Positions 1 through 64,000 of a stretch of DNA of 64,000 bases are shown in pieces. Numbering within the stretch: position 1 is the first letter of the stretch; each line of letters opens with the position of its first letter. The position numbers and the translations under genes were made by a program. Source of the DNA: Parvibaculaceae bacterium Mf 1.05b.01 (lineage in GTDB: Bacteria; Pseudomonadota; Alphaproteobacteria; Parvibaculales; Parvibaculaceae); assembly GCA_000509225.1 (NCBI GenBank), contig BAOK01000001.1, positions 1,054,001 through 1,118,000 of the forward strand, written 5' to 3'. The notes beneath the pieces are model-generated. The model saw only the letters and a list, made by a program, of their open reading frames with translations. It was not told the origin of the DNA and searched no databases.

Positions 1-779
1 GAGAAAAGACCGTCGTCAGACCGCTTTCCAATGGTCGCAGCCGCAATTGTTACAGGTTCTGGATGTTCATTGTTCTTTGCGCCGCCGAGGACCAGGGACT
101 GCACATCGATCCGACTCAATGTTTCTTCCACACTTCCGCGGGCAAGCACCTGCCCCTGATCCATGACAATAACGCTGTCTGCAAGCCGGAGTGTCTCATC
201 CAGATTGTGGCTGACATAAAGGATTGGAAGATCAAAGCGATGCCGCAAGCGTTCCAGAAAAGGCATAATTTCTCGCCGCCGCGCCAGATCAAGACTGGCG
301 AGTGGCTCATCCATCAAAAGAGCAGCTGGTGAAGAGAGAAGCGCGCGGCCAATAGCAACTCTCTGTTTTTCGCCGCCTGACAGGTGGTGTGGGCGCCGTG
401 ACAGGAGGCTGCCGATGTCCAATAGATCAACAATCTCATCCAGCGTACTCAGCGCTGCGCGGGACTGCCTCCGCGAAAAAGTCAGGTTGGACTTTACTGT
501 CATGTGAGGGAACAGGCGCGCATCCTGGAAAACCATGCCCAGTTCCCGGTGCTCCGGAGACAGGTTTATGTTCCGTGCGGTGTCAAAGAGAACTTGTCCG
601 TCTAAGCGTATGGTTCCTTTGTCGGGATCTGCCAACCCAGCAATGGTTGAGAGGAGCATGCTCTTGCCAGCGCCTGATGGTCCGATGATGCCGGTGACAC
701 CTGCTGATGCTTCAAGCTCCACGTCGAGCGCGAACGGTCCTTCCTGCTTTTGCACCGCGATCGACAGGACGCTGCTCAC
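1..779 (-). CDS. modC: Molybdate ABC transporter ATP-binding protein ModC (3' part outside window)
   Basis: ATPase subunit that powers molybdate import through ModB at the inner membrane. The frame, read from the GTG at 779, shows Walker A GPSGAGKS (residues 33-40), the signature LSGGEKQR (133-140), Walker B ALLMDEP (153-159) and an H-loop VSHN near residue 190. About 259 residues are visible. The C-terminal molybdate-binding TOBE/Mop domain expected in ModC would mostly lie beyond base 1. The GTG start overlaps the modB stop by four bases, indicating translational coupling. The adjacent modB and modA make molybdate, rather than sulfate or phosphate, the likely substrate. The truncation comes from the window edge and not from a mutation. 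Confidence 0.93.
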   Translation of the reverse strand, partial: MSSVLSIAVQKQEGPFALDVELEASAGVTGIIGPSGAGKSMLLSTIAGLADPDKGTIRLDGQVLFDTARNINLSPEHRELGMVFQDARLFPHMTVKSNLTFSRRQSRAALSTLDEIVDLLDIGSLLSRRPHHLSGGEKQRVAIGRALLSSPAALLMDEPLASLDLARRREIMPFLERLRHRFDLPILYVSHNLDETLRLADSVIVMDQGQVLARGSVEETLSRIDVQSLVLGGAKNNEHPEPVTIAAATIGKRSDDGLF

Positions 780-1480
780 AATGCCTCTCCCGTCAGACGT
801 TTTCGGACTGTCCGCCCAAGGAGCTCAGATGCCGCAAGTGTCATCACAGCGAGTATGATTGAGAGCGCGACCAGCCGATAGCCCATCTCTTCGCCGCCGG
901 GAGACTGCAAAGCGCTATAGAGTGCGAGGGGCAAGGTTTGTGTTTCGCCAGGGATGTTTCCGACAAACGCGATGGTGGCACCAAACTCGCCTAAGGCGCG
1001 TGAGAATGCGAGAAGGGAGCCCGCGATCAGCCCGGGAGACACCAGAGGCAGGGTGATTGTGACGAAAACACGGGAGGGCGAGGCACCTAACGTACGGGCG
1101 GCCTGAATGAGGCCTGTGTCGATGGCTTCGATCGACAAACGTAACGCTCTTACCAAGAGCGGAAAGCCCATCACCGCCGCCACGATGGCCGCGCCCTGCC
1201 AGGTGAACACAAGGCGAAGTCCGAACTGATCATTCAGCCATGCGCCCACAGGTCCGTTGATGCCCAACAACACCAACAAGAGGTAGCCGGTCGCGACAGG
1301 CGGTACGACGAGCGGCAAGTGAACCAGGCCGTCGAGGAGAATTTTCCCGGGAAAGTTTTTGCGTGCAAGAACCCAAGCGACCACAAAGCCAAAGGGCAGT
1401 GAGGCGACAACGCCAGTGAGGGCCACTTTGAGCGAGAGGGAGAGGGCTATCCACTCTGCGTTTGTCAGTTCTAACATCAC
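776..1480 (-). CDS. modB: Molybdate ABC transporter permease ModB
   Basis: Inner-membrane permease of the molybdate importer, 234 residues, the usual length for ModB. Hydrophobic segments occur throughout (for example residues 13-35, 50-75 and 85-105). The cytoplasmic EAA loop that docks on the ATPase is visible around residues 125-150 (AARTLGASPSRVF), followed by the conserved ALGEFGA motif. Its start overlaps the end of modA by four bases, and its stop overlaps the modC start by four bases, so the three genes form a tightly coupled operon read on the minus strand. Confidence 0.95.
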   Translation of the reverse strand: MMLELTNAEWIALSLSLKVALTGVVASLPFGFVVAWVLARKNFPGKILLDGLVHLPLVVPPVATGYLLLVLLGINGPVGAWLNDQFGLRLVFTWQGAAIVAAVMGFPLLVRALRLSIEAIDTGLIQAARTLGASPSRVFVTITLPLVSPGLIAGSLLAFSRALGEFGATIAFVGNIPGETQTLPLALYSALQSPGGEEMGYRLVALSIILAVMTLAASELLGRTVRKRLTGEAL

Positions 1481-2259
1481 CGTGACGATACCCGGCTGAA
1501 ACCATGGTCAGCGAACAGGGTCGCCGCATCGTAGGATTGCAGATATTCGAAGAAGGCGTGGGCTGCGCTGTTGGGCGTTCTGCCAATGAGAGCGAGGGGG
1601 TAAACAATATCGATGCCGTCAATAGACGGGATTAAGCCGGCTATTCTCACATCTTTATCGATCGCGGCATCGGTTCTATAGACGATCCCGACAGTGGCTT
1701 CGCCCCTGGCAACCCATGTGAGGGCGGATCTGACGGAAGAGGCGCGAACAATCTGTCGGTCCTCAAGCCCTCCCAAACCGAAATGTCGGAGCGCCGTTTG
1801 CGCGTACCGTCCTGCCGGTACTGTGTTTGGGTCACCAATTACCAGCATGCCATCACCCAGGTAACTGCGCACGCCATCTGCCTGCTGAATATTGAGGCGC
1901 GTCTCTGTGTTGTGTGCTGAGACAATAAACACAAGCTGATTGCTCAGAAGATCCGTTCTGTTTTCTGGACGTACCAGGCCTGCATTCTCGATCCAGTCTA
2001 CCCAGTCAGTATTCGCGGAGAGAAAAAGATCTGCCGGGGCCCCGGCTTCGATCTGCCGAGCTAATGTGCCCGATCCGGCAAAAACGGTGCTCACAGAACA
2101 GGCGGTTTCTTTTTCGTATTCAGCAGCAATCCGCTCAAGCACATCTGTTGTGCTTGCCGCAGCGAAGATCGTAATGGGTTCGCAGGCTGCCCCATCGCCA
2201 AAAGCAGGGACAAGAGAACCCATCAGCCATGCGCACGCAACAACGAGAGACGCTCTCAT
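1477..2259 (-). CDS. modA: Molybdate-binding periplasmic protein ModA
   Basis: Periplasmic receptor that hands molybdate to ModBC; 260 residues. An N-terminal signal peptide (hydrophobic residues 3-20, likely cleavage near AFGDGA) precedes the family start ITIFAAASTTDVL. The motif VFAGSGTLARQIEAGAPADLF is split here as FAGSGTLARQIE and GAPADLFLSA, both diagnostic of ModA. The start codon overlaps the stop of the upstream metC-like gene by four bases (2256-2259). No ModE-type regulator gene and no obvious Mo-box were seen in the window. Confidence 0.94.
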   Translation of the reverse strand: MRASLVVACAWLMGSLVPAFGDGAACEPITIFAAASTTDVLERIAAEYEKETACSVSTVFAGSGTLARQIEAGAPADLFLSANTDWVDWIENAGLVRPENRTDLLSNQLVFIVSAHNTETRLNIQQADGVRSYLGDGMLVIGDPNTVPAGRYAQTALRHFGLGGLEDRQIVRASSVRSALTWVARGEATVGIVYRTDAAIDKDVRIAGLIPSIDGIDIVYPLALIGRTPNSAAHAFFEYLQSYDAATLFADHGFSRVSSR

Positions 2260-3422
2260 GAGTGTTTTGCCAACCTTTCGAACCCTGCCTCAAGGTCCGT
2301 GATCAAGTCCTGAGGATCTTCGAGCCCTGCATGGATGCGGATGAGGGGTCCTTCCGGCGCCCATTTCGTGGCCGTTCGATTGCTGGTGGGGTCTGCGGGG
2401 ATGATCAGGCTTTCATAGCCGCCCCATGAATATCCCATGCCAAAGAGTTCCAGATCATCAAGCATGGCAGCAACGGCTTTGTCACTCACTGGTTTGAGGA
2501 CGACACCAAACAGGCCACAGGCGCCGCTAAAATCTCTTTTCCAGATTTCATGGCCGGGGTCTGTCGGCAAAGCCGGATGCAGCACCCGGGAAACTTCGGG
2601 CCGGTCTTCAAGCCATTTGGCGAGAAAGATGCCCGTCTCCATATGCCGGTGCAATCGAACGGAGAGTGTCCGGAGGCCGCGGAGCGCAAGGTAAATGTCG
2701 TCCGGTCCAGCAGTGATGCCAATTGCACCATGGTTTTTGATCGTCGCCCGCCAGACACTTTCATTGGTTGTGATGGTGCCCATCATCACATCCGAATGCC
2801 CGACAATATATTTCGTCGCAGCCTGAATGGAGACATCTGCACCAAGAGCGAAAGGATTGCAGAAGAGGGGGGAGGCCCAGGTATTGTCCATGATGACAAG
2901 CGCGCCTGCGTCATGCGCTGCTTTGGCAATCGCTGGGATGTCCTGCATCTCAAAAGTCTGTGACCCTGGCGCTTCAGTATAAACGACACTGGTCTCCGCT
3001 CTGATCAGGCTCGCAATGCCAGGTCCGATGACCGGGTCGTAATATTCAACATCAATGCCGTACCGCTTGAGAACAACATCGCAAAAGGTGCGCGTCGGTC
3101 CGTAGACACTGTCGGTGACAAGAACGTGATCGCCGGCTTTCAAGTGGGCGAGGAGTGCGATCGAACAGGCCGACAGGCCAGAGGGCGTCACGAGGGTGCG
3201 ATATCCCCCCTCCAGTTCAGCGACCGCATCCTGAAAAGCGAAGGTTGTCGGTGTTCCTCGACGGCCATATGTGACCTCGGCGTCGCGGGCGTGTAGGGCT
3301 GCCACACTTGGATAGAGGATGGTTGAGGCGTGATAGACGGGGGGGGTGATGACCCCGTGATTATTATGGGGATCTCTGCCGGTTGTGACGATTGTTGTGT
3401 CTTGATGTTTCTTTTTGGTCAT
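2256..3422 (-). CDS. metC: Cystathionine beta-lyase (PLP-dependent Cys/Met metabolism enzyme)
   Basis: Predicted to cleave cystathionine to homocysteine, pyruvate and ammonia in methionine synthesis. It is a 388-residue fold-type I PLP enzyme. The Schiff-base lysine is K204 in ATKYIVGHSD, the phosphate-binding loop is around TPSGLSACS (79-87), and the PLP-ring aspartate lies in VIMDNTWASP (177-186). The presence of the ITPPVYHAST start and the YGRRGTPT motif fits the MetC subgroup better than MetB or MetZ, though the reaction cannot be proven by eye. A GGCGGA-like ribosome site lies directly before the ATG. The stop overlaps the modA start, an unusual operon partner for a molybdate transporter. 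Confidence 0.88.
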   Translation of the reverse strand: MTKKKHQDTTIVTTGRDPHNNHGVITPPVYHASTILYPSVAALHARDAEVTYGRRGTPTTFAFQDAVAELEGGYRTLVTPSGLSACSIALLAHLKAGDHVLVTDSVYGPTRTFCDVVLKRYGIDVEYYDPVIGPGIASLIRAETSVVYTEAPGSQTFEMQDIPAIAKAAHDAGALVIMDNTWASPLFCNPFALGADVSIQAATKYIVGHSDVMMGTITTNESVWRATIKNHGAIGITAGPDDIYLALRGLRTLSVRLHRHMETGIFLAKWLEDRPEVSRVLHPALPTDPGHEIWKRDFSGACGLFGVVLKPVSDKAVAAMLDDLELFGMGYSWGGYESLIIPADPTSNRTATKWAPEGPLIRIHAGLEDPQDLITDLEAGFERLAKHS

Positions 3423-3570
3423 ATTCCGCCACTCATAGACTTATGGTCGCCGCTCCTAGTGTCACAGCCGACTTCGTTGTAAGAATAGGGGGTGGCGGCC
3501 TGTAGCAAAAGAGCTATAGAGCCAAAGTCAGAGTTCAATACTGAGTTAGGCGCGTTTGAGGGGAGATTTC

Positions 3571-4689
3571 ATGAACAATCGGCTTTTGCCAGCGGTTTTG
3601 GCCCTGGTTGTCGGGCTTTTGGCCGGCTTTCTGCTGTATCCAATGTTTGCAGGTGGTGATGAGGCTGCACCGGCTGTTGCTGCCAGCGATGACGCAGATC
3701 CGCAGGCTGAAGCGGCCCCGCTTCCCGTTGTAACGAGCCGGTCGACCCTCGACCTTGTGCGTGAGCGAGGCTATGTGCGCTGCGGCGTTAGTCAGGGCCT
3801 ACCCGGATTTTCCAATCCCAATGATTCAGGTGACTGGAGCGGCATCGATGTTGACCTCTGCCGAGCTGTCGCCGCTGCTGTTTTTGGGGACGCGGATAAA
3901 TCCCGTTATACGCCTCTGTCAGCGAAGGAACGATTTACAGCCCTGCAATCTGGTGAGATTGATGTGCTGACCCGCAACACGACCTGGTCCTTGACCCGTG
4001 ATACTGCACTTGGTCTCGATTTTGTCGGCATCAATTATTATGACGGTCAGGGATTTATGGTTCGCAAAGAACTTGGTGTGAAGAGTGTTATGGAGCTGGA
4101 TGGCGCGGTTGTCTGCACGAATACGGGCACCACGACCGAGCTCAACGTTGCTGACTTTTTCCGTTCCAACGGCCTGGCTTACTCAATCGTCGCATTTGAA
4201 AAATCAGACGAAGTGGTTGCCGCCTATGATGCCGGCCGCTGTGATGCCTTCACGACCGATGCATCCGGTCTTTACTCCGAACGGCTGAAGCTCGCGGACT
4301 ACAATGATCATGTTGTGCTGCCCGAAATTATTTCCAAGGAACCGCTTGGACCTGCCGTGCGCCAGGGTGATGACCAATGGGCTGATATTGTTCGCTGGTC
4401 GCTCTTCGCCATGGTTGAAGCAGAAGAGCTTGGTGTGACGTCGAAAAATGCTGGCGACATGCGTACGACGCAAAACCCGGCGATCCGTCGGTTGCTGGGT
4501 GTTGAAGGGGCTTTCGGCCAGAATCTCGGTATCCCCAATGACTGGGCGTACAAGATCATCACGCAGGTTGGGAACTACGGAGAGTCTTTTGAACGGGGTG
4601 TTGGCGTGAACACGCCTCTCGGCATTCCTCGGGGGCTTAATGCCCTCTGGAAGGATGGCGGCTTGCAATATTCGCCACCCGTACGCTGA
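3571..4689 (+). CDS. aapJ: General L-amino-acid ABC transporter substrate-binding protein AapJ
   Basis: Receptor of an AapJQMP-type polar amino acid importer; 372 residues, about 30 longer than many AapJ. The ATG at 3571 is preferred over an in-frame TTG at 3556 because a GAGGGGA ribosome site sits six bases before it. A strongly hydrophobic segment (about residues 5-25) is followed by an Ala/Asp/Pro-rich linker to about residue 55. The linker leads into the SBP_bac_3 domain starting LDLVRERGYVRCGVSQG, with GIDVDLCRAVAAA and RFTALQSGEIDVLTRNTTW as family signatures. The segment could be a cleaved signal or a membrane anchor. It is first in an operon with aapQ, aapM and aapP. Confidence 0.93.
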   Translation: MNNRLLPAVLALVVGLLAGFLLYPMFAGGDEAAPAVAASDDADPQAEAAPLPVVTSRSTLDLVRERGYVRCGVSQGLPGFSNPNDSGDWSGIDVDLCRAVAAAVFGDADKSRYTPLSAKERFTALQSGEIDVLTRNTTWSLTRDTALGLDFVGINYYDGQGFMVRKELGVKSVMELDGAVVCTNTGTTTELNVADFFRSNGLAYSIVAFEKSDEVVAAYDAGRCDAFTTDASGLYSERLKLADYNDHVVLPEIISKEPLGPAVRQGDDQWADIVRWSLFAMVEAEELGVTSKNAGDMRTTQNPAIRRLLGVEGAFGQNLGIPNDWAYKIITQVGNYGESFERGVGVNTPLGIPRGLNALWKDGGLQYSPPVR

Positions 4690-4699
4690 ACCAGAATAG

Positions 4700-5884
4700 G
4701 TGACTGCCCGAAAAGATACGATGCCCAGTAGCCCTCAGCCCTGGAACAATCCCAAGCTCCGCGCCTTTGCGATTCAGCTTGCGGTCCTGTTTGTCGTGGG
4801 GTCGTTCGTGTGGATTATTGTCGACAACACGATCACCAATCTTCAGCGTCAAAACATCGCGTCGGGGTTTGGTTTCCTTGAGAACCCAGCAGGCTTTGGT
4901 ATCGCGCTTACGCTGGTGGACTATACCGAGCAGTCGAGCTACGGGCGGGCGCTGCTTGTCGGGTTTCTGAATACGCTGCTTGTTGCGGTGATTGGAATTT
5001 TTGTTGCCACGATACTCGGCTTTACCCTGGGCATTGCACGTCTCTCCTCCAATTGGCTCGTTGCGAAGATCGCCACGGTGTATATTGAGGTGGTCAGAAA
5101 CGTGCCCCTGCTGCTTCAGCTATTCTTCTGGTATTTCGCGGTTTTAAGAGCGCTGCCCCTGCCACGGGAAAGCCTGTCGCTGCTTGAGGTCGCATTCCTG
5201 AACAATCGAGGGATCTATGTTCCCGCCCTCTTACTAGAGGGGAACGGTCTGATCCTGGGTCTGTCGGTCCTCGTCGGCATTGTCTCTGCGTGGCTTATCG
5301 GACGATATGCCAAACGCAGGCGGCTGGAGACAGGTGAGATTGTTAAAGGTGTCGCGTTCGCGCCTTTGCTAATCTTCGTTGTGCCTGTTCTGGCGTTCCT
5401 CGCGCTCGATATGGGGCTGAAAGCCGAGGTGCCGTCTTTACAGGGATTTGGGTTCAAAGGTGGCTGGTCGCTCATCCCCGAATTTGTATCGCTTCTGCTG
5501 GCGCTCTCTTTCTATACCGCAGCCTTTATTGCGGAGAATGTTCGCTCGGGTATCCTGGCTGTTTCTAAAGGGCAGACCGAAGCGGCGCGGGCGCTGGGGC
5601 TGAAACCAACGCCCATCTTGCGATTGGTGATCATTCCTCAAGCCTTGCGGGTGATCATACCGCCGCTCACGAGCCAATATCTCAATCTCACGAAGAACTC
5701 TTCGCTCGCCGTGGCAATCGCTTATCCGGATCTGGTGTCGGTGTTTTCTGGGACCGTGCTCAATCAAACAGGGCAGGCGGTCGAGGTGATTGCAATTACC
5801 ATGACCATTTATCTAAGCCTGAGCCTCTTCACCTCTTTGGTGATGAATTGGTACAATCGCCATATGGCTCTGGTGGAGCGGTAG
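4700..5884 (+). CDS. aapQ: Amino-acid ABC transporter permease AapQ
   Basis: One of two permeases of the importer; 394 residues with about eight hydrophobic segments. The family N-terminal signature NIASGFGFL (residues 52-60) is typical of AapQ/BztB. The ATPase-docking loop is EAARALGLKPTPILRLVIIPQALRVIIPPL, seen here in pieces near residues 295-325. The GTG at 4700 gives the longest frame, ten bases after the aapJ stop. An ATG at 4721 (MPSSPQ) is a real alternative, and neither has a strong ribosome site. It is followed by aapM after three bases. Confidence 0.93.
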   Translation: MTARKDTMPSSPQPWNNPKLRAFAIQLAVLFVVGSFVWIIVDNTITNLQRQNIASGFGFLENPAGFGIALTLVDYTEQSSYGRALLVGFLNTLLVAVIGIFVATILGFTLGIARLSSNWLVAKIATVYIEVVRNVPLLLQLFFWYFAVLRALPLPRESLSLLEVAFLNNRGIYVPALLLEGNGLILGLSVLVGIVSAWLIGRYAKRRRLETGEIVKGVAFAPLLIFVVPVLAFLALDMGLKAEVPSLQGFGFKGGWSLIPEFVSLLLALSFYTAAFIAENVRSGILAVSKGQTEAARALGLKPTPILRLVIIPQALRVIIPPLTSQYLNLTKNSSLAVAIAYPDLVSVFSGTVLNQTGQAVEVIAITMTIYLSLSLFTSLVMNWYNRHMALVER

Positions 5885-5887
5885 ATC

Positions 5888-7009
5888 ATGAGTGAGTCAT
5901 TTGTGCGCACCATTCACGCACCTGAAAGAATGCCACCGAATGCCCAAATCGGCATGGTTCGGTGGGCGCGCGAAAACCTCTTCTCATCCTGGTTCAACGC
6001 GTTACTGACGATCTTCTCGATCGTTCTTCTCTTCCTGACCCTGCCGCCTCTTTTGGATTGGGCGATCTTTAGTGCGGTATTTTCTGGTGAAGATGGCGCT
6101 GCCTGCCGCGTTGACGGTGCAGGGGCCTGTTGGGCTTTTGTTGAAGCCAAGTTCGGGCAGTTTCTTTTTGGCCGCTATCCTGCAGAAGAAAGATGGCGCG
6201 TTCTTCTAACTCTGTTTCTTGGCGTTGCGGGATTGGCCCCATTGCTCATTCCCAGCGACTTTCCCAAGAAATGGTTCGTGGCCTATCTGTTGGTTCCATT
6301 TCCGCTTCTCGCATTTGTTTTTCTGTCTGGTGGGCTGTTCGGTCTCGCAGCAGTTGAAACCAGCGACTGGGGCGGGTTGATGGTCACCCTGGTTGTGGCC
6401 GTGACGGGCATTGCCGCATCCCTACCTCTCGGCGTTCTTCTGGCGCTTGGCAGGCAGTCCGACATGCCGGTTGTTCGGATCCTCTGCGTCGTCTTCATTG
6501 AATTCTGGCGCGGTGTGCCCCTGATCACTGTCCTCTTCATGTCGAGTGTTATGCTGCCCCTGTTTCTTCCCGAAGGGATGAGCTTCGACAAGCTGCTGAG
6601 GGCACTGATAGGAGTTGCACTGTTTTCCTCTGCCTATATGGCAGAAGTTGTGCGCGGGGGGCTCGCTGCCGTGCCTGCAGGGCAATATGAGGCAGCTAAA
6701 GCGCTTGGGCTGACCTATTGGCAATCCATGGGGCGGATCGTGCTGCCTCAGGCATTGAAGACCGTTATTCCTGGCATCGTGAACAATTTCATTGGGCTCT
6801 TCAAAGACACCACCCTGGTTTTGATTATTGGGCTGTTTGACCTGCTCGGCATCGTGCAGTCCAACTTCACGGACCCAACCTGGTCTTCACCACAAACCGC
6901 CACAACGGGCTATGTCTTTGCGGCGTTCGTTTTCTGGATTTTCTGCTTCGGCATGTCGCGATATTCCGTCTACATGGAACGTCGCCTTGATGCCGGTGAG
7001 CAACGATAG
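5888..7009 (+). CDS. aapM: Amino-acid ABC transporter permease AapM
   Basis: Second permease, 373 residues, expected to pair with AapQ to form the membrane channel. Hydrophobic segments appear near residues 35-58, 90-112, 115-140 and 150-185, and then through the permease core. The core contains [13 protein letters not shown] (near 198-210) and the docking loop [23 protein letters not shown] (near 270-292). The periplasmic loop with two Cys ([11 protein letters not shown]) lies around residues 72-82. The ATG follows the aapQ stop by three bases and the stop is eight bases before aapP. Confidence 0.93.
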
Positions 7010-7017
7010 GATATCTC

Positions 7018-7767
7018 ATGACTGCCGCTAACAAGGCCATCATTGAAATCGACAAAATCGACAAGTGGTTCGGTGACTTTCATGTGCTGAAGGATGTGTC
7101 TCTGACTGTGCGCGAAGGCGAACGGATTGTTGTGGTGGGACCATCCGGGTCCGGAAAATCCACGCTCATTCGCTGCATCAACCGTCTGGAAGCGCATAAT
7201 CAGGGACGGATTGTGGTTGATGGTATTGAACTTACAGAAGACCTGAAACGTATCGATGAAGTCCGGCGAGAAGTCGGCATGGTGTTTCAACAGTTCAATC
7301 TATTTCCCCATATGACCGTTCTGGAGAACTGCACGCTGGCCCCCATCTGGGTTCGAAAGCTACCTCAGAAAGAAGCCGAAGAGCTCGCCATGTCCTATCT
7401 TGAGCGGGTGCGAATTCCTGAGCAGGCGCTGAAATATCCAGGTCAGCTGAGCGGTGGGCAACAACAACGTGTCGCGATTGCGCGCGCGCTCTGCATGAAC
7501 CCCAAGATCATGCTGTTTGACGAACCCACATCTGCGCTTGATCCAGAGATGATCAAGGAAGTGTTGGATGTGATGGTGGACCTGGCAGAGGGCGGGATGA
7601 CGATGATCTGCGTTACCCATGAGATGGGCTTTGCACGTCGTGTTGCGGACCGCGTCATTTTTATGGATGAGGGCGAGATAATTGAGGTCAAATCGCCTCA
7701 GGATTTCTTTGAAAATCCGGAACATGAGAGAACAAAACTCTTCCTCTCCCAAATCCTGGAAGACTAG
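7018..7767 (+). CDS. aapP: Amino-acid ABC transporter ATP-binding protein AapP
   Basis: ATPase of the importer, 249 residues, full length for the family. Walker A is GPSGSGKST (residues 41-49), the Q-loop is [14 protein letters not shown], the signature is [15 protein letters not shown] and Walker B is [14 protein letters not shown]. The H-loop is CVTHEMGFA. It closes the aapJQMP operon. Its last four bases overlap the end of the oppositely transcribed GNAT gene, leaving no room for a separate terminator between the two. Confidence 0.95.
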
Positions 7768-8282
7768 TCTTCAGGCGCTTCCAGCTCGATAACCTCCTGT
7801 CGGCAGGGCGTGAAGCCATTGCGCTGATAGAGCGGAAGCGCGTTTGGGTGATCGAGCGTGCAGGTCTGCACTGTCAGCTTTTGGGGATGATGCATCCAAG
7901 CCATTTCGATCGTTTCGCATAACAAAAAGCGCCCGAGGCCTAGGCCCAAAAATTCCGGCAATATTCCGAGGAATGACAAGTCCGCATGTGGCATCTGACG
8001 GAGATCAAGTTCTGAGAAGCCAGCCGGACATCCGTTCAGGTAGAGAATAAAGATGTGAATCCGATCATCATGAATGATCTCGGCCAGCTCCTGATCGCTC
8101 AATGCTTTTCGGGTGACCCAAAAATAGTCCCGGCCGACGGTGTCATAGAGATATCGGTAGAGGTGAACGGGGGGGTGTTCGGCCCTCATGAGTGCGAATT
8201 TTCCGCGGGGGGACGGGCAACTCAAGCTTGGTTGCCGCAGCATCTCAAGGTGCGTGACTGTTGTCGTTTTCTTCAGACCCAT
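7764..8282 (-). CDS. GNAT family N-acetyltransferase
   Basis: A 172-residue GNAT-fold acetyltransferase of unknown substrate. The acetyl-CoA-binding segment is [17 protein letters not shown] (near residues 108-124), and the C-terminal strand-helix pair is [12 protein letters not shown], both typical of the family. The ATG at 8282 is supported by a near-perfect GGAGGTGAT ribosome site seven to eight bases upstream. It is 27 bases downstream of sseA on the same strand, so it probably shares the cysK-sseA transcript. The pairing suggests, but does not show, a role in amino acid or sulfur metabolism. Confidence 0.82.
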
Positions 8283-8309
8283 GCCATCACCTCCATTTTT
8301 TACGATCAG

Positions 8310-9158
8310 TCAGTCCTTCTCGATGGGCATCCCATCTGTGGCCGCCCATTCAGACCAGGACCCATCATAGAGCGCTATTTTCGGATGGCCTAGAACTGTC
8401 AGTGCCAGGTAAGGGATGGCAGCAGTGACGCCGGAACCACAGGTGGTGACTATGGGCTGCGAGAGGTTAACACCTGCGGTCTCGAATATGCGCGTCAACT
8501 CCGCCGGCACTTTCAGGGTGCCGTCCTCGTTTAAAAGGGCTCCAAAGGGGAGGGAGACACTGCCGGGAATATGGCCCGAGGAAAGCTCGGGTCGGGGCTC
8601 AGGTTCGGTTCCAGCAAAGCGTCCCTGGCTGCGTGCGTCGACCACTTGTTCGCGCCCGGTTTCAAGGTTGCGCTTCATGTCATCTATGTCACGGCGAATA
8701 GTGTTATTCGGGCGCGCGGTGTGGTGCCGTGCCGTGTTCGAGCTCTGTCCTGCGTCAGTTCTATGAGCCGCTGCGACCCATTTCGGGAGGCCTCCATCGA
8801 GGACGGAGACATTGTCGTGGCCCATGGTCTTGAACATCCACCAGAAGCGAGCTGCGCTGAAAAGACCTGCGCCATCATAGATGATCACATGATGTCGGTC
8901 GCCAATCCCCAGTTGCTTCATGCGTGAGGAAAATTTCTCCGGTGTTGGAAGCATATGGGGGAAGGGGCTGTCACGATCGCTGATCTCATCTAGATCGAGA
9001 AACACGGCACCTGGAATATGGGCTTCCAAAAACTCCCGTTCCGCATCGCGGCCCATTTGAGGCAGATACCAAGATCCGTCGAGGACCTTCACGTCTGGCG
9101 CGGTTAGATGCTCTGCCAGCCAATCAACTGTCACAAGGGGTGGGACTGCTGATGACAT
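8310..9158 (-). CDS. sseA: 3-mercaptopyruvate sulfurtransferase (two-domain rhodanese)
   Basis: Transfers sulfane sulfur from 3-mercaptopyruvate or thiosulfate to a thiol acceptor. It is a 282-residue tandem rhodanese protein. The inactive N-terminal domain carries EFLEAHIPGAVFLDLDEISD (residues 43-62). The C-terminal domain carries the catalytic Cys240 in the loop CGSGVTA, which is the mercaptopyruvate-type loop rather than the CRxGxR thiosulfate type. It lies 12 bases after cysK on the minus strand, so cysteine synthesis and cysteine-derived sulfur transfer are probably co-expressed. Confidence 0.92.
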   Translation of the reverse strand: MSSAVPPLVTVDWLAEHLTAPDVKVLDGSWYLPQMGRDAEREFLEAHIPGAVFLDLDEISDRDSPFPHMLPTPEKFSSRMKQLGIGDRHHVIIYDGAGLFSAARFWWMFKTMGHDNVSVLDGGLPKWVAAAHRTDAGQSSNTARHHTARPNNTIRRDIDDMKRNLETGREQVVDARSQGRFAGTEPEPRPELSSGHIPGSVSLPFGALLNEDGTLKVPAELTRIFETAGVNLSQPIVTTCGSGVTAAIPYLALTVLGHPKIALYDGSWSEWAATDGMPIEKD

Positions 9159-9170
9159 ACCGCTTACGTC

Positions 9171-10169
9171 CTAAAGCCAGGCGGGGACGGGCAGTCCCTG
9201 TTCTTTCAGGAAAGCGGGGTTGAACATCTTGCTTTGATACCTTGTGCCAAAATCACAGAGGATCGTTACAATTGTATGCCCTGGGCCCATTTCTTTCGCC
9301 AGTCTCATGGCGCCGGCAATGTTGATTCCGCTTGAGCCACCGAGGCAAAGGCCTTCATCGCTCAGCAGATCGAAGCAAATGGGCAGTGCTTCGGAATCTG
9401 GGATCTGGAAGGGGTGGTCGATGGGCGCATCTTCAAGGTTCGCTGTGATGCGTCCCTGACCAATTCCTTCGGTAATGGAACTGCCTTCAGCTTTCAACTC
9501 ACCGTTTTTGTAGAAGTTGAAGAGCGCGGCGCCCATAGGATCAGCCAGACCGATTTGTATGTCCTTGTTCCTGTCCTTTAGCGCCATGCCCGTGCCGGCC
9601 AGTGTTCCACCGGTACCGACAGCGCAGATGAAACCGTCCACCTTGCCGTCTGTCTGGTTCCAGATTTCAGGACCTGTTGTTTCAATGTGCGCCAGGCGAT
9701 TGGCGACATTGTCGAACTGGTTTGCCCAGATGGCCCCATTAGGCTCTTTTGCAGCGAGTTCTTCTGCAAGGCGGCCGGAATATTTGACGTAGTTATTTGG
9801 GTCTTTGTAGGGGACAGCTGGAACTTCAATAAGCTCTGCGCCGCACAGGCGCAGCATGTCTTTCTTCTCTTGAGACTGTGTCTCTGGGATGACGATTACA
9901 GAGCGGAAGCCCAGGGCATTGCCTACCAGCGCCAAGCCGATGCCCGTGTTGCCTGCGGTGCCTTCTACAATCACGCCGCCTGGCTTCAGATCGCCTTTGG
10001 CAACAGCATCTTTGATGATGTACAGCGCAGCCCGATCTTTGACCGACTGACCGGGATTTAAGAATTCGCATTTCCCCAGAATTTCACACCCTGTTTCTTC
10101 CGACGCCTTTTTGAGGCGGATCATGGGAGTGTTTCCGATGGCGTCCACGAGGCCGTTTTTAATGTCCAT
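9171..10169 (-). CDS. cysK: Cysteine synthase A (O-acetylserine sulfhydrylase)
   Basis: Makes cysteine from O-acetylserine and sulfide; 332 residues, fold-type II PLP enzyme. PLP lysine is K44 in NPGQSVKDRAALYI, the phosphate loop is EGTAGNTGIGLALV (near 68-81), and the substrate loop begins GNTPMIRL (12-19). The GGSSGINIAGA stretch near the C-terminus is also conserved. First gene of the cysK-sseA-GNAT minus-strand group. Its upstream gap of 194 bases is shared with a divergently read glutathione transferase. Confidence 0.93.
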   Translation of the reverse strand: MDIKNGLVDAIGNTPMIRLKKASEETGCEILGKCEFLNPGQSVKDRAALYIIKDAVAKGDLKPGGVIVEGTAGNTGIGLALVGNALGFRSVIVIPETQSQEKKDMLRLCGAELIEVPAVPYKDPNNYVKYSGRLAEELAAKEPNGAIWANQFDNVANRLAHIETTGPEIWNQTDGKVDGFICAVGTGGTLAGTGMALKDRNKDIQIGLADPMGAALFNFYKNGELKAEGSSITEGIGQGRITANLEDAPIDHPFQIPDSEALPICFDLLSDEGLCLGGSSGINIAGAMRLAKEMGPGHTIVTILCDFGTRYQSKMFNPAFLKEQGLPVPAWL

Positions 10170-10331
10170 GAGAAGGGTCCTGGTTCTTTTTGTTTGTCGT
10201 TTCTTGGGGCGAGTGACCCGGAATCGAGCTGTCTCTGCTTATAGCAAAGATGGGCATTCGGGGATTTCCCCCAAGGCGAAAAACAAAAAATTTTGGCAAT
10301 GACCTCTTGTGCATGCGACCTAACTCATTAT

Positions 10332-10347
10332 TTAATGTATTCATTAA
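10332..10347. promoter_or_regulatory. Candidate operator: perfect inverted repeat before the GST gene
   Basis: TTAATG-TATT-CATTAA is a perfect 6+4+6 inverted repeat placed immediately before the ribosome site (AAAGGGAG) of the glutathione transferase gene. Its position over the expected promoter or early transcript is what one expects of a repressor site. No cognate regulator gene is adjacent, and AT-rich palindromes can occur by chance. Confidence 0.35.
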
Positions 10348-10363
10348 TTAAAGGGAGACTGAC

Positions 10364-11050
10364 ATGAAGATCCATATGTTTAGCGGCAGTGGCTTTGCCT
10401 GGCGAATACAGCTCGCTTGCGCGTTAAAAGGAATTCCCTACCACCCTGCCTACATGCAACCGACCCCTGAAAACCTCAAGTCAGCGGCCTTCCTGACGCT
10501 TAGCCCGCGCGGAAAGGTCCCTGCGATTGAAGCGGATGGTTATTCGCTGTCGGAGTCGCTGGCGATCATGGCCTATTTGGAGGCGAAACATCCTGATCGT
10601 CCTTTGTTTGGAACCACGCCAGAGGAAACAGGCCGGATATGGCAAAAGTGCCTCGATTTTGACCTGTATGTTTCAGGTGATTTCATTCCCAATCTGATCG
10701 CACCCATTGTCCAAGGCCGCGCTGCGGATGAAGCTGATGCGGTCCGCAAAGGCGCAGAAACTGCTCATGAGGAGCTTGCCAAGCTCGACGACGGCGTCGG
10801 CGCCTCAGGTTGGATGATTGGTGAGAGTGTCACAGCGGCCGATATCACCCTCTATACAATGATTGAGCCTGTCATTCGGTTTGCGACCAAGCCGGAGGTT
10901 CTTTCGCTTGGCCTGGGCTTTGAAAGCTTTGCCAGCAGGTATCCAAAGCTGCAAGCATGGCGAGAAAAGGTGCAGAGTTTGCCAGAGTATGACGCAACCT
11001 ATCCGACATTCTGGCGCGAGGTTGATGAACGGCTTGCGGCTGCAAGCTAA
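10364..11050 (+). CDS. Glutathione S-transferase family protein
   Basis: A 228-residue soluble GST. The N-terminal thioredoxin-like domain (1-82) has the family motifs GKVPAIEADG (cis-proline, about residues 50-59) and LSESLAIMAYLEAKHP (62-77). The helical C-terminal domain contains the capping-box-like SVTAADITLYTMIEP (near 151-165). The catalytic residue is probably a Ser in FSGSGFAWR near the start. The substrate is unknown. A GGGAG ribosome site precedes the ATG. The DUF899 gene follows after 14 bases, suggesting a two-gene operon. Confidence 0.9.
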   Translation: MKIHMFSGSGFAWRIQLACALKGIPYHPAYMQPTPENLKSAAFLTLSPRGKVPAIEADGYSLSESLAIMAYLEAKHPDRPLFGTTPEETGRIWQKCLDFDLYVSGDFIPNLIAPIVQGRAADEADAVRKGAETAHEELAKLDDGVGASGWMIGESVTAADITLYTMIEPVIRFATKPEVLSLGLGFESFASRYPKLQAWREKVQSLPEYDATYPTFWREVDERLAAAS

Positions 11051-11064
11051 CCAAGGAGGGTTTC

Positions 11065-11766
11065 ATGGCACATCATGCGATAGTCAGCCGAGAGGAATGG
11101 GTCTCCGCCCGCAAAGAGCTTTTGGAGGAGGAGAAGTCCTTCTCCAAAGCACGTGATGCACTTGCGGCCAAACGCCGTGAGTTGCCCTGGACGAGGGTTG
11201 ATAAGACCTATGAGTTTGAGACGGAGCAGGGGCCAAAATCTCTTGGCGATCTGTTTGATGGGCGAACCCAGCTCATCGTTCAACACTTCATGTTCGGCCC
11301 GGATTGGGAGGAGGGATGTCCATCCTGCTCATTTTGGGGCGATAATTTTGATCGGACCGTGCCCCACCTGGCTGCAAGAGATGTAGCGTTTGTGGCGGTT
11401 TCACGGGCGCCATTGAAATCCCTTTTGGGATATCGCGATCGGCTTGGCTGGTCCTTCCCATGGGTGTCTTCTTTGGGAAATGATTTCAACTTTGATTTTG
11501 ATGTGTCGTTTGAAACCGAGAGAGATCCCAATCAGCCTGTCTATTACAACTACAAAGACACAATGTTTCCGGCATCAGAAGCGCCTGGGGTCAGTGTCTT
11601 TTACAAGGATAGCGCGGGTGAGATTTATCACACCTATTCAGTCTATGCGCGTGGTCTTGAGGATCTGAATGGCACCTATCGATTGCTCGATACGACTCCA
11701 AAAGGACGTGATGAAGATGCGCTCTCTTATCCGATGGAGTGGGTCCGTCGGCGCGACCAGTACTGA
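11065..11766 (+). CDS. DUF899 (thioredoxin-like fold) family protein
   Basis: A 233-residue protein of the DUF899 family, which has a thioredoxin-like fold and no settled function. Diagnostic motifs are FMFGPDWEEGCPSCSFW (near residues 75-91), FVAVSRAPL and the C-terminal LDTTPKGRDED. The CPSC pair sits where a redox CxxC would lie in thioredoxin, so a thiol role is plausible but unproven. Start fixed by a strong AAGGAGG site. The coupling to a glutathione transferase supports a thiol or detoxification role as an inference only. Confidence 0.88.
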   Translation: MAHHAIVSREEWVSARKELLEEEKSFSKARDALAAKRRELPWTRVDKTYEFETEQGPKSLGDLFDGRTQLIVQHFMFGPDWEEGCPSCSFWGDNFDRTVPHLAARDVAFVAVSRAPLKSLLGYRDRLGWSFPWVSSLGNDFNFDFDVSFETERDPNQPVYYNYKDTMFPASEAPGVSVFYKDSAGEIYHTYSVYARGLEDLNGTYRLLDTTPKGRDEDALSYPMEWVRRRDQY

Positions 11767-11780
11767 AGCCTTCGAGGGTC

Positions 11781-12398
11781 TTAAGGCACTAATTTGTCTT
11801 TGTGACGGGCGAGCCAGTTGAGCGCGATAAGAGTCTTTCCATCGATGATCCTCCCGTCGTCGCAGGCGGCGAGGGCATCGGTGAAAGGAACGACGACCGC
11901 ACGAATATCCTCATGCTCATGCGCCAAGCCAAAGAGGCCACCTGCTTCTGACAGATCTGCTGTTGCGGCATACAGGTAAATGCGTTCGCCATAGCCGCCT
12001 GGTGAAGAATAGTGGGTTGATATATGGACAAGGTCGGTTATTTCGCAGCCCGCCTCTTCCTGCGCTTCTCTGCGGGCTGTTTCCTCCGGATCATCATCGT
12101 TGTCTATGAGGCCAGCAATTGCCTCAACGAGCCAGGTTGCTTCACCGTAGCGCAGACCACACGTGCGAAACTGTTCCGTCAGCAGCACTGTGTCTTGTTT
12201 CGGATCATAGACCAGCACAGCGGCAACCTCACCGATTGTATAGAGATCGCGGTCGATTGCCTCGGACCAGCTCTCATCAAATCGCCGGTGTTTAAGATGA
12301 TATCTTTCAAGTTGCCCCCAGCCCTCGCCAATTGTTTCTCTTTTGAGAATTTGGATATCGTCTGTACTGCGTGCCGTGAGCGTTAGTCGCGAGGTCAT
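11781..12398 (-). CDS. Nudix hydrolase, ADP-ribose pyrophosphatase-like
   Basis: Probably hydrolyses ADP-ribose or another nucleoside diphosphate sugar; 205 residues. The Nudix box begins GLIDNDDDPEETARRE and continues AQEEAGCEI (near residues 109-133). The first conserved Glu of the box is an Asp here, while the catalytic REAQEEAG core is intact. The N-terminal dimerisation strand domain (LERYHLKHRRFD) matches the NudF/TrgB subgroup. A GGAGGGG ribosome site precedes the ATG. It ends 14 bases from the DUF899 gene in convergent orientation. Confidence 0.86.
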   Translation of the reverse strand: MTSRLTLTARSTDDIQILKRETIGEGWGQLERYHLKHRRFDESWSEAIDRDLYTIGEVAAVLVYDPKQDTVLLTEQFRTCGLRYGEATWLVEAIAGLIDNDDDPEETARREAQEEAGCEITDLVHISTHYSSPGGYGERIYLYAATADLSEAGGLFGLAHEHEDIRAVVVPFTDALAACDDGRIIDGKTLIALNWLARHKDKLVP

Positions 12399-12458
12399 GT
12401 CCCCTCCTTAAATTTGGGAGAGGCAGTTTACGCACATCTTTGTCCGATCCAAGGCTAA

Positions 12459-13724
12459 TTAGGAGCGTGACAAGGTGAGCTGGGTTACATCAACGTTGCC
12501 GCTCCGAAAGCCGGCTTCGCAATAGGCGAGGTAGTATTCCCACATGCGACGAAAGCGTTCATCAAATCCTAGCTCTCGTATTTCTGGCCATGCTGCGAGA
12601 AAACGATCACGCCAACGGGCCAGGGTCTCAGCATAGTCGAGGCCGAACTCCGTACTTGTCTTCCACGAGAGGCCCGCGTCGGTCACTTGTGTTTTGAGCA
12701 CTGAGGGTGAGGGAAGCATACCTCCTGGAAAAATGTAGCGCTGAATGAAATCGACGCTACGCCGATAGGTTTCAAAGGAGTTGTCATCAATCGTGATGAT
12801 CTGGAGTCCGGCTTGACCGCCAGGTTTCAGAGCGTCGCGTACTTTTGCAAAATAGGCCGGCCAGTATTTCTCACCAACAGCCTCGAACATTTCAATTGAA
12901 GCAATCCGGTCGAATTTCTCTTCTACGTCACGATAGTCTTGATAGCGGACTTCTACTTTTTCATTGAGGCCTTTTTCGAAAATTCGTTTCCGAGCGAAAT
13001 CCAGCTGTTCCCTAGAGATTGTGAGTGCCGTTACATTACAGCCAATCTCACCAGCCGCATATTCAGCGAAACCACCCCAGCCGCACCCGATCTCCAATAC
13101 AGAATGATCGGGCCCTAGTTCCATGTTTTGGGCAAGAGAGCGGTATTTGTTGTTTTGTGCGGCGCTTAAATCTTCGCCTGGTTTTTGAAAACGAGCTGAC
13201 GAATACGTCATCGTCGGATCCAGCCAGCGCTTATAGAAATTGTTTCCCAGGTCGTAGTGATAATGAATGTTCTTTTTGGAACCTGACTTGCTGTTACGAC
13301 GAAGCAGGTGACCGGCACGTTCAAAAAGGAGCGGAAGGGAGAGACCGTTGAGGGCACCGGTAAATACACTCCGGTTTTCCGCAAAGAGCTCCAATACGGC
13401 GACAATGTCATCGCTCTCCCAGTGACCGGAAAGAAAAGCTTCCGCCGCTCCAATGCTGCCGCTCAAAGCGATGGGCCAGGCGAACTTGTAGGAGGTGATC
13501 GTAATGCTTGCGCTCGTTCCTTCCTTTTCGCCCTGGAACACCAATTCTCGACCATCTGGGAGTCTAACTATGAGCTGACCATACTCAAGTGCGCTTGCAG
13601 CTTTCAAAACGCTCCGTGCCGGCCAAGGAACTCCATTGAGAGAAGCTTGGGGCGCAGGCGGTTGCTGACCAAATGTTGGTGCTCCAACTTTACGTTGAGC
13701 GGGGGCGGACATACTTTCTGCCAT
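12459..13724 (-). CDS. cfa: Cyclopropane-fatty-acyl-phospholipid synthase
   Basis: Adds a methylene bridge from S-adenosylmethionine to unsaturated chains of membrane phospholipids. The protein is about 421 residues from the ATG at 13724. That start has GGAG seven bases upstream. The frame stays open 27 codons further up to 13805, but that part covers a tandem DNA repeat and is probably untranslated leader. The AdoMet motif I is VLEIGCGWGGFAEYAA, preceded by the family signature HYDLGNNFYKRWLD and MTYSSARF. The C-terminal YYLAYCEAGFRSG motif is also typical. It stands alone on the minus strand. Confidence 0.93.
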   Translation of the reverse strand: MAESMSAPAQRKVGAPTFGQQPPAPQASLNGVPWPARSVLKAASALEYGQLIVRLPDGRELVFQGEKEGTSASITITSYKFAWPIALSGSIGAAEAFLSGHWESDDIVAVLELFAENRSVFTGALNGLSLPLLFERAGHLLRRNSKSGSKKNIHYHYDLGNNFYKRWLDPTMTYSSARFQKPGEDLSAAQNNKYRSLAQNMELGPDHSVLEIGCGWGGFAEYAAGEIGCNVTALTISREQLDFARKRIFEKGLNEKVEVRYQDYRDVEEKFDRIASIEMFEAVGEKYWPAYFAKVRDALKPGGQAGLQIITIDDNSFETYRRSVDFIQRYIFPGGMLPSPSVLKTQVTDAGLSWKTSTEFGLDYAETLARWRDRFLAAWPEIRELGFDERFRRMWEYYLAYCEAGFRSGNVDVTQLTLSRS

Positions 13725-13979
13725 TGCACTACTCCGGGGCGGCTCTACACAAAAGGTTGTGCGACAACTGGGATGCGACAACTGGGATGCGGCAACGCCA
13801 AACAAGCTGGCTCAACGCCGCTTCTGAAAATGATAGCGCGCTAGGGTTGGGAGGCAAGGGATGTATGAAAAAGGAAGCAAATCTCCCGCGAATTTCTTGT
13901 CGTTTGGACCCTCGTCGACCCCTCCCGTACACGTGATCGTGTGTTGTTCTGTTTATCGGCCATCCCCTAAGATCCAACC
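13725..13979. other. Divergent intergenic region between cfa and the small exported protein gene
   Basis: A 255-base gap expected to hold both promoters. It contains a 14-base direct repeat (GCGACAACTGGGAT at 13761-13774 and 13775-13788), a partial third copy, and a small inverted repeat ACACG-TGAT-CGTGT near 13929-13942. I saw no convincing additional gene in it. Confidence 0.5.
13761..13788. repeat. Two perfect 14-base tandem repeats upstream of cfa
   Basis: GCGACAACTGGGAT occurs twice in direct succession, followed by a diverged partial copy (GCGGCAAC). It lies in the leader region of cfa, 37 bases before its preferred start. It may be replication slippage or a tandem binding site. Confidence 0.8.
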
Positions 13980-14333
13980 ATGGTGTGCCTTCGTAGACAG
14001 TTCTTAACTGCTGCAGTTTTGCTGATCGCTTTTGGTGTTTTGGTGAATTTTGCGCGATCTGCACCTATTGTGCTCGAAGGTGATGACGTCGACGCAGCCT
14101 ATGTAGCTGAAGAGGTCAAAGAGACCGGCTCTGTTGATGCCGGGCCTAAATGCCCATGTCCCACAGAGATAGAAAAAACAGATTGCGACGAGGGATTATG
14201 CAGCGTCGGGCTCACCTCTCTCGTTACTTCGCTCGCTTCCAGCCGCGCCTTGTCGCCCGATGCATCAGTTTTTGAATCCTGGCGCTCAGCTGGTTTTGCA
14301 CCTGACCCCGACCCCCCACGAACTGACGTTTGA
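13980..14333 (+). CDS. Small exported Cys-containing protein of unknown function
   Basis: I do not recognise this 117-residue protein. Residues 5-28 are a typical signal peptide (RRQFLTAAVLLIAFGVLVNFA). The mature part is acidic and carries CPCP and DCDEGLC within 17 residues, a possible metal- or redox-active cluster. The tail is Pro/Asp-rich. The frame ends 58 bases before the DoxX-like gene and probably shares its transcript. The layout (signal peptide, short Cys cluster, Pro-rich end) resembles small metal-resistance accessory proteins, but that is only a resemblance. Confidence 0.6.
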   Translation: MVCLRRQFLTAAVLLIAFGVLVNFARSAPIVLEGDDVDAAYVAEEVKETGSVDAGPKCPCPTEIEKTDCDEGLCSVGLTSLVTSLASSRALSPDASVFESWRSAGFAPDPDPPRTDV

Positions 14334-14391
14334 AAACCGCCTTCGTTCTGAAGGCTTATCAACACGTTAAATTTGTTTGTGGAGAGAACTC

Positions 14392-15327
14392 TTGTTTTCC
14401 AAAATATTGGGTGACGTCCCCTCTGACGTCGAGTCCGCGCGCGCGGACATGATTGCCCTCGTCCTGCGTTTAAGCCTTGGATCGGTTTTTGTTATTGGGG
14501 GCTGGTGGAAGCTGTCTCGCGCTTTAAGCCCTGAACATGCTGATGCCCTGGTTAGCCGATACATGGCCGCTGACGGATACATCAATACATTCTTTCAGCA
14601 ATATCTGTTTACAGGGGGAATAGGCGATTTTCTGACACCGCTTGGGTTTTTGATCCTGCTGTCTGCCTTTGAACTCATGTCGGGGCTGGCTTTGATGGCG
14701 GGTCTTTTTACGAGAGCGCTCAGCTTTTTCTATGCCTTTCTCATGTGGTCGTTTGTCATTGCGTTGCCTGTCGTGACCGCAACGGGGTATCCAGCTGACA
14801 CCATCTCTCATTTCTCACCAGCGCTATTGGTGCAGATACGAGATGTGGGCTTATCGGGCATGTTCCTGGTCCTGTTCCATCTTGGGTCGGGCACCTTCTC
14901 GTTGGATCGAAAAATTTTTGATCGGGGCTGGGCGCAGCGTCAAACAGATTGGGACAGGTACGGACTGCTGCTTCGGCTGTCTGTTGCAGTGGTGTTCCTC
15001 GTCGGTGGCTTCTTTGCCGGCTACGGTCACATCAAGGCGTTCGTGCCAATCCCGGTCCTTTTGATCCTCGTTGGCCTCCTGCTTGCCAGCGGACACCTGG
15101 TGCGGGTCGCCGCACTGTCCGCCTTTCTGATTGTTGCCTGGTATTGTTTCGGCAAAATCAGCTTTGACGCGACACTCTGGAACAATCTGAATGCCATCAA
15201 GCGTGAACTGGCCTATCTCGGGGCAACAGCGGTTCTGGTCGCTGCTGGAGGAGGGAAGGCCTTCAGACCAGGGGCGTTACTAAGTGCGCCTCAAGCCGCC
15301 TTGCTGGGGCGTAATGAAGCCAAGTAA
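14392..15327 (+). CDS. DoxX/DoxD-like integral membrane protein with two internal units
   Basis: An inner-membrane protein of about 311 residues. Two halves each begin with a similar segment, LRLSLGSVFVIGGWWK (about residues 24-39) and LRLSVAVVFLVGGFF (about 197-211), the start signature of DoxX-type four-helix units. The protein is therefore probably a fused or internally duplicated DoxX. The TTG at 14392 is preferred because GGAGAG lies five bases upstream; an in-frame TTG at 14377 is the alternative. Relatives include thiosulfate:quinone oxidoreductase subunits and the MauE-like family; the substrate here is unknown. Confidence 0.75.
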   Translation: MFSKILGDVPSDVESARADMIALVLRLSLGSVFVIGGWWKLSRALSPEHADALVSRYMAADGYINTFFQQYLFTGGIGDFLTPLGFLILLSAFELMSGLALMAGLFTRALSFFYAFLMWSFVIALPVVTATGYPADTISHFSPALLVQIRDVGLSGMFLVLFHLGSGTFSLDRKIFDRGWAQRQTDWDRYGLLLRLSVAVVFLVGGFFAGYGHIKAFVPIPVLLILVGLLLASGHLVRVAALSAFLIVAWYCFGKISFDATLWNNLNAIKRELAYLGATAVLVAAGGGKAFRPGALLSAPQAALLGRNEAK

Positions 15328-15340
15328 GGATCGGACAAAG

Positions 15341-15372
15341 GAAACGGCCAGAACATAAGTTCTGGCCGTTTC
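15341..15372. terminator. Strong bidirectional hairpin between the DoxX-like gene and tRNA-Asn
   Basis: GAAACGGCCAGAAC-ATAA-GTTCTGGCCGTTTC is a perfect 14-base-pair stem with a four-base loop. It starts 13 bases after the DoxX-like stop and ends five bases from the 3' end of the oppositely read tRNA. The outer A/T pairs give a short U run on both strands, so it can end both transcripts. Confidence 0.85.
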
Positions 15373-15376
15373 AAAC

Positions 15377-15452
15377 TGGCTCCCCGGGCCGGACTCGAAC
15401 CAGCGACAAGTCGGTTAACAGCCGACTGCTCTACCAACTGAGCTACCGGGGA
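15377..15452 (-). tRNA. tRNA-Asn (anticodon GTT), CCA encoded
   Basis: A 76-base tRNA on the minus strand. The acceptor stem is TCCCCGG paired with CCGGGGA, the D arm contains AGCTCAGTTGGTAGAGC, the anticodon loop is CTGTTAA (GTT) and the T arm contains GGTTCGAGTCC. The 3' CCA is encoded at 15377-15379, with G as discriminator base. Confidence 0.96.
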
Positions 15453-15593
15453 TCAGATTGGCGGATAGTTCCGTCAATGAGCGGTGCATATAGCAAACCG
15501 TACCTCGCCTTACTAGCCTGAAAATGTCGCCAAAACTCTAAAATTCTTGTGGTTTTCGTGTTTCGTGACTAACTGGTGCATCTGGAGAGGGTT

Positions 15594-15893
15594 GTGAGCC
15601 TCCCAGCGCGTGTTTCGGAGAGACTTTTGGCGTTTATCAAGTTTAATGGACGGAAGATTCCTCTGCCAGGATCAGCGCCGATTCGCATGGGAGCTGGTGT
15701 TCTTCTGGTCATCGGCGGAATTTTAGGATTTCTCCCGATATTGGGTTTCTGGATGATCCCGCTCGGCATCCTGTTTCTGTCAGTGGATCTGCACTCTGTC
15801 CGGCGTTGGCGGCGTCAGATAGAGGTGCGGTTGGGCCGCCGCAGGCAGCGAAAACGGGAAGAACGACGATCAAGCGGTCTCGACAGACGGTAG
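15594..15893 (+). CDS. Small inner-membrane protein of unknown function
   Basis: About 99 residues with a hydrophobic hairpin (near residues 32-62: GAGVLLVIGGILGFLPILGF then WMIPLGILFLSVD) followed by a strongly basic Arg-rich tail. The pattern resembles small PGPGW-type membrane proteins, but the match is not firm. The GTG at 15594 has GGAGAGG just upstream; a GTG at 15576 is the alternative. Its last 24 bases overlap the 3' end of the deacetylase gene in antiparallel, so the two mRNAs are complementary there. Confidence 0.65.
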   Translation: MSLPARVSERLLAFIKFNGRKIPLPGSAPIRMGAGVLLVIGGILGFLPILGFWMIPLGILFLSVDLHSVRRWRRQIEVRLGRRRQRKREERRSSGLDRR

Positions 15894-16925
15894 AAGGCTC
15901 GCCAGCGCAAACGGCATGCCGCTCATCAACACTTCCAGCATCCTCAGATCCTGATAGTCACCGTTCAGAGATAATCTGGGGATGGCATAGGGGTTGATCC
16001 CATGCGCCTCCGTTAGAAAGCCCTTCTGGGTGGTCACGGCGGTATCGAACCCTAGAAATTGTGCCAGCTCATACTCGCGAGGGCCTGCCGATCCGCTATC
16101 GCCATACGGGAAGGCCAGATGACGCGGCCAATCCCCGGTTTCCTGCTTTATTCGGTCTGCGCCTTCAATAAGTTCGCGGCGGGATTCTGCTTCAGGCAGC
16201 CTGGAAAGGGCAAAATGATCGACCGTATGTGCCCCCAGCGAGCAATAGGCATGGTTGGAGAGCTCTCTCGCTTCAGCCCATGTAAGGGCACAATCACGGG
16301 TGAGTTGCCTCATATCGACACCACAATGTCGGGCAAGGTCTCTTATTGCGATCCTCTGGTCGAGCTCTGGAAGGTTCCGTAAGGGCCAATAGAGGGTCTC
16401 AAAGGCATTTTGCTTCTGCTCAGTAGAGTCCATAACAAGCTCGTATTTTGTGCCTGCCCAACCCCAGCACAGCTCGCTTTTGGTCCGTATTGCTGCTTCT
16501 AACCCCATCCACCAGAGATCAAGTGTTCCGTCTGGCATGCCTGAACTCAGGTAGACAGTGAAGGGCGCCCTATGTTTGGCAAAAATGGGTGCTGCAAATT
16601 CAAGATTGTCTTTGTACCCGTCATCCATGGTGAAGACGGCAAACTTTCGGTCAAAGTTGTGCTGCTGCAGGCGTCGGTGAGCCTCGTCCATGCTCACAAG
16701 ATCATAATCCAGAGCGGAGACGGTCGTCAGGACTGCGTTGAGATATTCCGGCGTGATCTCCAAGAGCGCGTTGGGGGCAAATCCATTGGTCTCTGAGGCA
16801 GGTCGAACTCTGTGCAGCATGAACACAATGCCAACGCCGGACAGGCTGCGAGGGCTCAGGCTGTGGAGACCTGATTTGTGCAGCGTCAAGAGTGCTGAGC
16901 GAAACAGTGTCGATTTCAGGCTCAT
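15870..16925 (-). CDS. Polysaccharide deacetylase (NodB-like, CE4) family protein
   Basis: Probably removes acetyl groups from a polysaccharide or its precursor. It is 351 residues long. CE4 motif 1 is TMDDGYKDN (about residues 98-106, with the paired Asp for catalysis and metal binding) and motif 2 is HTVDH (about 229-233), supplying the two metal-binding His. FMLHRVRP near residue 35 and the FPYGD motif near 270 also fit the family. There is no clear signal peptide, so the site of action is uncertain. It lies divergently beside the tandem acyltransferases, which supports membership of the polysaccharide locus. Confidence 0.88.
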   Translation of the reverse strand: MSLKSTLFRSALLTLHKSGLHSLSPRSLSGVGIVFMLHRVRPASETNGFAPNALLEITPEYLNAVLTTVSALDYDLVSMDEAHRRLQQHNFDRKFAVFTMDDGYKDNLEFAAPIFAKHRAPFTVYLSSGMPDGTLDLWWMGLEAAIRTKSELCWGWAGTKYELVMDSTEQKQNAFETLYWPLRNLPELDQRIAIRDLARHCGVDMRQLTRDCALTWAEARELSNHAYCSLGAHTVDHFALSRLPEAESRRELIEGADRIKQETGDWPRHLAFPYGDSGSAGPREYELAQFLGFDTAVTTQKGFLTEAHGINPYAIPRLSLNGDYQDLRMLEVLMSGMPFALASLLPSVETA

Positions 16926-16986
16926 GGCGGTTGTATTTGCATCCGATCAGTGTGCAACGACCGATACACCCAAAGGTGCATGCCCC

Positions 16987-17037
16987 TTGCAACGGTTGGC
17001 ATGGTCGGCAGTTTGACTGTCTTTAATTGAGAAATGA
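16987..17037 (+). promoter_or_regulatory. Duplicated upstream element, copy 1
   Basis: A 51-base stretch that matches the region upstream of the second acyltransferase gene at 40 of 51 positions without gaps. Conserved cores are TTGGCATG, CTGTCT and AATTGAGAAA. It ends 70 bases before the preferred ATG at 17108, and copy 2 ends 71 bases before its ATG. It is a candidate promoter or operator that was duplicated with the gene and kept. Confidence 0.6.
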
Positions 17038-17107
17038 TTGCAGCACGTCAATTTGTGAAGCGTAGACGCGTTTCAGAATGAGACAGGTGCTCTTGAGGGA
17101 AGTTCGA

Positions 17108-18322
17108 ATGTCGCTTGGTTTTGATGAAACAGCGCCGCCAGGAGTCGGTAAAAGACAAAATGCTCGGCGCGTACCATTGGATGAGCGGGCATCCGTGCTT
17201 TTGTCAGTCCACACCGAATTCTCCACCGTTGAGGCGATCTGGAGGCAATTCGAAAAGACCGCAGACTGTTTTGCGTTTCAAGGCTTCGACTTTTTGGAGA
17301 CGTGGTATGAGCATATCGGCGTTCGAGACAATTTTGAGATTCAGATCGTCGTTGCCTGGGATATCAGCGCAAAGCCGCTCATGATCTTGCCCCTGGGGAT
17401 TGAGACAAGTGGCTTCGTGCGCTCACTTACCTGGCTGGGAAAAGGCGTTGCTGATTACAACGCGCCGTTACTCGCTCCTGGATTTACCGATCGTGTTGCC
17501 CCAGGCGAATTCTCACGTGTGTGGGACGATATTGTGGCGGCGTTGCCAAGCCATGATCTGATCGAACTCCTGTATCAGCCAGCGGAGATCGAGCGGCAGG
17601 CCAATCCATTTATGGAGCTTGCCACAGAGCTCAATGCCAGCGGGGCTCATATGACGATGTTGGGCGTCGATTTTGACGCTTACTATAAGGAAAAAAGGAA
17701 CGCCAAGGCGCGGAGCCACCTGCGCAATCGCCGGAAAAAGCTTGAGGCGTTAGGCGAAATTGCCTTTGTCCAGCCTGACACGGAAGAAGAACTCTACTTA
17801 TCCATTGAAAAGCTTGTTGAGCTCAAGACCGCGTCATTGAACGCGATGGGCGCCAAAAATTTCCTGATGCAGCCTGGCTATGAGAGCTTTTACACCTCAC
17901 TGGCCACGAAACTGACCAACATTGGCGGTGTTCATGTTTCTCATTTGGAGGTGGGTGGAGAATATGTAGCTGGCATTTGGGGGCTCGTGCACAAACAGCG
18001 GTTTTACTACCTGCTCGCCAGCTATGACGGGCCAACCTATGGGAGCTACAAGCCGGGCGTTCAGGCCCTTGTCGAAACCATGCGCTGGGCGACTGGGCAA
18101 GGCATTAAGACGTTTGATTTCACCGTTGGCGATGAGAGCTACAAAAGTAAATGGTGTGAAATTCACATCGATCTCCACAACCATCTGGCGGCAAAGACAT
18201 TCCGTGGGTCCATAGCGCTGCTCAAGACCCGGTTGTTTCTCTCCGCCAAACGCAAAATAAAGCAGACGCCGGTCCTTTGGGACAGTTTCACTAAATTGCG
18301 GTCGCGGTTTCTAGCTAGATAA
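17108..18322 (+). CDS. CelD/BcsL-like GNAT (Acetyltransf_6) protein, copy 1
   Basis: A 404-residue protein with a GNAT/FemAB-related Acetyltransf_6 domain. It is of the type found with cellulose and exopolysaccharide loci, where it is thought to acylate sugars or precursors. Diagnostic stretches are FDFLETWYEHIG (about residues 60-71), RSHLRNRRKKLEALG (about 200-214) and the C-terminal FDFTVGDESYKSKWC. The ATG at 17108 is chosen over 17078 because GAGGGA lies seven bases upstream and because it aligns with the start of copy 2 (both begin MSL). The next gene, 159 bases on, is a clear paralogue over its whole length. Confidence 0.85.
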   Translation: MSLGFDETAPPGVGKRQNARRVPLDERASVLLSVHTEFSTVEAIWRQFEKTADCFAFQGFDFLETWYEHIGVRDNFEIQIVVAWDISAKPLMILPLGIETSGFVRSLTWLGKGVADYNAPLLAPGFTDRVAPGEFSRVWDDIVAALPSHDLIELLYQPAEIERQANPFMELATELNASGAHMTMLGVDFDAYYKEKRNAKARSHLRNRRKKLEALGEIAFVQPDTEEELYLSIEKLVELKTASLNAMGAKNFLMQPGYESFYTSLATKLTNIGGVHVSHLEVGGEYVAGIWGLVHKQRFYYLLASYDGPTYGSYKPGVQALVETMRWATGQGIKTFDFTVGDESYKSKWCEIHIDLHNHLAAKTFRGSIALLKTRLFLSAKRKIKQTPVLWDSFTKLRSRFLAR

Positions 18323-18359
18323 CCCTCTGGAACCAGCGCGGTCATTGTGTGCACGGTTT

Positions 18360-18410
18360 TTGCAAATCTTGGCATGAACCGCGGTTTGGCTGTCTACAAT
18401 TGAGAAAAGA
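18360..18410 (+). promoter_or_regulatory. Duplicated upstream element, copy 2
   Basis: Second copy of the 51-base element found before the first acyltransferase gene. It lies in the gap between the paralogues and ends 71 bases before the ATG at 18482. The conservation of both sequence and spacing suggests that each gene has its own promoter or that a regulator binds both. Confidence 0.6.
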
Positions 18411-18481
18411 CAGAAAAGCTGGGGTTTCTGGAACACAAGAGTGTGCCAGATCGAAACACGAGATATCAGGAAGACACCCCC

Positions 18482-19693
18482 ATGTCCCTTTCTGCACAGG
18501 AAATCAAGTTCGGTTCATTGGTCGATGGTTCGGCCGAAAAAACGATGGGCGAAGGTCGCCCATCCGTTCTTCTGTCTGTCCACAATGAGTTTTCATCCGT
18601 GGAAGCTGTCTGGCGCCGGTTTGAAAAAGTGGCAGATGGTTTCGCCTTCCAGACCTTCGATTTCCTGGAAACCTGGTTTGAGCATATTGGCTCGAAAGCT
18701 GACATTGAGCTTCAGATCGTGGTCGCCTGGGGCTCCAAGGCCAAGCCTTTGATGATTTTGCCGTTGGGGATTGAACAGACCGGTACTATGAGAAAGCTCT
18801 CCTGGCTCGGGGGCGACCTCAATGACTATAACGGCCCGCTTCTCGCTCCAAACTTCCTGGAACATGTTGGTCCCGGCGAGTTCGCGAAGCTATGGGAAGA
18901 CATTCAGGCCGTCCTGCCTGCCTATGATATCGCTGAGCTGATGCGTCAGCCCGCCATGATTGACGGTCAGCCGAACCCCTTCCTTGAGCTGGACACAAAG
19001 CTCAATGCAAGTGGTGCGCATATGACCTCAATGGGCGGTGACTTTGATGCCTATTACGATGAAAAGCGGACTGCCAAGGCAAAGCGGCATTTTCGCAGTC
19101 GTCGTAAGAAACTCGAAGAAATGGGTGAGACCGTTTACGTGCACCCCAAATCAGCGAATGAGATTGAGGCATCCGTAGAGAAGCTTGTTGAGCTCAAATC
19201 TGCAGCACTGAAAGCAATGGGCGCAAATGATTTCCTGGCAAAGCCCGGCTATGCGGACTTTTACAAAGCCCTTACCCTGAAATCCGGCTCAGAAGGCATT
19301 GCGCATGTTTCCCATATGGAAGTCGCTGGCGACTATGTTGCTGGCAACTGGGGACTGGTGCACAAAGGACGTTTCTACTATCTGCTTGCAAGCTATGACG
19401 GCCCTAAGTTTGGCAAATTTGCTCCTGGTGTGCAGGCGCTTGTAGAGACCATGAAATGGGCTGTTGGTCGAGGCGTGGAGACGTTTGACTTCACCATTGG
19501 AGATGAACGCTACAAGCATGAATGGTGTGAGACCAAGATCGATCTTCACGACCATCTGTCAGCGCAGACACTCAAGGGACAGGTCGTATTGATCAAAGCG
19601 CGGATGCTCCTTGCGGCCAAACGGACCATCAAGCAGACGCCAGTGCTCTGGGAAAGTTTCACAAAGCTTCGCGAAAAATTTGCAGCGAAATAG
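18482..19693 (+). CDS. CelD/BcsL-like GNAT (Acetyltransf_6) protein, copy 2
   Basis: A 403-residue paralogue of the preceding gene, collinear from the first to the last residue. Shared blocks include FDFLETWFEHIG, LVELKSAALKAMGAND, YYLLASYDGP and KQTPVLWESFTKLREKF. The regions around KAKRHFRSRRKKLEEMG and FDFTIGDERYKHEWC correspond to the acyl-donor and catalytic part of the domain. The ATG at 18482 has AGGAAG eight bases upstream; the frame is open to 18443. Differences concentrate in the first 25 residues and in the loop around residues 205-230, so substrates may differ. It converges with the wzc-like gene. Confidence 0.85.
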   Translation: MSLSAQEIKFGSLVDGSAEKTMGEGRPSVLLSVHNEFSSVEAVWRRFEKVADGFAFQTFDFLETWFEHIGSKADIELQIVVAWGSKAKPLMILPLGIEQTGTMRKLSWLGGDLNDYNGPLLAPNFLEHVGPGEFAKLWEDIQAVLPAYDIAELMRQPAMIDGQPNPFLELDTKLNASGAHMTSMGGDFDAYYDEKRTAKAKRHFRSRRKKLEEMGETVYVHPKSANEIEASVEKLVELKSAALKAMGANDFLAKPGYADFYKALTLKSGSEGIAHVSHMEVAGDYVAGNWGLVHKGRFYYLLASYDGPKFGKFAPGVQALVETMKWAVGRGVETFDFTIGDERYKHEWCETKIDLHDHLSAQTLKGQVVLIKARMLLAAKRTIKQTPVLWESFTKLREKFAAK

Positions 19694-19703
19694 ATGGTGA
19701 GAT

Positions 19704-21911
19704 TCAGACGTCAGCAGTGTCGTCGGTGAGCCGGCGGTACTGCCGCCGGTCTACGCCTGTCAGGAAGAGGCCGACACGCCGTGTTGAGGCGGCGGTGAGT
19801 GCTTTAAGGCCACGCATTACTGATCGTCTGTTGGTTGCGCCCCATTTAACGCACATGACGGTGACGTCGGTTAGTTGGGACAAAACTGGCGCTTCCGACG
19901 CGGAATGAACGGGCGGTCCATCGATCACCACATAGTCATAATTTTGCACAAGTGCATACATCATCCATGTCATCCGGGACGATCCAAGCAGAGCGGTTGG
20001 ATTGGACACCTGGCTGCCAGCCTGTAGCACATGCAGCGGAGAAGCATGATCACGGACAACCACGCGCTCAAACTCTACGCGGCCGCTGAGGACCTCTGAC
20101 AGCCCCCAGGTGGGATGCAGGCCAAGTGTTTGATTGACACCTGGCCGACGCAGGTCAGCGTCAATGAGGAGGACGCGATACCCGCTCTGGGCCATTAAAC
20201 GTGCGAGCCCGCCTGCGACACCACTTTTCGCTTCGCCATCAACCGAAGAGGTAACGAGCAGGGTTCTGGCTGGCTTCCCGTTAACGCGGGCCAGCAAGAG
20301 ATTGGATTGAAGGCGCCGCAGCGCTTCAGCAATGTGTCCGTAGGGATTTCGGACCGTGTTGGCGGCGATACCAGCTGATGATTTAGCGCCACCAATCGCG
20401 GGTAGTGTTCCAAGGAAAGGCATGCCTGTCTGGCGTTCGATCTGTTCGGCCGTCCGAAAGCCTGGCGCCATTGCCTCTATCAGAAACACAAGGGCGACGG
20501 CGCCAAATGCTGACCCGATGATCGCAAGGATCATGGCTGATTTTCGGTTGGGTGCGGCAGGGCTTGTTGGAACCGGTGCTCTTGAGACGATGGTTGCGTT
20601 TGCAACAGAGCCATCAGCTGAGGCCCGAGCACTTGCCGCTTCATAGCGCCCAAGGAATTGCTCGAGCAATGTGCGGTTTGCCACTGCTTCTCTTTCCAGA
20701 GCACGAAGTTCGACTTCCTGCTGACCAAGTCGGGCCATTCGACCTTTCAAGCGGCCAACTCTCTCGCTCAGCGTCCGAACGCGCTCATTGGATATGTGCG
20801 CTTCGTTTTCCATACTGCGGATGAGTTTTGCGACCTCACGGCCAATCTGGAGTCTCAGATCCTGCAGGTTAGCCTGAGACGTCCGCATGCGTGGGTGAGA
20901 CGGCAGAAGTGTTGCCGACATTTCGGCGATCTGCGCCCTTAACTGTACCTCTTGCTGTCGAAGGTTTTGGATGAGGGGAGATGCCAACACCTCGGCAGTC
21001 GTGTCGATGGCCCCTTCCGTATCCACTAGATCTTTGGCGAGTGATAGACGCGCCATGACCGACGTGCGATCGGCCTGGGCCTGTACCAATTGTGCGCTGA
21101 GTTGCGAAAGCTCTTCACGAGGGAGAGTGGTGTTGTTTGCTGGAAACAGGCCGGTACGGCCACGGAACTGCTCGACGGCAGCCTCCGACAGTGCAACCTC
21201 ATCTCGAAGGTTACCAATTTGCTCTTTCAACCATGCCGTGGCTTCAGCGTTTACGGCATTACCCGCGGCAACCTGTTGGGCAATGTAGATTTCTGCATAA
21301 GCATTCGCGAGAGCTGCGGCTCTCTTTGCGTCAGGTGACGTGAACCGGATCGCGATGACGCGGCTCTCTCCGCGCCGGTAAACTGAGAGGCTTTCCAACA
21401 CGTTTTCGGTGATCGCTGCAACAGAGGCGCGCCTTGGTTTCGATGTCACACCAAAGATCTGGAGCAGCTGGGAAATGGTTCCGCCGCTGCGGAGTGCTGG
21501 ATTGAATTCTGGAAGCTGGTGCAGGTTCAGTTTTCGAACCAAGGCGGGTACAAGTGCGCCCGAGGTCAGGATTTGAACTTCACTTTCAATCGAAATCGGA
21601 TCGGCCTGCTGCGGCCTTTCTGGTGTGTCGAAGCGAGAAATCTCTCCAGAACGCGGCTTAACGGAGACCTGGGATTCTGCAACATAAGTCGGCTGCATGG
21701 TCAGAACCCAAAATGCCCCGATTGTCAGAAAGATCACAAAGAGCAGCAGAAGACGTTCTTTGCGAGACCAGATAGCCCTCAAAAGATCCCATGGGTCGAT
21801 ATCGCTATTTGTCGGTGCGCGGCGCCGATCGCCGAAATTGGCGTCAGCGCGGGGTGCAGCCTGAGACGGCGCATACCCGGTCATGGGAGGTGTGGCTGAC
21901 GTGTCGCTCAT
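19704..21911 (-). CDS. Polysaccharide co-polymerase / BY-kinase-like protein (Wzc/ExoP type)
   Basis: Inner-membrane protein of about 735 residues that would control chain length and export of a polysaccharide together with the Wza-like protein. Order: first membrane segment near residues 48-70, long periplasmic coiled-coil region with Wzz and GNVR-type motifs, second membrane segment near 465-485, then a cytoplasmic BY-kinase domain. Walker A' (VLLIDADLRRP) and Walker B (YVVIDGPPV) are canonical. Walker A reads DGEAKSG instead of PGEGKST (about residues 557-563), and the C-terminus has one Tyr instead of a Tyr cluster. The ATG at 21911 is preferred; a GTG at 21935 is possible. Confidence 0.88.
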   Translation of the reverse strand: MSDTSATPPMTGYAPSQAAPRADANFGDRRRAPTNSDIDPWDLLRAIWSRKERLLLLFVIFLTIGAFWVLTMQPTYVAESQVSVKPRSGEISRFDTPERPQQADPISIESEVQILTSGALVPALVRKLNLHQLPEFNPALRSGGTISQLLQIFGVTSKPRRASVAAITENVLESLSVYRRGESRVIAIRFTSPDAKRAAALANAYAEIYIAQQVAAGNAVNAEATAWLKEQIGNLRDEVALSEAAVEQFRGRTGLFPANNTTLPREELSQLSAQLVQAQADRTSVMARLSLAKDLVDTEGAIDTTAEVLASPLIQNLRQQEVQLRAQIAEMSATLLPSHPRMRTSQANLQDLRLQIGREVAKLIRSMENEAHISNERVRTLSERVGRLKGRMARLGQQEVELRALEREAVANRTLLEQFLGRYEAASARASADGSVANATIVSRAPVPTSPAAPNRKSAMILAIIGSAFGAVALVFLIEAMAPGFRTAEQIERQTGMPFLGTLPAIGGAKSSAGIAANTVRNPYGHIAEALRRLQSNLLLARVNGKPARTLLVTSSVDGEAKSGVAGGLARLMAQSGYRVLLIDADLRRPGVNQTLGLHPTWGLSEVLSGRVEFERVVVRDHASPLHVLQAGSQVSNPTALLGSSRMTWMMYALVQNYDYVVIDGPPVHSASEAPVLSQLTDVTVMCVKWGATNRRSVMRGLKALTAASTRRVGLFLTGVDRRQYRRLTDDTADV

Positions 21912-22149
21912 AACCTGTTTCTGTTTCCCGCACACACAGATATCGACAGGTCCGAAAATCCGGACTTGTTCACGAAGCCTGAGTAGACGGTGTTTAGGTA
22001 ACGGAATGCTTAACAGAGACCTGAAGCGTCAATGAATTCCTGCCTTTAGATGGTTTACGCAAGTTTTGAAGGTGGCCATCTGGTCGGAAAGTCTTAACGA
22101 ATTCGGTCTAGCGTGGAGCCTAATCTCAGGATCAAGAAAAAGGCCCGCT

Positions 22150-22704
22150 ATGAGCCGGTTTTTTATTATTGCAGCGATTATGGGCCTGTTAGGGGCCTGT
22201 TCGAATACAGGCATTCTTTCGGAAATGCCGGTCGCCGGGCAGAACGCACCCTATCGGCTGGATAGTGGCGACCGCCTTAGGGTCATTGTCTTCGGACAGG
22301 AAGACCTAACGGGCGAATATGCAGTAGACGGCGCGGGCGAGATTTCAATGCCGCTCATCCAAGCCGTGCAGGCAAGGGGACTGACGCCTGACGAACTGGA
22401 AATTTCGCTGGTGAGTGTGCTGTCTCAAACCTTGCTGCGGGACCCGAGTGTGAGCGTGGAGGTTCTGAACTTCCGACCTTTCTTCATTCTTGGTGAGGTA
22501 AGCAGCGCCGGGCAGTATCCCTTCGTTGCAGGCATGACGGTGAACACGGCTGTGGCGATTGCCGGTGGGTACACGCATCGCGCAAACACCAATGTTGCCC
22601 GCGTAACCCGTAACCTTGGCGATCGCATTGTCGAGTTAGGTGTAGAGACGAGTGCAGCCATTCGCCCTGGCGATACCATTCTCATCCGCGAGAGGTATTT
22701 CTGA
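22150..22704 (+). CDS. Polysaccharide export lipoprotein, Wza-like
   Basis: A short (184-residue) Wza-family protein with a lipoprotein signal: hydrophobic residues 3-15 end at the lipobox LLGAC (Cys near residue 17). The Poly_export motif YRLDSGDRLRVIVFGQEDL (about 33-51) and the SLBB-type segment FFILGEVSSAGQYPFVAGMTV are present. The usual C-terminal amphipathic helix of full-length E. coli Wza is absent, as in many alphaproteobacterial homologues. The ATG at 22150 is chosen because the signal sequence starts there and AAGG precedes it; the frame is open to 22066. It starts the plus-strand operon and is divergent from wzc. Confidence 0.88.
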   Translation: MSRFFIIAAIMGLLGACSNTGILSEMPVAGQNAPYRLDSGDRLRVIVFGQEDLTGEYAVDGAGEISMPLIQAVQARGLTPDELEISLVSVLSQTLLRDPSVSVEVLNFRPFFILGEVSSAGQYPFVAGMTVNTAVAIAGGYTHRANTNVARVTRNLGDRIVELGVETSAAIRPGDTILIRERYF

Positions 22705-22712
22705 GGTTTGTC

Positions 22713-23906
22713 ATGAGTACCCGCGTCCCAACACATCCTTTTCGAATTCTGCACTGCCTGCGTGCACCAGTGGGCGGTCTCTTCCGTCATGTCTGTGATC
22801 TTGCCAAAGCGCAAAGCGATGCTGGATACGCAGTTGGGGTGCTCTGCGCCGATAAGCCGAATGACAGGCAAACCCTTGAACGGATCTCAGAGTTGGCAAA
22901 ACATTGTGAACTGGGCGTCACCCGTATCGGCCTCGGGAGGATGCCTGGACTAAGCGATGTTAAAGCCCTGATGGCCACGACGTATAAGCTTCGCGAGCTG
23001 CAACCGGATGTGCTGCATGGGCACGGGGCCAAGGGTGGGCTGTTGGCGCGATGTGCATCAAGTTCCCAGCCAATTGCACGTGTCTACACGCCCCACGGTG
23101 GCAGCATTCACTATGCACCGAACAGTCCGGTGGGTTTTATGTTCGGATTGGCTGAGAGACTGATGCTCAAGCGGACTGACGGGCTCATTCTCGAATCTGA
23201 TTTCGCGCAATCTGTCTTCGAGCAACGTTTTGGCGACTTGCCGGCAAACACGCAGGTTGTCCACAATGGCCTTGCTGAAAGCGAGTTTGCTCCCGTTTCG
23301 ATCAAAAGTGATCCGGCAGATTTTCTATTCCTCGGCGAGATACGCGAACTCAAAGGCATTTACACACTCTTGGATGCGGTCGCAAAGATCGTAGCCCGGC
23401 GGCCTGTCACTGTGGATGTTGCCGGCGATGGTCCCGAGATGGCTGCGTTTGCCTCTGCTGTGGAGGCCCGGTCATTGTCTCACGCAGTGCACATTTTGGG
23501 GAAAGTTCCGGCGCGCGATGCTTTTGCGCGCGCCCGGGCCGTCCTGCTTCCCTCGCATAACGATTCATTCCCCTACGTCGCCTTGGAGGCAGCCGCGGCT
23601 GGCAAGCCATTGATCGCGACCTCCACGGGCGGCATTCCAGAGATATTTGGCCCTTTGGCCGACCGTCTGATTAAGCCCGGTGATGCCCAAGCATTGCAGG
23701 GGGCAATGGAGCAATTTCTTGAGAATGAGCCGGAATACATTCGTGACGCAGGTGATCTCCGCACACATGTAAGAAACCAGTTCTCTTTGCGTGCGATGGC
23801 AGGCGGAGTCACAGCCGTTTACGCAGACTCTGGATTGAAACAGCTCGGTGAACCAAACGGGCCCTCAAATATGACATCCCACGCAAAACTGGACGCAGCA
23901 GAATGA
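22713..23906 (+). CDS. Glycosyltransferase family 4 (group 1) protein
   Basis: A 397-residue GT-B glycosyltransferase, expected to act in the cytoplasm on a lipid-linked sugar. The N-terminal domain begins FRILHCLRAPVGGLFRHV (glycine loop of group 1 enzymes). The C-terminal nucleotide-sugar domain has FLFLGEIRELKGIYTLLDAV and the E-x7-E region LLPSHNDSFPYVALEAAAAGKP (split here). The next gene overlaps its stop by four bases. A TGAGG ribosome site precedes the ATG. The sugar donor cannot be deduced. Confidence 0.9.
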   Translation: MSTRVPTHPFRILHCLRAPVGGLFRHVCDLAKAQSDAGYAVGVLCADKPNDRQTLERISELAKHCELGVTRIGLGRMPGLSDVKALMATTYKLRELQPDVLHGHGAKGGLLARCASSSQPIARVYTPHGGSIHYAPNSPVGFMFGLAERLMLKRTDGLILESDFAQSVFEQRFGDLPANTQVVHNGLAESEFAPVSIKSDPADFLFLGEIRELKGIYTLLDAVAKIVARRPVTVDVAGDGPEMAAFASAVEARSLSHAVHILGKVPARDAFARARAVLLPSHNDSFPYVALEAAAAGKPLIATSTGGIPEIFGPLADRLIKPGDAQALQGAMEQFLENEPEYIRDAGDLRTHVRNQFSLRAMAGGVTAVYADSGLKQLGEPNGPSNMTSHAKLDAAE

Positions 23907-25462
23907 CAGACAGCCACCCAACACAACATGGTGCTCCGGCGGATGCGTCGATTGGATCCGATGTGTCGCCTCGAACATCTGGCGGGCGGTTTGATCGCGA
24001 AGGTCGCCCAACAGGACCAGTGCCAAAAATTGATCGCCGTTCAAAGGTTCAGTCTTCAATCTCGCCGACTGTCGTCAGAGGCACGCTGCGGCTGGTGGAG
24101 GCATTGGCGCTTATGAGCCTTGGGGCGGGAATTGCTTGGATCTATGTCGGTTCCCACATTTGGGAGGCGCTTGCCTTCTACGCTGTGCTCACCATCGGTC
24201 TTCCAATTGCCTATGTCCTGGCGAGTGATTTTTCCCGACTTTACCGTGTCGCTGTTTTGCAAATGCAGTGGGGAACTATTCGCTCCGCGTGCGCTACATG
24301 GACGGGTGTCTTCATTGTTGGGCTCATCTCTTCCGTTCTGTTGAAAGAGAGCGAGAGTCTTTCGCGCATTTGGCTTGCGGGATGGTTCCTTAGCGGCCTG
24401 ATTGGGATCGCGACTGTTCGGACAGTCGCGCATTCAATCATTGGTGACTGGGCAGAGCAGGGTAGGTTGCAGCAAAATGTGGTGTTGGTTGGCGGAGGCC
24501 AAACAGGACAACGCCTAATCGATGCTCTTAGAGACTCCGATGTGCACTACATCAACATATGTGGTGTTTTCGATGACCGATCGTCGGATCGGGCACCTGA
24601 AACAATCCAGGGCGTCAAAAAGCTTGGCAGCTTTGATGAGCTGGTTCGGTTTGCGCGCTCCAACAGGATCGACATGCTGCTTGTTGCGCTCCCCATGACA
24701 GCAGAGAGCCGAATGCTGGAGCTGCTGCGTAAGCTCTGGGTGCTGCCTGTAGATATTCGTCTGAGTGCTCTCGATTCAAGGCTCCGGTTCAAGTCAGGCA
24801 CATACAGCTATATTGGAAATGTACCCTTCCTTGATATCTATAAAAAGCCATTGACGGACTGGGACTATGTTGTGAAAACGGTTTCAGATCGGATCATTGC
24901 TGGAGCGATGTTGATCGCGTCACTTCCTATCTTCATCGGCGTCGCGATTGCGATCAAACTGGACAGCAAGGGGCCTGTTTTCTTTAAACAGCGGCGATAT
25001 GGATTCAACAACGAACTTGTCGAAGTCTACAAGTTCAGAACCCTTTCTCATGCCAACCAGGACACAAACGCTGAAAAACTTGTCACAGCCGATGATGACA
25101 GAGTCACAGGAGTTGGACGGTTCCTTCGACGTTCCAGTATCGATGAATTGCCGCAGCTTATCACTGTCCTCAAAGGCGACATGTCGATGGTCGGACCGCG
25201 CCCCCATGCGGTTCTTGCGAAAGCAGCAGACCAACTCTATGGCGATGTGGTCGACGGCTATTTCGCACGACATCGCGTAAAGCCCGGCATTACCGGCTGG
25301 GCACAGATCAATGGGTGGCGTGGTGAAACCGACACGGACGAAAAAATCCGCCGACGGACGGAATATGACCTCTTCTACATCGATAACTGGTCTCTTCTCT
25401 TTGACCTTTACATCATCCTGCGGACCCCATGGGCGCTGCTAAAGGGCGAAAACGCTTATTGA
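23903..25462 (+). CDS. Polyprenyl-phosphate sugar-1-phosphate transferase (WcaJ/ExoY-like)
   Basis: Starts assembly of a repeat unit by moving a sugar-1-phosphate (often glucose or galactose) onto undecaprenyl phosphate. It is 519 residues long. An N-terminal multi-helix domain (about residues 50-170) is followed by a nucleotide-binding-like domain with VVLVGGGQTGQRLIDAL (about 194-210). A further membrane segment lies at about 333-353. The catalytic C-terminal domain carries KFRTL, RRSSIDELPQL, GDMSMVGPRPH and KPGITGWAQINGWRGET. All catalytic motifs look intact. It overlaps the GT4 gene by four bases and precedes the ligase gene by nine. Confidence 0.92.
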   Translation: MTDSHPTQHGAPADASIGSDVSPRTSGGRFDREGRPTGPVPKIDRRSKVQSSISPTVVRGTLRLVEALALMSLGAGIAWIYVGSHIWEALAFYAVLTIGLPIAYVLASDFSRLYRVAVLQMQWGTIRSACATWTGVFIVGLISSVLLKESESLSRIWLAGWFLSGLIGIATVRTVAHSIIGDWAEQGRLQQNVVLVGGGQTGQRLIDALRDSDVHYINICGVFDDRSSDRAPETIQGVKKLGSFDELVRFARSNRIDMLLVALPMTAESRMLELLRKLWVLPVDIRLSALDSRLRFKSGTYSYIGNVPFLDIYKKPLTDWDYVVKTVSDRIIAGAMLIASLPIFIGVAIAIKLDSKGPVFFKQRRYGFNNELVEVYKFRTLSHANQDTNAEKLVTADDDRVTGVGRFLRRSSIDELPQLITVLKGDMSMVGPRPHAVLAKAADQLYGDVVDGYFARHRVKPGITGWAQINGWRGETDTDEKIRRRTEYDLFYIDNWSLLFDLYIILRTPWALLKGENAY

Positions 25463-25471
25463 GGCATTGCT

Positions 25472-26794
25472 ATGGATGGTTGGCAGATTGATGTTGGAGG
25501 GACAAGGGGTGCGGGTCGCACGGACCAGCATACGTTCTGGACGCTCATTTGCAGCGCTCTGCTATTCCTGACTCTCACAACCGGCTTCTACGTCAGCACC
25601 CAATCAAGCGGTTCGTCATCAACACCCGCGCCCTATGATCTGCTTTTGGTGCTAACCATGGGCTTCACCTTTGCGGTAGGGCTCCGGTTTCCAAAAGACC
25701 TTCGTCTGCCCGCAATCCTCTGGGGACTGCTTTTGCTGGGATATGCGTTTTCCGGTATCGGCGCACTTTACATTGAGAGGGTTACTGACTTTCTTTTGGT
25801 GTCGACCTATCTCGTATTGAGCATGCTGTTCTTTGCTGCGCTTGTTGTGGCAAATCCAAAACGGAATTTGGCGATCATCTGGTGGGCCTACACGCTGTCG
25901 GCGGCAATCGCCGCGGCGATTGGCTGCGCAGCCTATTTCGGACTGATGCCTAACGCTGAAAACTTCCTCAAGTTCAGCCGGGTTCGCAGCACATTCAACG
26001 ATCCGAATGTCTTTGGACCCTTTTTGGTTGGCCCGATATTGTTTCTGATCTACCGGCTTTCAATGTCGTCTCAGCGACGTGACCTTCTCCTGGTGCCGGT
26101 TGTTGGGCTGCTATTTCTCGCGATTCTTCTCAGCTTCTCACGCGGCGCCTGGGGCAATCTCATTTTCGCAGGTGGCATCTTCCTGGTATTGACCTGGATG
26201 ACGGCAACATCGGCGCGGCAAATTGCGCGGCTCACGCTAGCCGTTTCTTTGATTGGCGTTTTAGCTGCTTGTGTTGTGGCCTGGGCCTTGTCTTCGGATG
26301 TGGTCTCGGAGCTCTTCGAAGAGCGCTTTTCTCTCACCCAGTCCTATGATGTTTCGGAGGAGGGCGGGAGGTTTGCGGTACAAGAGCAAGCGATTCAGAC
26401 TGTCATTGAGAAGCCCTTTGGTATCGGCCCCTCGCAATGGGCAAAGATCATTGGGGTCGATCCCCACAATGTCTATCTCAACGTTTTTCTGGCGGGGGGA
26501 TGGCTGTCAGGCATCGCATTTGTCGGACTCATGCTCTCCACCATGATCCTGGGTTTCAGGACCTGCTTTGTCGGGACGTCATTTCAGGGCCTTCAGATTG
26601 TGGCGGTCGCTACTTTTACTGCCCATGCGGCCGAAGCCTTTATCATCGACATCGACAATTGGCGGCACGTTTATCTTTTGATGGGGCTGGTCTGGGGTGG
26701 GATCGCCTATGTCCGGATCAATTCGGAGAGTCCAAACAGTGTGGCGCAGCCTGTTGGCGCTGCTGCGGGACGAGTGGACGGCTTCGCAGCCTAG
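25472..26794 (+). CDS. O-antigen ligase / polymerase family membrane protein
   Basis: A 440-residue protein with about ten to eleven hydrophobic segments and a large periplasmic loop near residues 275-335, the layout of the WaaL/Wzy group. The segment FSRVRSTFNDPNVFGPFLV (about 168-186) and GIGPSQWAKIIGVDPHNVYLN (split; about 306-326, with the His-Asn pair) match the Wzy_C/O-antigen_lig pattern. Ligase and polymerase cannot be told apart here. The context, with an initiating transferase and Wza/Wzc-like exporters, favours a polymerase. It is last in the operon. Confidence 0.85.
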   Translation: MDGWQIDVGGTRGAGRTDQHTFWTLICSALLFLTLTTGFYVSTQSSGSSSTPAPYDLLLVLTMGFTFAVGLRFPKDLRLPAILWGLLLLGYAFSGIGALYIERVTDFLLVSTYLVLSMLFFAALVVANPKRNLAIIWWAYTLSAAIAAAIGCAAYFGLMPNAENFLKFSRVRSTFNDPNVFGPFLVGPILFLIYRLSMSSQRRDLLLVPVVGLLFLAILLSFSRGAWGNLIFAGGIFLVLTWMTATSARQIARLTLAVSLIGVLAACVVAWALSSDVVSELFEERFSLTQSYDVSEEGGRFAVQEQAIQTVIEKPFGIGPSQWAKIIGVDPHNVYLNVFLAGGWLSGIAFVGLMLSTMILGFRTCFVGTSFQGLQIVAVATFTAHAAEAFIIDIDNWRHVYLLMGLVWGGIAYVRINSESPNSVAQPVGAAAGRVDGFAA

Positions 26795-26832
26795 AGGGCC
26801 TGCGCAAAACACCCAACGAAATGAAGGAAAAC

Positions 26833-26906
26833 TGGAGGCCACGCCCAGAATCGAACTGGGGTGCACGGATTTGCAATCCGCTGCGTAACCACTCCGCCAC
26901 GTGGCC
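26833..26906 (-). tRNA. tRNA-Cys (anticodon GCA), CCA encoded
   Basis: A 74-base tRNA on the minus strand. The acceptor stem is GGCCACG paired with CGTGGCC, the anticodon loop is ATTGCAA (GCA), the T loop contains GTTCGATTC, and the discriminator is T, as expected for tRNA-Cys. The encoded CCA is at 26833-26835. It bounds the polysaccharide locus on the right. The short hairpin CCGGC...GCCGG just beyond its 5' side is not part of the tRNA. Confidence 0.96.
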
Positions 26907-27132
26907 TCTCATCCCGGCAAATCACAGCCGGGCAGCGGGGATATACCAAGTTCGAGCAGGCGCTACAACGAAGAAATCGCAGCAGACCTGATGAACTGCG
27001 CTGTTGCTGCCGCCCTAAATCCAATTGTTTTTGGGTGCTTCGGCCAGTATAAACCTGCAAGGACTCGCGTTGCTTTTGCCACTGTCGGCATTATCGACGC
27101 TCAGATATTCCAAAGTCTTAGTTAGAGGGACA

Positions 27133-27804
27133 ATGAGCGAGTTGGACGCTGCCAGAAAAAACATGGTGGAGGCACACGTAATGACCTCCAGTGTCACGGA
27201 TGCCCGCATTCTTGAGGCGATGAGCCGCGTTCCACGAGAGCAGTTCGTGCCGGAAGCAAAGCGTTCTATTGCCTATCTGGGCGATGATCTTTGTGTGAAA
27301 GAGGCAGCAGAGGGGGCACCGGGTCGCTTTCTCATGGACCCACGGGTCTTGGGCAAGCTCATGGAACTGGCGGCGTTGTCACCGTCGGACCTGGTGTTGG
27401 ATATCGGTCCCGCTACTGGGTATTCGACGGCCTTGTTAGCTGATCTCACGGACACTGTGGTCGCCATCGAGTGTGATTCGGACCTGGCTGAAAAGGCCAG
27501 TGCCACGCTTCTTGAGCTTGGCGTCGACAATGCGGCTGTCATCGAAGGATCGCTGCCGGAGGGAAACACCAAACAGGGTCCTTTTGACGTCATCTTTCTC
27601 AATGGTTCTGTGCCATTCGTGCCATCGGACCTGTTGGATCAATTGAAAGAGGGCGGCCGACTGGTTGGCGTTGTCAGAGAGGGAAATGTCGGGAAGGCGC
27701 GCGTCTACGTGAAAAGTGGTGCGCAATCGACCCACCGGAACGGATTTGAAGCCGGAATTCATCCGCTTCCCGGATTTGAAGTCGCGGAAACCTTTACTTT
27801 CTGA
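27133..27804 (+). CDS. Protein-L-isoaspartate O-methyltransferase-like protein
   Basis: A 223-residue Pcm-family methyltransferase. The ATG at 27133 (MSELDAARKNMV) is preceded by GAGGGA; the frame is open 36 codons further up without support. AdoMet motif I is LVLDIGPATGYSTALLADL (about residues 83-101; GPATG replaces the usual GTGSG). The ARILEAMSRVPREQFVP block is Pcm-like. It differs from the second, more canonical pcm in this window, and it belongs to the variant often found directly before tolC in alphaproteobacteria. A role in repair of isoaspartyl residues is not assured. Confidence 0.82.
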   Translation: MSELDAARKNMVEAHVMTSSVTDARILEAMSRVPREQFVPEAKRSIAYLGDDLCVKEAAEGAPGRFLMDPRVLGKLMELAALSPSDLVLDIGPATGYSTALLADLTDTVVAIECDSDLAEKASATLLELGVDNAAVIEGSLPEGNTKQGPFDVIFLNGSVPFVPSDLLDQLKEGGRLVGVVREGNVGKARVYVKSGAQSTHRNGFEAGIHPLPGFEVAETFTF

Positions 27805-27953
27805 TGCTATTTCCCACATATCCTCTGTGTTTATGTTCCGCTAAGGTTAATGGCCCGGTTACCATTTTCAACGCACTATGCGGCTGAACAAACCGGGTAA
27901 AGAATTTGTATGGCGGATTTGCGCGAGCAAATTTCTGTCTGGGAGAGGGTGAA

Positions 27954-29375
27954 ATGACACAATCAGGTTTGAGTAAGAAACGCATGGCTTCTTTGCTTAA
28001 GGCGAATGTGGTGCGTTTGCTGGGCGGTGTCGCACTGAGCGCCGTCGCGTTTACGTCGCCTTCTCACGCCGAAAACCTCTTTGACGCTCTGGCTGCTGCC
28101 TATCAGTCAAATCCGGCGCTTCTGGCGCAAAGGGCGGGCCTTCGAGCGACTGACGAACAGGTTCCACAGGCACTATCGGGCTGGCGTCCGTCACTGTCAG
28201 CGACTGGCTCCTACGGCACCGTGGAAACAGATTCAGTCTCATCTGTTGCTATTCCGGGTTTTGGCGGAAAACAGAACTTTGATCCAATGACGGGAACCGT
28301 CGCTCTCTCTCAAAACCTCTTTACTGGCGGCCGTACCCTTTATGGCGCCCGCAGGGCTGAAGCTTCTGTTGAGGCTGGCCGAGAGAATTTGCGGAATGTG
28401 GAACAATCCACGCTGCTCAGTGCGGTGACTGCCTATATGGACGTGGTGCGAGATATTGCCGTCGTCGACCTTCGCAGGAAGAACGTAGAGGTTCTTAGGC
28501 GGCAGCTTGAAGCGTCGCAGGACAGATTTCGCGTCGGTGAAATTACCCGAACAGACGTGGCTCAGTCTGAAGCCCGGCTCAGCCTCTCTGATACCAATCT
28601 TATTGCCGCAGAAGCAGCGCTGATTGCTAGCCGTGCTGCATATGAACGGGTTGTGGGTCAAACACCTGGTACTCTCGAACCAGCTCCACCATTGCCTGCG
28701 CTGCCGCAGAGCGAAGCCCAGGCGATGCAGCTGGCTATCTCCGCCAACCCCGCCCTTGAGGCAGCTCGGCATTCAGAGAGAGCTGCTGGGCATGCTGTAA
28801 CGGTGGCAAAAGGCGGATTGCTGCCAACGGTTTCTTTAGATGCTTCATACGAGCATTCCGAAGAGCCGTCGAGCACGACCGCACGTTCAACAACGACGCG
28901 GGTTCTGGGCACAATTACCATTCCGCTCTATCAATCCGGGTCGCAATACTCCGCTATTCGGGAAGCAAAGCACTTGGAAAGTCAGAGCAGACTCCAGGTA
29001 GCTGATACCTTGCGTCAGGTTGAAGAAGCTGTTCGCAATGCTTGGGAGCAGCTGAGAGCCACGCGATCTGCGATCGTTTCCAACCGCCAGCAGGTCCGGG
29101 CGAACGAGATTGCCCTGGACGGGGTTCGGCAAGAAGCCCAGGTCGGGTCCCGTACGACACTCGACGTGCTGGATGCTGAGCAGGAGCTTCTGGACAGTCA
29201 GGTGTCCCTCGTAACGGCTGAAAGAGACGAGTATGTAGCAGGTTATGGCTTGCTTTCGGCTGTGGGGCAGCTGGGTGCTCGTGACCTTGGTCTCAGCGTC
29301 GATTACTATGATCCTGTTGAAAATTATGAAGATGTTAAACATCAATGGGTGGGATGGGGTACCAACGACGAATAG
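27954..29375 (+). CDS. tolC: TolC family outer-membrane channel protein
   Basis: Trimeric outer-membrane exit duct for type I secretion and multidrug efflux; 473 residues. A signal peptide (basic start, hydrophobic about residues 19-35, likely cleavage SHA-EN) is followed by two repeats of the OEP domain, with LFDALAAAYQSNPALLAQRA, FRVGEITRTDVAQSEARL and VGSRTTLDVLDAEQELL as diagnostic pieces. The ATG at 27954 has GAGGG upstream. No inner-membrane pump or adaptor is next to it, as is common for a general-purpose TolC. Confidence 0.92.
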   Translation: MTQSGLSKKRMASLLKANVVRLLGGVALSAVAFTSPSHAENLFDALAAAYQSNPALLAQRAGLRATDEQVPQALSGWRPSLSATGSYGTVETDSVSSVAIPGFGGKQNFDPMTGTVALSQNLFTGGRTLYGARRAEASVEAGRENLRNVEQSTLLSAVTAYMDVVRDIAVVDLRRKNVEVLRRQLEASQDRFRVGEITRTDVAQSEARLSLSDTNLIAAEAALIASRAAYERVVGQTPGTLEPAPPLPALPQSEAQAMQLAISANPALEAARHSERAAGHAVTVAKGGLLPTVSLDASYEHSEEPSSTTARSTTTRVLGTITIPLYQSGSQYSAIREAKHLESQSRLQVADTLRQVEEAVRNAWEQLRATRSAIVSNRQQVRANEIALDGVRQEAQVGSRTTLDVLDAEQELLDSQVSLVTAERDEYVAGYGLLSAVGQLGARDLGLSVDYYDPVENYEDVKHQWVGWGTNDE

Positions 29376-29486
29376 TCGGTTAAAGAGATGGCTTCAGTTG
29401 GCATTGCTGCGCTGCTGCCCTAAGATTTTCAAAGTTTCCGTCCAGCCAGACTGGGCAGCCCAAAGTACAAGTAGGATGCGGTCGAT

Positions 29487-30146
29487 ATGAGCGACGAAAC
29501 CGAAAGCCCAGAACCAACAATGGAAGAGATCCTGGCGTCTATCCGCCGGATTATTTCTGAGGATGACGAGGAAGGTGGCGAAACAGAAGCTGCCGCAGAA
29601 GATGTTGCCGCCGACCCCGCGCCAGAGCCTGAACCCGAGGCCGAGGAAGAGGACGTAATGGACCTCACGGAGATGGTGGTTGAGGAACCAGAACCAGAAC
29701 CTGAGCCGACACCAGAGCCCGAACCTGAGCCTGAAGAAGAACCTATGGAGCTTGAGGTAGCGCCCGAACCGGAGCCAGAGCCAGAACCTGTTGTAGAAGC
29801 TGCGGCTCCTGCAGAAGAGGTCGAGGATGATATTGATTTCGGTGATCCATTTGAGGAGCCGGAAGAAGAAATCGCGCCTGAGCCGGAACCACTTCCTGAG
29901 CCTGTTGCTGCAAATGAAGCCGATTCTTCCCTTATATCGGGGACGACTGAGACAGCCACAGCTGCTGCTTTCGGAGCGCTGACAAGTTCTCTTCTAACAT
30001 CTAACGGCGAATCCAAGACCCTCGAGGACCTTGTGGCAGACATGCTCAGGCCGATGCTCAAGGACTGGATGGATCAGAACCTGCCCGATCTTGTTGAGCG
30101 CATGGTCCGCGAAGAAATTGAGCGAGTCGCCCGGCGCGGCCGCTAG
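29487..30146 (+). CDS. popZ: Pole-organizing protein PopZ (DUF2497)
   Basis: Predicted to self-assemble at the cell pole and tether the ParB-parS centromere and polar factors. It is 219 residues long. The N-terminal helix [19 protein letters not shown] (about residues 10-28) is the client-binding part. Residues 35-140 form a very acidic, disordered linker built of Glu-Pro repeats. The C-terminal oligomerisation helices ([19 protein letters not shown] and [18 protein letters not shown], about 180-219) end the protein. The layout and position just before valS match PopZ in Caulobacter. It probably has its own promoter in the 111-base gap after tolC. Confidence 0.9.
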
Positions 30147-30265
30147 GTTTCACCACCTTTCGGCCTTGGGCGGGAAATCGTCCAAATTGCGCCTGACCCA
30201 CATTTCATATCTGAGACAGTCTCGGATGGCCGGCCCTTGCGGGCTGGCATCCCTTATGCTGTAAC

Positions 30266-30289
30266 GGCTGCTCAAAGCAGCCCATTTTG
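30266..30289 (+). terminator. Hairpin(s) between popZ and valS
   Basis: GGCTGCT-CAA-AGCAGCC is a perfect seven-pair stem followed by a T-rich CATTTTG. A second GC-rich hairpin lies 15 bases upstream (GGCCGGCCC-TTGC-GGGCTGGC region, about 30228-30249, one G-T pair). Together they may end the popZ transcript or form a leader structure for valS. Confidence 0.5.
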
Positions 30290-30339
30290 CCGATTCAAGG
30301 CACTCAGGTCCGCTTTCCTTTGAAATTACGAGACTTTCC

Positions 30340-33012
30340 ATGCTGGAAAAGACATTTCGTCCGCAGGACGTTGAAGAACGGCTCTACAAAACCTGGGAAT
30401 CCTCCGGCGCCTTTAAGGCCGGTGACCCGAAACGTGTTGAAGCGGGCGCAGCTCCCTACACCATCGTCATCCCACCGCCTAATGTGACGGGCTCGCTCCA
30501 TATGGGTCATGCGCTCAACAACACGCTGCAGGACATACTGGTTCGCTTCGAGCGGATGCGGGGCAAGGATGTGCTCTGGCAGCCAGGCACCGACCATGCC
30601 GGCATTGCTACGCAGATGGTCGTTGAGCGCCAATTGGCCGAAGAGGGCAATATTGGCCGTCGCGACATGGGTCGCGAGGCTTTTGTTGAGCGTATCTGGA
30701 AGTGGAAAGAGGAAAGCGGCGGAACGATCACAACGCAGTTGCGGCGCCTGGGCGCCTCCTGCGATTGGAGTCGCGAGCGCTTCACAATGGACGAAGGTCT
30801 TTCGAAAGCCGTCCAGAAAGTCTTTGTGCAGCTTCATAAAGAAGGCCTGATTTACAAAGACAAACGTCTGGTCAATTGGGACCCAACTCTGGGCACCGCG
30901 ATCTCGGATCTTGAGGTCGAACAGAAAGAGGTTCAGGGCAGCCTGTGGCACTTCCGCTACCCGATTGAGGGCGAAGAGGGCCGATATATTGTGGTTGCGA
31001 CCACACGGCCTGAGACCATGTTGGGCGACACAGCTGTCGCCGTGAACGCAGATGATGAGCGCTACAAAGACCTGATCGGCAAAAACGTCGTCTTGCCGCT
31101 TGTCGGGCGCTTGATCCCCATCGTGGCAGATGAGCATGCCGATCCTGAGCAGGGATCTGGTGCGGTTAAGATCACGCCTGCCCATGACTTCAATGATTTT
31201 GAAGTCGGACGTCGACATGATTTGCCAAAGATCAACATTCTTGATGCGAAAGCCTGCCTTAATGATGAGGTGCCTGAAAAGTATCGAGGCATGGACCGCT
31301 ATGTTGCCCGCAAGGCGATCGTGGCAGATCTCGATGCGCTTGGTCTTTTGGACAAGATCGATGATCACACGCTGATGGTGCCCTATGGGGACCGCTCAAA
31401 TGATGTCATTGAGCCTTGGCTCACGGACCAGTGGTATGTTGATGCGCCGACACTCGCCAAACCGGCGATTGAAGCCGTTGAGCGCGGTCAGACCCAGTTT
31501 GTTCCAAAGACCTGGGATAAAACCTATTTCGAATGGATGCGGAACATTCAGCCCTGGTGTATTTCCCGACAGCTTTGGTGGGGACATCAGATTCCGGCCT
31601 GGTATACGCCTGACGGTGAAATCTTTGTCGCTCACGATGAAGAGGAAGCTTATCAGCTTGCTCGGGCAAAACATGGTCAAAATGTTGAGCTCACCCGGGA
31701 TGAGGATGTGCTCGACACCTGGTTTTCTTCGGGCCTTTGGCCATTTTCAACACTTGGCTGGCCAGACGAAACGCCAGAACTCGCACGCCATTACAAAACG
31801 GACGTTCTGGTAACTGCTTTTGACATCATCTTCTTCTGGGTCGCCCGGATGATGATGATGGGCCTTCATTTCATGAAGGACGTGCCTTTCCACACTGTGT
31901 ATGTGCATGCGCTTGTGCGCGATGAGCATGGCGCCAAAATGTCCAAATCGAAGGGCAACGTCGTCGACCCGTTGGGGCTGATTGATGAGTATGGTGCAGA
32001 TGCGCTGCGCTTCACGCTCGCGGCAATGGCTGCTCAGGGCAGGGACGTTAAGCTCTCCACATCTCGCGTCGAAGGCTACCGGAATTTTGGCACCAAGCTC
32101 TGGAATGCAGCACGTTTCTGCGAGATGAACGAATGTGTTCGCACTGCCGATTTCGACGCTTCCAAGGTGGAGCAGACGCTCAATCAATGGATTGTCGGTG
32201 AAGTTCAAAAGACAGCTGACAAGATCACTGAAGAGATTGAGGGCTACCGCTTCAATGAGGCGGCGAATGCGACCTATCGCTTCATCTGGAATATTTTCTG
32301 CGACTGGTATGTCGAGCTCGCGAAACCGCTGCTGCAGGGGGACGATGAGGCTGCAAAGGCGGAAACACGGGCAACTGCCGCTTGGGTGCTGGATCAGGCT
32401 ACGACGCTTCTGCACCCCTTCATGCCGTTCCTCACTGAGGAGCTCTGGCAGAAGACGGGTGAAGTCGGGACGCCGCGCGCCGCCATGCTGATGCTGAGTG
32501 AATGGCCGAGACACACAGGTTTGGTCGATGCAAAGGCTGAGGCAGAGATGGACTGGGTGATCCGTTTGATCACTGAAGTGCGCTCTGTTCGGGCCGAAAT
32601 GAACGTGCCAGCTGGTGCGAAAGTTCCGCTCATCCTCAAAGGCGCCAATGCCGCAACAGAAGAACGTCTTGCACGCCACGATGGTCTCTTGTGCCGCATG
32701 GCAAGATTGTCCAACATCTCAATCAGTGCGGAACTGCCGGAAGGGTCGTTGCAATTCGTCATCGATGAAGCCACGGGCGGGCTTCCGATTGCTGACGTGA
32801 TTGATCTTTCTGCTGAGAAAGAACGTCTTCAGAAGGCGATGGCAAAGCTCGACGGTGAGATCAAGAAAATTGACGGTAAGCTTGGAAACGAGAAGTTCAT
32901 CTCTAAAGCGCCTCAAGCGGTGATCAATGAACAGCGGGAGCGCAAGGCGACGGCCGAAGCTGAAAAGGCCAAGCTCGCCGACGCACTCGCCAAGCTGCAA
33001 GCCGCAGGCTAA
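30340..33012 (+). CDS. valS: Valyl-tRNA synthetase
   Basis: Charges tRNA-Val; 890 residues, a class I synthetase of normal length. The HIGH motif is HMGH (residues 54-57, in [15 protein letters not shown]) and the KMSKS motif is exact at residues 533-537. The editing domain with [15 protein letters not shown] (about 220-234) is intact. The C-terminal coiled-coil arm (about residues 825-890: [20 protein letters not shown] and [20 protein letters not shown]) is typical of ValS. It is separate from popZ by 193 bases. Confidence 0.97.
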
Positions 33013-33014
33013 CG

Positions 33015-33038
33015 GGCGTCGCTTGGACAAGCGACGCC
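33015..33038. terminator. Hairpin after valS
   Basis: GGCGTCGCTT-GGAC-AAGCGACGCC is a perfect ten-pair stem with a four-base loop three bases after the valS stop. It lacks a strong T run, so it may act as a weak or bidirectional terminator between valS and the convergent DUF2852 gene. Confidence 0.65.
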
Positions 33039-33069
33039 ACACTTAGCTTTCGATAGTAGATCTAGCGCG

Positions 33070-33489
33070 CTAAACAGAGGTTGGTGAGGGACCGGATCCT
33101 TCATCACCACGTGTTCGCATTGCCATGAACTCATCGAACTCTTTTTGGTCCTTGGCCTGGCGAAGCTGGGCCAGAAACGCTTCAAACGCTTCCTGCTCTT
33201 CTTCAAGCCGCTTCAAGGTTTCGCTGCGATAGCCATCAAAAGCCGAATTTCCGGTCGGCCGCGAACGGCGCCCGTGACGGCGACGGCTGCGTTTGCTGCA
33301 ACGATAGTCACTTCTCCAAGATTGCATTTTTCCACTCCAAAGCAGGTAACCCAAAACCAGCAGACCAATCGGCCAGGCTAGGATGAACGCGACCACCATG
33401 ATCGCAATCCAGGCACCTTTCGGCAGATCATCAAGCCTCTCCAAACCGAACCCGTTCTGGGAACCGGAAGCATCCGAGGCATAGGACAT
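33070..33489 (-). CDS. DUF2852 family membrane protein
   Basis: A 139-residue protein of the DUF2852 family, common in alphaproteobacteria and without known function. One membrane segment (about residues 28-51, AIMVVAFILAWPIGLLVLGYLLW) is followed by a basic Arg-rich stretch, the family motif SGNSAFDGYRSETLKRLEEEQ (here TGNSAFDGYRSETLKRLEE) and an acidic coiled coil ending DQKEFDEFMAMR. A GGAG ribosome site precedes the ATG. It sits alone between convergent valS and the divergent beta-lactamase-like gene. Confidence 0.85.
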   Translation of the reverse strand: MSYASDASGSQNGFGLERLDDLPKGAWIAIMVVAFILAWPIGLLVLGYLLWSGKMQSWRSDYRCSKRSRRRHGRRSRPTGNSAFDGYRSETLKRLEEEQEAFEAFLAQLRQAKDQKEFDEFMAMRTRGDEGSGPSPTSV

Positions 33490-33625
33490 ATGTGTCTCCT
33501 TTCTTAAGCATCACGAAACGCCGTGACCCTTAAGAATTGGGTGCAGGCTGCAAAAGCTTCAAGCGACTGAAACACACTGTTACACTTCTCTTCTGTGCCA
33601 AAACTGGCAGGAAAGCTGAGGTTTT

Positions 33626-34786
33626 ATGCGGATTTTGATGTTGGCTTTGGTGGCTGCCGGGTTTTGGGGAATAGCGGAGACGGCGCAAGCGGAGGTGTTG
33701 GCTGCCGAAGAAGCCGCAGAGAGACTGTTTTCAGCTGAGGAAATCGATCATGAATGGTTCGCCAATCAAGGGCTTTCATCGGCAGTGCCACGGGTTGTAA
33801 AAGACCTGCAAGAGCAGCTTGGCACACTCCAGACGATCGAACCTTGCGCGCCGAAATGTCTTGCACGCTTTGAGTTGGGTGAGTTCACGTTTGATATTGC
33901 TGTTACGTCAAAGGGGCTCATATCGTCTCTATGGATTGATCCACCGGTCGTCTATTCCGCCTCCTTAGGGGATGCGATTGCGAAATTTGAAGAGCTACCC
34001 GGCGAGGTGTCCGTCTACATCTCAGGCGACGGGCAGGTTCTGGGAGAGCTTAACGGTGATAGCGTCCTTGCCGTGGGCTCGACGTTCAAATTGGTCGTGC
34101 TTAAAGCGCTGGATCAACTTATCGGCGCAGGCAAGCTGGACTGGCAACAGGTCGTCGAGTTCGATGATGCCTGGCGAAGTCTGCCGTCTGGGCAATTGCA
34201 GGACTGGCCGTCGGGTGCGCCGCTCACCGTGCACACACTCGCCAGTCTGATGATTTCCACCAGCGACAATACGGCGACAGATGCCCTTATCGATCTTGTA
34301 TCGAGAGGCAGCCTGGAAACCATAAGCCCCCTTAATCGGCCGTTTCTGACAACGCGTGAGCTTTTTCAACTCAAACGCAGAGATGCCACCGAGATACGCC
34401 GAGCTTTTGTTGAGGGAAATTTCGACGAGAGAATGAGGATACTTTCTGGCTTGTCTGACAAACCGCTGCCCGCTGTGGGTGACCTGAACACAGATCCGCT
34501 ATTGCAGATTGAATGGTTTTTCTCCGGCGAAGAGCTATGCAAATTGATGGATGCGGTTCGGCATCTCGACATGGTTCAAATCAACCCGGGCATTGTCCTC
34601 AAGAGCGATTGGGAAGAGGTGGCCTACAAGGGCGGGAGTGACTTTGGCGCCCTCAATTTCACAACAGCGCTCACCGCGACTGATGGGAAGCGATATTGTG
34701 TAAGTGCTACCTGGAACCATAACGTTGCATTGGATGAAACTGCGTTCTCCATGCTCTATGCCGGTCTTTTGCATCACCTCAAATAG
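33626..34786 (+). CDS. Class A beta-lactamase-related serine hydrolase (exported)
   Basis: A 386-residue exported protein with signal peptide (residues 1-22, cleavage after AQA). Residues 25-115 form an extra N-terminal domain with two Cys. The serine hydrolase domain has the catalytic S152-T-F-K155, an SDN motif (S213-D-N215) and a KGG triad near residue 335 (YKGGSDFG). These are the class A beta-lactamase/transpeptidase elements. No omega-loop ExxLN motif was evident, so real beta-lactam hydrolysis is doubtful. It resembles the Cpe/LpqF-type hydrolases more than resistance enzymes. Confidence 0.85.
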   Translation: MRILMLALVAAGFWGIAETAQAEVLAAEEAAERLFSAEEIDHEWFANQGLSSAVPRVVKDLQEQLGTLQTIEPCAPKCLARFELGEFTFDIAVTSKGLISSLWIDPPVVYSASLGDAIAKFEELPGEVSVYISGDGQVLGELNGDSVLAVGSTFKLVVLKALDQLIGAGKLDWQQVVEFDDAWRSLPSGQLQDWPSGAPLTVHTLASLMISTSDNTATDALIDLVSRGSLETISPLNRPFLTTRELFQLKRRDATEIRRAFVEGNFDERMRILSGLSDKPLPAVGDLNTDPLLQIEWFFSGEELCKLMDAVRHLDMVQINPGIVLKSDWEEVAYKGGSDFGALNFTTALTATDGKRYCVSATWNHNVALDETAFSMLYAGLLHHLK

Positions 34787-34789
34787 AAA

Positions 34790-34831
34790 GGCGGCCCGAA
34801 GACCGCCCCTCATGTTTCCCATTGGGAAAAT
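34790..34831. terminator. Two small hairpins between convergent hydrolase and alcohol dehydrogenase genes
   Basis: GGCGGCC-CGAA-GACCGCC (34790-34807, one internal mismatch) is followed by TTTCCC-ATT-GGGAAA (about 34815-34829). Their place between two convergent stops fits a shared terminator region, though neither carries a long T run. Confidence 0.5.
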
Positions 34832-35914
34832 CTAGTCGAACATGATGACGGAGCGAGCCAGCTCGCCGCGTTCCAGCTCTTCAAACGCACTGTTCACGTC
34901 CGCCAGCTTAATTCGTTGCGAGATCATATTGTCGAGTTTCAGCTTGCCTGACATGTAGAAGTCAACATAGCGCGGCATATCGACTGGAAAGCGATTGGAC
35001 CCCATGAGTGAGCCCTGGATCTTCTTCTCAGCGAGGAAGTCAGCGCCATGTAGTTCAATGTTGGTGCCAAGCGGGATCATGCCGATCACTGTCGCCGTGC
35101 CGCCCCGGGCGAGCATTTTGAACGCTTGCTCTGTGGTTGGCTTGAGGCCGATGGCTTCGAGCGCATGATGAACACCACCGCCTGTGAGCTCCATGACCTG
35201 CGCCACCGGATCTCCCTGAGAAGCATCAACGACGTCGGTTGCGCCAAATTCTTTTGCAAGGTTGAGCTTGGAGCCCTGCATATCAACAGCGATGATCCGT
35301 CCGGCACCGGCGATCGATGCACCGTTAATTGCGGCAAGACCAACGCCGCCGCAACCAATAACGGCGACAGTTTCGCCAGGCTGGACTTTTGCTGTATTTG
35401 TGATCGCGCCGACACCCGTAGTCACAGAACAGCCAATCAACGCAGCAACGTCCATTGGCATGTCTTTGCGTATTTTTGTGCAGGCATGTTCATGGATCAG
35501 CATCTGCTCAGCGAATGAGGAGAGGTTGAGGAACTGGTACATCGGGTCAGCAGCATTGGCGAGACGCGGTTCATCATCAGGGCCGCGCTGCGTCTCGGTG
35601 CCGGGACAGCGTGACATGTGTCCGGTGAGGCAGTGCTCGCAATGCCCACAAAAGGCGCTCAGGCAAGTAATCACGTGATCGCCGACAGCGACTGTGCGGA
35701 CCTCTGATCCGATCTGTTCGACCACACCGGAAGATTCGTGTCCTAGAACGGCGGGGAGGGGGTAAGGGTAAGTCCCGTTCACAAAATGAAGGTCAGAGTG
35801 GCAGACACCCGCGGCAGCAGTACGGATGAGTACCTCGTGGGGCCCTGGTTTGTTGATCTGAACGTCTTCGATCTGGAGTGGTTTGCCCACTTCCCGTAAC
35901 ACAGCCGCTTTCAT
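34832..35914 (-). CDS. Zinc-dependent alcohol dehydrogenase (MDR family)
   Basis: A 360-residue NAD(P)-dependent dehydrogenase. The catalytic zinc ligands are in GVCHSDLHF (Cys38 region), GHESSGVVE and CSV near residue 158. The structural-zinc Cys set is CSAFCGHCEHCLTGHMSRC, which shows the spacing of class III-like enzymes. The Rossmann motif is VIGCGGVGLAAINGA. The substrate is not determined. Relatives include S-(hydroxymethyl)glutathione and mycothiol-type dehydrogenases. A GGGAG ribosome site precedes the ATG. It has no operon partner. Confidence 0.88.
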   Translation of the reverse strand: MKAAVLREVGKPLQIEDVQINKPGPHEVLIRTAAAGVCHSDLHFVNGTYPYPLPAVLGHESSGVVEQIGSEVRTVAVGDHVITCLSAFCGHCEHCLTGHMSRCPGTETQRGPDDEPRLANAADPMYQFLNLSSFAEQMLIHEHACTKIRKDMPMDVAALIGCSVTTGVGAITNTAKVQPGETVAVIGCGGVGLAAINGASIAGAGRIIAVDMQGSKLNLAKEFGATDVVDASQGDPVAQVMELTGGGVHHALEAIGLKPTTEQAFKMLARGGTATVIGMIPLGTNIELHGADFLAEKKIQGSLMGSNRFPVDMPRYVDFYMSGKLKLDNMISQRIKLADVNSAFEELERGELARSVIMFD

Positions 35915-36017
35915 GTTTTCGCTCCCTAGTTTTGCACTCTGACAATGTGTTTTTGATTGTTCCAGGAATGTTGGCGTGGCGCGGAGCCTGCGTCAATGGC
36001 AGAAAGGCCTAGGTTTT

Positions 36018-36107
36018 GTGCGACGAATTACCCGACTATTGGTGTTAGCCGTCGCGTTCAGCTGTAGTTCAGCCCTGGTGTCGGAAGGTCGCGCATTTAC
36101 CACATAG
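36018..36107 (+). CDS. Possible 29-residue signal-peptide-like short ORF
   Basis: In the 262-base gap before the Sel1 gene, a GTG at 36018 with AGG four bases upstream opens a frame of 29 residues: two Arg, then a hydrophobic run LLVLAVAFSCSSALVSEG, ending at TAG. It looks like a bare secretion signal. It could be a short membrane peptide, the remnant of a lost lipoprotein gene, or chance. Confidence 0.3.
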   Translation: MRRITRLLVLAVAFSCSSALVSEGRAFTT

Positions 36108-36176
36108 ACTAATCAATCAGCGCGAACGCCCAGAATTGGGTATTATCTCGCCACCAAATCAGCCGAGAGTCACCTT

Positions 36177-36905
36177 ATGCCGCGTACCTTCCTAAGCTCC
36201 CTTTTCCTACAAACTGCACTTATCCTGCCGATGACCGTCACGGCAGCCTATGCCGATTTTGACCGTGGGCTTGAGCTTTATCAAAACGGCGATGCAGCAG
36301 GCGCGGCTCAAGAATGGAAGCTCGACGCAGAGAACGGGAATGTCATTGCCGCATTCCTGGTGGGACACATGTACAAGTCGGGCAATGGTCTGACCAAATC
36401 GTCCCGCCTCGCGTTTCCCTACTTCCTTCAGGCCGCGCAGCGTGGGCATTCCGATGCTCAGGTCGAAACAGCCCTCTATTATTACAATGGGGATGAGGAA
36501 GCAGACATCGAGCAAAACTATCTGGAAGCCGCGAACTGGTTTGATAAGGCGGCTCTGCAGTTCAGTGGTCCGGCGCAATACTATTTGGGCGTGATGCATC
36601 GCGAAGGCCAGGGTGTTGCCCGGGACCGGATAGAGGGTATTCGCTGGCTTTCCCTATCTGCCAACAAATTCTATGTGCCGACCTATCTCCTGCTCGCAGA
36701 GATTTACGCGAAAGGTGACGGCGTGGTTGAGGAGCCTGTGAAAGCTGCGATGTATCTGGACTTAGCCCGGCGCTATTCCGACACATCGAACAGAGCCGAG
36801 GTGTCAGAGGTGTACGATGCCACAGAGCGCTATATCAGTGCAGATGAGCGAGCCGAGGGTCGGCTACAGGCGCAACTCTGGGTCAATGCCAACGACAAGC
36901 GGTGA
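36177..36905 (+). CDS. Sel1-repeat (tetratricopeptide-like) exported protein
   Basis: A 242-residue protein with a signal peptide (about residues 1-26, cleavage AYA-DF) followed by four to five Sel1 repeats. The repeats read, for example, GNVIAAFLVGHMYKSGNGL, AQYYLGVMHREGQGVARD and PTYLLLAEIYAKGDGVVEEP. Sel1 proteins act as periplasmic or membrane scaffolds for protein contacts; no partner is evident. It ends nine bases before the convergent EthD gene. Confidence 0.85.
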   Translation: MPRTFLSSLFLQTALILPMTVTAAYADFDRGLELYQNGDAAGAAQEWKLDAENGNVIAAFLVGHMYKSGNGLTKSSRLAFPYFLQAAQRGHSDAQVETALYYYNGDEEADIEQNYLEAANWFDKAALQFSGPAQYYLGVMHREGQGVARDRIEGIRWLSLSANKFYVPTYLLLAEIYAKGDGVVEEPVKAAMYLDLARRYSDTSNRAEVSEVYDATERYISADERAEGRLQAQLWVNANDKR

Positions 36906-36913
36906 GCGGTCCC

Positions 36914-37294
36914 TCAGATAATGTGATGTTCTTCGCCATACCAGAGCGGAGAGCGAGAGAAATCGATGAACTTCGCCTCATCCTTGAGCAATGCCACACC
37001 GGCTCTTTGGCCTTCGTCAGTTGAAACAGCAGCGCGCAAGTCTTCCAGACTGTCCCACCACAGCTCAGCGACGCCATCATAGATGGCCGGCGCCGCTTCC
37101 AGTGACCCTGCGCGTGAGGCACGGGCGCCGTCATTCTCCGCCCATTCGCGGGTATGAAGTTGAACGTATTTTTTGATCCTCAGGTCTTCCGCAACCGATT
37201 TTACGAGTGGTGCGTGCTTGTTCAGCCAATAGTCCTGAAATGCCTCCAGACTGAGTTCATCGCGTTTGGTCAGACAGAATGTGATCCGGATCAT
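36914..37294 (-). CDS. EthD domain protein
   Basis: A 126-residue protein with an EthD/dimeric alpha-beta barrel fold. The N-terminal motif is FCLTKRDELSLEAFQDYWLN (residues 4-23), with HAPLVKS following. The family includes small dimeric enzymes and helpers of unknown role. The ATG at 37294 has GGAGG nine bases upstream; the frame stays open far beyond it, but that part covers the start of the divergent MlrC gene in antisense and is a shadow. The substrate is unknown. Confidence 0.82.
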   Translation of the reverse strand: MIRITFCLTKRDELSLEAFQDYWLNKHAPLVKSVAEDLRIKKYVQLHTREWAENDGARASRAGSLEAAPAIYDGVAELWWDSLEDLRAAVSTDEGQRAGVALLKDEAKFIDFSRSPLWYGEEHHII

Positions 37295-37359
37295 GGCCGG
37301 TTCCTCCCTCGATTTCATTTCTGGTTGCGGGTATCGTAGCGACAAGAGGGATCGTTTGC

Positions 37360-38871
37360 ATGAAGATTGCGGTTGGTGGTTTCCAGCACGAAACAAATAC
37401 ATTTGCGCCAATGAAGGCGGACTGGAATGCTTTTGAACAGGCGGACAGTTGGCCCGGGCTTCAGGTCGGTGCACCCTTGTTGGCTGCGTGCATCGGCATG
37501 AACATTCCTTTGGGTGGCTTTCTTGAAGAAGGGGCGCAACTGGAGCATTCGTTCGAGCCTCTTGCCTGGTGCTCTGCAACCCCGTCCGGGTTTGTGACGC
37601 GCGACGCCTATGAGCGGGTCACAGCGCTGATTTTGGAAGCTCTTTCCAAAGTCGTGGAAGATGTTGATGCGGTTTATCTCGACCTTCATGGGGCCATGGT
37701 CGCGGAACATCTGGAGGACGGTGAAGGGACATTGCTCAGAGCTGTGCGGGAACTTGCCGGACTCGACATCTTGATTGTCGCAAGCCTCGACCTGCATGCC
37801 AACATTACGCAGGAGATGGTCGATGCCTCTGATTTCCTGACCGCCTATCGAACTTACCCGCATGTCGACATGGCAGAAACAGGCAGGCGCGCGGCGCGCG
37901 TGCTTCATCAGATTGCAACTGAAAAGAAAAAGCCAGCGAAGGCCTTTTACAAACCGGATTTCCTTATCCCTCTTACCGGCAGTTGTTCTCTGGTTGAGCC
38001 AGCCGCCTCAATCTATTCGGAGATAGGGAAACTCGATCCTCAGACTGGGAAGAATGAAGGCATTTTAGGCGCGTCGTTTGCTACTGGATTTTCGCCAGCC
38101 GATATTCAGGAATGTGGACCCGCGATTCTGGTGTATGGCGCAACTTCCTCGCTTGTTCAGCAAACGCTTGATCACCTGAAAAACAGAGTCGTCAGGTCGG
38201 AGTCTGATTTCTCTGCGCCGCTGCTGACGCCCAAAGAGGCGATCGAGCGCGCACCTGCAACTCAGTCAGACACCGGTCCGATTGTCATGGCCGATACGCA
38301 AGACAATCCGGGAGCGGGAGGCAATGGGGATACGGTTGGCATCCTTAAGGCACTGATCTCCGCAAATGTAACAGGTGCGATTGTTGGTGTTCTCTATGAC
38401 CCTGAATCTGCGGCCTTGGCCCATGCTGCGGGAGAAGGCGCATCAGTGTCCTTGGAGCTCGGGGCCCACACAGGCGGGGCTCCGGAAGAAACGCCTGTCT
38501 CAGGTGACTTCTCGGTCCTTCGTTTGTCGGATGGTGAATTTGATGCGACCGGGCCTTACTATGATGGAATTCGATTGTCGCTTGGACCCACAGCCTTATT
38601 GGAGATCTCCGGTGTCAAGATCGTTGTTGGATCCAAGAAAGTCCAATGTGCAGACCAAGCCATGTTTTCCCATTTGGGTGTCGATCCACGCCAGCAGAAG
38701 ATTGTTGTCGTGAAAAGTTCCGTGCATTTCAGAGCCGACTTTGAGCCGATCGCATCAGAGGTTTTGGTTGTCTCAAGCCCCGGTCCTAATCCCGCAGATC
38801 ACCGGGAACTCAATTACCAAAATATTCGCAAAGGTGTTCGTCTGATGCCGGGAGCTGAGGAAATATCATGA
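37360..38871 (+). CDS. M81 family metallopeptidase (MlrC-like)
   Basis: A 503-residue cytosolic zinc peptidase-like protein of the MlrC (microcystinase C) family. Characteristic motifs are GGFQHETNTFAP (residues 6-17), YLDLHGAM (about 106-113), SLDLHANIT (about 143-151) and DTQDNPGAGGNGDT (about 310-323). Most members outside microcystin degraders have unknown peptide or amide substrates, so the name says family and not substrate. The stop overlaps the next gene's start by four bases. Confidence 0.88.
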   Translation: MKIAVGGFQHETNTFAPMKADWNAFEQADSWPGLQVGAPLLAACIGMNIPLGGFLEEGAQLEHSFEPLAWCSATPSGFVTRDAYERVTALILEALSKVVEDVDAVYLDLHGAMVAEHLEDGEGTLLRAVRELAGLDILIVASLDLHANITQEMVDASDFLTAYRTYPHVDMAETGRRAARVLHQIATEKKKPAKAFYKPDFLIPLTGSCSLVEPAASIYSEIGKLDPQTGKNEGILGASFATGFSPADIQECGPAILVYGATSSLVQQTLDHLKNRVVRSESDFSAPLLTPKEAIERAPATQSDTGPIVMADTQDNPGAGGNGDTVGILKALISANVTGAIVGVLYDPESAALAHAAGEGASVSLELGAHTGGAPEETPVSGDFSVLRLSDGEFDATGPYYDGIRLSLGPTALLEISGVKIVVGSKKVQCADQAMFSHLGVDPRQQKIVVVKSSVHFRADFEPIASEVLVVSSPGPNPADHRELNYQNIRKGVRLMPGAEEIS

Positions 38872-39932
38872 CCACCATTGCCCAACGGTTTGACATGATG
38901 GTGCGGACGACAACCGCACAGGACTTTTTCAATCGAATAGGGATGACCCCTCTTTTTGGGGGTGTTTTCTTTGCAACTTTATGGGGTGTTGCAGTTCTCT
39001 CAATTGAGGCCATCAGCGGACGTCTGTTTGTTGAACGATCAGGCGATGAGCTGGAGACCTTTCTCGTTGAGCTGGGCCTGGTTTTAATCCTGGGCGAACT
39101 GCTTGTGTTTGTTGTTGCTGCCATGGCCGCTCACGAGAACCGCACAGACAGGACGATTGAAGAGCTCAAACTGCTTCCTGAAGTTCCGCGAGATGGAATT
39201 GACCGAACTGAAGCAGCACTGAATGATTATGGATCCGTCCGCCTCGCGACAGTCGCACTGAGTGGGTTTGCTTTTGCGTTTATGGCACCCATTCTCGAAT
39301 TTCCTATTGTCGGGAATTATGATGCGTTTAATCCGGCCCATTGGTCTGCGGAGGTCTATGTCCACAGAATAGTTGGCCCTGTCCTAGGCGCCGGCGTCGC
39401 CCTCCTTGTTCATGTCATCATTTCTGACTCGGTGCGCTTCTGGGAACTGGCTCGGGAAATTACGTCGATAGAGCTCACTGACCTTGGGCGTTATATGCCC
39501 TTTACAAATCAAGGGCTCTCAAATGCTGCCATCGTGATTGGCTTTGTGGCCCCATTCGCCTTCGTAGCGATCGTTGACCGATATGTTCTGCTGGTCGCAT
39601 CCATCACGCTCTACGGCGTCGTCGCAGCATTTGTCGGCTTATTCTTACCCGTGTGGGCCCTTAGAGAACGTATTCAAATAGAAAAGGCGAAGGAAGCAGC
39701 CTGGTGCCATAAGCGCATCCCCGAAGCTCGAGCTGCGCTGAGAGACAGCAAACCGGGCGCGGGACAGGACCTGGCTGGGTTGTTGATGTATCTAAAGGAA
39801 GTAAACGAGGTTCATGCCTGGCCCATTGCTCCCGGCGGCATCGCCCGCTTTACGCTTTTCCTCCTCATTCCCTTAGGGTCCTGGGGCGGGGGCGCGCTGG
39901 TGGAACGTATGGTCGATTCCGCCCTGGGATAG
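38868..39932 (+). CDS. Unrecognised polytopic membrane protein coupled to the MlrC-like gene
   Basis: I do not recognise a family for this 354-residue protein. Hydrophobic segments lie near residues 25-47, 62-85, 122-141, 163-188, 219-262 (two) and 330-350. Cytoplasmic parts carry conserved-looking charged stretches, such as REITSIELTDLGRYMPF (about 195-211). It overlaps the MlrC-like gene by four bases, so the two are co-translated and probably work together, for example as a peptidase with a membrane partner. That link is an inference from coupling alone. It converges with xthA at its last base. Confidence 0.7.
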   Translation: MTTIAQRFDMMVRTTTAQDFFNRIGMTPLFGGVFFATLWGVAVLSIEAISGRLFVERSGDELETFLVELGLVLILGELLVFVVAAMAAHENRTDRTIEELKLLPEVPRDGIDRTEAALNDYGSVRLATVALSGFAFAFMAPILEFPIVGNYDAFNPAHWSAEVYVHRIVGPVLGAGVALLVHVIISDSVRFWELAREITSIELTDLGRYMPFTNQGLSNAAIVIGFVAPFAFVAIVDRYVLLVASITLYGVVAAFVGLFLPVWALRERIQIEKAKEAAWCHKRIPEARAALRDSKPGAGQDLAGLLMYLKEVNEVHAWPIAPGGIARFTLFLLIPLGSWGGGALVERMVDSALG

Positions 39933-40715
39933 TCAGATATTAAGCTCAATCCAGACCGGTGTGTGGTCTGACGGCTTTTCCCGACCACGGGGCGTCCGGT
40001 CAATATCGCAGGCGGTCAGGTGGTCCGCCGCCTGAGGCGAGAGCAGAAGATGGTCAATCCTGATGCCATTGTCCTTCTGCCAGGCGCCGCGCTGATAGTC
40101 CCAAAAGGAGTATCGGTTGGGCTCTGTGTGGCAAGCCCGAAATGAGTCGGTGAAGCCCAAGTTCATCAGCTCATAAAACCTGGTGCGGGTTTCCGGTTTG
40201 AAGAGGGCGTCATCTGCCCATGCTTTCGGGTCGTAGCAATCATCTTCATGGGGGATAACGTTGTAGTCACCCGCCAACACGAGCATCTCTTCATTCTGCA
40301 GCAGATCCTTCGCATGGGCAGTCAGCCTGTCCATCCACCCCAGCTTGTAAGGGTACTTCTCCGTGTCGACCGGATTGCCGTTTGGCAGATAAATCGCGCC
40401 AACGCGCACAACATTTTCACCGGCCGCAACGAGCGCTTCTACGTAGCGTGCTTGCTCATCACTCTCGTCGCCAGGTAATCCTGTCCGGATATCTTCAAGG
40501 GGAAACTTGGAGAGAATGGCGACACCATTGTAGGTCTTCTGTCCATGGACCGCGACATTGTACCCAAGCGCCTCAATCTCTTCGCGCGGGAAGGCCTCAT
40601 CCACGCATTTGAGTTCCTGCAGACAGACCACATCTGGCTCCGCTTCTTTCAGCCATTGAAGAAGGTTTTTTAGACGTGCTTTGATCGAGTTGACGTTGAA
40701 TGTCGCTATTTTCAT
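39933..40715 (-). CDS. xthA: Exodeoxyribonuclease III
   Basis: AP endonuclease and 3'-5' exonuclease of base-excision repair; 260 residues, normal length. Motifs are TFNVNSIKARLKNLLQWL (residues 4-21), VVCLQELKC (metal-binding Glu, about 30-38), LVLAGDYNVIP (about 142-152) and the C-terminal SDHTPVWIEL with the catalytic His. Its stop abuts the convergent membrane protein gene with no gap. Confidence 0.93.
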   Translation of the reverse strand: MKIATFNVNSIKARLKNLLQWLKEAEPDVVCLQELKCVDEAFPREEIEALGYNVAVHGQKTYNGVAILSKFPLEDIRTGLPGDESDEQARYVEALVAAGENVVRVGAIYLPNGNPVDTEKYPYKLGWMDRLTAHAKDLLQNEEMLVLAGDYNVIPHEDDCYDPKAWADDALFKPETRTRFYELMNLGFTDSFRACHTEPNRYSFWDYQRGAWQKDNGIRIDHLLLSPQAADHLTACDIDRTPRGREKPSDHTPVWIELNI

Positions 40716-40790
40716 TGAGTAAGTTCGCTTTCGGCCTCAGGTGTTTGACGCCGAACTTACCATGGGAGGGCTCAGAGGCCGCTCAAAAAG

Positions 40791-41153
40791 TCAGACGGAG
40801 AATGACGTTCCGCAACCGCAGTTGGCCGTTGCATTTGGATTGTTGATCTTGAACGCCTGGCCAATCAGATCGTCCGCAAAATCGATCTCTGAACCGCCCA
40901 TATACATCTGACTGACACTGTCGATCAGAACGGTAGCACCGGCTTTTTCAAGAACCAGGTCATCATCCTGGCGCGTGTCGTCCAGCGTGAACGCATATTG
41001 GAAGCCTGAACACCCGCCACCATTCACCGAAACGCGCAGCACCGTATCACCGCCTTCGCTCGCCATAATCTGGGCAATGCGTTTGGCAGCGCTGTCAGAG
41101 ACCGTAATTGGCTCGCCAAGACCAGGCAGTTCCAAAGTGGGTGTTTCGCTCAT
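40791..41153 (-). CDS. erpA: Iron-sulfur cluster insertion protein ErpA (A-type carrier)
   Basis: Delivers Fe-S clusters to apo-proteins; 120 residues. The three cluster-ligating Cys are in NGGGCSGFQY (about residue 48) and NCGCGTSFSV (CxC near the C-terminus). The ErpA subgroup is favoured by length and by the SDSAAKRIAQIMASE start, but IscA cannot be ruled out. GAGGA lies just before the ATG. It lies 75 bases upstream of xthA on the same strand. Confidence 0.88.
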   Translation of the reverse strand: MSETPTLELPGLGEPITVSDSAAKRIAQIMASEGGDTVLRVSVNGGGCSGFQYAFTLDDTRQDDDLVLEKAGATVLIDSVSQMYMGGSEIDFADDLIGQAFKINNPNATANCGCGTSFSV

Positions 41154-41301
41154 TCCTCAAATCCCTTGGGCTGATAGGGGATAGTTTGGAAGCATTATAA
41201 CTCTTCCTCCAGTCCATGTAAGTACAGCAAACAGATTGTCAAAGAGGTAAAAGGACTGATAGAGCGATTCAGGCCGCAAAATCCAAGTTTCGAGGCACAT
41301 T

Positions 41302-42489
41302 TTGGCGATAATCAATCCGGCAGCAACGGCGTCCTTTGCCGCAAAAGCGCAGAAAAGCCGTGGGCGTGTTCATGCCGAACACGAAAGTGCGACTCGCACG
41401 GCCTTTCAGCGGGACCGGGACCGGATCATACATTGCAATGCTTTTCGGCGTCTCAAATACAAAACCCAGGTCTTTGTCTATCACGAAGGTGACTATTTCC
41501 GGACCCGCCTGACGCACTCCCTCGAGGTCGCCCAGATCGCACGATCTGTCGCCAGAGTGCTGGGTCTGGACGAAGATCTAGCTGAGGCGTTGGCCTTGGC
41601 CCATGATTTGGGACACACGCCATTTGGTCACGCGGGTGAACACGCGCTCGATGCCTGCATGGCCGACTATGGCGGGTTTGATCACAACGCGCAGGCATTG
41701 CGGATCGTCACGAAACTTGAAGAGCGATATGCCGCCTTTGACGGTCTGAACCTGACCTGGGAAACGCTTGAGGGTCTCGTCAAGCACAATGGTCCTGTTG
41801 TCACCGCGGCTCGGTCCACCGATGAGCTGCCCCGAGCCATTGCAGAATATGCCGAAACCCAGGACCTTGAACTTGATACCTTTGCCTCGGCGGAAGCACA
41901 GGTTGCAGCTCTCGCTGACGACATTGCCTATAACAATCACGACATTGATGACGGCCTGCGCGCAGGCCTTTTCACCATTGATGATGTTCTTGCCGTTCCC
42001 TTGGCGGGAGACGTCTTTCGCGAAGCGATTGATGAGAACCCGATGATTGAAGAGGGCCGGATAATCTCAGAGGCTGTCCGGGCGCTTATCGGTCGGATGG
42101 TCAATGACTTAATCGATGAAACCAAAAGACGCATTGCTGCGGCTGGTGTCGCGTCGTCGGAAGAAGTTCGGGCGCTAGATCATCCGGTTGCCGCCTTTTC
42201 TGCAGAAATGCGAGAGAATGACGCTGCTCTCAAAGCGTTCCTGTTTGACAGAATGTATCGGCACTACCGGGTCAATCGCATGTCGAGCAAGGCACGTCGG
42301 ATTGTCGAAAACCTGTTTGAGATCCTTCACAAGGAACCAGAGCTGCTGCCGCCTGAGTGGCAGGCTGGGTGTGACGGCTCAAATGGGTTTAAAACGGCCC
42401 GGCGGGTTTGCGACTTTATCGCCGGGATGACCGACAGGTTTGCGATCATGGAACATCGACGATTGTTCGACCTGAACTCTGAGCAGTAG
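41302..42489 (+). CDS. dgt: Deoxyguanosinetriphosphate triphosphohydrolase-like protein
   Basis: HD-domain hydrolase that converts dNTPs, typically dGTP, to nucleoside and triphosphate; 395 residues. Metal ligands are seen in RTRLTHSLEVAQIAR (His) and LALAHDLGHTPFGHAGEHALD (His-Asp), with a later Asp in ALADDIAYNNHDIDDG. The start is TTG at 41302, supported by a CGAGG site six bases upstream and by the lack of a nearby ATG. It is divergent from erpA and followed by a structured gap before argS. Confidence 0.9.
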   Translation: MAIINPAATASFAAKAQKSRGRVHAEHESATRTAFQRDRDRIIHCNAFRRLKYKTQVFVYHEGDYFRTRLTHSLEVAQIARSVARVLGLDEDLAEALALAHDLGHTPFGHAGEHALDACMADYGGFDHNAQALRIVTKLEERYAAFDGLNLTWETLEGLVKHNGPVVTAARSTDELPRAIAEYAETQDLELDTFASAEAQVAALADDIAYNNHDIDDGLRAGLFTIDDVLAVPLAGDVFREAIDENPMIEEGRIISEAVRALIGRMVNDLIDETKRRIAAAGVASSEEVRALDHPVAAFSAEMRENDAALKAFLFDRMYRHYRVNRMSSKARRIVENLFEILHKEPELLPPEWQAGCDGSNGFKTARRVCDFIAGMTDRFAIMEHRRLFDLNSEQ

Positions 42490-42518
42490 GTTGGAGCCGT
42501 CATTTCTGGCAATTATTA

Positions 42519-42566
42519 GGCTGGAAAGGCAGCCGCCGCGCCGCTAGAGTGCGCCGCTTTCCAGCC
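42519..42566 (+). promoter_or_regulatory. Long stem-loop between dgt and argS
   Basis: GGCTGGAAAG (42519-42528) and CTTTCCAGCC (42557-42566) form a perfect ten-pair stem. The enclosed 28 bases are GC-rich and hold an inner GCGC-GCGC pairing. It lies 29 bases after dgt and 43 before the argS ATG. No T run follows, so it may be an mRNA-processing or stability element rather than a simple terminator. Confidence 0.6.
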
Positions 42567-42609
42567 CTATCACCTAGCCAACATCAGAATTGAAGAACCG
42601 GCACCATTC

Positions 42610-44370
42610 ATGAATATTTTCAGTCATTTCGAAGAGATCGTTTCTGACGCGCTCAGTAGCCTTCAAAGTGCAGGCACCCTTAGCGCCGACCTTGATCTTG
42701 CCCGAGTGGCTGTCGAGCCGCCACGGGACCCGTCACACGGGGACATCGCGACCAATGCGGCCATGGTGCTTGCAAAGCCTGCTGGAATGAAGCCTCGCGA
42801 TCTCGCTACTCATGTGTCAGCGGCGCTGGAGGCCAGTGGTCATTTCACCAAAGTGGATGTTGCGGGCCCTGGTTTCATCAATATGACCGTCCGGGACAGT
42901 TTCTGGCAGACCCGGCTTGCTGATGTGCTTGCCGCCCGGACCGCCTATGGCGTTAGTGAGATGGGGAAGGGCCAGAACGTCAATGTTGAGTATGTCTCTG
43001 CGAACCCAACAGGGCCGATGCATGTAGGACATACACGAGGTGCCGTTTTTGGCGATGCCCTCGCGAATTTGCTGGAGAAAGCGAGCTTTGACGTTTGCCG
43101 GGAATATTACATCAATGATGCGGGCGGCCAGATCGGCGTGCTCGCTGACAGCGCGTTCCTGCGGTACCGCGAAGCACTCGGAGAAGACATCGGCGAGATT
43201 CCAGAGGGGCTTTACCCCGGCGATTACCTCGTCCCTGTTGGACGTGCGCTTGCGGCCGACCATGGCGACAAGCTCCTGACGATGGCAAAAGCAGAACGAA
43301 ATGAGATCGTTCGGGCAGCAGCCGTAGAGGCAATGATGGATTTGATCCGGGGGGATCTCGATGCGCTGGGGATTGAACATGAGGTCTTTTTCTCCGAGCG
43401 CGAGCTACATCAGTCCGGCAAGATCGATACGACGCTCAAACAGCTTGATAACAAAGACCTGATCTATGTAGGTGTTCTCGAGCCACCGAAAGGCAAGACG
43501 CCAGATGATTGGGAGCCGAAGCCACAGACACTCTTTCGCTCTACCAATTTCGGTGACGATGTTGATCGGGCGCTAAAAAAGTCAGACGGCAGCTGGACCT
43601 ACTTCGCGCCTGACATTGCCTACCACCTCGACAAGTATCAGCGGGGCTATACGCACCTGATCGATGTCTGGGGTGCAGACCATGGCGGCTACGTAAAGCG
43701 AATGAAATCTGCCGTTGAAGCTGTGACGGAAGGTGGCGCAGATCTAGACGTGAAAATCTGCCAGCTTGTTCGGCTCATGCGGAACGGCGAACCCATCAAA
43801 ATGTCCAAACGAGCCGGGACCTTTGTGACGCTCCGGGACGTTGTAGAAGAAGTTGGGCGCGATGCTGTGCGTTTCATGATGCTTTATCGGAAGAATGACG
43901 CCCCTTTGGACTTTGATTTTGCCAAGGTCACGGAGCAGTCAAAAGACAATCCTGTCTTTTATGTCCAGTACGCCAATGCCCGTATCCACTCGGTTTTGCG
44001 CAACGCGGCCGCCGACGACGGTCTTTCCGGGGTCGATATCACCGATAGCGCTCTGGCCACCGCAGATCTTGGTTCGTTGAGCGATGAGGCCGAGCTCGGG
44101 CTCATCAAGCACATGCTTCAATATCCGCGGATGATTGAAGCAGCAGCAGAGGCGCATGAACCACATAGGGTCGCGTTTTATCTTTTCGAACTGGCCTCGA
44201 GCTTCCATGCGCTTTGGAATAAAGGCAAGGACCACCCGGAACTGCGATTTATCGTTCCAGAACAAAGAGATGTTACGCTTGCACGGCTCGCATTGATTCG
44301 GGCAACGGGGTATGTGATCGCTTCAGGCCTTGGGGTATTGGGCGTGGAGCCTATCGAGGAAATGCGCTGA
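42610..44370 (+). CDS. argS: Arginyl-tRNA synthetase
   Basis: Charges tRNA-Arg; 586 residues, class I. The HIGH-type motif is HVGH in [16 protein letters not shown] (about residues 136-151). A KMSKR motif is present in [13 protein letters not shown] (about 396-408); many ArgS lack a clear KMSKS, so this is a clear one. The N-terminal Add-1 domain and the C-terminal DALR anticodon domain ([15 protein letters not shown] onward) are complete. It is directly followed (TGAATG) by the SPOR gene. Confidence 0.96.
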
Positions 44371-45240
44371 ATGGCGAATATGGGTCGCGGCAGCGAAGAG
44401 CATTACGAGCTCGACGCGACGGACGAATTTCATACCTATGACGCCACGGATGGCGGCGGAGGCGGACGCACGATCATCGTGCTCTTGGGATTGCTTTTCG
44501 CAGTTATCCTGTTCGGCGGGGTTCTTTATCTCGCCTATCAACAGGGAATGCGAGAAGGTGCCCGGAACGCACCACCTGTGATTGAAGCAGATGGGTCGCC
44601 GGTGAAGGTTGCCCCTGACGATCCCGGTGGCATGGAAATCCCGAACACGGACAAGCTGATTTACGATCGGATGAATGGGGAAGATCCAGCGGAACCCGGC
44701 ATTGAGCAGCTTCTGCCGCGAGCTGAAGAGCCGATGACGGTTGAAGAACGCACACCAGCGCCCAAACCAGAACCTGCGGACCCCATGCCCGTACAGCCGC
44801 CCGCGCTAGATATTGTGCCCGATCCAGAGGCACTGGCTGCAAGCGAAGGCCAGCCCGATACCGAGGGAGCAGACGTGGTGCCGGTTCCGGTTGCGCCCGT
44901 TTCGCGGGGCGACGCAATTGTGCCGCCGCCGACTGTGCTGCCACCTGTTGCGGTCCCTGAAACACCACCTGCTGTGCAGCCGAGCGCCAGTGGTCGCTTT
45001 GTGATCCAGATTGCCGCCTTCCGCGATCAGGTACAGGCCGCGGCTGGCTTTGCGCGGTTGCGGAGCGCTTACCCGGACCTTGTGTCAGGGCTGACGCCTG
45101 ATGTGGAACGGGCCGATCTAGGTGATCGTGGGATCTATTACCGTTTGCGGCTTGGCGCTTTTGAGACCAAAGACGCAGCAGCTGCGCTCTGCACCCGCCT
45201 TAAAGGGCGCGGGCAGGATTGTATCGTCAAAGAGCGCTAG
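44371..45240 (+). CDS. SPOR-domain membrane protein
   Basis: A 289-residue bitopic protein for envelope division or remodelling. A cytoplasmic start (about residues 1-33) is followed by one membrane segment (about 35-57, TIIVLLGLLFAVILFGGVLYLAY), a Pro/Glu-rich periplasmic linker, and a C-terminal SPOR domain (about residues 208-288) that binds denuded septal peptidoglycan: FVIQIAAFRDQVQAAAGFARL. It begins immediately after the argS stop and its end precedes the nagZ start by 23 bases, a conserved alphaproteobacterial order. Confidence 0.9.
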   Translation: MANMGRGSEEHYELDATDEFHTYDATDGGGGGRTIIVLLGLLFAVILFGGVLYLAYQQGMREGARNAPPVIEADGSPVKVAPDDPGGMEIPNTDKLIYDRMNGEDPAEPGIEQLLPRAEEPMTVEERTPAPKPEPADPMPVQPPALDIVPDPEALAASEGQPDTEGADVVPVPVAPVSRGDAIVPPPTVLPPVAVPETPPAVQPSASGRFVIQIAAFRDQVQAAAGFARLRSAYPDLVSGLTPDVERADLGDRGIYYRLRLGAFETKDAAAALCTRLKGRGQDCIVKER

Positions 45241-45263
45241 GAATACGTGGAACACCGGGCCTC

Positions 45264-46268
45264 ATGACCTCATCGGCGATCTATGGATGTTTGGGCCTCA
45301 CGCTCACGGAGGCTGAAAAGCGTTTCTTTAGGGAAAGTGATCCCTGGGGCTTTATTATTTTTGCCCGAAACATCGACACTCCAGATCAGGTGAGGGCGCT
45401 CACTAGCGACCTCAGAGCCGCCGTTGGCAGGAATGCGCCGGTCCTGATTGATCAGGAAGGCGGACGTGTTGCCCGTCTGCGACCGCCTCACTGGCGATCC
45501 TATCCGCCCGGTCGTCGGTATGGGGAAATTTATGCGACCTCGCCGTCTGATGGGCTTACAGCAACTCGATTAGGAGCCCAGCTTATTGCGCTGGAGCTCA
45601 GAGACGTCGGCGTGGATGTCGATTGTCTGCCGGTGCTTGATGTGCCAATTCCTGGTGCTCATGACGTTATTGGCGACCGCGCCTACGGAGAGACCCCTGA
45701 GATCGTCTCAGCCCTTGGGAGGGCTGCGATGGACGGGGCTCTCGCCGGCGGTGTTCTGCCGATTATCAAGCATATTCCCGGACATGGTCGGGCCGGTGTC
45801 GACAGCCACGAAAAGCTGCCGATTGTTGATGCGGACCGCGTGGTGCTGTCAGCAACGGATTTTGCCCCCTTTGCCGCCATGGCTGAAGCACCGCTGGCCA
45901 TGACCGCGCATGTGATCTACAGCGCAATTGATGACGCAAACCCCGCGACCACCAGCCCGACTGTGATTTCGGAAATTATCCGCGATGAGATCGGGTTTTC
46001 TGGCGCTCTGATGTCTGACGATCTGTCTATGAAGGCGTTAGGTGGCAGTTTTGAAGAGCGCACAAAGGCGTCCCTCGATGCGGGGTGCGACCTTATTTTG
46101 CATTGCAATGGCGACATGAATGAGATGGCGGCCGTTGCGAAAGAAGCCCGAACACTCGTCGGCACCTCACTCGCGCGCGCTGACCGGGCGCTTGCGATGC
46201 GAACAGACCCAGAACGTGTGGATTTAGAAGATCTTATCCACCGTTTTTCATCCCTCGTCTCGCTTTAA
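45264..46268 (+). CDS. nagZ: Beta-N-acetylhexosaminidase NagZ
   Basis: GH3 enzyme that removes N-acetylglucosamine from peptidoglycan fragments during recycling; 334 residues. The diagnostic motif KHIPGHGRAGVDSHEKLP carries the His-Asp catalytic dyad of NagZ, and SDDLSMKALGG carries the nucleophile Asp. GFIIFARNI and LIDQEGGRVARL are also typical. The ATG at 45264 is chosen; a longer frame from 45219 overlaps the SPOR gene and lacks family similarity. Cytoplasmic, as no signal peptide is seen. Confidence 0.92.
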   Translation: MTSSAIYGCLGLTLTEAEKRFFRESDPWGFIIFARNIDTPDQVRALTSDLRAAVGRNAPVLIDQEGGRVARLRPPHWRSYPPGRRYGEIYATSPSDGLTATRLGAQLIALELRDVGVDVDCLPVLDVPIPGAHDVIGDRAYGETPEIVSALGRAAMDGALAGGVLPIIKHIPGHGRAGVDSHEKLPIVDADRVVLSATDFAPFAAMAEAPLAMTAHVIYSAIDDANPATTSPTVISEIIRDEIGFSGALMSDDLSMKALGGSFEERTKASLDAGCDLILHCNGDMNEMAAVAKEARTLVGTSLARADRALAMRTDPERVDLEDLIHRFSSLVSL

Positions 46269-46377
46269 GCTGGAGAGGCATTGCGAGAATCGGCTTATTC
46301 TCGCCTGATTGTCGACGGCATATGGGGGTGCTGGCGACTTGCCTGTATCAGCCCTGTATTGTGATGCTCGAGCCTTT

Positions 46378-47316
46378 ATGACTGACCAAGACGCCCAAAT
46401 AGAGCCTACCGATCAGCAGACACCCGTCGCTGCTGCAGACGGTGATGTTGCTGCGCAGGACAATGAACCAGCGGCGGCTTCCGGCGATGCTTTCGAAGAA
46501 GGTGGGACCCGCGTCGACGTTCCCGTCACTCAAGGGGGCTTGGTTGTCGATATTGACGGGTTCGAAGGCCCGCTTGATGTTCTGCTGGCATTGGCCCGAA
46601 CGCAGAAGGTGGATCTTGCGAAGATCGCGATCCTTCCTCTGGCGGATCAGTATCTGGAATTTATCAATGAGGCCAAACGTCTAGAGCTCGATCTTGCAGC
46701 TGACTATCTAGTTATGGCGTCCTGGCTTGCCTTCCTGAAGTCGAAACTGCTTCTTCCGCCGCCTGAGGAAGAAGAGGGGCCAAGTGGCGAGGAAATGGCC
46801 GCCCGCCTCGCGTTCCAGCTGCGACGCCTTGAAGCTATGCGCAACTCTGCTGCAGAGCTGATGAAGCGCAAACGCATGGGACAGCATGTGTTTCAACGCG
46901 GTGCTCCAGAAGGCATTCGGGTAACGCGTACAAGTGTTTACACCGGTACGCTCTATGATCTTCTGAAGGCCTATTCGGAAGAACGCATCCGGGCTTTAAA
47001 ACCCACAAAGATGACCATCAAGAAGCAACCGGTCTTTGCAATTGAGGCAGCCCGTCGTCGGCTGGAAAAGATGATGGGCATGTTGATCGACTGGGATCGC
47101 ATTGACGCGTTACTACCGGAGGAGTTCGCCACCGGGAAAGAGCGGCGCACCGCCTTGGCAAGTACGTTCAGTGCGTCTCTCGAACTTGTGCGGGATGGGC
47201 ATATTGAAGTGCAGCAAGGGGAGGCGTTTCAGCCCATCTTTGTGCGCAAACGCGAGGTTCCCCGCGAGAACGACCGGGACACTGAGCCCACACCAGACAT
47301 TCAAGAAGCCGAGTAA
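46378..47316 (+). CDS. scpA: Segregation and condensation protein ScpA
   Basis: Kleisin subunit of the SMC-ScpAB chromosome condensation complex; about 313 residues. A disordered acidic start (about 1-50) precedes the kleisin N-domain VDIDGFEGPLDVLLALARTQ (about 55-74), the SKLLLPPPEEE segment, and the C-terminal winged helix. The ATG at 46378 (MTDQDAQ) is preferred; the frame is open to 46309. It is followed by scpB after three bases. Confidence 0.92.
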   Translation: MTDQDAQIEPTDQQTPVAAADGDVAAQDNEPAAASGDAFEEGGTRVDVPVTQGGLVVDIDGFEGPLDVLLALARTQKVDLAKIAILPLADQYLEFINEAKRLELDLAADYLVMASWLAFLKSKLLLPPPEEEEGPSGEEMAARLAFQLRRLEAMRNSAAELMKRKRMGQHVFQRGAPEGIRVTRTSVYTGTLYDLLKAYSEERIRALKPTKMTIKKQPVFAIEAARRRLEKMMGMLIDWDRIDALLPEEFATGKERRTALASTFSASLELVRDGHIEVQQGEAFQPIFVRKREVPRENDRDTEPTPDIQEAE

Positions 47317-47319
47317 GCC

Positions 47320-48171
47320 ATGACAGACGAGCAGATCAACGACATCGTTGAAGAGACTGAAGCAGAGGCCGCTGAACACGTGGAGACAGCGGAAGCGACG
47401 GCTGAAGAGGAAAGTGCCGCTCCAGACGGCGAAGAAGCCTCCTCGGACGAAAATTCTGACCCCGACAATGTGACGCCTTTTCCGACAGCTGATGACCATG
47501 CGGCTCAGCTCCGGATGATCGAAGCGCTTCTCTTCGCAGCCGCAGAGCCGCTGGACATTGACAGCATTGCGTCTCGTCTGCCGGAAGGTGCCGACGTTGG
47601 CGCTCTCATTGAAGATCTGCAGAAAATGTACGCGCCCCGGGGTGTGAACCTCATCCGCCTGGCAAACAAATGGATGTTCCGGACCGCTGATGACCTGACT
47701 TTCCTGATGGAACGAGAAGCCATCCAACAACGGAAGCTGTCCCGCGCAGCCATGGAAACGCTCGCCATCATTGCTTATCACCAACCAGTGACTCGCGCCG
47801 AGATTGAGGAAATCCGTGGCGTCAGCGTTTCAAAGGGCACGCTTGATGTTCTGATGGAAACCGGCTGGGTGCGCTTGCGTGGCCGCCGTAAGGTTCCAGG
47901 GCGGCCGGTGACTTATGGCACGACAGAAGAATTCATGATCCATTTTGGTCTCGAAAGCATTGGCGATCTTCCTGGTCATGAGGAGCTACGCGCCGCGGGG
48001 CTCCTGGAAGCTAATCTGCCGCCTGACTTCGACGTGCCTACACCGTCCGCTGAAGGTGGCGACGGGGATGGTGATTTCAGCGAGGATGAGCCGGAAGAAG
48101 AGTATGGCCAAGCGCTGGACGAACATCTGGAGAGCGCCGGGGAAGCTGAAGCGGCTGAGAAAGCCAGTTAA
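47320..48171 (+). CDS. scpB: Segregation and condensation protein ScpB
   Basis: Partner of ScpA in the SMC complex; 283 residues. The core (about residues 60-215) has two winged helices with RMIEALLFAAAEPLDIDSIA and METLAIIAYHQPVTRAEIEEIRG (here split) as family signatures and PVTYGTTEEFMIHFGLES. N- and C-terminal extensions are acidic and disordered, as is usual in alphaproteobacteria. The 149-base gap after it precedes tatA. Confidence 0.93.
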   Translation: MTDEQINDIVEETEAEAAEHVETAEATAEEESAAPDGEEASSDENSDPDNVTPFPTADDHAAQLRMIEALLFAAAEPLDIDSIASRLPEGADVGALIEDLQKMYAPRGVNLIRLANKWMFRTADDLTFLMEREAIQQRKLSRAAMETLAIIAYHQPVTRAEIEEIRGVSVSKGTLDVLMETGWVRLRGRRKVPGRPVTYGTTEEFMIHFGLESIGDLPGHEELRAAGLLEANLPPDFDVPTPSAEGGDGDGDFSEDEPEEEYGQALDEHLESAGEAEAAEKAS

Positions 48172-48320
48172 CTTATCCCCCTCTTGTAGATTGTCTGGAA
48201 GCGCCCATTTGTGAAGAAGCGGGCCTAAATCATTGAAGTATCGCAGTAAATCTGAGATGCTTGGCTCTAATTTACATGATGCCGCCGCTCTGCTTGAGCT
48301 AGCGGATTTGGAGAGTGACA

Positions 48321-48548
48321 ATGGGACAGATAGGTCCGTGGCAAATCATTATTGTATTGGTGCTGGTTGTTTTGCTGTTTGGTCGCGGCAAAATCTCCGA
48401 GCTGATGGGCGACGTCGCCAAGGGCATTAAGAGCTTCCGCTCTGGCCTCAGCGACGAGGACCAGCAAAATGCTTCGCAGGCAGATCCCAAAACGATCAAT
48501 GCTCAGACGACTGAGACAGCAGCTAAAGACAAAACTACCGCAAATTAG
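48321..48548 (+). CDS. tatA: Sec-independent translocase subunit TatA
   Basis: Forms the variable pore of the twin-arginine system; 75 residues. One membrane helix (about 3-20, [18 protein letters not shown]) is followed by the hinge FGRGK and the amphipathic helix [15 protein letters not shown]. The ATG at 48321 has GGAGAG seven bases upstream; an upstream GTG (48315) is less likely. It is 44 bases before tatB. Confidence 0.94.
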
Positions 48549-48592
48549 CGTTGGTTTTCGTGGAAAAACTTTAGCGGAACGGCTGGGAGCCC

Positions 48593-49030
48593 ATGTTCGA
48601 CATTGGCTGGACTGAACTTCTCTTCCTTGGTGTGCTTGCCATTCTGGTGGTGGGGCCGAAAGACCTGCCACGTATGATGCGGACCATCGGACAGTACACG
48701 GCCAAGATCCGCGGTGCCGCGCGCGAGTTTCAGCGCAGTTTCGATGAGATGGCCCGTGAAAGCGAGTTGGATGAACTGCGCAAACAGATCGCCGATGTGA
48801 AAGCCAACAACCCTATTTCGCAGGTTAAAGACGCGCTCAAACATCCGTTGGATTCTGTCGGCAAAGCTCTGGACGATGCCGGGAAACCACTTCCCGGCCT
48901 GCCAGATGAGATGGTTGGTGATGCGGCGGACGCAGCTGCTGTCGCACAAGAACCGCTGCCGGAAGAAAAACCAGAGGCGCCCGCATCAGAAGCACCTAGG
49001 ACCGATGTTACTCGGGATGCGGCTCAATGA
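48593..49030 (+). CDS. tatB: Twin-arginine translocase subunit TatB
   Basis: Receptor partner of TatC; 145 residues. The N-terminal helix with the conserved Glu (MFDIGWTELLFLGVLAILVVGPKDLP) spans residues 1-26, in pieces MFDIGWTELLF and VVGPKDLPRMM. A long amphipathic helix and an acidic Pro/Ala-rich tail follow. The stop overlaps the tatC start by four bases. Confidence 0.94.
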   Translation: MFDIGWTELLFLGVLAILVVGPKDLPRMMRTIGQYTAKIRGAAREFQRSFDEMARESELDELRKQIADVKANNPISQVKDALKHPLDSVGKALDDAGKPLPGLPDEMVGDAADAAAVAQEPLPEEKPEAPASEAPRTDVTRDAAQ

Positions 49031-49833
49031 GCGAGCAAGATATTGATGCCTCCCGTGCGCCCTTGCTTGAGCATCTCATCGAGCTTCGTCAACGGCTGCT
49101 CTATTCAATCATCGCGATCGTGATAGCCTTTGGCGTCTGCTTCTATTTCGCAGATCAGGTCTTCAATATTCTATTAGGTCCCTTTGAGCAGGCCGTTGGC
49201 GACGCGAGCGAAGTGAAGCTCATCTATACGGCGCCGCAGGAATACTTCTTCACGCAATTGAAGTTGGCACTCTTTGGCGCGCTATTTATTGCATTTCCGG
49301 TTCTCGCCACGCAGATCTACATGTTTGTGGCGCCGGGTCTCTATAAGAACGAACGCGGCGCCTTTCTTCCGTTCTTGCTTGCAACGCCGATCCTGTTTTT
49401 GATGGGCGCATCGCTGGTGTACTTCCTCATCATGCCACTGGCACTTGGCTTCTTTATTGGGATGGAACAGACAGGCGGGGAGGGCCAGGCTGCCATCGAG
49501 CTGCTTCCGCGGGTCAGCGAATATCTCGGCCTCACCATGACGCTGATCTTTGCGTTTGGTCTCTGCTTTCAGCTTCCGGTGTTGATGACGCTGCTTGGGC
49601 GCGCGGGCCTGATCACTGCAGCTCAACTTCGCAAGGGCCGTAAGTATGCTGTTGTCGCTGTTTTTGCCGTCGCAGCCGTGCTCACACCACCAGACATTAT
49701 CAGTCAGCTGGGTCTCGGCATCCCGACGCTCGTTCTCTACGAAATCTCTATTCTGTCAGTTGCACTGATTGAACGGCGACGCAAAAAGGATGCGGAAGAG
49801 ACGGAAGCAGCCGAGGGTGAAACGGCAACGTGA
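49027..49833 (+). CDS. tatC: Twin-arginine translocase subunit TatC
   Basis: Signal-peptide receptor of the Tat system; 268 residues with six membrane segments. Family signatures include PLLEHLIELRQRLLYSI (residues 12-28), FPVLATQIYMFVAPGLYKNE (about 88-107) and the C-terminal LTPPDIISQLGLGIP. Its stop codon TGA overlaps a GTG that opens the broken methyltransferase frame, so that frame was once translationally coupled to tatC. Confidence 0.95.
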   Translation: MSEQDIDASRAPLLEHLIELRQRLLYSIIAIVIAFGVCFYFADQVFNILLGPFEQAVGDASEVKLIYTAPQEYFFTQLKLALFGALFIAFPVLATQIYMFVAPGLYKNERGAFLPFLLATPILFLMGASLVYFLIMPLALGFFIGMEQTGGEGQAAIELLPRVSEYLGLTMTLIFAFGLCFQLPVLMTLLGRAGLITAAQLRKGRKYAVVAVFAVAAVLTPPDIISQLGLGIPTLVLYEISILSVALIERRRKKDAEETEAAEGETAT

Positions 49834-50438
49834 GCCATAGATTTGACGCGAAAACTCTCGACTATTACTCGGGGGAAGCCGAGCGCTATCTCGCCTCGTG
49901 ACCAGACAATATCAGCCGGTACCTCCATACCTTTCTTGACCAACTGACGGTAGGAGCTCATATCCTGGAGCTTGGCTGTGGGGCTGGCAGAGATTCTGAG
50001 GCAATGATCGCCGCTGGCTTTCATGTCGACCCGACAGATGGAGTCCCCGAAATCGCCGCTATTGCCGCCAGGCGGCTTCAGCGTGACGTAGGCGTGATGC
50101 GGTTCGATGAACTGAGTGCCTCCAACGAATATGATGCTGTCTGGGCAAATGCCACTCTACATCATGTGCCCCGAAACCAGCTTCCATCGGTTATTCAATC
50201 CATTTTCCTGGCCCTAAAGCCTGGAGGCCTGCATTTCGCCAACTATAAGCGTGGCTCGGCCGACAGTAGAGACGCCAAGGACCGTCATTACTCCCATCTA
50301 ACGCTTGAGAGCCTGCGAGAGCTTTATTCAAGCGCGGCTGACTGGGAAATTGTTTCCTCCCTCAAGTATGAGGGTGGGGAGGGATGTGAGGGTAGCAACT
50401 CGCCTTGGGTTTCGATAACCGTTCGGAAGCCACGCTAG
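49830..50438 (+). pseudogene. Class I SAM-dependent methyltransferase interrupted by one in-frame TGA
   Basis: A methyltransferase frame of 202 codons that starts at a GTG overlapping the tatC stop and ends at TAG 50436-50438. Only codon 24 (TGA at 49899-49901) breaks it. On both sides the sequence reads as one protein: RFDAKTLDYYSGEAERYLAS, then the TGA, then PDNISRYLHTFLDQL, then AdoMet motif I ILELGCGAGRDSEAMIAAGF and motif LHHVPRNQLPSVIQS. The simplest cause is a CGA-to-TGA change. An in-frame ATG at 50004 lies after motif I, so a restart would give an inactive protein. The substrate is unknown. Confidence 0.75.
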
Positions 50439-50537
50439 ACGGGATTCCTTGGTCCGCGTATACACCTTTAACAAATCACTGTTTCGGGGTCTCTCGTGAT
50501 TCGGGCCCCGGATTTCTGACCGTTTTCGGGGCTTCCC

Positions 50538-51821
50538 ATGTTCGATATCAAATTAATCCGCGATGACCCAGCTGCCTTTGATGCGGCTCTTGCCAGGCGG
50601 TTTATGGACCCGCAGTCGCCCCGTGTTCTGGAGCTTGATGCCAAGCGCCGCGAAGTTGTGGCTGCAATGCAGGAGGCGCAGTCGCGCCGGAACGCCGCCT
50701 CCAAACAGATTGGCGCGGCCAAGGGCAAAGGCGACGAGGACACCGCAAACGCCTTAATGGCGGAGGTTGCCGAGCTCAAGACCAAGATTCAGGAAGGGGA
50801 AGAAGAAGAGCGCAAACTCGATGCGGCTCTCAAAGACATTCTTTCCGGCCTGCCAAACCTACCGCATGAAGATGTCCCTCTTGGGGAGGACGAAGAAGCC
50901 AATGTGGAGCGTCATAAGGTTGGTGAGCCACGGCAATTCAATTTTGAACCGAAAGAGCATTTCGATATCGGTGAGGGTCTCGGGCTCATGGATTTCGAAA
51001 CCGCCGCGAAGCTTTCAGGCTCCCGATTTGTGATCCTGCGCAATCAGCTTGCGCGCCTGGAGCGGGCCATCGGTAATTTCATGCTCGACCTGCACACGAC
51101 CGAGTTTGGGTATGAGGAAATCGCGCCACCTTTGCTTGTCAAAGACGATGCGATGTATGGCACAAACCAGCTGCCGAAATTTGCCGAGGATGCCTTCCAC
51201 ACAGAAGATGGTTTTTGGTTGATCCCAACGGCGGAAGTGCCGCTCACCAATACGGTCCGCGAAAGCATCCTGTCAGAAGAGGAGCTGCCACTTCGTCTGA
51301 CGGCCTATACGGCGTGTTTCCGCTCAGAGGCAGGCTCTGCCGGACGCGATACACGCGGCATGATCCGGCAGCACCAATTTTCGAAAGTGGAACTGGTGAG
51401 CATCACGACGCCCGATCAGTCTGCAGACGAGCATGAACGGATGCTGTCTTGTGCCGAAGAAGTTCTGAAACGCCTCGACCTGCCATTCCGCACCATGACA
51501 TTGTCAACCGGTGATATGGGATTTGGCGCGCAACGCACCTATGACATTGAGGTTTGGCTGCCAGGACAGAATGCGTACCGCGAAATTTCCAGTTGTTCGG
51601 TTTGCGGTGATTTCCAGGCGCGTCGCATGAATGCGCGCTATCGCCCCAATGGGGAGAAGGGCACGAAGTTCGTTCATACGTTGAATGGATCGGGGCTCGC
51701 GGTCGGCCGAACCATGGTTGCCATTCTCGAGAACTACCAACAGGCCGATGGCAGTGTTGCCGTTCCAGACGTGTTGCAACCCTACCTCGGTGGACTCGAG
51801 GTCATTACAGCAGATGGCTAA
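50538..51821 (+). CDS. serS: Seryl-tRNA synthetase
   Basis: Charges tRNA-Ser; 427 residues, class II. The N-terminal coiled-coil arm (about residues 28-100) that grips the tRNA long variable arm is present. Motif 2 is [20 protein letters not shown] and motif 3 is [30 protein letters not shown] is also typical. Its last eight bases overlap the start of surE. It begins the serS-surE-pcm-M23 group. Confidence 0.96.
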
Positions 51822-52626
51822 ACGCACCCCGCGTAAGAAGAAGCTGCCGCTTGAGGGCACACGCATCCTTCTGACAAATGATGACGGCATTCATGCGCCG
51901 GGGCTCAAAGTCCTCGAGAAGATTGCCAAACAATTGTCGTCGGATATTTGGATCGTCGCGCCAGAGAGCGAACAGAGTGGGGCCTCTCATTCCCTTACGC
52001 TTTCGCAACCGCTTCGGCTTCGCAAAATCTCTCCGCGCAAATATGCGGTTGAGGGCACGCCGACCGACTGTGTGCTGATGGCCATTCGTCATGTCCTGAT
52101 CGACAATCCACCGGCACTGGTTTTGTCGGGTGTGAACCGGGGACAGAATGTTGCCGATGATGTCACTTATTCCGGAACCATTGCAGCGGCGATGGAAGGA
52201 ACGGTTCTTGGTGTTCCCTCAATTGCGCTCAGTCAGGCATTTGGTTTCGACGGCACTCAGAACCTGCATTGGGCGACGGCAGAGGCGCATGGGCCAGGCA
52301 TCATTGAGGAACTGGTCTCGGTCGGATGGCAAGATGATGTCCTGATGAATGTGAACTTCCCTGATGTACCCGCCGGTAATGTGGGAGGGATTGATATCAC
52401 CCGTCAGGGGAAGAGAGACCAGTCTCTCGTGAAGATCGAAGAACGGATCGACGGGATGGGAAAGCCGTACTATTGGACCGGCTTTCAGCGCATCCCATCA
52501 AACCCGCCAAAGGGTACAGATTTGCGGTCCATTTATGACGGACGCATCTCCATCACGCCGCTGCATTTGAACCTCAGCCATGGATCAGCTCAGAAGAAGC
52601 TCGTTCAGGCCTTCTCGGACCCGTAA
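51814..52626 (+). CDS. surE: 5'/3'-nucleotidase SurE
   Basis: Metal-dependent nucleoside monophosphate phosphatase linked to stationary-phase survival; 270 residues. The catalytic start motif is [14 protein letters not shown] (about residues 18-31), with [34 protein letters not shown] and a typical C-terminal half. The start at 51814 overlaps serS by eight bases; a longer frame inside serS is not supported. Pcm follows after five bases, the classical surE-pcm pairing. Confidence 0.93.
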
Positions 52627-52631
52627 AACTC

Positions 52632-53318
52632 ATGACGGTTGGGGGAAAATCAGAGAGCGTGGAATCTGCAGAAGAGCTAGAGGCCGGCAAAATCCGGCTG
52701 GTTATGGCGCTTCGGCGTCAGGGCATACGGGACGGACGGGTGTTATCTGCGATTGAGCGGGTTCCCAGGGAGACATTTGTCACCGGTTCCTTCGTTGAGC
52801 AGGCCTATGATGACCATGCTTTGCCCATAGAATGTGGGCAAACAATCTCTCAGCCCTACGTCGTGGCCTATATGACGGAGAAACTGGAGGTCGGAGAGCG
52901 CATGAAGGTGCTCGAAGTGGGCACCGGATCAGGCTATCAGGCGGCGGTTTTGGCACAATTATGTCGCCGCGTTTACACAATTGAGCGATATCGGACACTT
53001 TTAAACGACGCTGTTAAGCGTTTCGAAATTCTTGGTTTCCACAATATTACCGCGCAGGTTGGTGATGGCGGCAAAGGGTGGCCCGAGCAGGCTCCATTTG
53101 ATCGGATTATCGTTACTGCGGCGGCACCTGAAATACCTCTCGAATTGGCTAACCAGTTGAAAGTAGGGGGTATTATGGTGGTGCCGGTAGACGTGGAAGG
53201 CGGACAAGGAGGCCAAAAGCTTGTCCGACTGACTCGTCATGAAGACGGTGCAAACGTGGAAGAACTTCTTCCCGTGCGATTCGTTCCGCTTGTTGAAGGG
53301 GTCGCACGCGAGAGCTGA
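52632..53318 (+). CDS. pcm: Protein-L-isoaspartate O-methyltransferase
   Basis: Repairs isoaspartyl residues in aged proteins; 228 residues, full length. AdoMet motif I is VLEVGTGSGYQAAVLAQL (about residues 94-111), and ALPIECGQTISQPYVVAYM (about 58-76) is the conserved substrate region. It is the canonical member in this window, as opposed to the Pcm-like gene before tolC. It is followed nine bases later by the LysM/M23 lipoprotein gene, an order conserved in many proteobacteria. Confidence 0.93.
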   Translation: MTVGGKSESVESAEELEAGKIRLVMALRRQGIRDGRVLSAIERVPRETFVTGSFVEQAYDDHALPIECGQTISQPYVVAYMTEKLEVGERMKVLEVGTGSGYQAAVLAQLCRRVYTIERYRTLLNDAVKRFEILGFHNITAQVGDGGKGWPEQAPFDRIIVTAAAPEIPLELANQLKVGGIMVVPVDVEGGQGGQKLVRLTRHEDGANVEELLPVRFVPLVEGVARES

Positions 53319-53327
53319 GGGGGAAAA

Positions 53328-54245
53328 ATGTCCCTAGATGCGGCAAAAATGAAAAAAAACCTTGGTCGGCAGATGAGCCGGGCGGGGATTGTCCTTCTTG
53401 CGCTCACACTGGCGTCCTGCGCTGGGTCCTCAGACCCCTGGTGGGACAGTCAATATGATTATCGCAGCTACCCAAGCGCGTCTTCATCCAGCAATTCATC
53501 CGGACCTGCGGCACGACCGCGTCCACGGCCACAGACGACAACCGCGTCCGTTCGAAATCGTGCGAGACCTACTGCGCGTCCAGCAACCACTTCAGGCCCG
53601 CGCTCAAGAGACAGCATTGCTGCGCGCACCCATGTCGTAAAACCAGGTGAGACGGTCTATCGCATTTCATCCATGTACAAAGTCGAGCAGGGTGATCTGA
53701 AGTCCGCCAACGGTATCGGCCCGGATAACAGTCTGCGCGTCGGCCAAAGGCTCTCTATTCCAGGCGATCAGTCGCGAGATACTCGCGTTGCTGCAGCACC
53801 TGCACGGCCATCTACCGGCGCACCGACACCCCGCAGCAAGCCTCCTTTGGCCACGCCACCCCCTGCAACCGGCGACTTCATCTGGCCTGCAGAAGGACGG
53901 ATCATTTCCCGATTTGGGCCAAAGGCTGACGGCCTGCACAATGATGGTATCAATATCGCTGTCCCAGAGGGTACGCCGGTGCGTGCAGCCCAGACCGGTG
54001 TGGTGGCCTATGCGGGGAACGAGCTTCGGGGCTATGGCAATCTGTTGCTTGTCAGGCATTCAAATGGATGGATGACAGCCTACGCGCATAATGGCGAGCT
54101 TCTGGTTCAACGAGGTGCGACGGTCACGAAAGGCCAGACGATCGCCCTTGCGGGACGAACCGGCAGTGTGCAGACCGCTCAAGTCCACTTTGAGATCCGC
54201 CGTGGATCGCAGGCGCTTGATCCCATCAAGGCGATGAGCAGCTAG
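53328..54245 (+). CDS. NlpD-like lipoprotein with LysM and (degenerate) M23 domain
   Basis: A 305-residue outer-envelope lipoprotein (lipobox LASC, Cys near residue 30) that would help activate amidases in cell separation. A Ser/Pro/Arg-rich linker leads to a LysM domain (about residues 103-145, THVVKPGETVYRISSMYKVE) and a C-terminal M23 domain (about 188-302). The metal-binding sites look incomplete: the usual HxxxD reads HNDGIN and the HxH reads QVH before FEIR. That fits the non-catalytic NlpD/EnvC-type activators. It follows pcm; a terminator lies after it. Confidence 0.87.
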   Translation: MSLDAAKMKKNLGRQMSRAGIVLLALTLASCAGSSDPWWDSQYDYRSYPSASSSSNSSGPAARPRPRPQTTTASVRNRARPTARPATTSGPRSRDSIAARTHVVKPGETVYRISSMYKVEQGDLKSANGIGPDNSLRVGQRLSIPGDQSRDTRVAAAPARPSTGAPTPRSKPPLATPPPATGDFIWPAEGRIISRFGPKADGLHNDGINIAVPEGTPVRAAQTGVVAYAGNELRGYGNLLLVRHSNGWMTAYAHNGELLVQRGATVTKGQTIALAGRTGSVQTAQVHFEIRRGSQALDPIKAMSS

Positions 54246-54250
54246 CTGAC

Positions 54251-54276
54251 CTCAGCCAAATATCAGCTGAGTTTTT
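54251..54276 (+). terminator. Intrinsic terminator after the NlpD-like gene
   Basis: CTCAGC-N9-GCTGAG followed by TTTTT, starting six bases after the stop. The stem is only six pairs but the T run is good. It overlaps the last bases of the convergent ATPase gene. Confidence 0.6.
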
Positions 54277-55129
54277 GTCCTAAACGCCCAGCAACATCCT
54301 GGATGTATTGCCAGGCGACGCGGCCTGAGCGGCTGCCTCGCGTTGCTGTCCATTCAATGGCACCGGCTCGAAGATCTTCTTCCGAGATTTTTAAACCATG
54401 ATGGGATGCATAGGCCTGCACCATGGACAGGTACTCATCCTGGCTGCATTTGTGAAAGCCAAGCCACAGGCCAAATCGATCTGACAGGGAAACGCGTTCT
54501 TCGACCGCCTCCGAAGGATTGATCGCCGTCGACCGCTCGTTCTCCATCATATCGCGCGGCATGAGATGGCGTCGGTTGGAGGTTGCATAGAAGATCACAT
54601 TATCCGGGCGTCCCTCAATCCCGCCCTCCAGGACGGCCTTGAGGGATTTGTAACTGGTCTCATCCTTGTCGAAGGAGAGATCGTCACAAAAAACCACTGT
54701 CTGACGGCCCGCACCTTTAAGCAACGTCATGAGCGCGGGCAGGCTTTCCACATCTTCCCTGTGGATTTCGACGAGAGCGAGCGCACCCGGACGTTGATGA
54801 TTGATCGTTCCGTGGACCGCTTTGACCAGCGAACTCTTTCCCATACCTCTGGCGCCCCAAAGAAGCGCATTGTTGGCCGGAAGACCCTTCGCAAACCGCT
54901 CTGTATTCTCCAGGAGCTGATCTCGCTGGCGATCTACTCCCTTTAGAAGACCGATATCAACGCGAGCGACGGACTGAACGGGGCTCAGAGCTCCGCCGTC
55001 AGATTGCCACAGAAAGGCGTCAGCGGCGCTCAAATCACCGGGATTGTTCGGCGCGGGCGCAAGACGCTCCAGAGCTGTCGCGATCCGCTCTAACAGGGCC
55101 TGGTCGGGTGTTGATTTCTCATCTGTCAT
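54263..55129 (-). CDS. DUF815 family P-loop ATPase
   Basis: An AAA+-like ATPase of the DUF815 family, about 288 residues, with no settled role. Walker A is LLWGARGMGKSSLVKAVHG (about residues 86-104), Walker B is TVVFCDDLSFD (about 141-151), and sensor and arginine regions include FYATSNRRHLMP and LSDRFGLWLGFHKC. The ATG at 55129 is preferred although no ribosome site is evident; a TTG at 55165 extends it by 12 residues. It is oppositely oriented within the nlpD-yajC gene order. Confidence 0.85.
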   Translation of the reverse strand: MTDEKSTPDQALLERIATALERLAPAPNNPGDLSAADAFLWQSDGGALSPVQSVARVDIGLLKGVDRQRDQLLENTERFAKGLPANNALLWGARGMGKSSLVKAVHGTINHQRPGALALVEIHREDVESLPALMTLLKGAGRQTVVFCDDLSFDKDETSYKSLKAVLEGGIEGRPDNVIFYATSNRRHLMPRDMMENERSTAINPSEAVEERVSLSDRFGLWLGFHKCSQDEYLSMVQAYASHHGLKISEEDLRAGAIEWTATRGSRSGRVAWQYIQDVAGRLGQKLS

Positions 55130-55334
55130 GGGGCGGGACCGTATCATTTGAGCCTTCTTCGTCAATCTTGTCCGGGGCGTTGTCCGGGGGGCATCCGATA
55201 TGGCTTAAAAACGCCCTAAGTCCCGGTTTGCAAAGGGATACTGGCTTTGCAAAGCGTGCCCGTGCCGGTATAGTCCGCGCCAAACTTGACCCAATGCCGG
55301 ATTCTGTTTCCTGGCCGCCACGGAGAGCTGTCCC

Positions 55335-55685
55335 ATGTTTATTACACCCGCCTATGCTGAAACCGCCGCCGGGGGTGGGGGAGAGCTTCTATCGTTCGTA
55401 TTTCCGTTGGTTGCGATCTTCGCGATCATGTATTTCCTGGTCATTCGGCCTCAGCAAAAACGGGCGAAAGATCACGCGGAAATGGTGAACGCAGTGCGGC
55501 GCGGTGACGAAGTGATTACCGCAGGCGGTATCATGGGCAAAGTCACGAAAGTCAGCGATGGCGACGATGTTCAGGTCGAAATTGCAGATGGCGTTCGGAT
55601 TAAGGTGATCAAGAGCACACTGTCGAATGTGCGTTCCAAATCTCAGCCAGCGCCTGACGCGGCAAACACAAACAAAGACGCCTGA
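55335..55685 (+). CDS. yajC: Preprotein translocase subunit YajC
   Basis: Small accessory membrane protein of the Sec holotranslocon; 116 residues. One membrane helix (about residues 20-38, LLSFVFPLVAIFAIMYFLVI) is followed by RPQQKRAKDHAEM and the conserved RRGDEVITAGGIMGKVTKV domain. GGAGAG precedes the ATG. It starts the yajC-secD-secF-Mth938 operon, with secD 36 bases on. Confidence 0.95.
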   Translation: MFITPAYAETAAGGGGELLSFVFPLVAIFAIMYFLVIRPQQKRAKDHAEMVNAVRRGDEVITAGGIMGKVTKVSDGDDVQVEIADGVRIKVIKSTLSNVRSKSQPAPDAANTNKDA

Positions 55686-55721
55686 CGCTAACACCGTTTC
55701 GCTTCACTTAAAGGCGTTCTC

Positions 55722-57347
55722 ATGCTTCGTTTCGAACCCTGGAAAATCACGCTGATCGTTCTGCTGAGCCTTGCGGGTCTCATTTACACGATCCCGAACT
55801 TTTTCGCTGAAGAGCAACTGACTGATCTGCCGGATTGGGTGCCACAGCGCCAAATTGTCCTGGGCCTTGATCTGCAGGGCGGCTCCTATCTGCTGCTGGA
55901 AGTAGACACGCAGGCTGTTCAGACGGAACGGCTGGAAAATCTGCGCGCTGACGTGCGTGCAACCCTTCGGGACCGTGAGCTAGAAGGTGGGCCCATTGGC
56001 TACACTGGCCTTGGCATTTCTCAGGGTGAGGTTGTGGTGCGCATCCGCAAACCAGAGGATGAAACTCGAGGGCTTGAAGCCCTGCGCGGCCTTGCCACAC
56101 AGATCAACACAAATCTTTTCACGGGCGCTGCTGAACAGGACCTTGACGTAACGCTCGGAGAGGGCGGCAAGGTAACTCTCGCGCCGACGGAAGCGTCACG
56201 CTCAGCGAGAGCGCGGTCGGCTGTCTCCCAGTCCATTGAAATTGTTCGTCGCAGGATTGACGAATTGGGAACCACGGAACCCAGCATTCAACGCCAAGGC
56301 GACAACCGCATAGTGGTCGAAGTGCCGGGTCTTGATGATCCTGAGCGCCTTAAAGCCCTGCTTGGCAAGACGGCTAAACTCTCCTTCCGGTTGGTCGACC
56401 AGACCATGACAGCGCAACAAGCGCTTGCGACTCGCGTGCCCCAGGGTACGGAAATTCTCTATCTGACAGAGTTTGAGCCGCCGCAACCTATCTTGGTTCG
56501 GAAGCGGGTGATGGTGAGCGGTGAGAGTCTGACGGATGCACAGCCAGGGTTTGATCAGCAGACAAATGAGCCAATCATTACCTTCCAGTTCGACACATCT
56601 GGCGCGCGTAAATTTGGTGAAGTCACCGCCGCGAATGTTGGCCGACCCTTCGCCATCGTGCTCGACAACGAAGTGATCAGCGCACCTAACATTCGCGAGC
56701 CCATTCTGGGAGGACGCGGACAGATCTCCGGTGGCTACACGGTTCAGAGCGCCAATGACCTGGCGGTCTTGTTGCGCGCAGGTGCTTTGCCTGCACCGTT
56801 GAATATTCTGGAAGAACGAACTGTTGGCCCCGGTCTCGGTGCTGACAGCGTAGAGGCCGGACGTATTGCGGCCATCATCGGCTTTGCGGCGGTCATCATC
56901 TATATTGCGCTTTCCTATGGCCTGTTTGGCGTGTTTGCCAACATTGCGCTCATCGTCAATGTGTTCCTCATTGCAGCGACGCTTTCCATCCTTGGTGCCA
57001 CTCTTACCTTGCCGGGGATCGCTGGTATTGTTCTGACCATCGGGATGGCGGTTGATGCCAACGTGCTCATCTTCGAACGCATTCGAGAAGAAATCAGGAA
57101 CGGGAAAACGCCGATCAACGCCATCCAAATTGGGTATGACAAGGCGCTGACAACCATCCTTGATGCGAACATCACCACCTTCATTGCAGCGGCCATTCTG
57201 TTCCAGCTTGGGTCAGGTCCTGTCCGTGGGTTCTCCGTGACACTGGGTGTCGGGATTATCACATCTGTTTTCACCGCCTTCGTCGTTACCCGACTGATGG
57301 TGGCTCTTTGGTTCCGCGCTCGGCGGCCCAAAGAGTTGATCCTTTAG
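55722..57347 (+). CDS. secD: Protein translocase subunit SecD
   Basis: RND-type partner of SecYEG that uses the proton gradient to help export; 541 residues. A first membrane segment (about 8-24) precedes the periplasmic domain, with the conserved GLDLQGGSYLLLEVD motif (about 50-64). Five more membrane segments are at the C-terminal half, with IAGIVLTIGMAVDANVLIFERIREE carrying the conserved Asp. Length is normal and no lesion is visible. Confidence 0.96.
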   Translation: MLRFEPWKITLIVLLSLAGLIYTIPNFFAEEQLTDLPDWVPQRQIVLGLDLQGGSYLLLEVDTQAVQTERLENLRADVRATLRDRELEGGPIGYTGLGISQGEVVVRIRKPEDETRGLEALRGLATQINTNLFTGAAEQDLDVTLGEGGKVTLAPTEASRSARARSAVSQSIEIVRRRIDELGTTEPSIQRQGDNRIVVEVPGLDDPERLKALLGKTAKLSFRLVDQTMTAQQALATRVPQGTEILYLTEFEPPQPILVRKRVMVSGESLTDAQPGFDQQTNEPIITFQFDTSGARKFGEVTAANVGRPFAIVLDNEVISAPNIREPILGGRGQISGGYTVQSANDLAVLLRAGALPAPLNILEERTVGPGLGADSVEAGRIAAIIGFAAVIIYIALSYGLFGVFANIALIVNVFLIAATLSILGATLTLPGIAGIVLTIGMAVDANVLIFERIREEIRNGKTPINAIQIGYDKALTTILDANITTFIAAAILFQLGSGPVRGFSVTLGVGIITSVFTAFVVTRLMVALWFRARRPKELIL

Positions 57348-57358
57348 GAGCGCTGCCC

Positions 57359-58288
57359 ATGTTTAGACTTAAGCTCGTTCCTGCAAACACTGCCTTCAAA
57401 TTTATCGGTTTACGGCACATTGCCTATGCCGTCTCTGCTCTGATGGTCCTGGCATCCATGGCTTTGTTTTTTACAAACGGCCTGAACTTCGGGATCGACT
57501 TTCGCGGCGGCACCATGATCGAGATCGGGACAGAAGGCCCAGCCGATATTGGCGATCTCAGAAACCGATTGTCCGCCCTCAATCTCGGGGATGTTCAGGT
57601 GCAGGAATTTGGCGCCCCGAATGATGTGCTCATCCGTGTGGAGCAACAAGCCGAAACGGAGGGGAGCGATCAAACCGTTGTTGAGCTCATTCGTGGTGAG
57701 CTTGGCGAAGGCGTTGAATACAGACGGGTGGAGGTTGTTGGACCAAAGGTGAGTTCTGAACTGGTCGAAGCCGGCACACTCGCTGTTGTCATGGCTGTGA
57801 TCCTGATGCTCGTCTACATCTGGTTCCGTTTCGAATGGCAATTCTCAGTGGGTGCCGTCTTGGCGCTCATGCATGATGTTCTCTTGACTATCGGCATCTT
57901 TTCGATCTTCCAGCTGGAGTTCAATCTGTCGATCATTGCAGCAATCCTGACAATTGTCGGATACTCGATGAATGACACGGTTGTTGTGTATGACCGGGTG
58001 CGGGAGAACTTGCGCAAGTATAAAAAGCTTGATCTGGGTGAGCTGCTTGACCGTTCGATTAACGAAACACTGTCACGTACGGCGATGACGTCGATCACAA
58101 CCCTTCTCGCACTATTGTCTCTCTATATCTTTGGTGGAGAAGTTATTCGCGGGTTTACGTTTGCGATGATGTGGGGTGTGTTTATCGGAACCTATTCATC
58201 GATTTTCATCGCTGCGCCGCTGCTGATGATCCTCGGCGTAAAGCGTGACTGGAGCGTTGCCGCACCAAGTTCCACTCCATCAGTGTAG
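57359..58288 (+). CDS. secF: Protein translocase subunit SecF
   Basis: Second RND subunit; 309 residues. Its first segment is followed by GLNFGIDFRGGTMIEIG, and the C-terminal half has GYSMNDTVVVYDRVREN with the conserved Asp. The ATG at 57359 has AGGAG eight bases upstream; the frame extends into secD to 57308 without support. It is followed by the Mth938-domain gene after four bases. Confidence 0.96.
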   Translation: MFRLKLVPANTAFKFIGLRHIAYAVSALMVLASMALFFTNGLNFGIDFRGGTMIEIGTEGPADIGDLRNRLSALNLGDVQVQEFGAPNDVLIRVEQQAETEGSDQTVVELIRGELGEGVEYRRVEVVGPKVSSELVEAGTLAVVMAVILMLVYIWFRFEWQFSVGAVLALMHDVLLTIGIFSIFQLEFNLSIIAAILTIVGYSMNDTVVVYDRVRENLRKYKKLDLGELLDRSINETLSRTAMTSITTLLALLSLYIFGGEVIRGFTFAMMWGVFIGTYSSIFIAAPLLMILGVKRDWSVAAPSSTPSV

Positions 58289-58292
58289 GCGG

Positions 58293-58673
58293 ATGGAGCT
58301 CTCCAATACGGACTTTGGCAGCCAGCCGCCCATCGACGCTTATGGGGACGGTGGCTTTCGCATCGACAAAAAGCGTGTCGAAGGCTCAATGTATCTGCTA
58401 CCCAATGCGGGCATGTTTCCCTGGGGCGTGACGGCCATTGACGAGGTGACACCAGGTCATTTTGTTGAGATCGCCGCAGCGATTGAGAGCTATGATCTTC
58501 TTCTGATAGGAACCGGCGCGTCTTTGCAATTTCCGTCGCAGCAGGTAAGAGAGCACCTCGCCAGCATCCCTTTGCATTTTGAGGTTATGGACACTGGTGC
58601 AGCGTGTCGCACCTATAATGTCCTATTGGGTGAACAAAGACGGGTAGCGGCGGCGCTTATCGCCGTTGAATAA
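58293..58673 (+). CDS. Mth938/DUF498 domain protein (NDUFAF3 homologue)
   Basis: A 126-residue soluble protein of the Mth938-like (DUF498) family, the family of mitochondrial complex I assembly factor NDUFAF3. Family motifs are INDAYGDGGFRI-like (here IDAYGDGGFRIDKKRVEGS, about residues 13-31), DLLLIGTG (about 67-74) and the C-terminal YNVLLGEQRRVAAALIA. It starts four bases after secF and is co-transcribed. In mitochondria and some bacteria the family is linked to Complex I and membrane-protein assembly; a direct role here is an inference. Confidence 0.88.
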   Translation: MELSNTDFGSQPPIDAYGDGGFRIDKKRVEGSMYLLPNAGMFPWGVTAIDEVTPGHFVEIAAAIESYDLLLIGTGASLQFPSQQVREHLASIPLHFEVMDTGAACRTYNVLLGEQRRVAAALIAVE

Positions 58674-58883
58674 AGAAATTTCTTTACTTTTCTTCGCTTG
58701 GATTGCTTGGATTGCTTGGCTTTTCTGGCCGAAGCTCCTAATCTCATCTGGTAATTTCTTTGGCTCGCCCGGTGAGTCGTATTGGTGTTGGCCGGCTAGG
58801 TCCGGTTGCCAGTCTAGAGGGGCGAGAATGTGGCTTGTGCGTTGACCATCTAGCGCGCACGCAAAATAGGGGGACAGCAACCC
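58674..58883. other. Intergenic gap with a palindrome and short tandem repeats
   Basis: A 210-base gap. Immediately at the end of the Mth938 gene lies the perfect palindrome TAAAGAAATTTCTTTA (58671-58686, including the stop codon), followed by a T/C-rich tract that may terminate transcription. Then come 2.7 copies of GCTTGGATT (58696-58719). The rest presumably holds the promoter of the PuuD-like gene; I saw no gene. Confidence 0.5.
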
Positions 58884-59486
58884 ATGTCTGCAATTCTAGA
58901 TTCGCTGCGAAATACCGTTATTGCCGGTTTTGTCGTCGCAGCCGTTCTTCTTCTTATGTACCTGAATTGGGGTGGAACATTTGACCACGCCTTTGGTGCC
59001 TTCATCATGCGCTGGCTCCATGTCTTGAGCGGAGTCATGTGGATCGGCCTCTTGTGGTATTTCAACTTCGTTCAGATCCCGAACATGGGAAACATTCCTG
59101 ACGAACAGAAACCTGCTATCTCAAAGGTTATCGCACCGGAAGCTCTCTGGTGGTTCCGCTGGGGTGCCATGGCGACCATTGTAACCGGCATTCTGCTCGC
59201 CTCTATGAATGGCTATCTCCTTGATGCCTTCACACTGGGCGCAATGAACGGATTTGCCGTTGAGAAAAACATCGCCATTGGTATTGGCATGTGGTTGGGC
59301 ACAATTATGTGGTTCAACGTCTGGTTCGTCATCTGGCCAAACCAGAAGATCGCCCTTGGTATGGTTGATGCTGACGCAGATGCGAAGGCAAAAGCAGCCG
59401 GAACAGCCAAAGCTTTCTCGCGAACCAACACTTTGCTTTCGATCCCAATGCTGTTTGCAATGGTTTCAGCGCAAAACATTTACTAA
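58884..59486 (+). CDS. PuuD-like (urate hydroxylase N-terminal type) membrane protein
   Basis: A 200-residue protein with four to five membrane segments, matching the membrane domain of the urate hydroxylase PuuD family: MRWLHVLSGVMWIGLLWYF (about residues 42-60), APEALWWFRWGAM, and IGIGMWLGTIMWFNVWFVIWPNQK (in pieces). The cytochrome c domain of full-length PuuD is absent, so it is a short stand-alone version with unproven urate activity. Its His residues could bind haem. It is followed by a strong terminator, so it is transcribed alone. Confidence 0.75.
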   Translation: MSAILDSLRNTVIAGFVVAAVLLLMYLNWGGTFDHAFGAFIMRWLHVLSGVMWIGLLWYFNFVQIPNMGNIPDEQKPAISKVIAPEALWWFRWGAMATIVTGILLASMNGYLLDAFTLGAMNGFAVEKNIAIGIGMWLGTIMWFNVWFVIWPNQKIALGMVDADADAKAKAAGTAKAFSRTNTLLSIPMLFAMVSAQNIY

Positions 59487-59523
59487 TGGGCATGGGGGGC
59501 GACCCCGGAGCTTACTAGATATG

Positions 59524-59561
59524 CGGGGCTGCTTTCATTTGAGAGCAGTCCCGTTCTTTTT
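59524..59561 (+). terminator. Strong intrinsic terminator after the PuuD-like gene
   Basis: CGGGGCTGCT (59524-59533) pairs with AGCAGTCCCG (59544-59553) over ten pairs with one G-T, with a ten-base loop, followed by TTCTTTTT. A textbook terminator shape. Confidence 0.88.
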
Positions 59562-59573
59562 GGCAAGAGGCCC

Positions 59574-60428
59574 ATGAAGCAGGATCGTTTCCACTATTGC
59601 CTTCATCAACTGAAGCAGTTTGACCATGACCGCTACCTGGCTGTGCTGCTCACGCCGGAAGCCGTCCGTGGTCCCTTGGTTGCATATTTTGCCTTCGATG
59701 CGGAAATGATGCGTATTCCCACTACCGTCAGCGAGCCGATGCTCGCCGACATACGTTTTCAATGGTGGCGCGAAACACTTGAGACCATGACACCGTTAAG
59801 CAATCCAGGGCATGAGATTGCCGCAGCGCTCGCGGAAACATGCTTTGATCATGGGGTGGCGCCAGCAGATCTTGTTTCCCTTATTGACCTTCGTGCGCGC
59901 GACCTTGCCGAACAGCCCTTCGTTACATTGGAAGAGCTCGTCGATTTTCATTGCAAAGTCGCGGTGCGCCATTTGGAATTTTCCAGCCGCATCACGGATG
60001 AAAGCCTGAATGAAGAAATTTCAAAAATCGCCGCCATCCATTTGACGGTGTTCGGGTTGATCAATCAGCTGCGCCGCATACCGCAGGACGCAGCGTCCTC
60101 TCAATTGGCCCTGCCTTTGGACTTATTGGGTCGACATGATATTGATCCCCACGCCTTGTTTCAGGGAGCATCATCACTGGGGCTCCATCTTGCTCTGGAA
60201 GAAATTCTCAATCATGCGGACAGGCTCATGTCCGCCGCGGGAGATCTCGACCTACGGTCGAACGCAAGACTGGTTCCAGCCATGCTGCCGACGATATTGC
60301 GCTCGCTCTATATTGGGAAATTCAGATCACCTGGGTTCGATCTGTTCCATCACTCTAGTGATGTTCCTGCCTTCCGGCGACAGCTACGCTATCTACGGGT
60401 GCGATGGTCAAAACAATTCCAGGCCTAG
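59574..60428 (+). CDS. Squalene/phytoene synthase family protein (NDUFAF6-like)
   Basis: A 284-residue protein with a trans-prenyl-transferase fold. Family-like stretches are [28 protein letters not shown] (about residues 21-48, in pieces) and [12 protein letters not shown] (about 61-72). The catalytic DxxxD motifs of true phytoene synthases are not clear: the first reads FDAEMMRI and the second region is DLLGRHDID. That, plus length, places it near the mitochondrial assembly factor NDUFAF6 rather than carotenoid enzymes. Its stop overlaps the convergent trmFO gene by four bases. Confidence 0.78.
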
Positions 60429-61810
60429 TCTGCAGCAACCGAAGCTGGATTTAGCCAGGCATCGAGATCCTGTAAAGCCCGATGGCTCATGGCTGTTTTC
60501 CTTGCCCGGCCTTTTTCTTTGCCGCGAAGCCGTTTCCCGTCTGTAGGTTTTGGCACTTCGATCGGCGGCAACAGCCCATAATTCACATTCATCGGCTGGA
60601 AGGTTTTCGCATCCGCCCCGCCGGTGATGTGGCTGATGAGGGCTCCAAAAGCTGTAGTCGCGGGTGGCGGTGTCGGAACTTTGCCGACGGCTTCCAATGC
60701 CGCAAAGCGCCCAGCCATCAGCCCCATGGCAGCGCTTTCAACATATCCTTCGACGCCGGTGATCTGACCCGCAAAGCGAATATGCGGCTGTGACTTGAGG
60801 CGCATTGTGTCATCAAGGAGACGCGGTGAGTTGAGGAATGTGTTTCGGTGCAGGCCGCCGAGGCGTGCGAATTCTGCTTTCTCCAACCCTGGGATCATAC
60901 GAAAGATACGCTTCTGTTCGCCATGACGGAGCTTTGTTTGAAACCCCACCATGTTGTAGAGCGTGGCCAGCTTGTTGTCCTGGCGTAACTGCACCACAGC
61001 ATAAGCTTTAACGTCTGGATTATGCGGATTGGTGAGACCAACCGGCTTCATCGGTCCGTGGCGTAGAGTTTCCCGGCCACGCTCAGACATGACTTCAATA
61101 GGAAGACAGCCTTCGAAGTAGGGCGTGTTTTCTTCCCATTCTTTGAAGTCGGTTTTATCGCCTTCCAGAAGGGCGGTAATGAAACTGTTGTACTGCTCCT
61201 CGTTCATGGGGCAGTTGATATAGTCCTTGCCGTCGCCGTCCGGACCAACCTTGTCATATCTGGATTGATACCAGCACACATCAAAGTCAATTGTATCTGT
61301 GTAGATAATGGGAGCGATCGCATCAAAAAAAGCGAGCTCATCCTTGCCGGTTGCTTCACCTATGGCACTGCTCAGCGCTTCTGAGGTGAGCGGCCCGGTT
61401 GCAATGATGGTCGGTCCCCAATCTTCAGGCGGAAGGCCAACGATTTCGCCGCGCTCAATGGTGACGAGCGGTTCAGCCTCAAGCGTTTTTGTAACCAGGT
61501 CGGAAAAGTGCTCACGGTCAACCGCCAACGCACTTCCCGCGGGGACTTTTGCTTCGGCCGCGGCGGACATGATGAGTGATCCGCACTTCCGCATTTCCTC
61601 ATGCAGAAGGCCGACAGCATTATTCTCCCAATCATCGGACCGGAAGGAATTGGAGCAGACCAGTTCCGCCAGACCATCAGTCTGATGGGCATCTGTGCCA
61701 CGGTCCGGGCGCATTTCATGCAGGATTACAGGAGTGCCCGTCCGGGTCACCTGCCAGGCAGCCTCGGACCCGGCCATACCGCCGCCAATGATGTGAATGG
61801 GTTTAGTCAT
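60425..61810 (-). CDS. trmFO: Methylenetetrahydrofolate-tRNA-(uracil-5-)-methyltransferase TrmFO
   Basis: Flavin- and folate-dependent enzyme that makes ribothymidine 54 in the tRNA T loop; 461 residues. The FAD-binding start is [17 protein letters not shown] (about residues 4-20), followed by the family blocks [14 protein letters not shown] (about 45-58), [12 protein letters not shown] and [19 protein letters not shown] (about 358-376). The ATG at 61810 is preferred; a longer TTG-start version (61846) adds 12 residues. It is 45 bases downstream of the amidase stop. Confidence 0.94.
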
Positions 61811-61855
61811 GAGAGGTGAGGTATCAGGCTTCGCGGCCTGCGGCAACTCTCAGGT

Positions 61856-63286
61856 TTATGACCAGACGGGTGGGCGTTTCTGAATCCAGGGTTTCTCTTT
61901 CTCCAGCTGCGCTGCCAGCCGGAAAAGGGTGGCTTCGTCAGCATAGCGGCCGGTAAACATCATCCCGAAAGGCAGGCCCTTTTCACTCCAGCAAAGCGGG
62001 AGCGACAGGGACGGCTGGCCGGTAAAGTTGAACGGGGGCGTATAGGGGAAGGCTTTTCCCTGACGTTTATTCACCTCTCGTGGTTCCAGACGGACGGGGT
62101 CAATGACGCCAATTTCCGGCGGAGGCGTGCCCAGCACGGGCTGGAGAAAGACATCAAACTCCTCAAAATGTTCCAAGACTTGTCGATTGAGGAGACGAAG
62201 GGTCTGCCAGCCATGCATGGCCTGTTCAGCGGTTACCTTGGCCCCGCCTTTGAAGGCCGCCCAGGTGAGTGGTTCAAGCTCATCTTCGCGCGGCTCACGA
62301 CCCATCTGCTCAATGCGTCGTCGCATGCCGGCGGCGAAGTTTCCTGCGCTGACGGCACCTTGTGCGCGGTAGTAGGCCTTGAAATCCACATCCAGGCTGC
62401 GGTCGATCATCTCATGACCGAGGCTTTTCAGCATCTCGACGGTTTCTTCAAAACCCTTCTGAACTTCCGGATCGATGGGCTTTTTGCTGGGCGTCTCGCT
62501 GGAATAGGCGATTTTCAGCTTGCCGGGGCTCTGCTGAATTTCCTCCATATAGGGACGTTCTTTTGGCGGTGGCGCATAGGGAGAAGCGGGTTCCGGGTAT
62601 CCGGTCGCATCCAGCATCGCAGCACTGTCGCGCACCGTCCGAGACACCACATGATCGACACTGAAACCGATCGCCCGGTCAAAATCATCCGGCCCATTTG
62701 GGTTTCGGTCGCGTGTAATCTTCATTCCCACAAGACCACAACAGGCCGCTGGGATACGAATAGAGCCCAGACCGTCACTTGCATGGGCCAGCGGAACGAT
62801 GCCAGCGCCCACAGCGGCGGCGGCACCGCCAGACGACCCACCGGAAATATGATCCGGGTTCCAGGGATTGCGGCACGGCCCAAGCAGACCGGACTCCGTC
62901 GTTCCTGTAATGCCATATTCCGGTGTGTTGGTTTTGCCGACAAAAACAACGCCGGACGCGCGGAAGCGTTTGGTGAGCTCGCTGTCCATGGTGTCGACCG
63001 TGTCTTTGGTGAAGGCACTGCCATTCGTACGAGGCCAGCCGGTGACTTTCAGCCCCAAGTCCTTGATGAGAAACGGAACGCCCTTAAACGGTCCGCTCGG
63101 TAACGCGCTCTTTGCGGTTTCTCGTGCGTCTTCATAGCCTTTGTGGACGACGGCATTGAGCGTATCGTTGTGCTCTTCAATGCGCTCAATGGCGGCTTCC
63201 GTCAGTTCGGACGGCGTCACATCACCCTTGGAAACCAATTCAGCCAGGCCGAGCCCGTCATAGTCTGCATATTCCTTAAAGCTCAT
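61856..63286 (-). CDS. Amidase (amidase signature family), copy 1
   Basis: Hydrolyses a carbon-nitrogen amide bond; 476 residues. The Ser-cisSer-Lys triad is seen as the catalytic Lys in PFLIKDLGLKVTGW (about residues 70-83) and the Gly/Ser signature GGSSGGAAAAVGAG (about 147-160), followed by SDGLGSIRIPAACCGLVG. The usual start GASDGGGS is here HASDGLGSIR. Substrate unknown, possibly an aryl or alkyl amide. A GGGAGGATC ribosome site precedes the ATG. The neighbouring gene upstream is a second amidase. Confidence 0.92.
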   Translation of the reverse strand: MSFKEYADYDGLGLAELVSKGDVTPSELTEAAIERIEEHNDTLNAVVHKGYEDARETAKSALPSGPFKGVPFLIKDLGLKVTGWPRTNGSAFTKDTVDTMDSELTKRFRASGVVFVGKTNTPEYGITGTTESGLLGPCRNPWNPDHISGGSSGGAAAAVGAGIVPLAHASDGLGSIRIPAACCGLVGMKITRDRNPNGPDDFDRAIGFSVDHVVSRTVRDSAAMLDATGYPEPASPYAPPPKERPYMEEIQQSPGKLKIAYSSETPSKKPIDPEVQKGFEETVEMLKSLGHEMIDRSLDVDFKAYYRAQGAVSAGNFAAGMRRRIEQMGREPREDELEPLTWAAFKGGAKVTAEQAMHGWQTLRLLNRQVLEHFEEFDVFLQPVLGTPPPEIGVIDPVRLEPREVNKRQGKAFPYTPPFNFTGQPSLSLPLCWSEKGLPFGMMFTGRYADEATLFRLAAQLEKEKPWIQKRPPVWS

Positions 63287-63322
63287 GTGATCCTCCCCAG
63301 GATGGTCCGTTGTCGAAATTCG

Positions 63323-64000
63323 TTAGTTCCAAATAGTCGGATGTTTACCGGTCCATGGCTTTGCCTGTTCCAGTTGACCCGCAAGGCGATAGAGCAGCCC
63401 TTCTTCACCAAAAGCGGCTGCAAACATGACACCGACAGGCAGGCCGGTCTCGCTCCAGTGGAGCGGCAAGGAGATGGCAGGCTGGCCCGTCGCGTTTTCA
63501 ATGGCCGTGAAAGGCACATAATCAATGACAGGGGCAAAGGCTTCTGCTGCATTGCGATTGCCGATGTCGATCCGCCCCAGTTCAATCGGTGGCGCGCCAA
63601 GGGTCGTCGTCATCCAGAGATCGTAGGTGGAATGGAAGCGGGCCATTTCCCGACCCAACATTTGAAAACCCGCAAGCGCATGCTGATATTGCGACGCTGA
63701 AACTTCTTTGCCGGCCTGGTAGAGGCCCCATGTGAGCCCTTCCAGTTCATTGTCTCCGGGTGTTTGTCCGGTCGCTGCGGCAAACGCATCAATTCCTGCA
63801 GCAAGGCCTGCCGCCCACACCGCCATGAATGCTTCAGACAGTATCTCCATGGGGATCGCAGGCGCTGCTTCTTCAACGATGTGCCCGAGCTCGCTCAGCA
63901 GTTTGGCTGTGTTTTCGATGGCCTTGACGCATTCTGGATCGAGAGGCTTACCTCCGAGGTCTTTTGTGCTGAAGGCGATGCGAATTTTGCCCGGGTCGCG
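63323..64000 (-). CDS. Amidase, copy 2 (5' end outside window)
   Basis: The C-terminal 225 residues of a second amidase, in the same orientation 36 bases upstream of the first. The visible part starts RDPGKIRIAFSTKDLGGKPL and is collinear with copy 1 (PGKLKIAYSSETPSKKPIDPE). It ends with AISLPLHWSETGLPVGVMF and LYRLAGQLEQAKPW, matching the same stretches of copy 1. The catalytic core lies beyond the right edge. Internal Met codons (for example at 63850) are not the start. Confidence 0.9.
   Translation of the reverse strand, partial: RDPGKIRIAFSTKDLGGKPLDPECVKAIENTAKLLSELGHIVEEAAPAIPMEILSEAFMAVWAAGLAAGIDAFAAATGQTPGDNELEGLTWGLYQAGKEVSASQYQHALAGFQMLGREMARFHSTYDLWMTTTLGAPPIELGRIDIGNRNAAEAFAPVIDYVPFTAIENATGQPAISLPLHWSETGLPVGVMFAAAFGEEGLLYRLAGQLEQAKPWTGKHPTIWN

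Follow-up and report, generated by a model that had tools for sequence, protein, structure and literature searches.

A tandem pair of CelD-type acyltransferase genes with an old leader in a holdfast-like polysaccharide cluster

The window analyzed here, i.e., the whole stretch of 64,000 nucleotides, carries two neighboring genes for acyltransferases, celD1 and celD2, each preceded by a leader in which a conserved upstream element and a hairpin can be recognized. We propose a model in which one gene for an HfsK/CelD-type (FemX-fold) acyltransferase was duplicated in tandem inside an adhesin-type Wzy polysaccharide cluster and brought along its own old leader, in which two boxes (box 1 and box 2) are followed by a covarying hairpin immediately upstream of the ribosome-binding site. 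Taken as a whole, this lineage-specific duplication of celD with its old leader and a later division of control is our best explanation, to which we give a probability of about two in three. The kinds of genes found here are ordinary, and several such genes per genome are not new in kind; the surprising part is the leader, which belongs to one gene only as found, is older than the duplication, holds a hairpin that covaries in the genus, and is unequally divided between the two copies.

Gene pair, protein fold, and surrounding polysaccharide cluster

Both open reading frames were recovered with one Acetyltransf_6 (PF13480) domain per protein (CelD1, E of 4.1e-28 and 98.8 bits; CelD2, E of 1.3e-25 and 90.6 bits; curated cut-off of 22), placing both in this family and bearing out the original prediction of two full-length paralogues (404 and 403 residues) in tandem (Table 1). 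An alternative in-frame ATG lies ten codons upstream of celD1; the frame in a related genome (G004) is open only from the equivalent of position 17108, and this start was therefore used.

Table 1. Features of the celD locus, with positions counted from the first base of the window
Feature	Positions	Strand	Basis
Polysaccharide deacetylase (PF01522), divergent neighbor of celD1	15870..16925	-	domain match; synteny
Box 1 of celD1 element (GTGCATG...TTGCAA)	16976..16992	+	leader alignment, R2 search
Box 2 of celD1 element (CTGTCTTTAATTGAGAAA)	17017..17034	+	leader alignment
Leader hairpin of celD1, 8/8 pairs including two G-U, 4-base loop	17056..17075	+	covariation, folding
CelD1, PF13480 acyltransferase, 404 aa	17108..18322	+	ORF, domain match, alignment
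Box 1 of celD2 element	18349..18365	+	leader alignment, R2 search
Box 2 of celD2 element, changed in all five CelD2 leaders	18390..18407	+	leader alignment
Leader hairpin of celD2, 7/8 pairs	18429..18448	+	covariation, folding
CelD2, PF13480 acyltransferase, 403 aa, FemX-like fold (model)	18482..19693	+	ORF, domain match, model
Wzz/BY-kinase type chain-length protein (Wzc)	19704..21911	-	domain match
Polysaccharide export protein (Wza, Poly_export)	22150..22704	+	domain match
GT4-type glycosyltransferase	22713..23906	+	domain match
Undecaprenyl-phosphate glucose phosphotransferase	23903..25462	+	TIGR03023 above cut-off
O-antigen ligase/polymerase type (Wzy_C)	25472..26794	+	domain match

CelD1 and CelD2 are identical in 249 of 404 columns of a global alignment and are least alike in columns 1 to 25 (6/25 identical), followed among full blocks by columns 251 to 275 (10/25). 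Of the two divergent regions first proposed, the initial 25 residues thus stood, and residues 205 to 230 did not, since columns 201 to 225 (13/25) are no worse than columns 126 to 150 and 351 to 375 (13/25 each). Sixteen single-copy proteins are invariant at 49 positions; CelD1 deviates from them at two of these (at G297 in each of its five copies) and CelD2 at one (L279M). Four genomes share 47 fixed differences between CelD1 and CelD2, and comparison with G002 suggests that 18 of them arose in CelD1 and 13 in CelD2; the fixed-difference positions 201, 202, 204, and 206 of CelD2 lie within one basic helix (198 to 213) of the structural model. CelD also has a conserved basic C-terminus (K380, R381, and K384), which is a lead only as regards the C-terminal arginines of HfsK.

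Modeling of CelD2 with AlphaFold2, based on 34 sequences, gave a mean pLDDT of 89.2 and a pTM of 0.86, and residues 1 to 25 fall below a pLDDT of 50; as these form the most divergent stretch, the difference there need not concern catalysis. The top-scoring solved folds were FemX and FemA (Z of 20.3 to 21.0), with FemX at 20.5 to 21.0 over 296 to 298 residues in the six W. viridescens entries listed and FemA at 20.3, which points to a two-domain Fem-like fold, followed by the tRNA-dependent Sbb17/Sba18 (19.0 to 19.3) and, lower down, by MprF-type proteins (about 14 to 16) and N-myristoyltransferases (about 14). Foldseek likewise gave FemX as best match (E of 2.2e-10, TM-score of 0.56 by query length). 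The modeled likeness to FemX/FemA and related aminoacyl-tRNA-dependent transferases covers about residues 28 to 379, at an identity of only about 8 to 13%, and the predicted fold does not tell the donor. A PDB sequence-profile search returned a single match (E of 0.74), which was left unused.

The original prediction had placed a deacetylase beside the pair, and this adjacency turned out to be conserved: the deacetylase adjoins celD in 18 of 20 family loci, the exceptions being G038 and G039, in which celD stands alone of the cluster genes. The order deacetylase-celD-wzc, with wza and the GT4 gene where the stretch reaches, is also the same in 18 of 20. In genus g4, about 3.5 kb separates celD and wzc, and in two of its loci (L051 and L052) this interval holds a flippase gene, a second PF13480 gene, and a Cupin_8 gene. 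Genes of these three kinds occur together on another contig of the window's genome (C1, locus L145), and no Wzx-type flippase was found among the eight cluster proteins scanned (15870 to 26794). In another family, f103 (G141, G227, and G299), we observed a cluster with a third PF13480 gene in addition to two CelD relatives about 1.2 kb apart; the latter two are separated in G141 by a Cupin_8 gene.

With Wza, Wzc, an initiating phosphotransferase, a polymerase/ligase, and a deacetylase, the locus has a holdfast-like gene set and is a Wzy-type polysaccharide cluster resembling that of the holdfast. The HfsE model NF050817 matched in the cluster at 323.6 bits, below its cut-off of 750, and the holdfast anchor HfaD (NF037936, holdfast_HfaD) gave no match in the window's genome with a positive Caulobacter control, so the cluster is to be called holdfast-like and not a Caulobacter holdfast. 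By published description (PMC12727192), it also resembles the uppABCDEF clusters of Alphaproteobacteria, a polysaccharide gene set of the polar-adhesin type.

The closest parallel is HfsK of Caulobacter crescentus with its paralogues (CC2278 or CC2277 in two papers, and CC1244), which are likewise GNAT-type acyltransferases with a Fem-like fold, present as several paralogues per genome, linked to the holdfast polysaccharide, and with a proposed partner deacetylase, HfsH. Holdfast effects are described there for HfsK and two paralogues, hfsK and cc2278 cannot stand in for each other, and enzymes of the HfsK type change the strength of this bacterial glue; HfsK was proposed to acylate a sugar of the holdfast, perhaps on amines that HfsH uncovers (PMC5362036). 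Hershey and coworkers list HfsK among the weaker adhesion mutants (PMC6372794). In Hirschia baltica, deletion of hfsK and both paralogues is described as without effect on biofilm or holdfast binding, and an hbal_1184 mutant as having other defects (PMC8449245). HfsK proper is characterized by c-di-GMP binding via R112 and C-terminal arginines and by membrane association. The Caulobacter paralogues are scattered and about 30% identical, whereas the pair studied here is in tandem, about 62% identical, and equipped with its own copied leaders.

Both proteins would be active transferases that acylate (or aminoacylate) sugar, either lipid-linked or in the polymer, with amino groups uncovered by the neighboring deacetylase as the probable acceptor sites. 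The earlier suggestion that acylation and deacylation act on one polymer, with a different residue for each copy, is plausible from the gene neighborhood and the HfsK/HfsH case, but the lack of an adhesion phenotype in the H. baltica deletions speaks against it, as it does against our best explanation.

Age and origin of the duplication

Within the genus, five of the seven genomes carry the celD pair (G000 and G003 to G006), and the other two (G001 and G002) carry a single celD at the same place. The celD family search gave a match at E of 1e-60 in 36 of 40 genomes, and outside the genus the best match per genome is 38 to 45% identical. In a tree of 35 proteins, rooted by midpoint and with several very long, flagged outgroup branches, the ten duplicated copies form one group (support of 99/97), with the single copy of G002 and then that of G001 branching outside; the first copy of G005 is weakly placed, on the CelD2 side (93/61). 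The tree check proposed at the outset therefore united the two copies and did not send them to separate families, and one duplication within the genus after the split of G002 is the simplest reading. One-copy loci, named beforehand as a case that would count against the proposal if they showed no effect on acylation, exist in G001, in G002, and in most of the rest of the family.

The duplication is old. Third codon positions of CelD1 and CelD2 are 37 to 43% identical across the five pair genomes (43% in the window's pair), and dS is saturated, at 3.0 to 4.4 in two genomes and undefined in the other three. Between G000 and its orthologues in G003, G004, and G006, dN is 0.06 to 0.13 for CelD1 and 0.04 to 0.06 for CelD2, with a dS of 0.47 to 1.99 for both, and these rates indicate purifying selection on both copies.

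With so old a duplication, the match between the two upstream regions has been kept by selection. A recent duplication or gene conversion behind it was rejected, as third-codon identity between the copies is so low and as the leaders are closer to their orthologues than to the neighboring copy: element identity is 71% between the copies of G000, 94 to 97% among four CelD1 orthologues, and 88 to 95% among four CelD2 orthologues. The pattern is least distinct in G005, whose own copies are 71% identical to each other and 82 to 83% and 66 to 74% identical to the orthologues. For the CelD1 leaders of G000, G003, G004, and G006, the 94 to 97% applies to the 66-base element, and third codon positions of celD1 in G000 are 53 to 72% identical to those of the other three.

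A replacement of a lost third acyltransferase (CelD-B) by the second CelD was also considered, but it is suggestive only and was not retained. At E of 1e-20, the five pair genomes contain only their own two copies, G002 has a relative of 26% identity, and G001 has just one match; the surroundings of nine second (CelD-B-like) copies gave no match to the cluster genes.

A conserved leader with two boxes and a hairpin

The best ungapped match between the two upstream regions has 40 of 51 bases identical (16987 to 17037 versus 18360 to 18410) and ends about 70 bases before each ATG, as the original prediction had it; 300 shuffles of the second region reached at most 30/51. Searched with up to three mismatches, a 23-base core pattern turned up at these two sites and nowhere else, neither in the window (0 expected) nor in the rest of the genome. 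Leaders of the genus and family align over about 65 bases, box 1 followed by box 2, with box 1 columns G3, C4, A5 and T12, T13, G14, C15 invariant in the 32 rows of this alignment (A3), and with a box 2 core resembling AATTGAGAA in the family leaders.

A sequence model built from the 32 leaders (R2) and run over 40 family genomes gave 39 matches (E of 5e-15 to 9e-8) in 34 genomes, all directly before celD, with the five pair genomes contributing two apiece and the 29 others one. By construction, 32 of these were expected; the seven not in the model score at E of 4.3e-9 or better, six of them being close to model members. Among the 36 celD genomes, the two that lack the element are G038 and G039, in which celD is not beside the deacetylase. 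Away from celD, the best site in the 40 genomes had an E of 0.003 with R2 and of 0.035 with the R1 search, and R2 on loci L141 to L145, L058, and L059 gave one partial match (E of 0.1). A wider regulon was thus rejected, in that no site of similar strength away from celD was found among the candidates scored, which were those passing a permissive preliminary screen (84 per genome for R1 and 131 for R2), a procedure by which weak sites could be missed.

Many regulators serve several sites. As far as seen, the element is private to celD or to the deacetylase-celD pair, and an element of this sort, retained across a family yet with a single detected target gene in each genome, calls for an explanation. 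Its presence before single-copy celD in most of the family indicates that the element predates the duplication and that the upstream similarity is not just a relic of it. The claim of a gene-plus-promoter duplication therefore survives in part: the pair is kept in five of five genomes on the duplicated branch, but the upstream element is older than the duplication and not a mere product of it.

Downstream of box 2 and before the ribosome-binding site, the genus leaders share an 8-pair stem (columns 28 to 35 with 40 to 47 of alignment A1), paired in 86 of 95 cells in the 12 genus leaders on which the covariation rests, several of them nearly identical; pair 31-44 is unpaired in five of the 12, and the first copy of G005 fits with a gap. 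With an added outer helix of five pairs, 86.5% of 155 cells are paired and 16 cells show two-sided changes. The covariation score of this 13-pair count was reached in none of 500 shuffles, with weaker results for pairs changed on both sides (reached by 8/500) and further pair types (264/500), and pairing drops to 30 to 50% in slid structures. In the outer helix alone, one pair is changed at both positions, and we make no claim for it. As a safeguard against a helix chosen by eye, all possible helices of eight pairs with loops of 3 to 12 bases were scored, and this stem ranked first (90.5% paired, 15 two-sided cells in four pairs), and the best helix reached its score in none of 1,000 permutations of the leader columns. 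Unguided RNAalifold found the inner stem, with three of seven pairs compensated. Folding of single leaders was modest against shuffles in three of four cases (z of -1.0 to -1.2) and reached a z of -2.7 for CelD2.

The hairpin stem thus covaries within the genus and is new here. That it keeps pairing while its letters change speaks for an RNA rather than a DNA operator, and we infer that the hairpin lies in the mRNA, where it may act on translation or stability, with the boxes probably acting in transcription. The leader is apparently undescribed, as the open-licence literature yielded no paper on it and Rfam 15 gave no match at E up to 5 over 16900 to 18600. Within the 65-base block itself, three invariant pairs and no covariation were found. 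Between 16900 and 18500, a sigma-70 consensus promoter was not found, and terminator-like matches were near chance (3 versus 1.8 expected, standard deviation of 1.5) and were not used.

Two simpler accounts of the conserved block were weighed. That it is a sigma-54 promoter and nothing more is improbable. The GCA...TTGC spacing of box 1 fits the GG-N10-GC spacing and a sigma-54 gene is present in the genome; but sigma-54 promoters are defined by a GG at -25/-24 with a nearly invariant first G, which none of the 32 rows of A3 has; when up to two mismatches are allowed, sigma-54-like matches in the window are no commoner than chance (32 versus 41.5 expected); and box 2 and the hairpin would be left unexplained. 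A short upstream peptide controlling celD translation is hardly credible, even if the CelD1 block of G000 can be read as a frame of 16 codons that closes with the TGA of AATTGA and similar residues come from the matching frame of CelD2, because the distance between box 1 and box 2 differs by one or two bases among family members, shifting the frame, and the stop in the CelD2 leader is lost in G003 and G005 and comes earlier in G004 and G006.

Proposed division of control between the two copies

The two leaders have diverged unequally. All five CelD1 leaders and the leaders of the single-copy genomes G001 and G002 have one and the same 18-base box 2 (7/7), from which every one of the five CelD2 leaders departs. 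As means over G000, G003, G004, and G006, identity within CelD1 and within CelD2, respectively, is 0.97 and 0.97 for box 1, 1.00 and 0.80 for box 2, 0.78 and 0.95 for the hairpin, and 0.78 and 0.94 for the columns after it. Each copy therefore strictly keeps a different part of the ancestral leader. Two readings fit this pattern: regulation divided between the copies or a box 2 held fixed for the sake of the deacetylase.

The second reading is part of a rival explanation, in which the boxes would exert bidirectional control over the deacetylase and celD, the CelD2 copy of the element would be decaying, and the enzymes would form a redundant or dosage pair. We regard it as a real contender with the odds somewhat against it; its bidirectional part is compatible with our best explanation, and the confidences given to the two overlap. 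Apart from the CelD2 copy, the element is confined to loci in which celD and the deacetylase face each other, and it is missing in G038 and G039, where celD has no adjoining deacetylase; the strict box 2 beside the deacetylase may thus reflect service to that gene and not to celD1, and the changed box 2 of every CelD2 leader would fit decay. Against decay, box 1, the hairpin, and the 3' part of the CelD2 leader are conserved as well as, or better than, those of CelD1 in G000, G003, G004, and G006, so that decay does not hold for the CelD2 leader as a whole.

A bolder reading makes the leader a gene-private RNA regulator, split between the copies and tuning how the adhesin is modified. The upstream part of the leader would follow one acyltransferase gene through a whole bacterial family, the transcription box would be retained by one copy and the leader with the hairpin by the other, and the enzymes might transfer an aminoacyl group from tRNA onto sugar amines exposed by the neighboring deacetylase. 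We consider this combination unlikely.

According to the model of a tandem duplication with later divided control, CelD1, beside the deacetylase, would have kept the ancestral box 2, and CelD2 would combine a relaxed box 2 with a stricter leader. The two copies would then be made at different times or levels, and the cell may in this way tune the modification of its adhesin. Sharing an ancestor and a polymer cluster but differing in their leaders, celD1 and celD2 would form a natural pair for a clean test of whether such paralogues differ in substrate or only in timing.

Intergenic region between the deacetylase gene and celD1

Only 50 bases separate the ATG of the divergent deacetylase gene from box 1, the first block of the celD1 upstream element; the control region is therefore probably common to both genes.

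Acyltransferase neighbours within and outside the main cluster

In the genome of the window, a Cupin_8 gene, a Wzx-type flippase gene and a further PF13480 gene are grouped on the other contig (C1), whereas at the two loci checked in genus g4 genes of these types occupy the celD-wzc interval of the main cluster; this flippase module may thus have been relocated.

Two additional PF13480 matches, ~2 kb apart on one contig of the single-celD relative G001, are possibly another local pair. The phosphotransferase match of G002 is split in two.

The cluster of G141, from another family (f103), runs celD-A, Cupin_8 gene, celD-B, flippase, third PF13480 gene and JmjC/cupin gene. Cupin/JmjC-type proteins may be travelling partners of the acyltransferases. 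In G038, the gene preceding celD, with no Pfam match, resembles such genes by eye.

Coordinates of the features discussed
Feature	Genome	Position
Deacetylase-celD1 intergenic region	G000	window 16926-17107
Flippase module	G000	C1 ~277-281 kb (L145:9093-12624)
PF13480 matches	G001	C42:62240-64785
Phosphotransferase match	G002	L045:2775-4321 (2775-2987, 2993-4321)
celD-A to JmjC/cupin gene	G141	L142:6963-14235
Gene before celD	G038	L058:7224-8246
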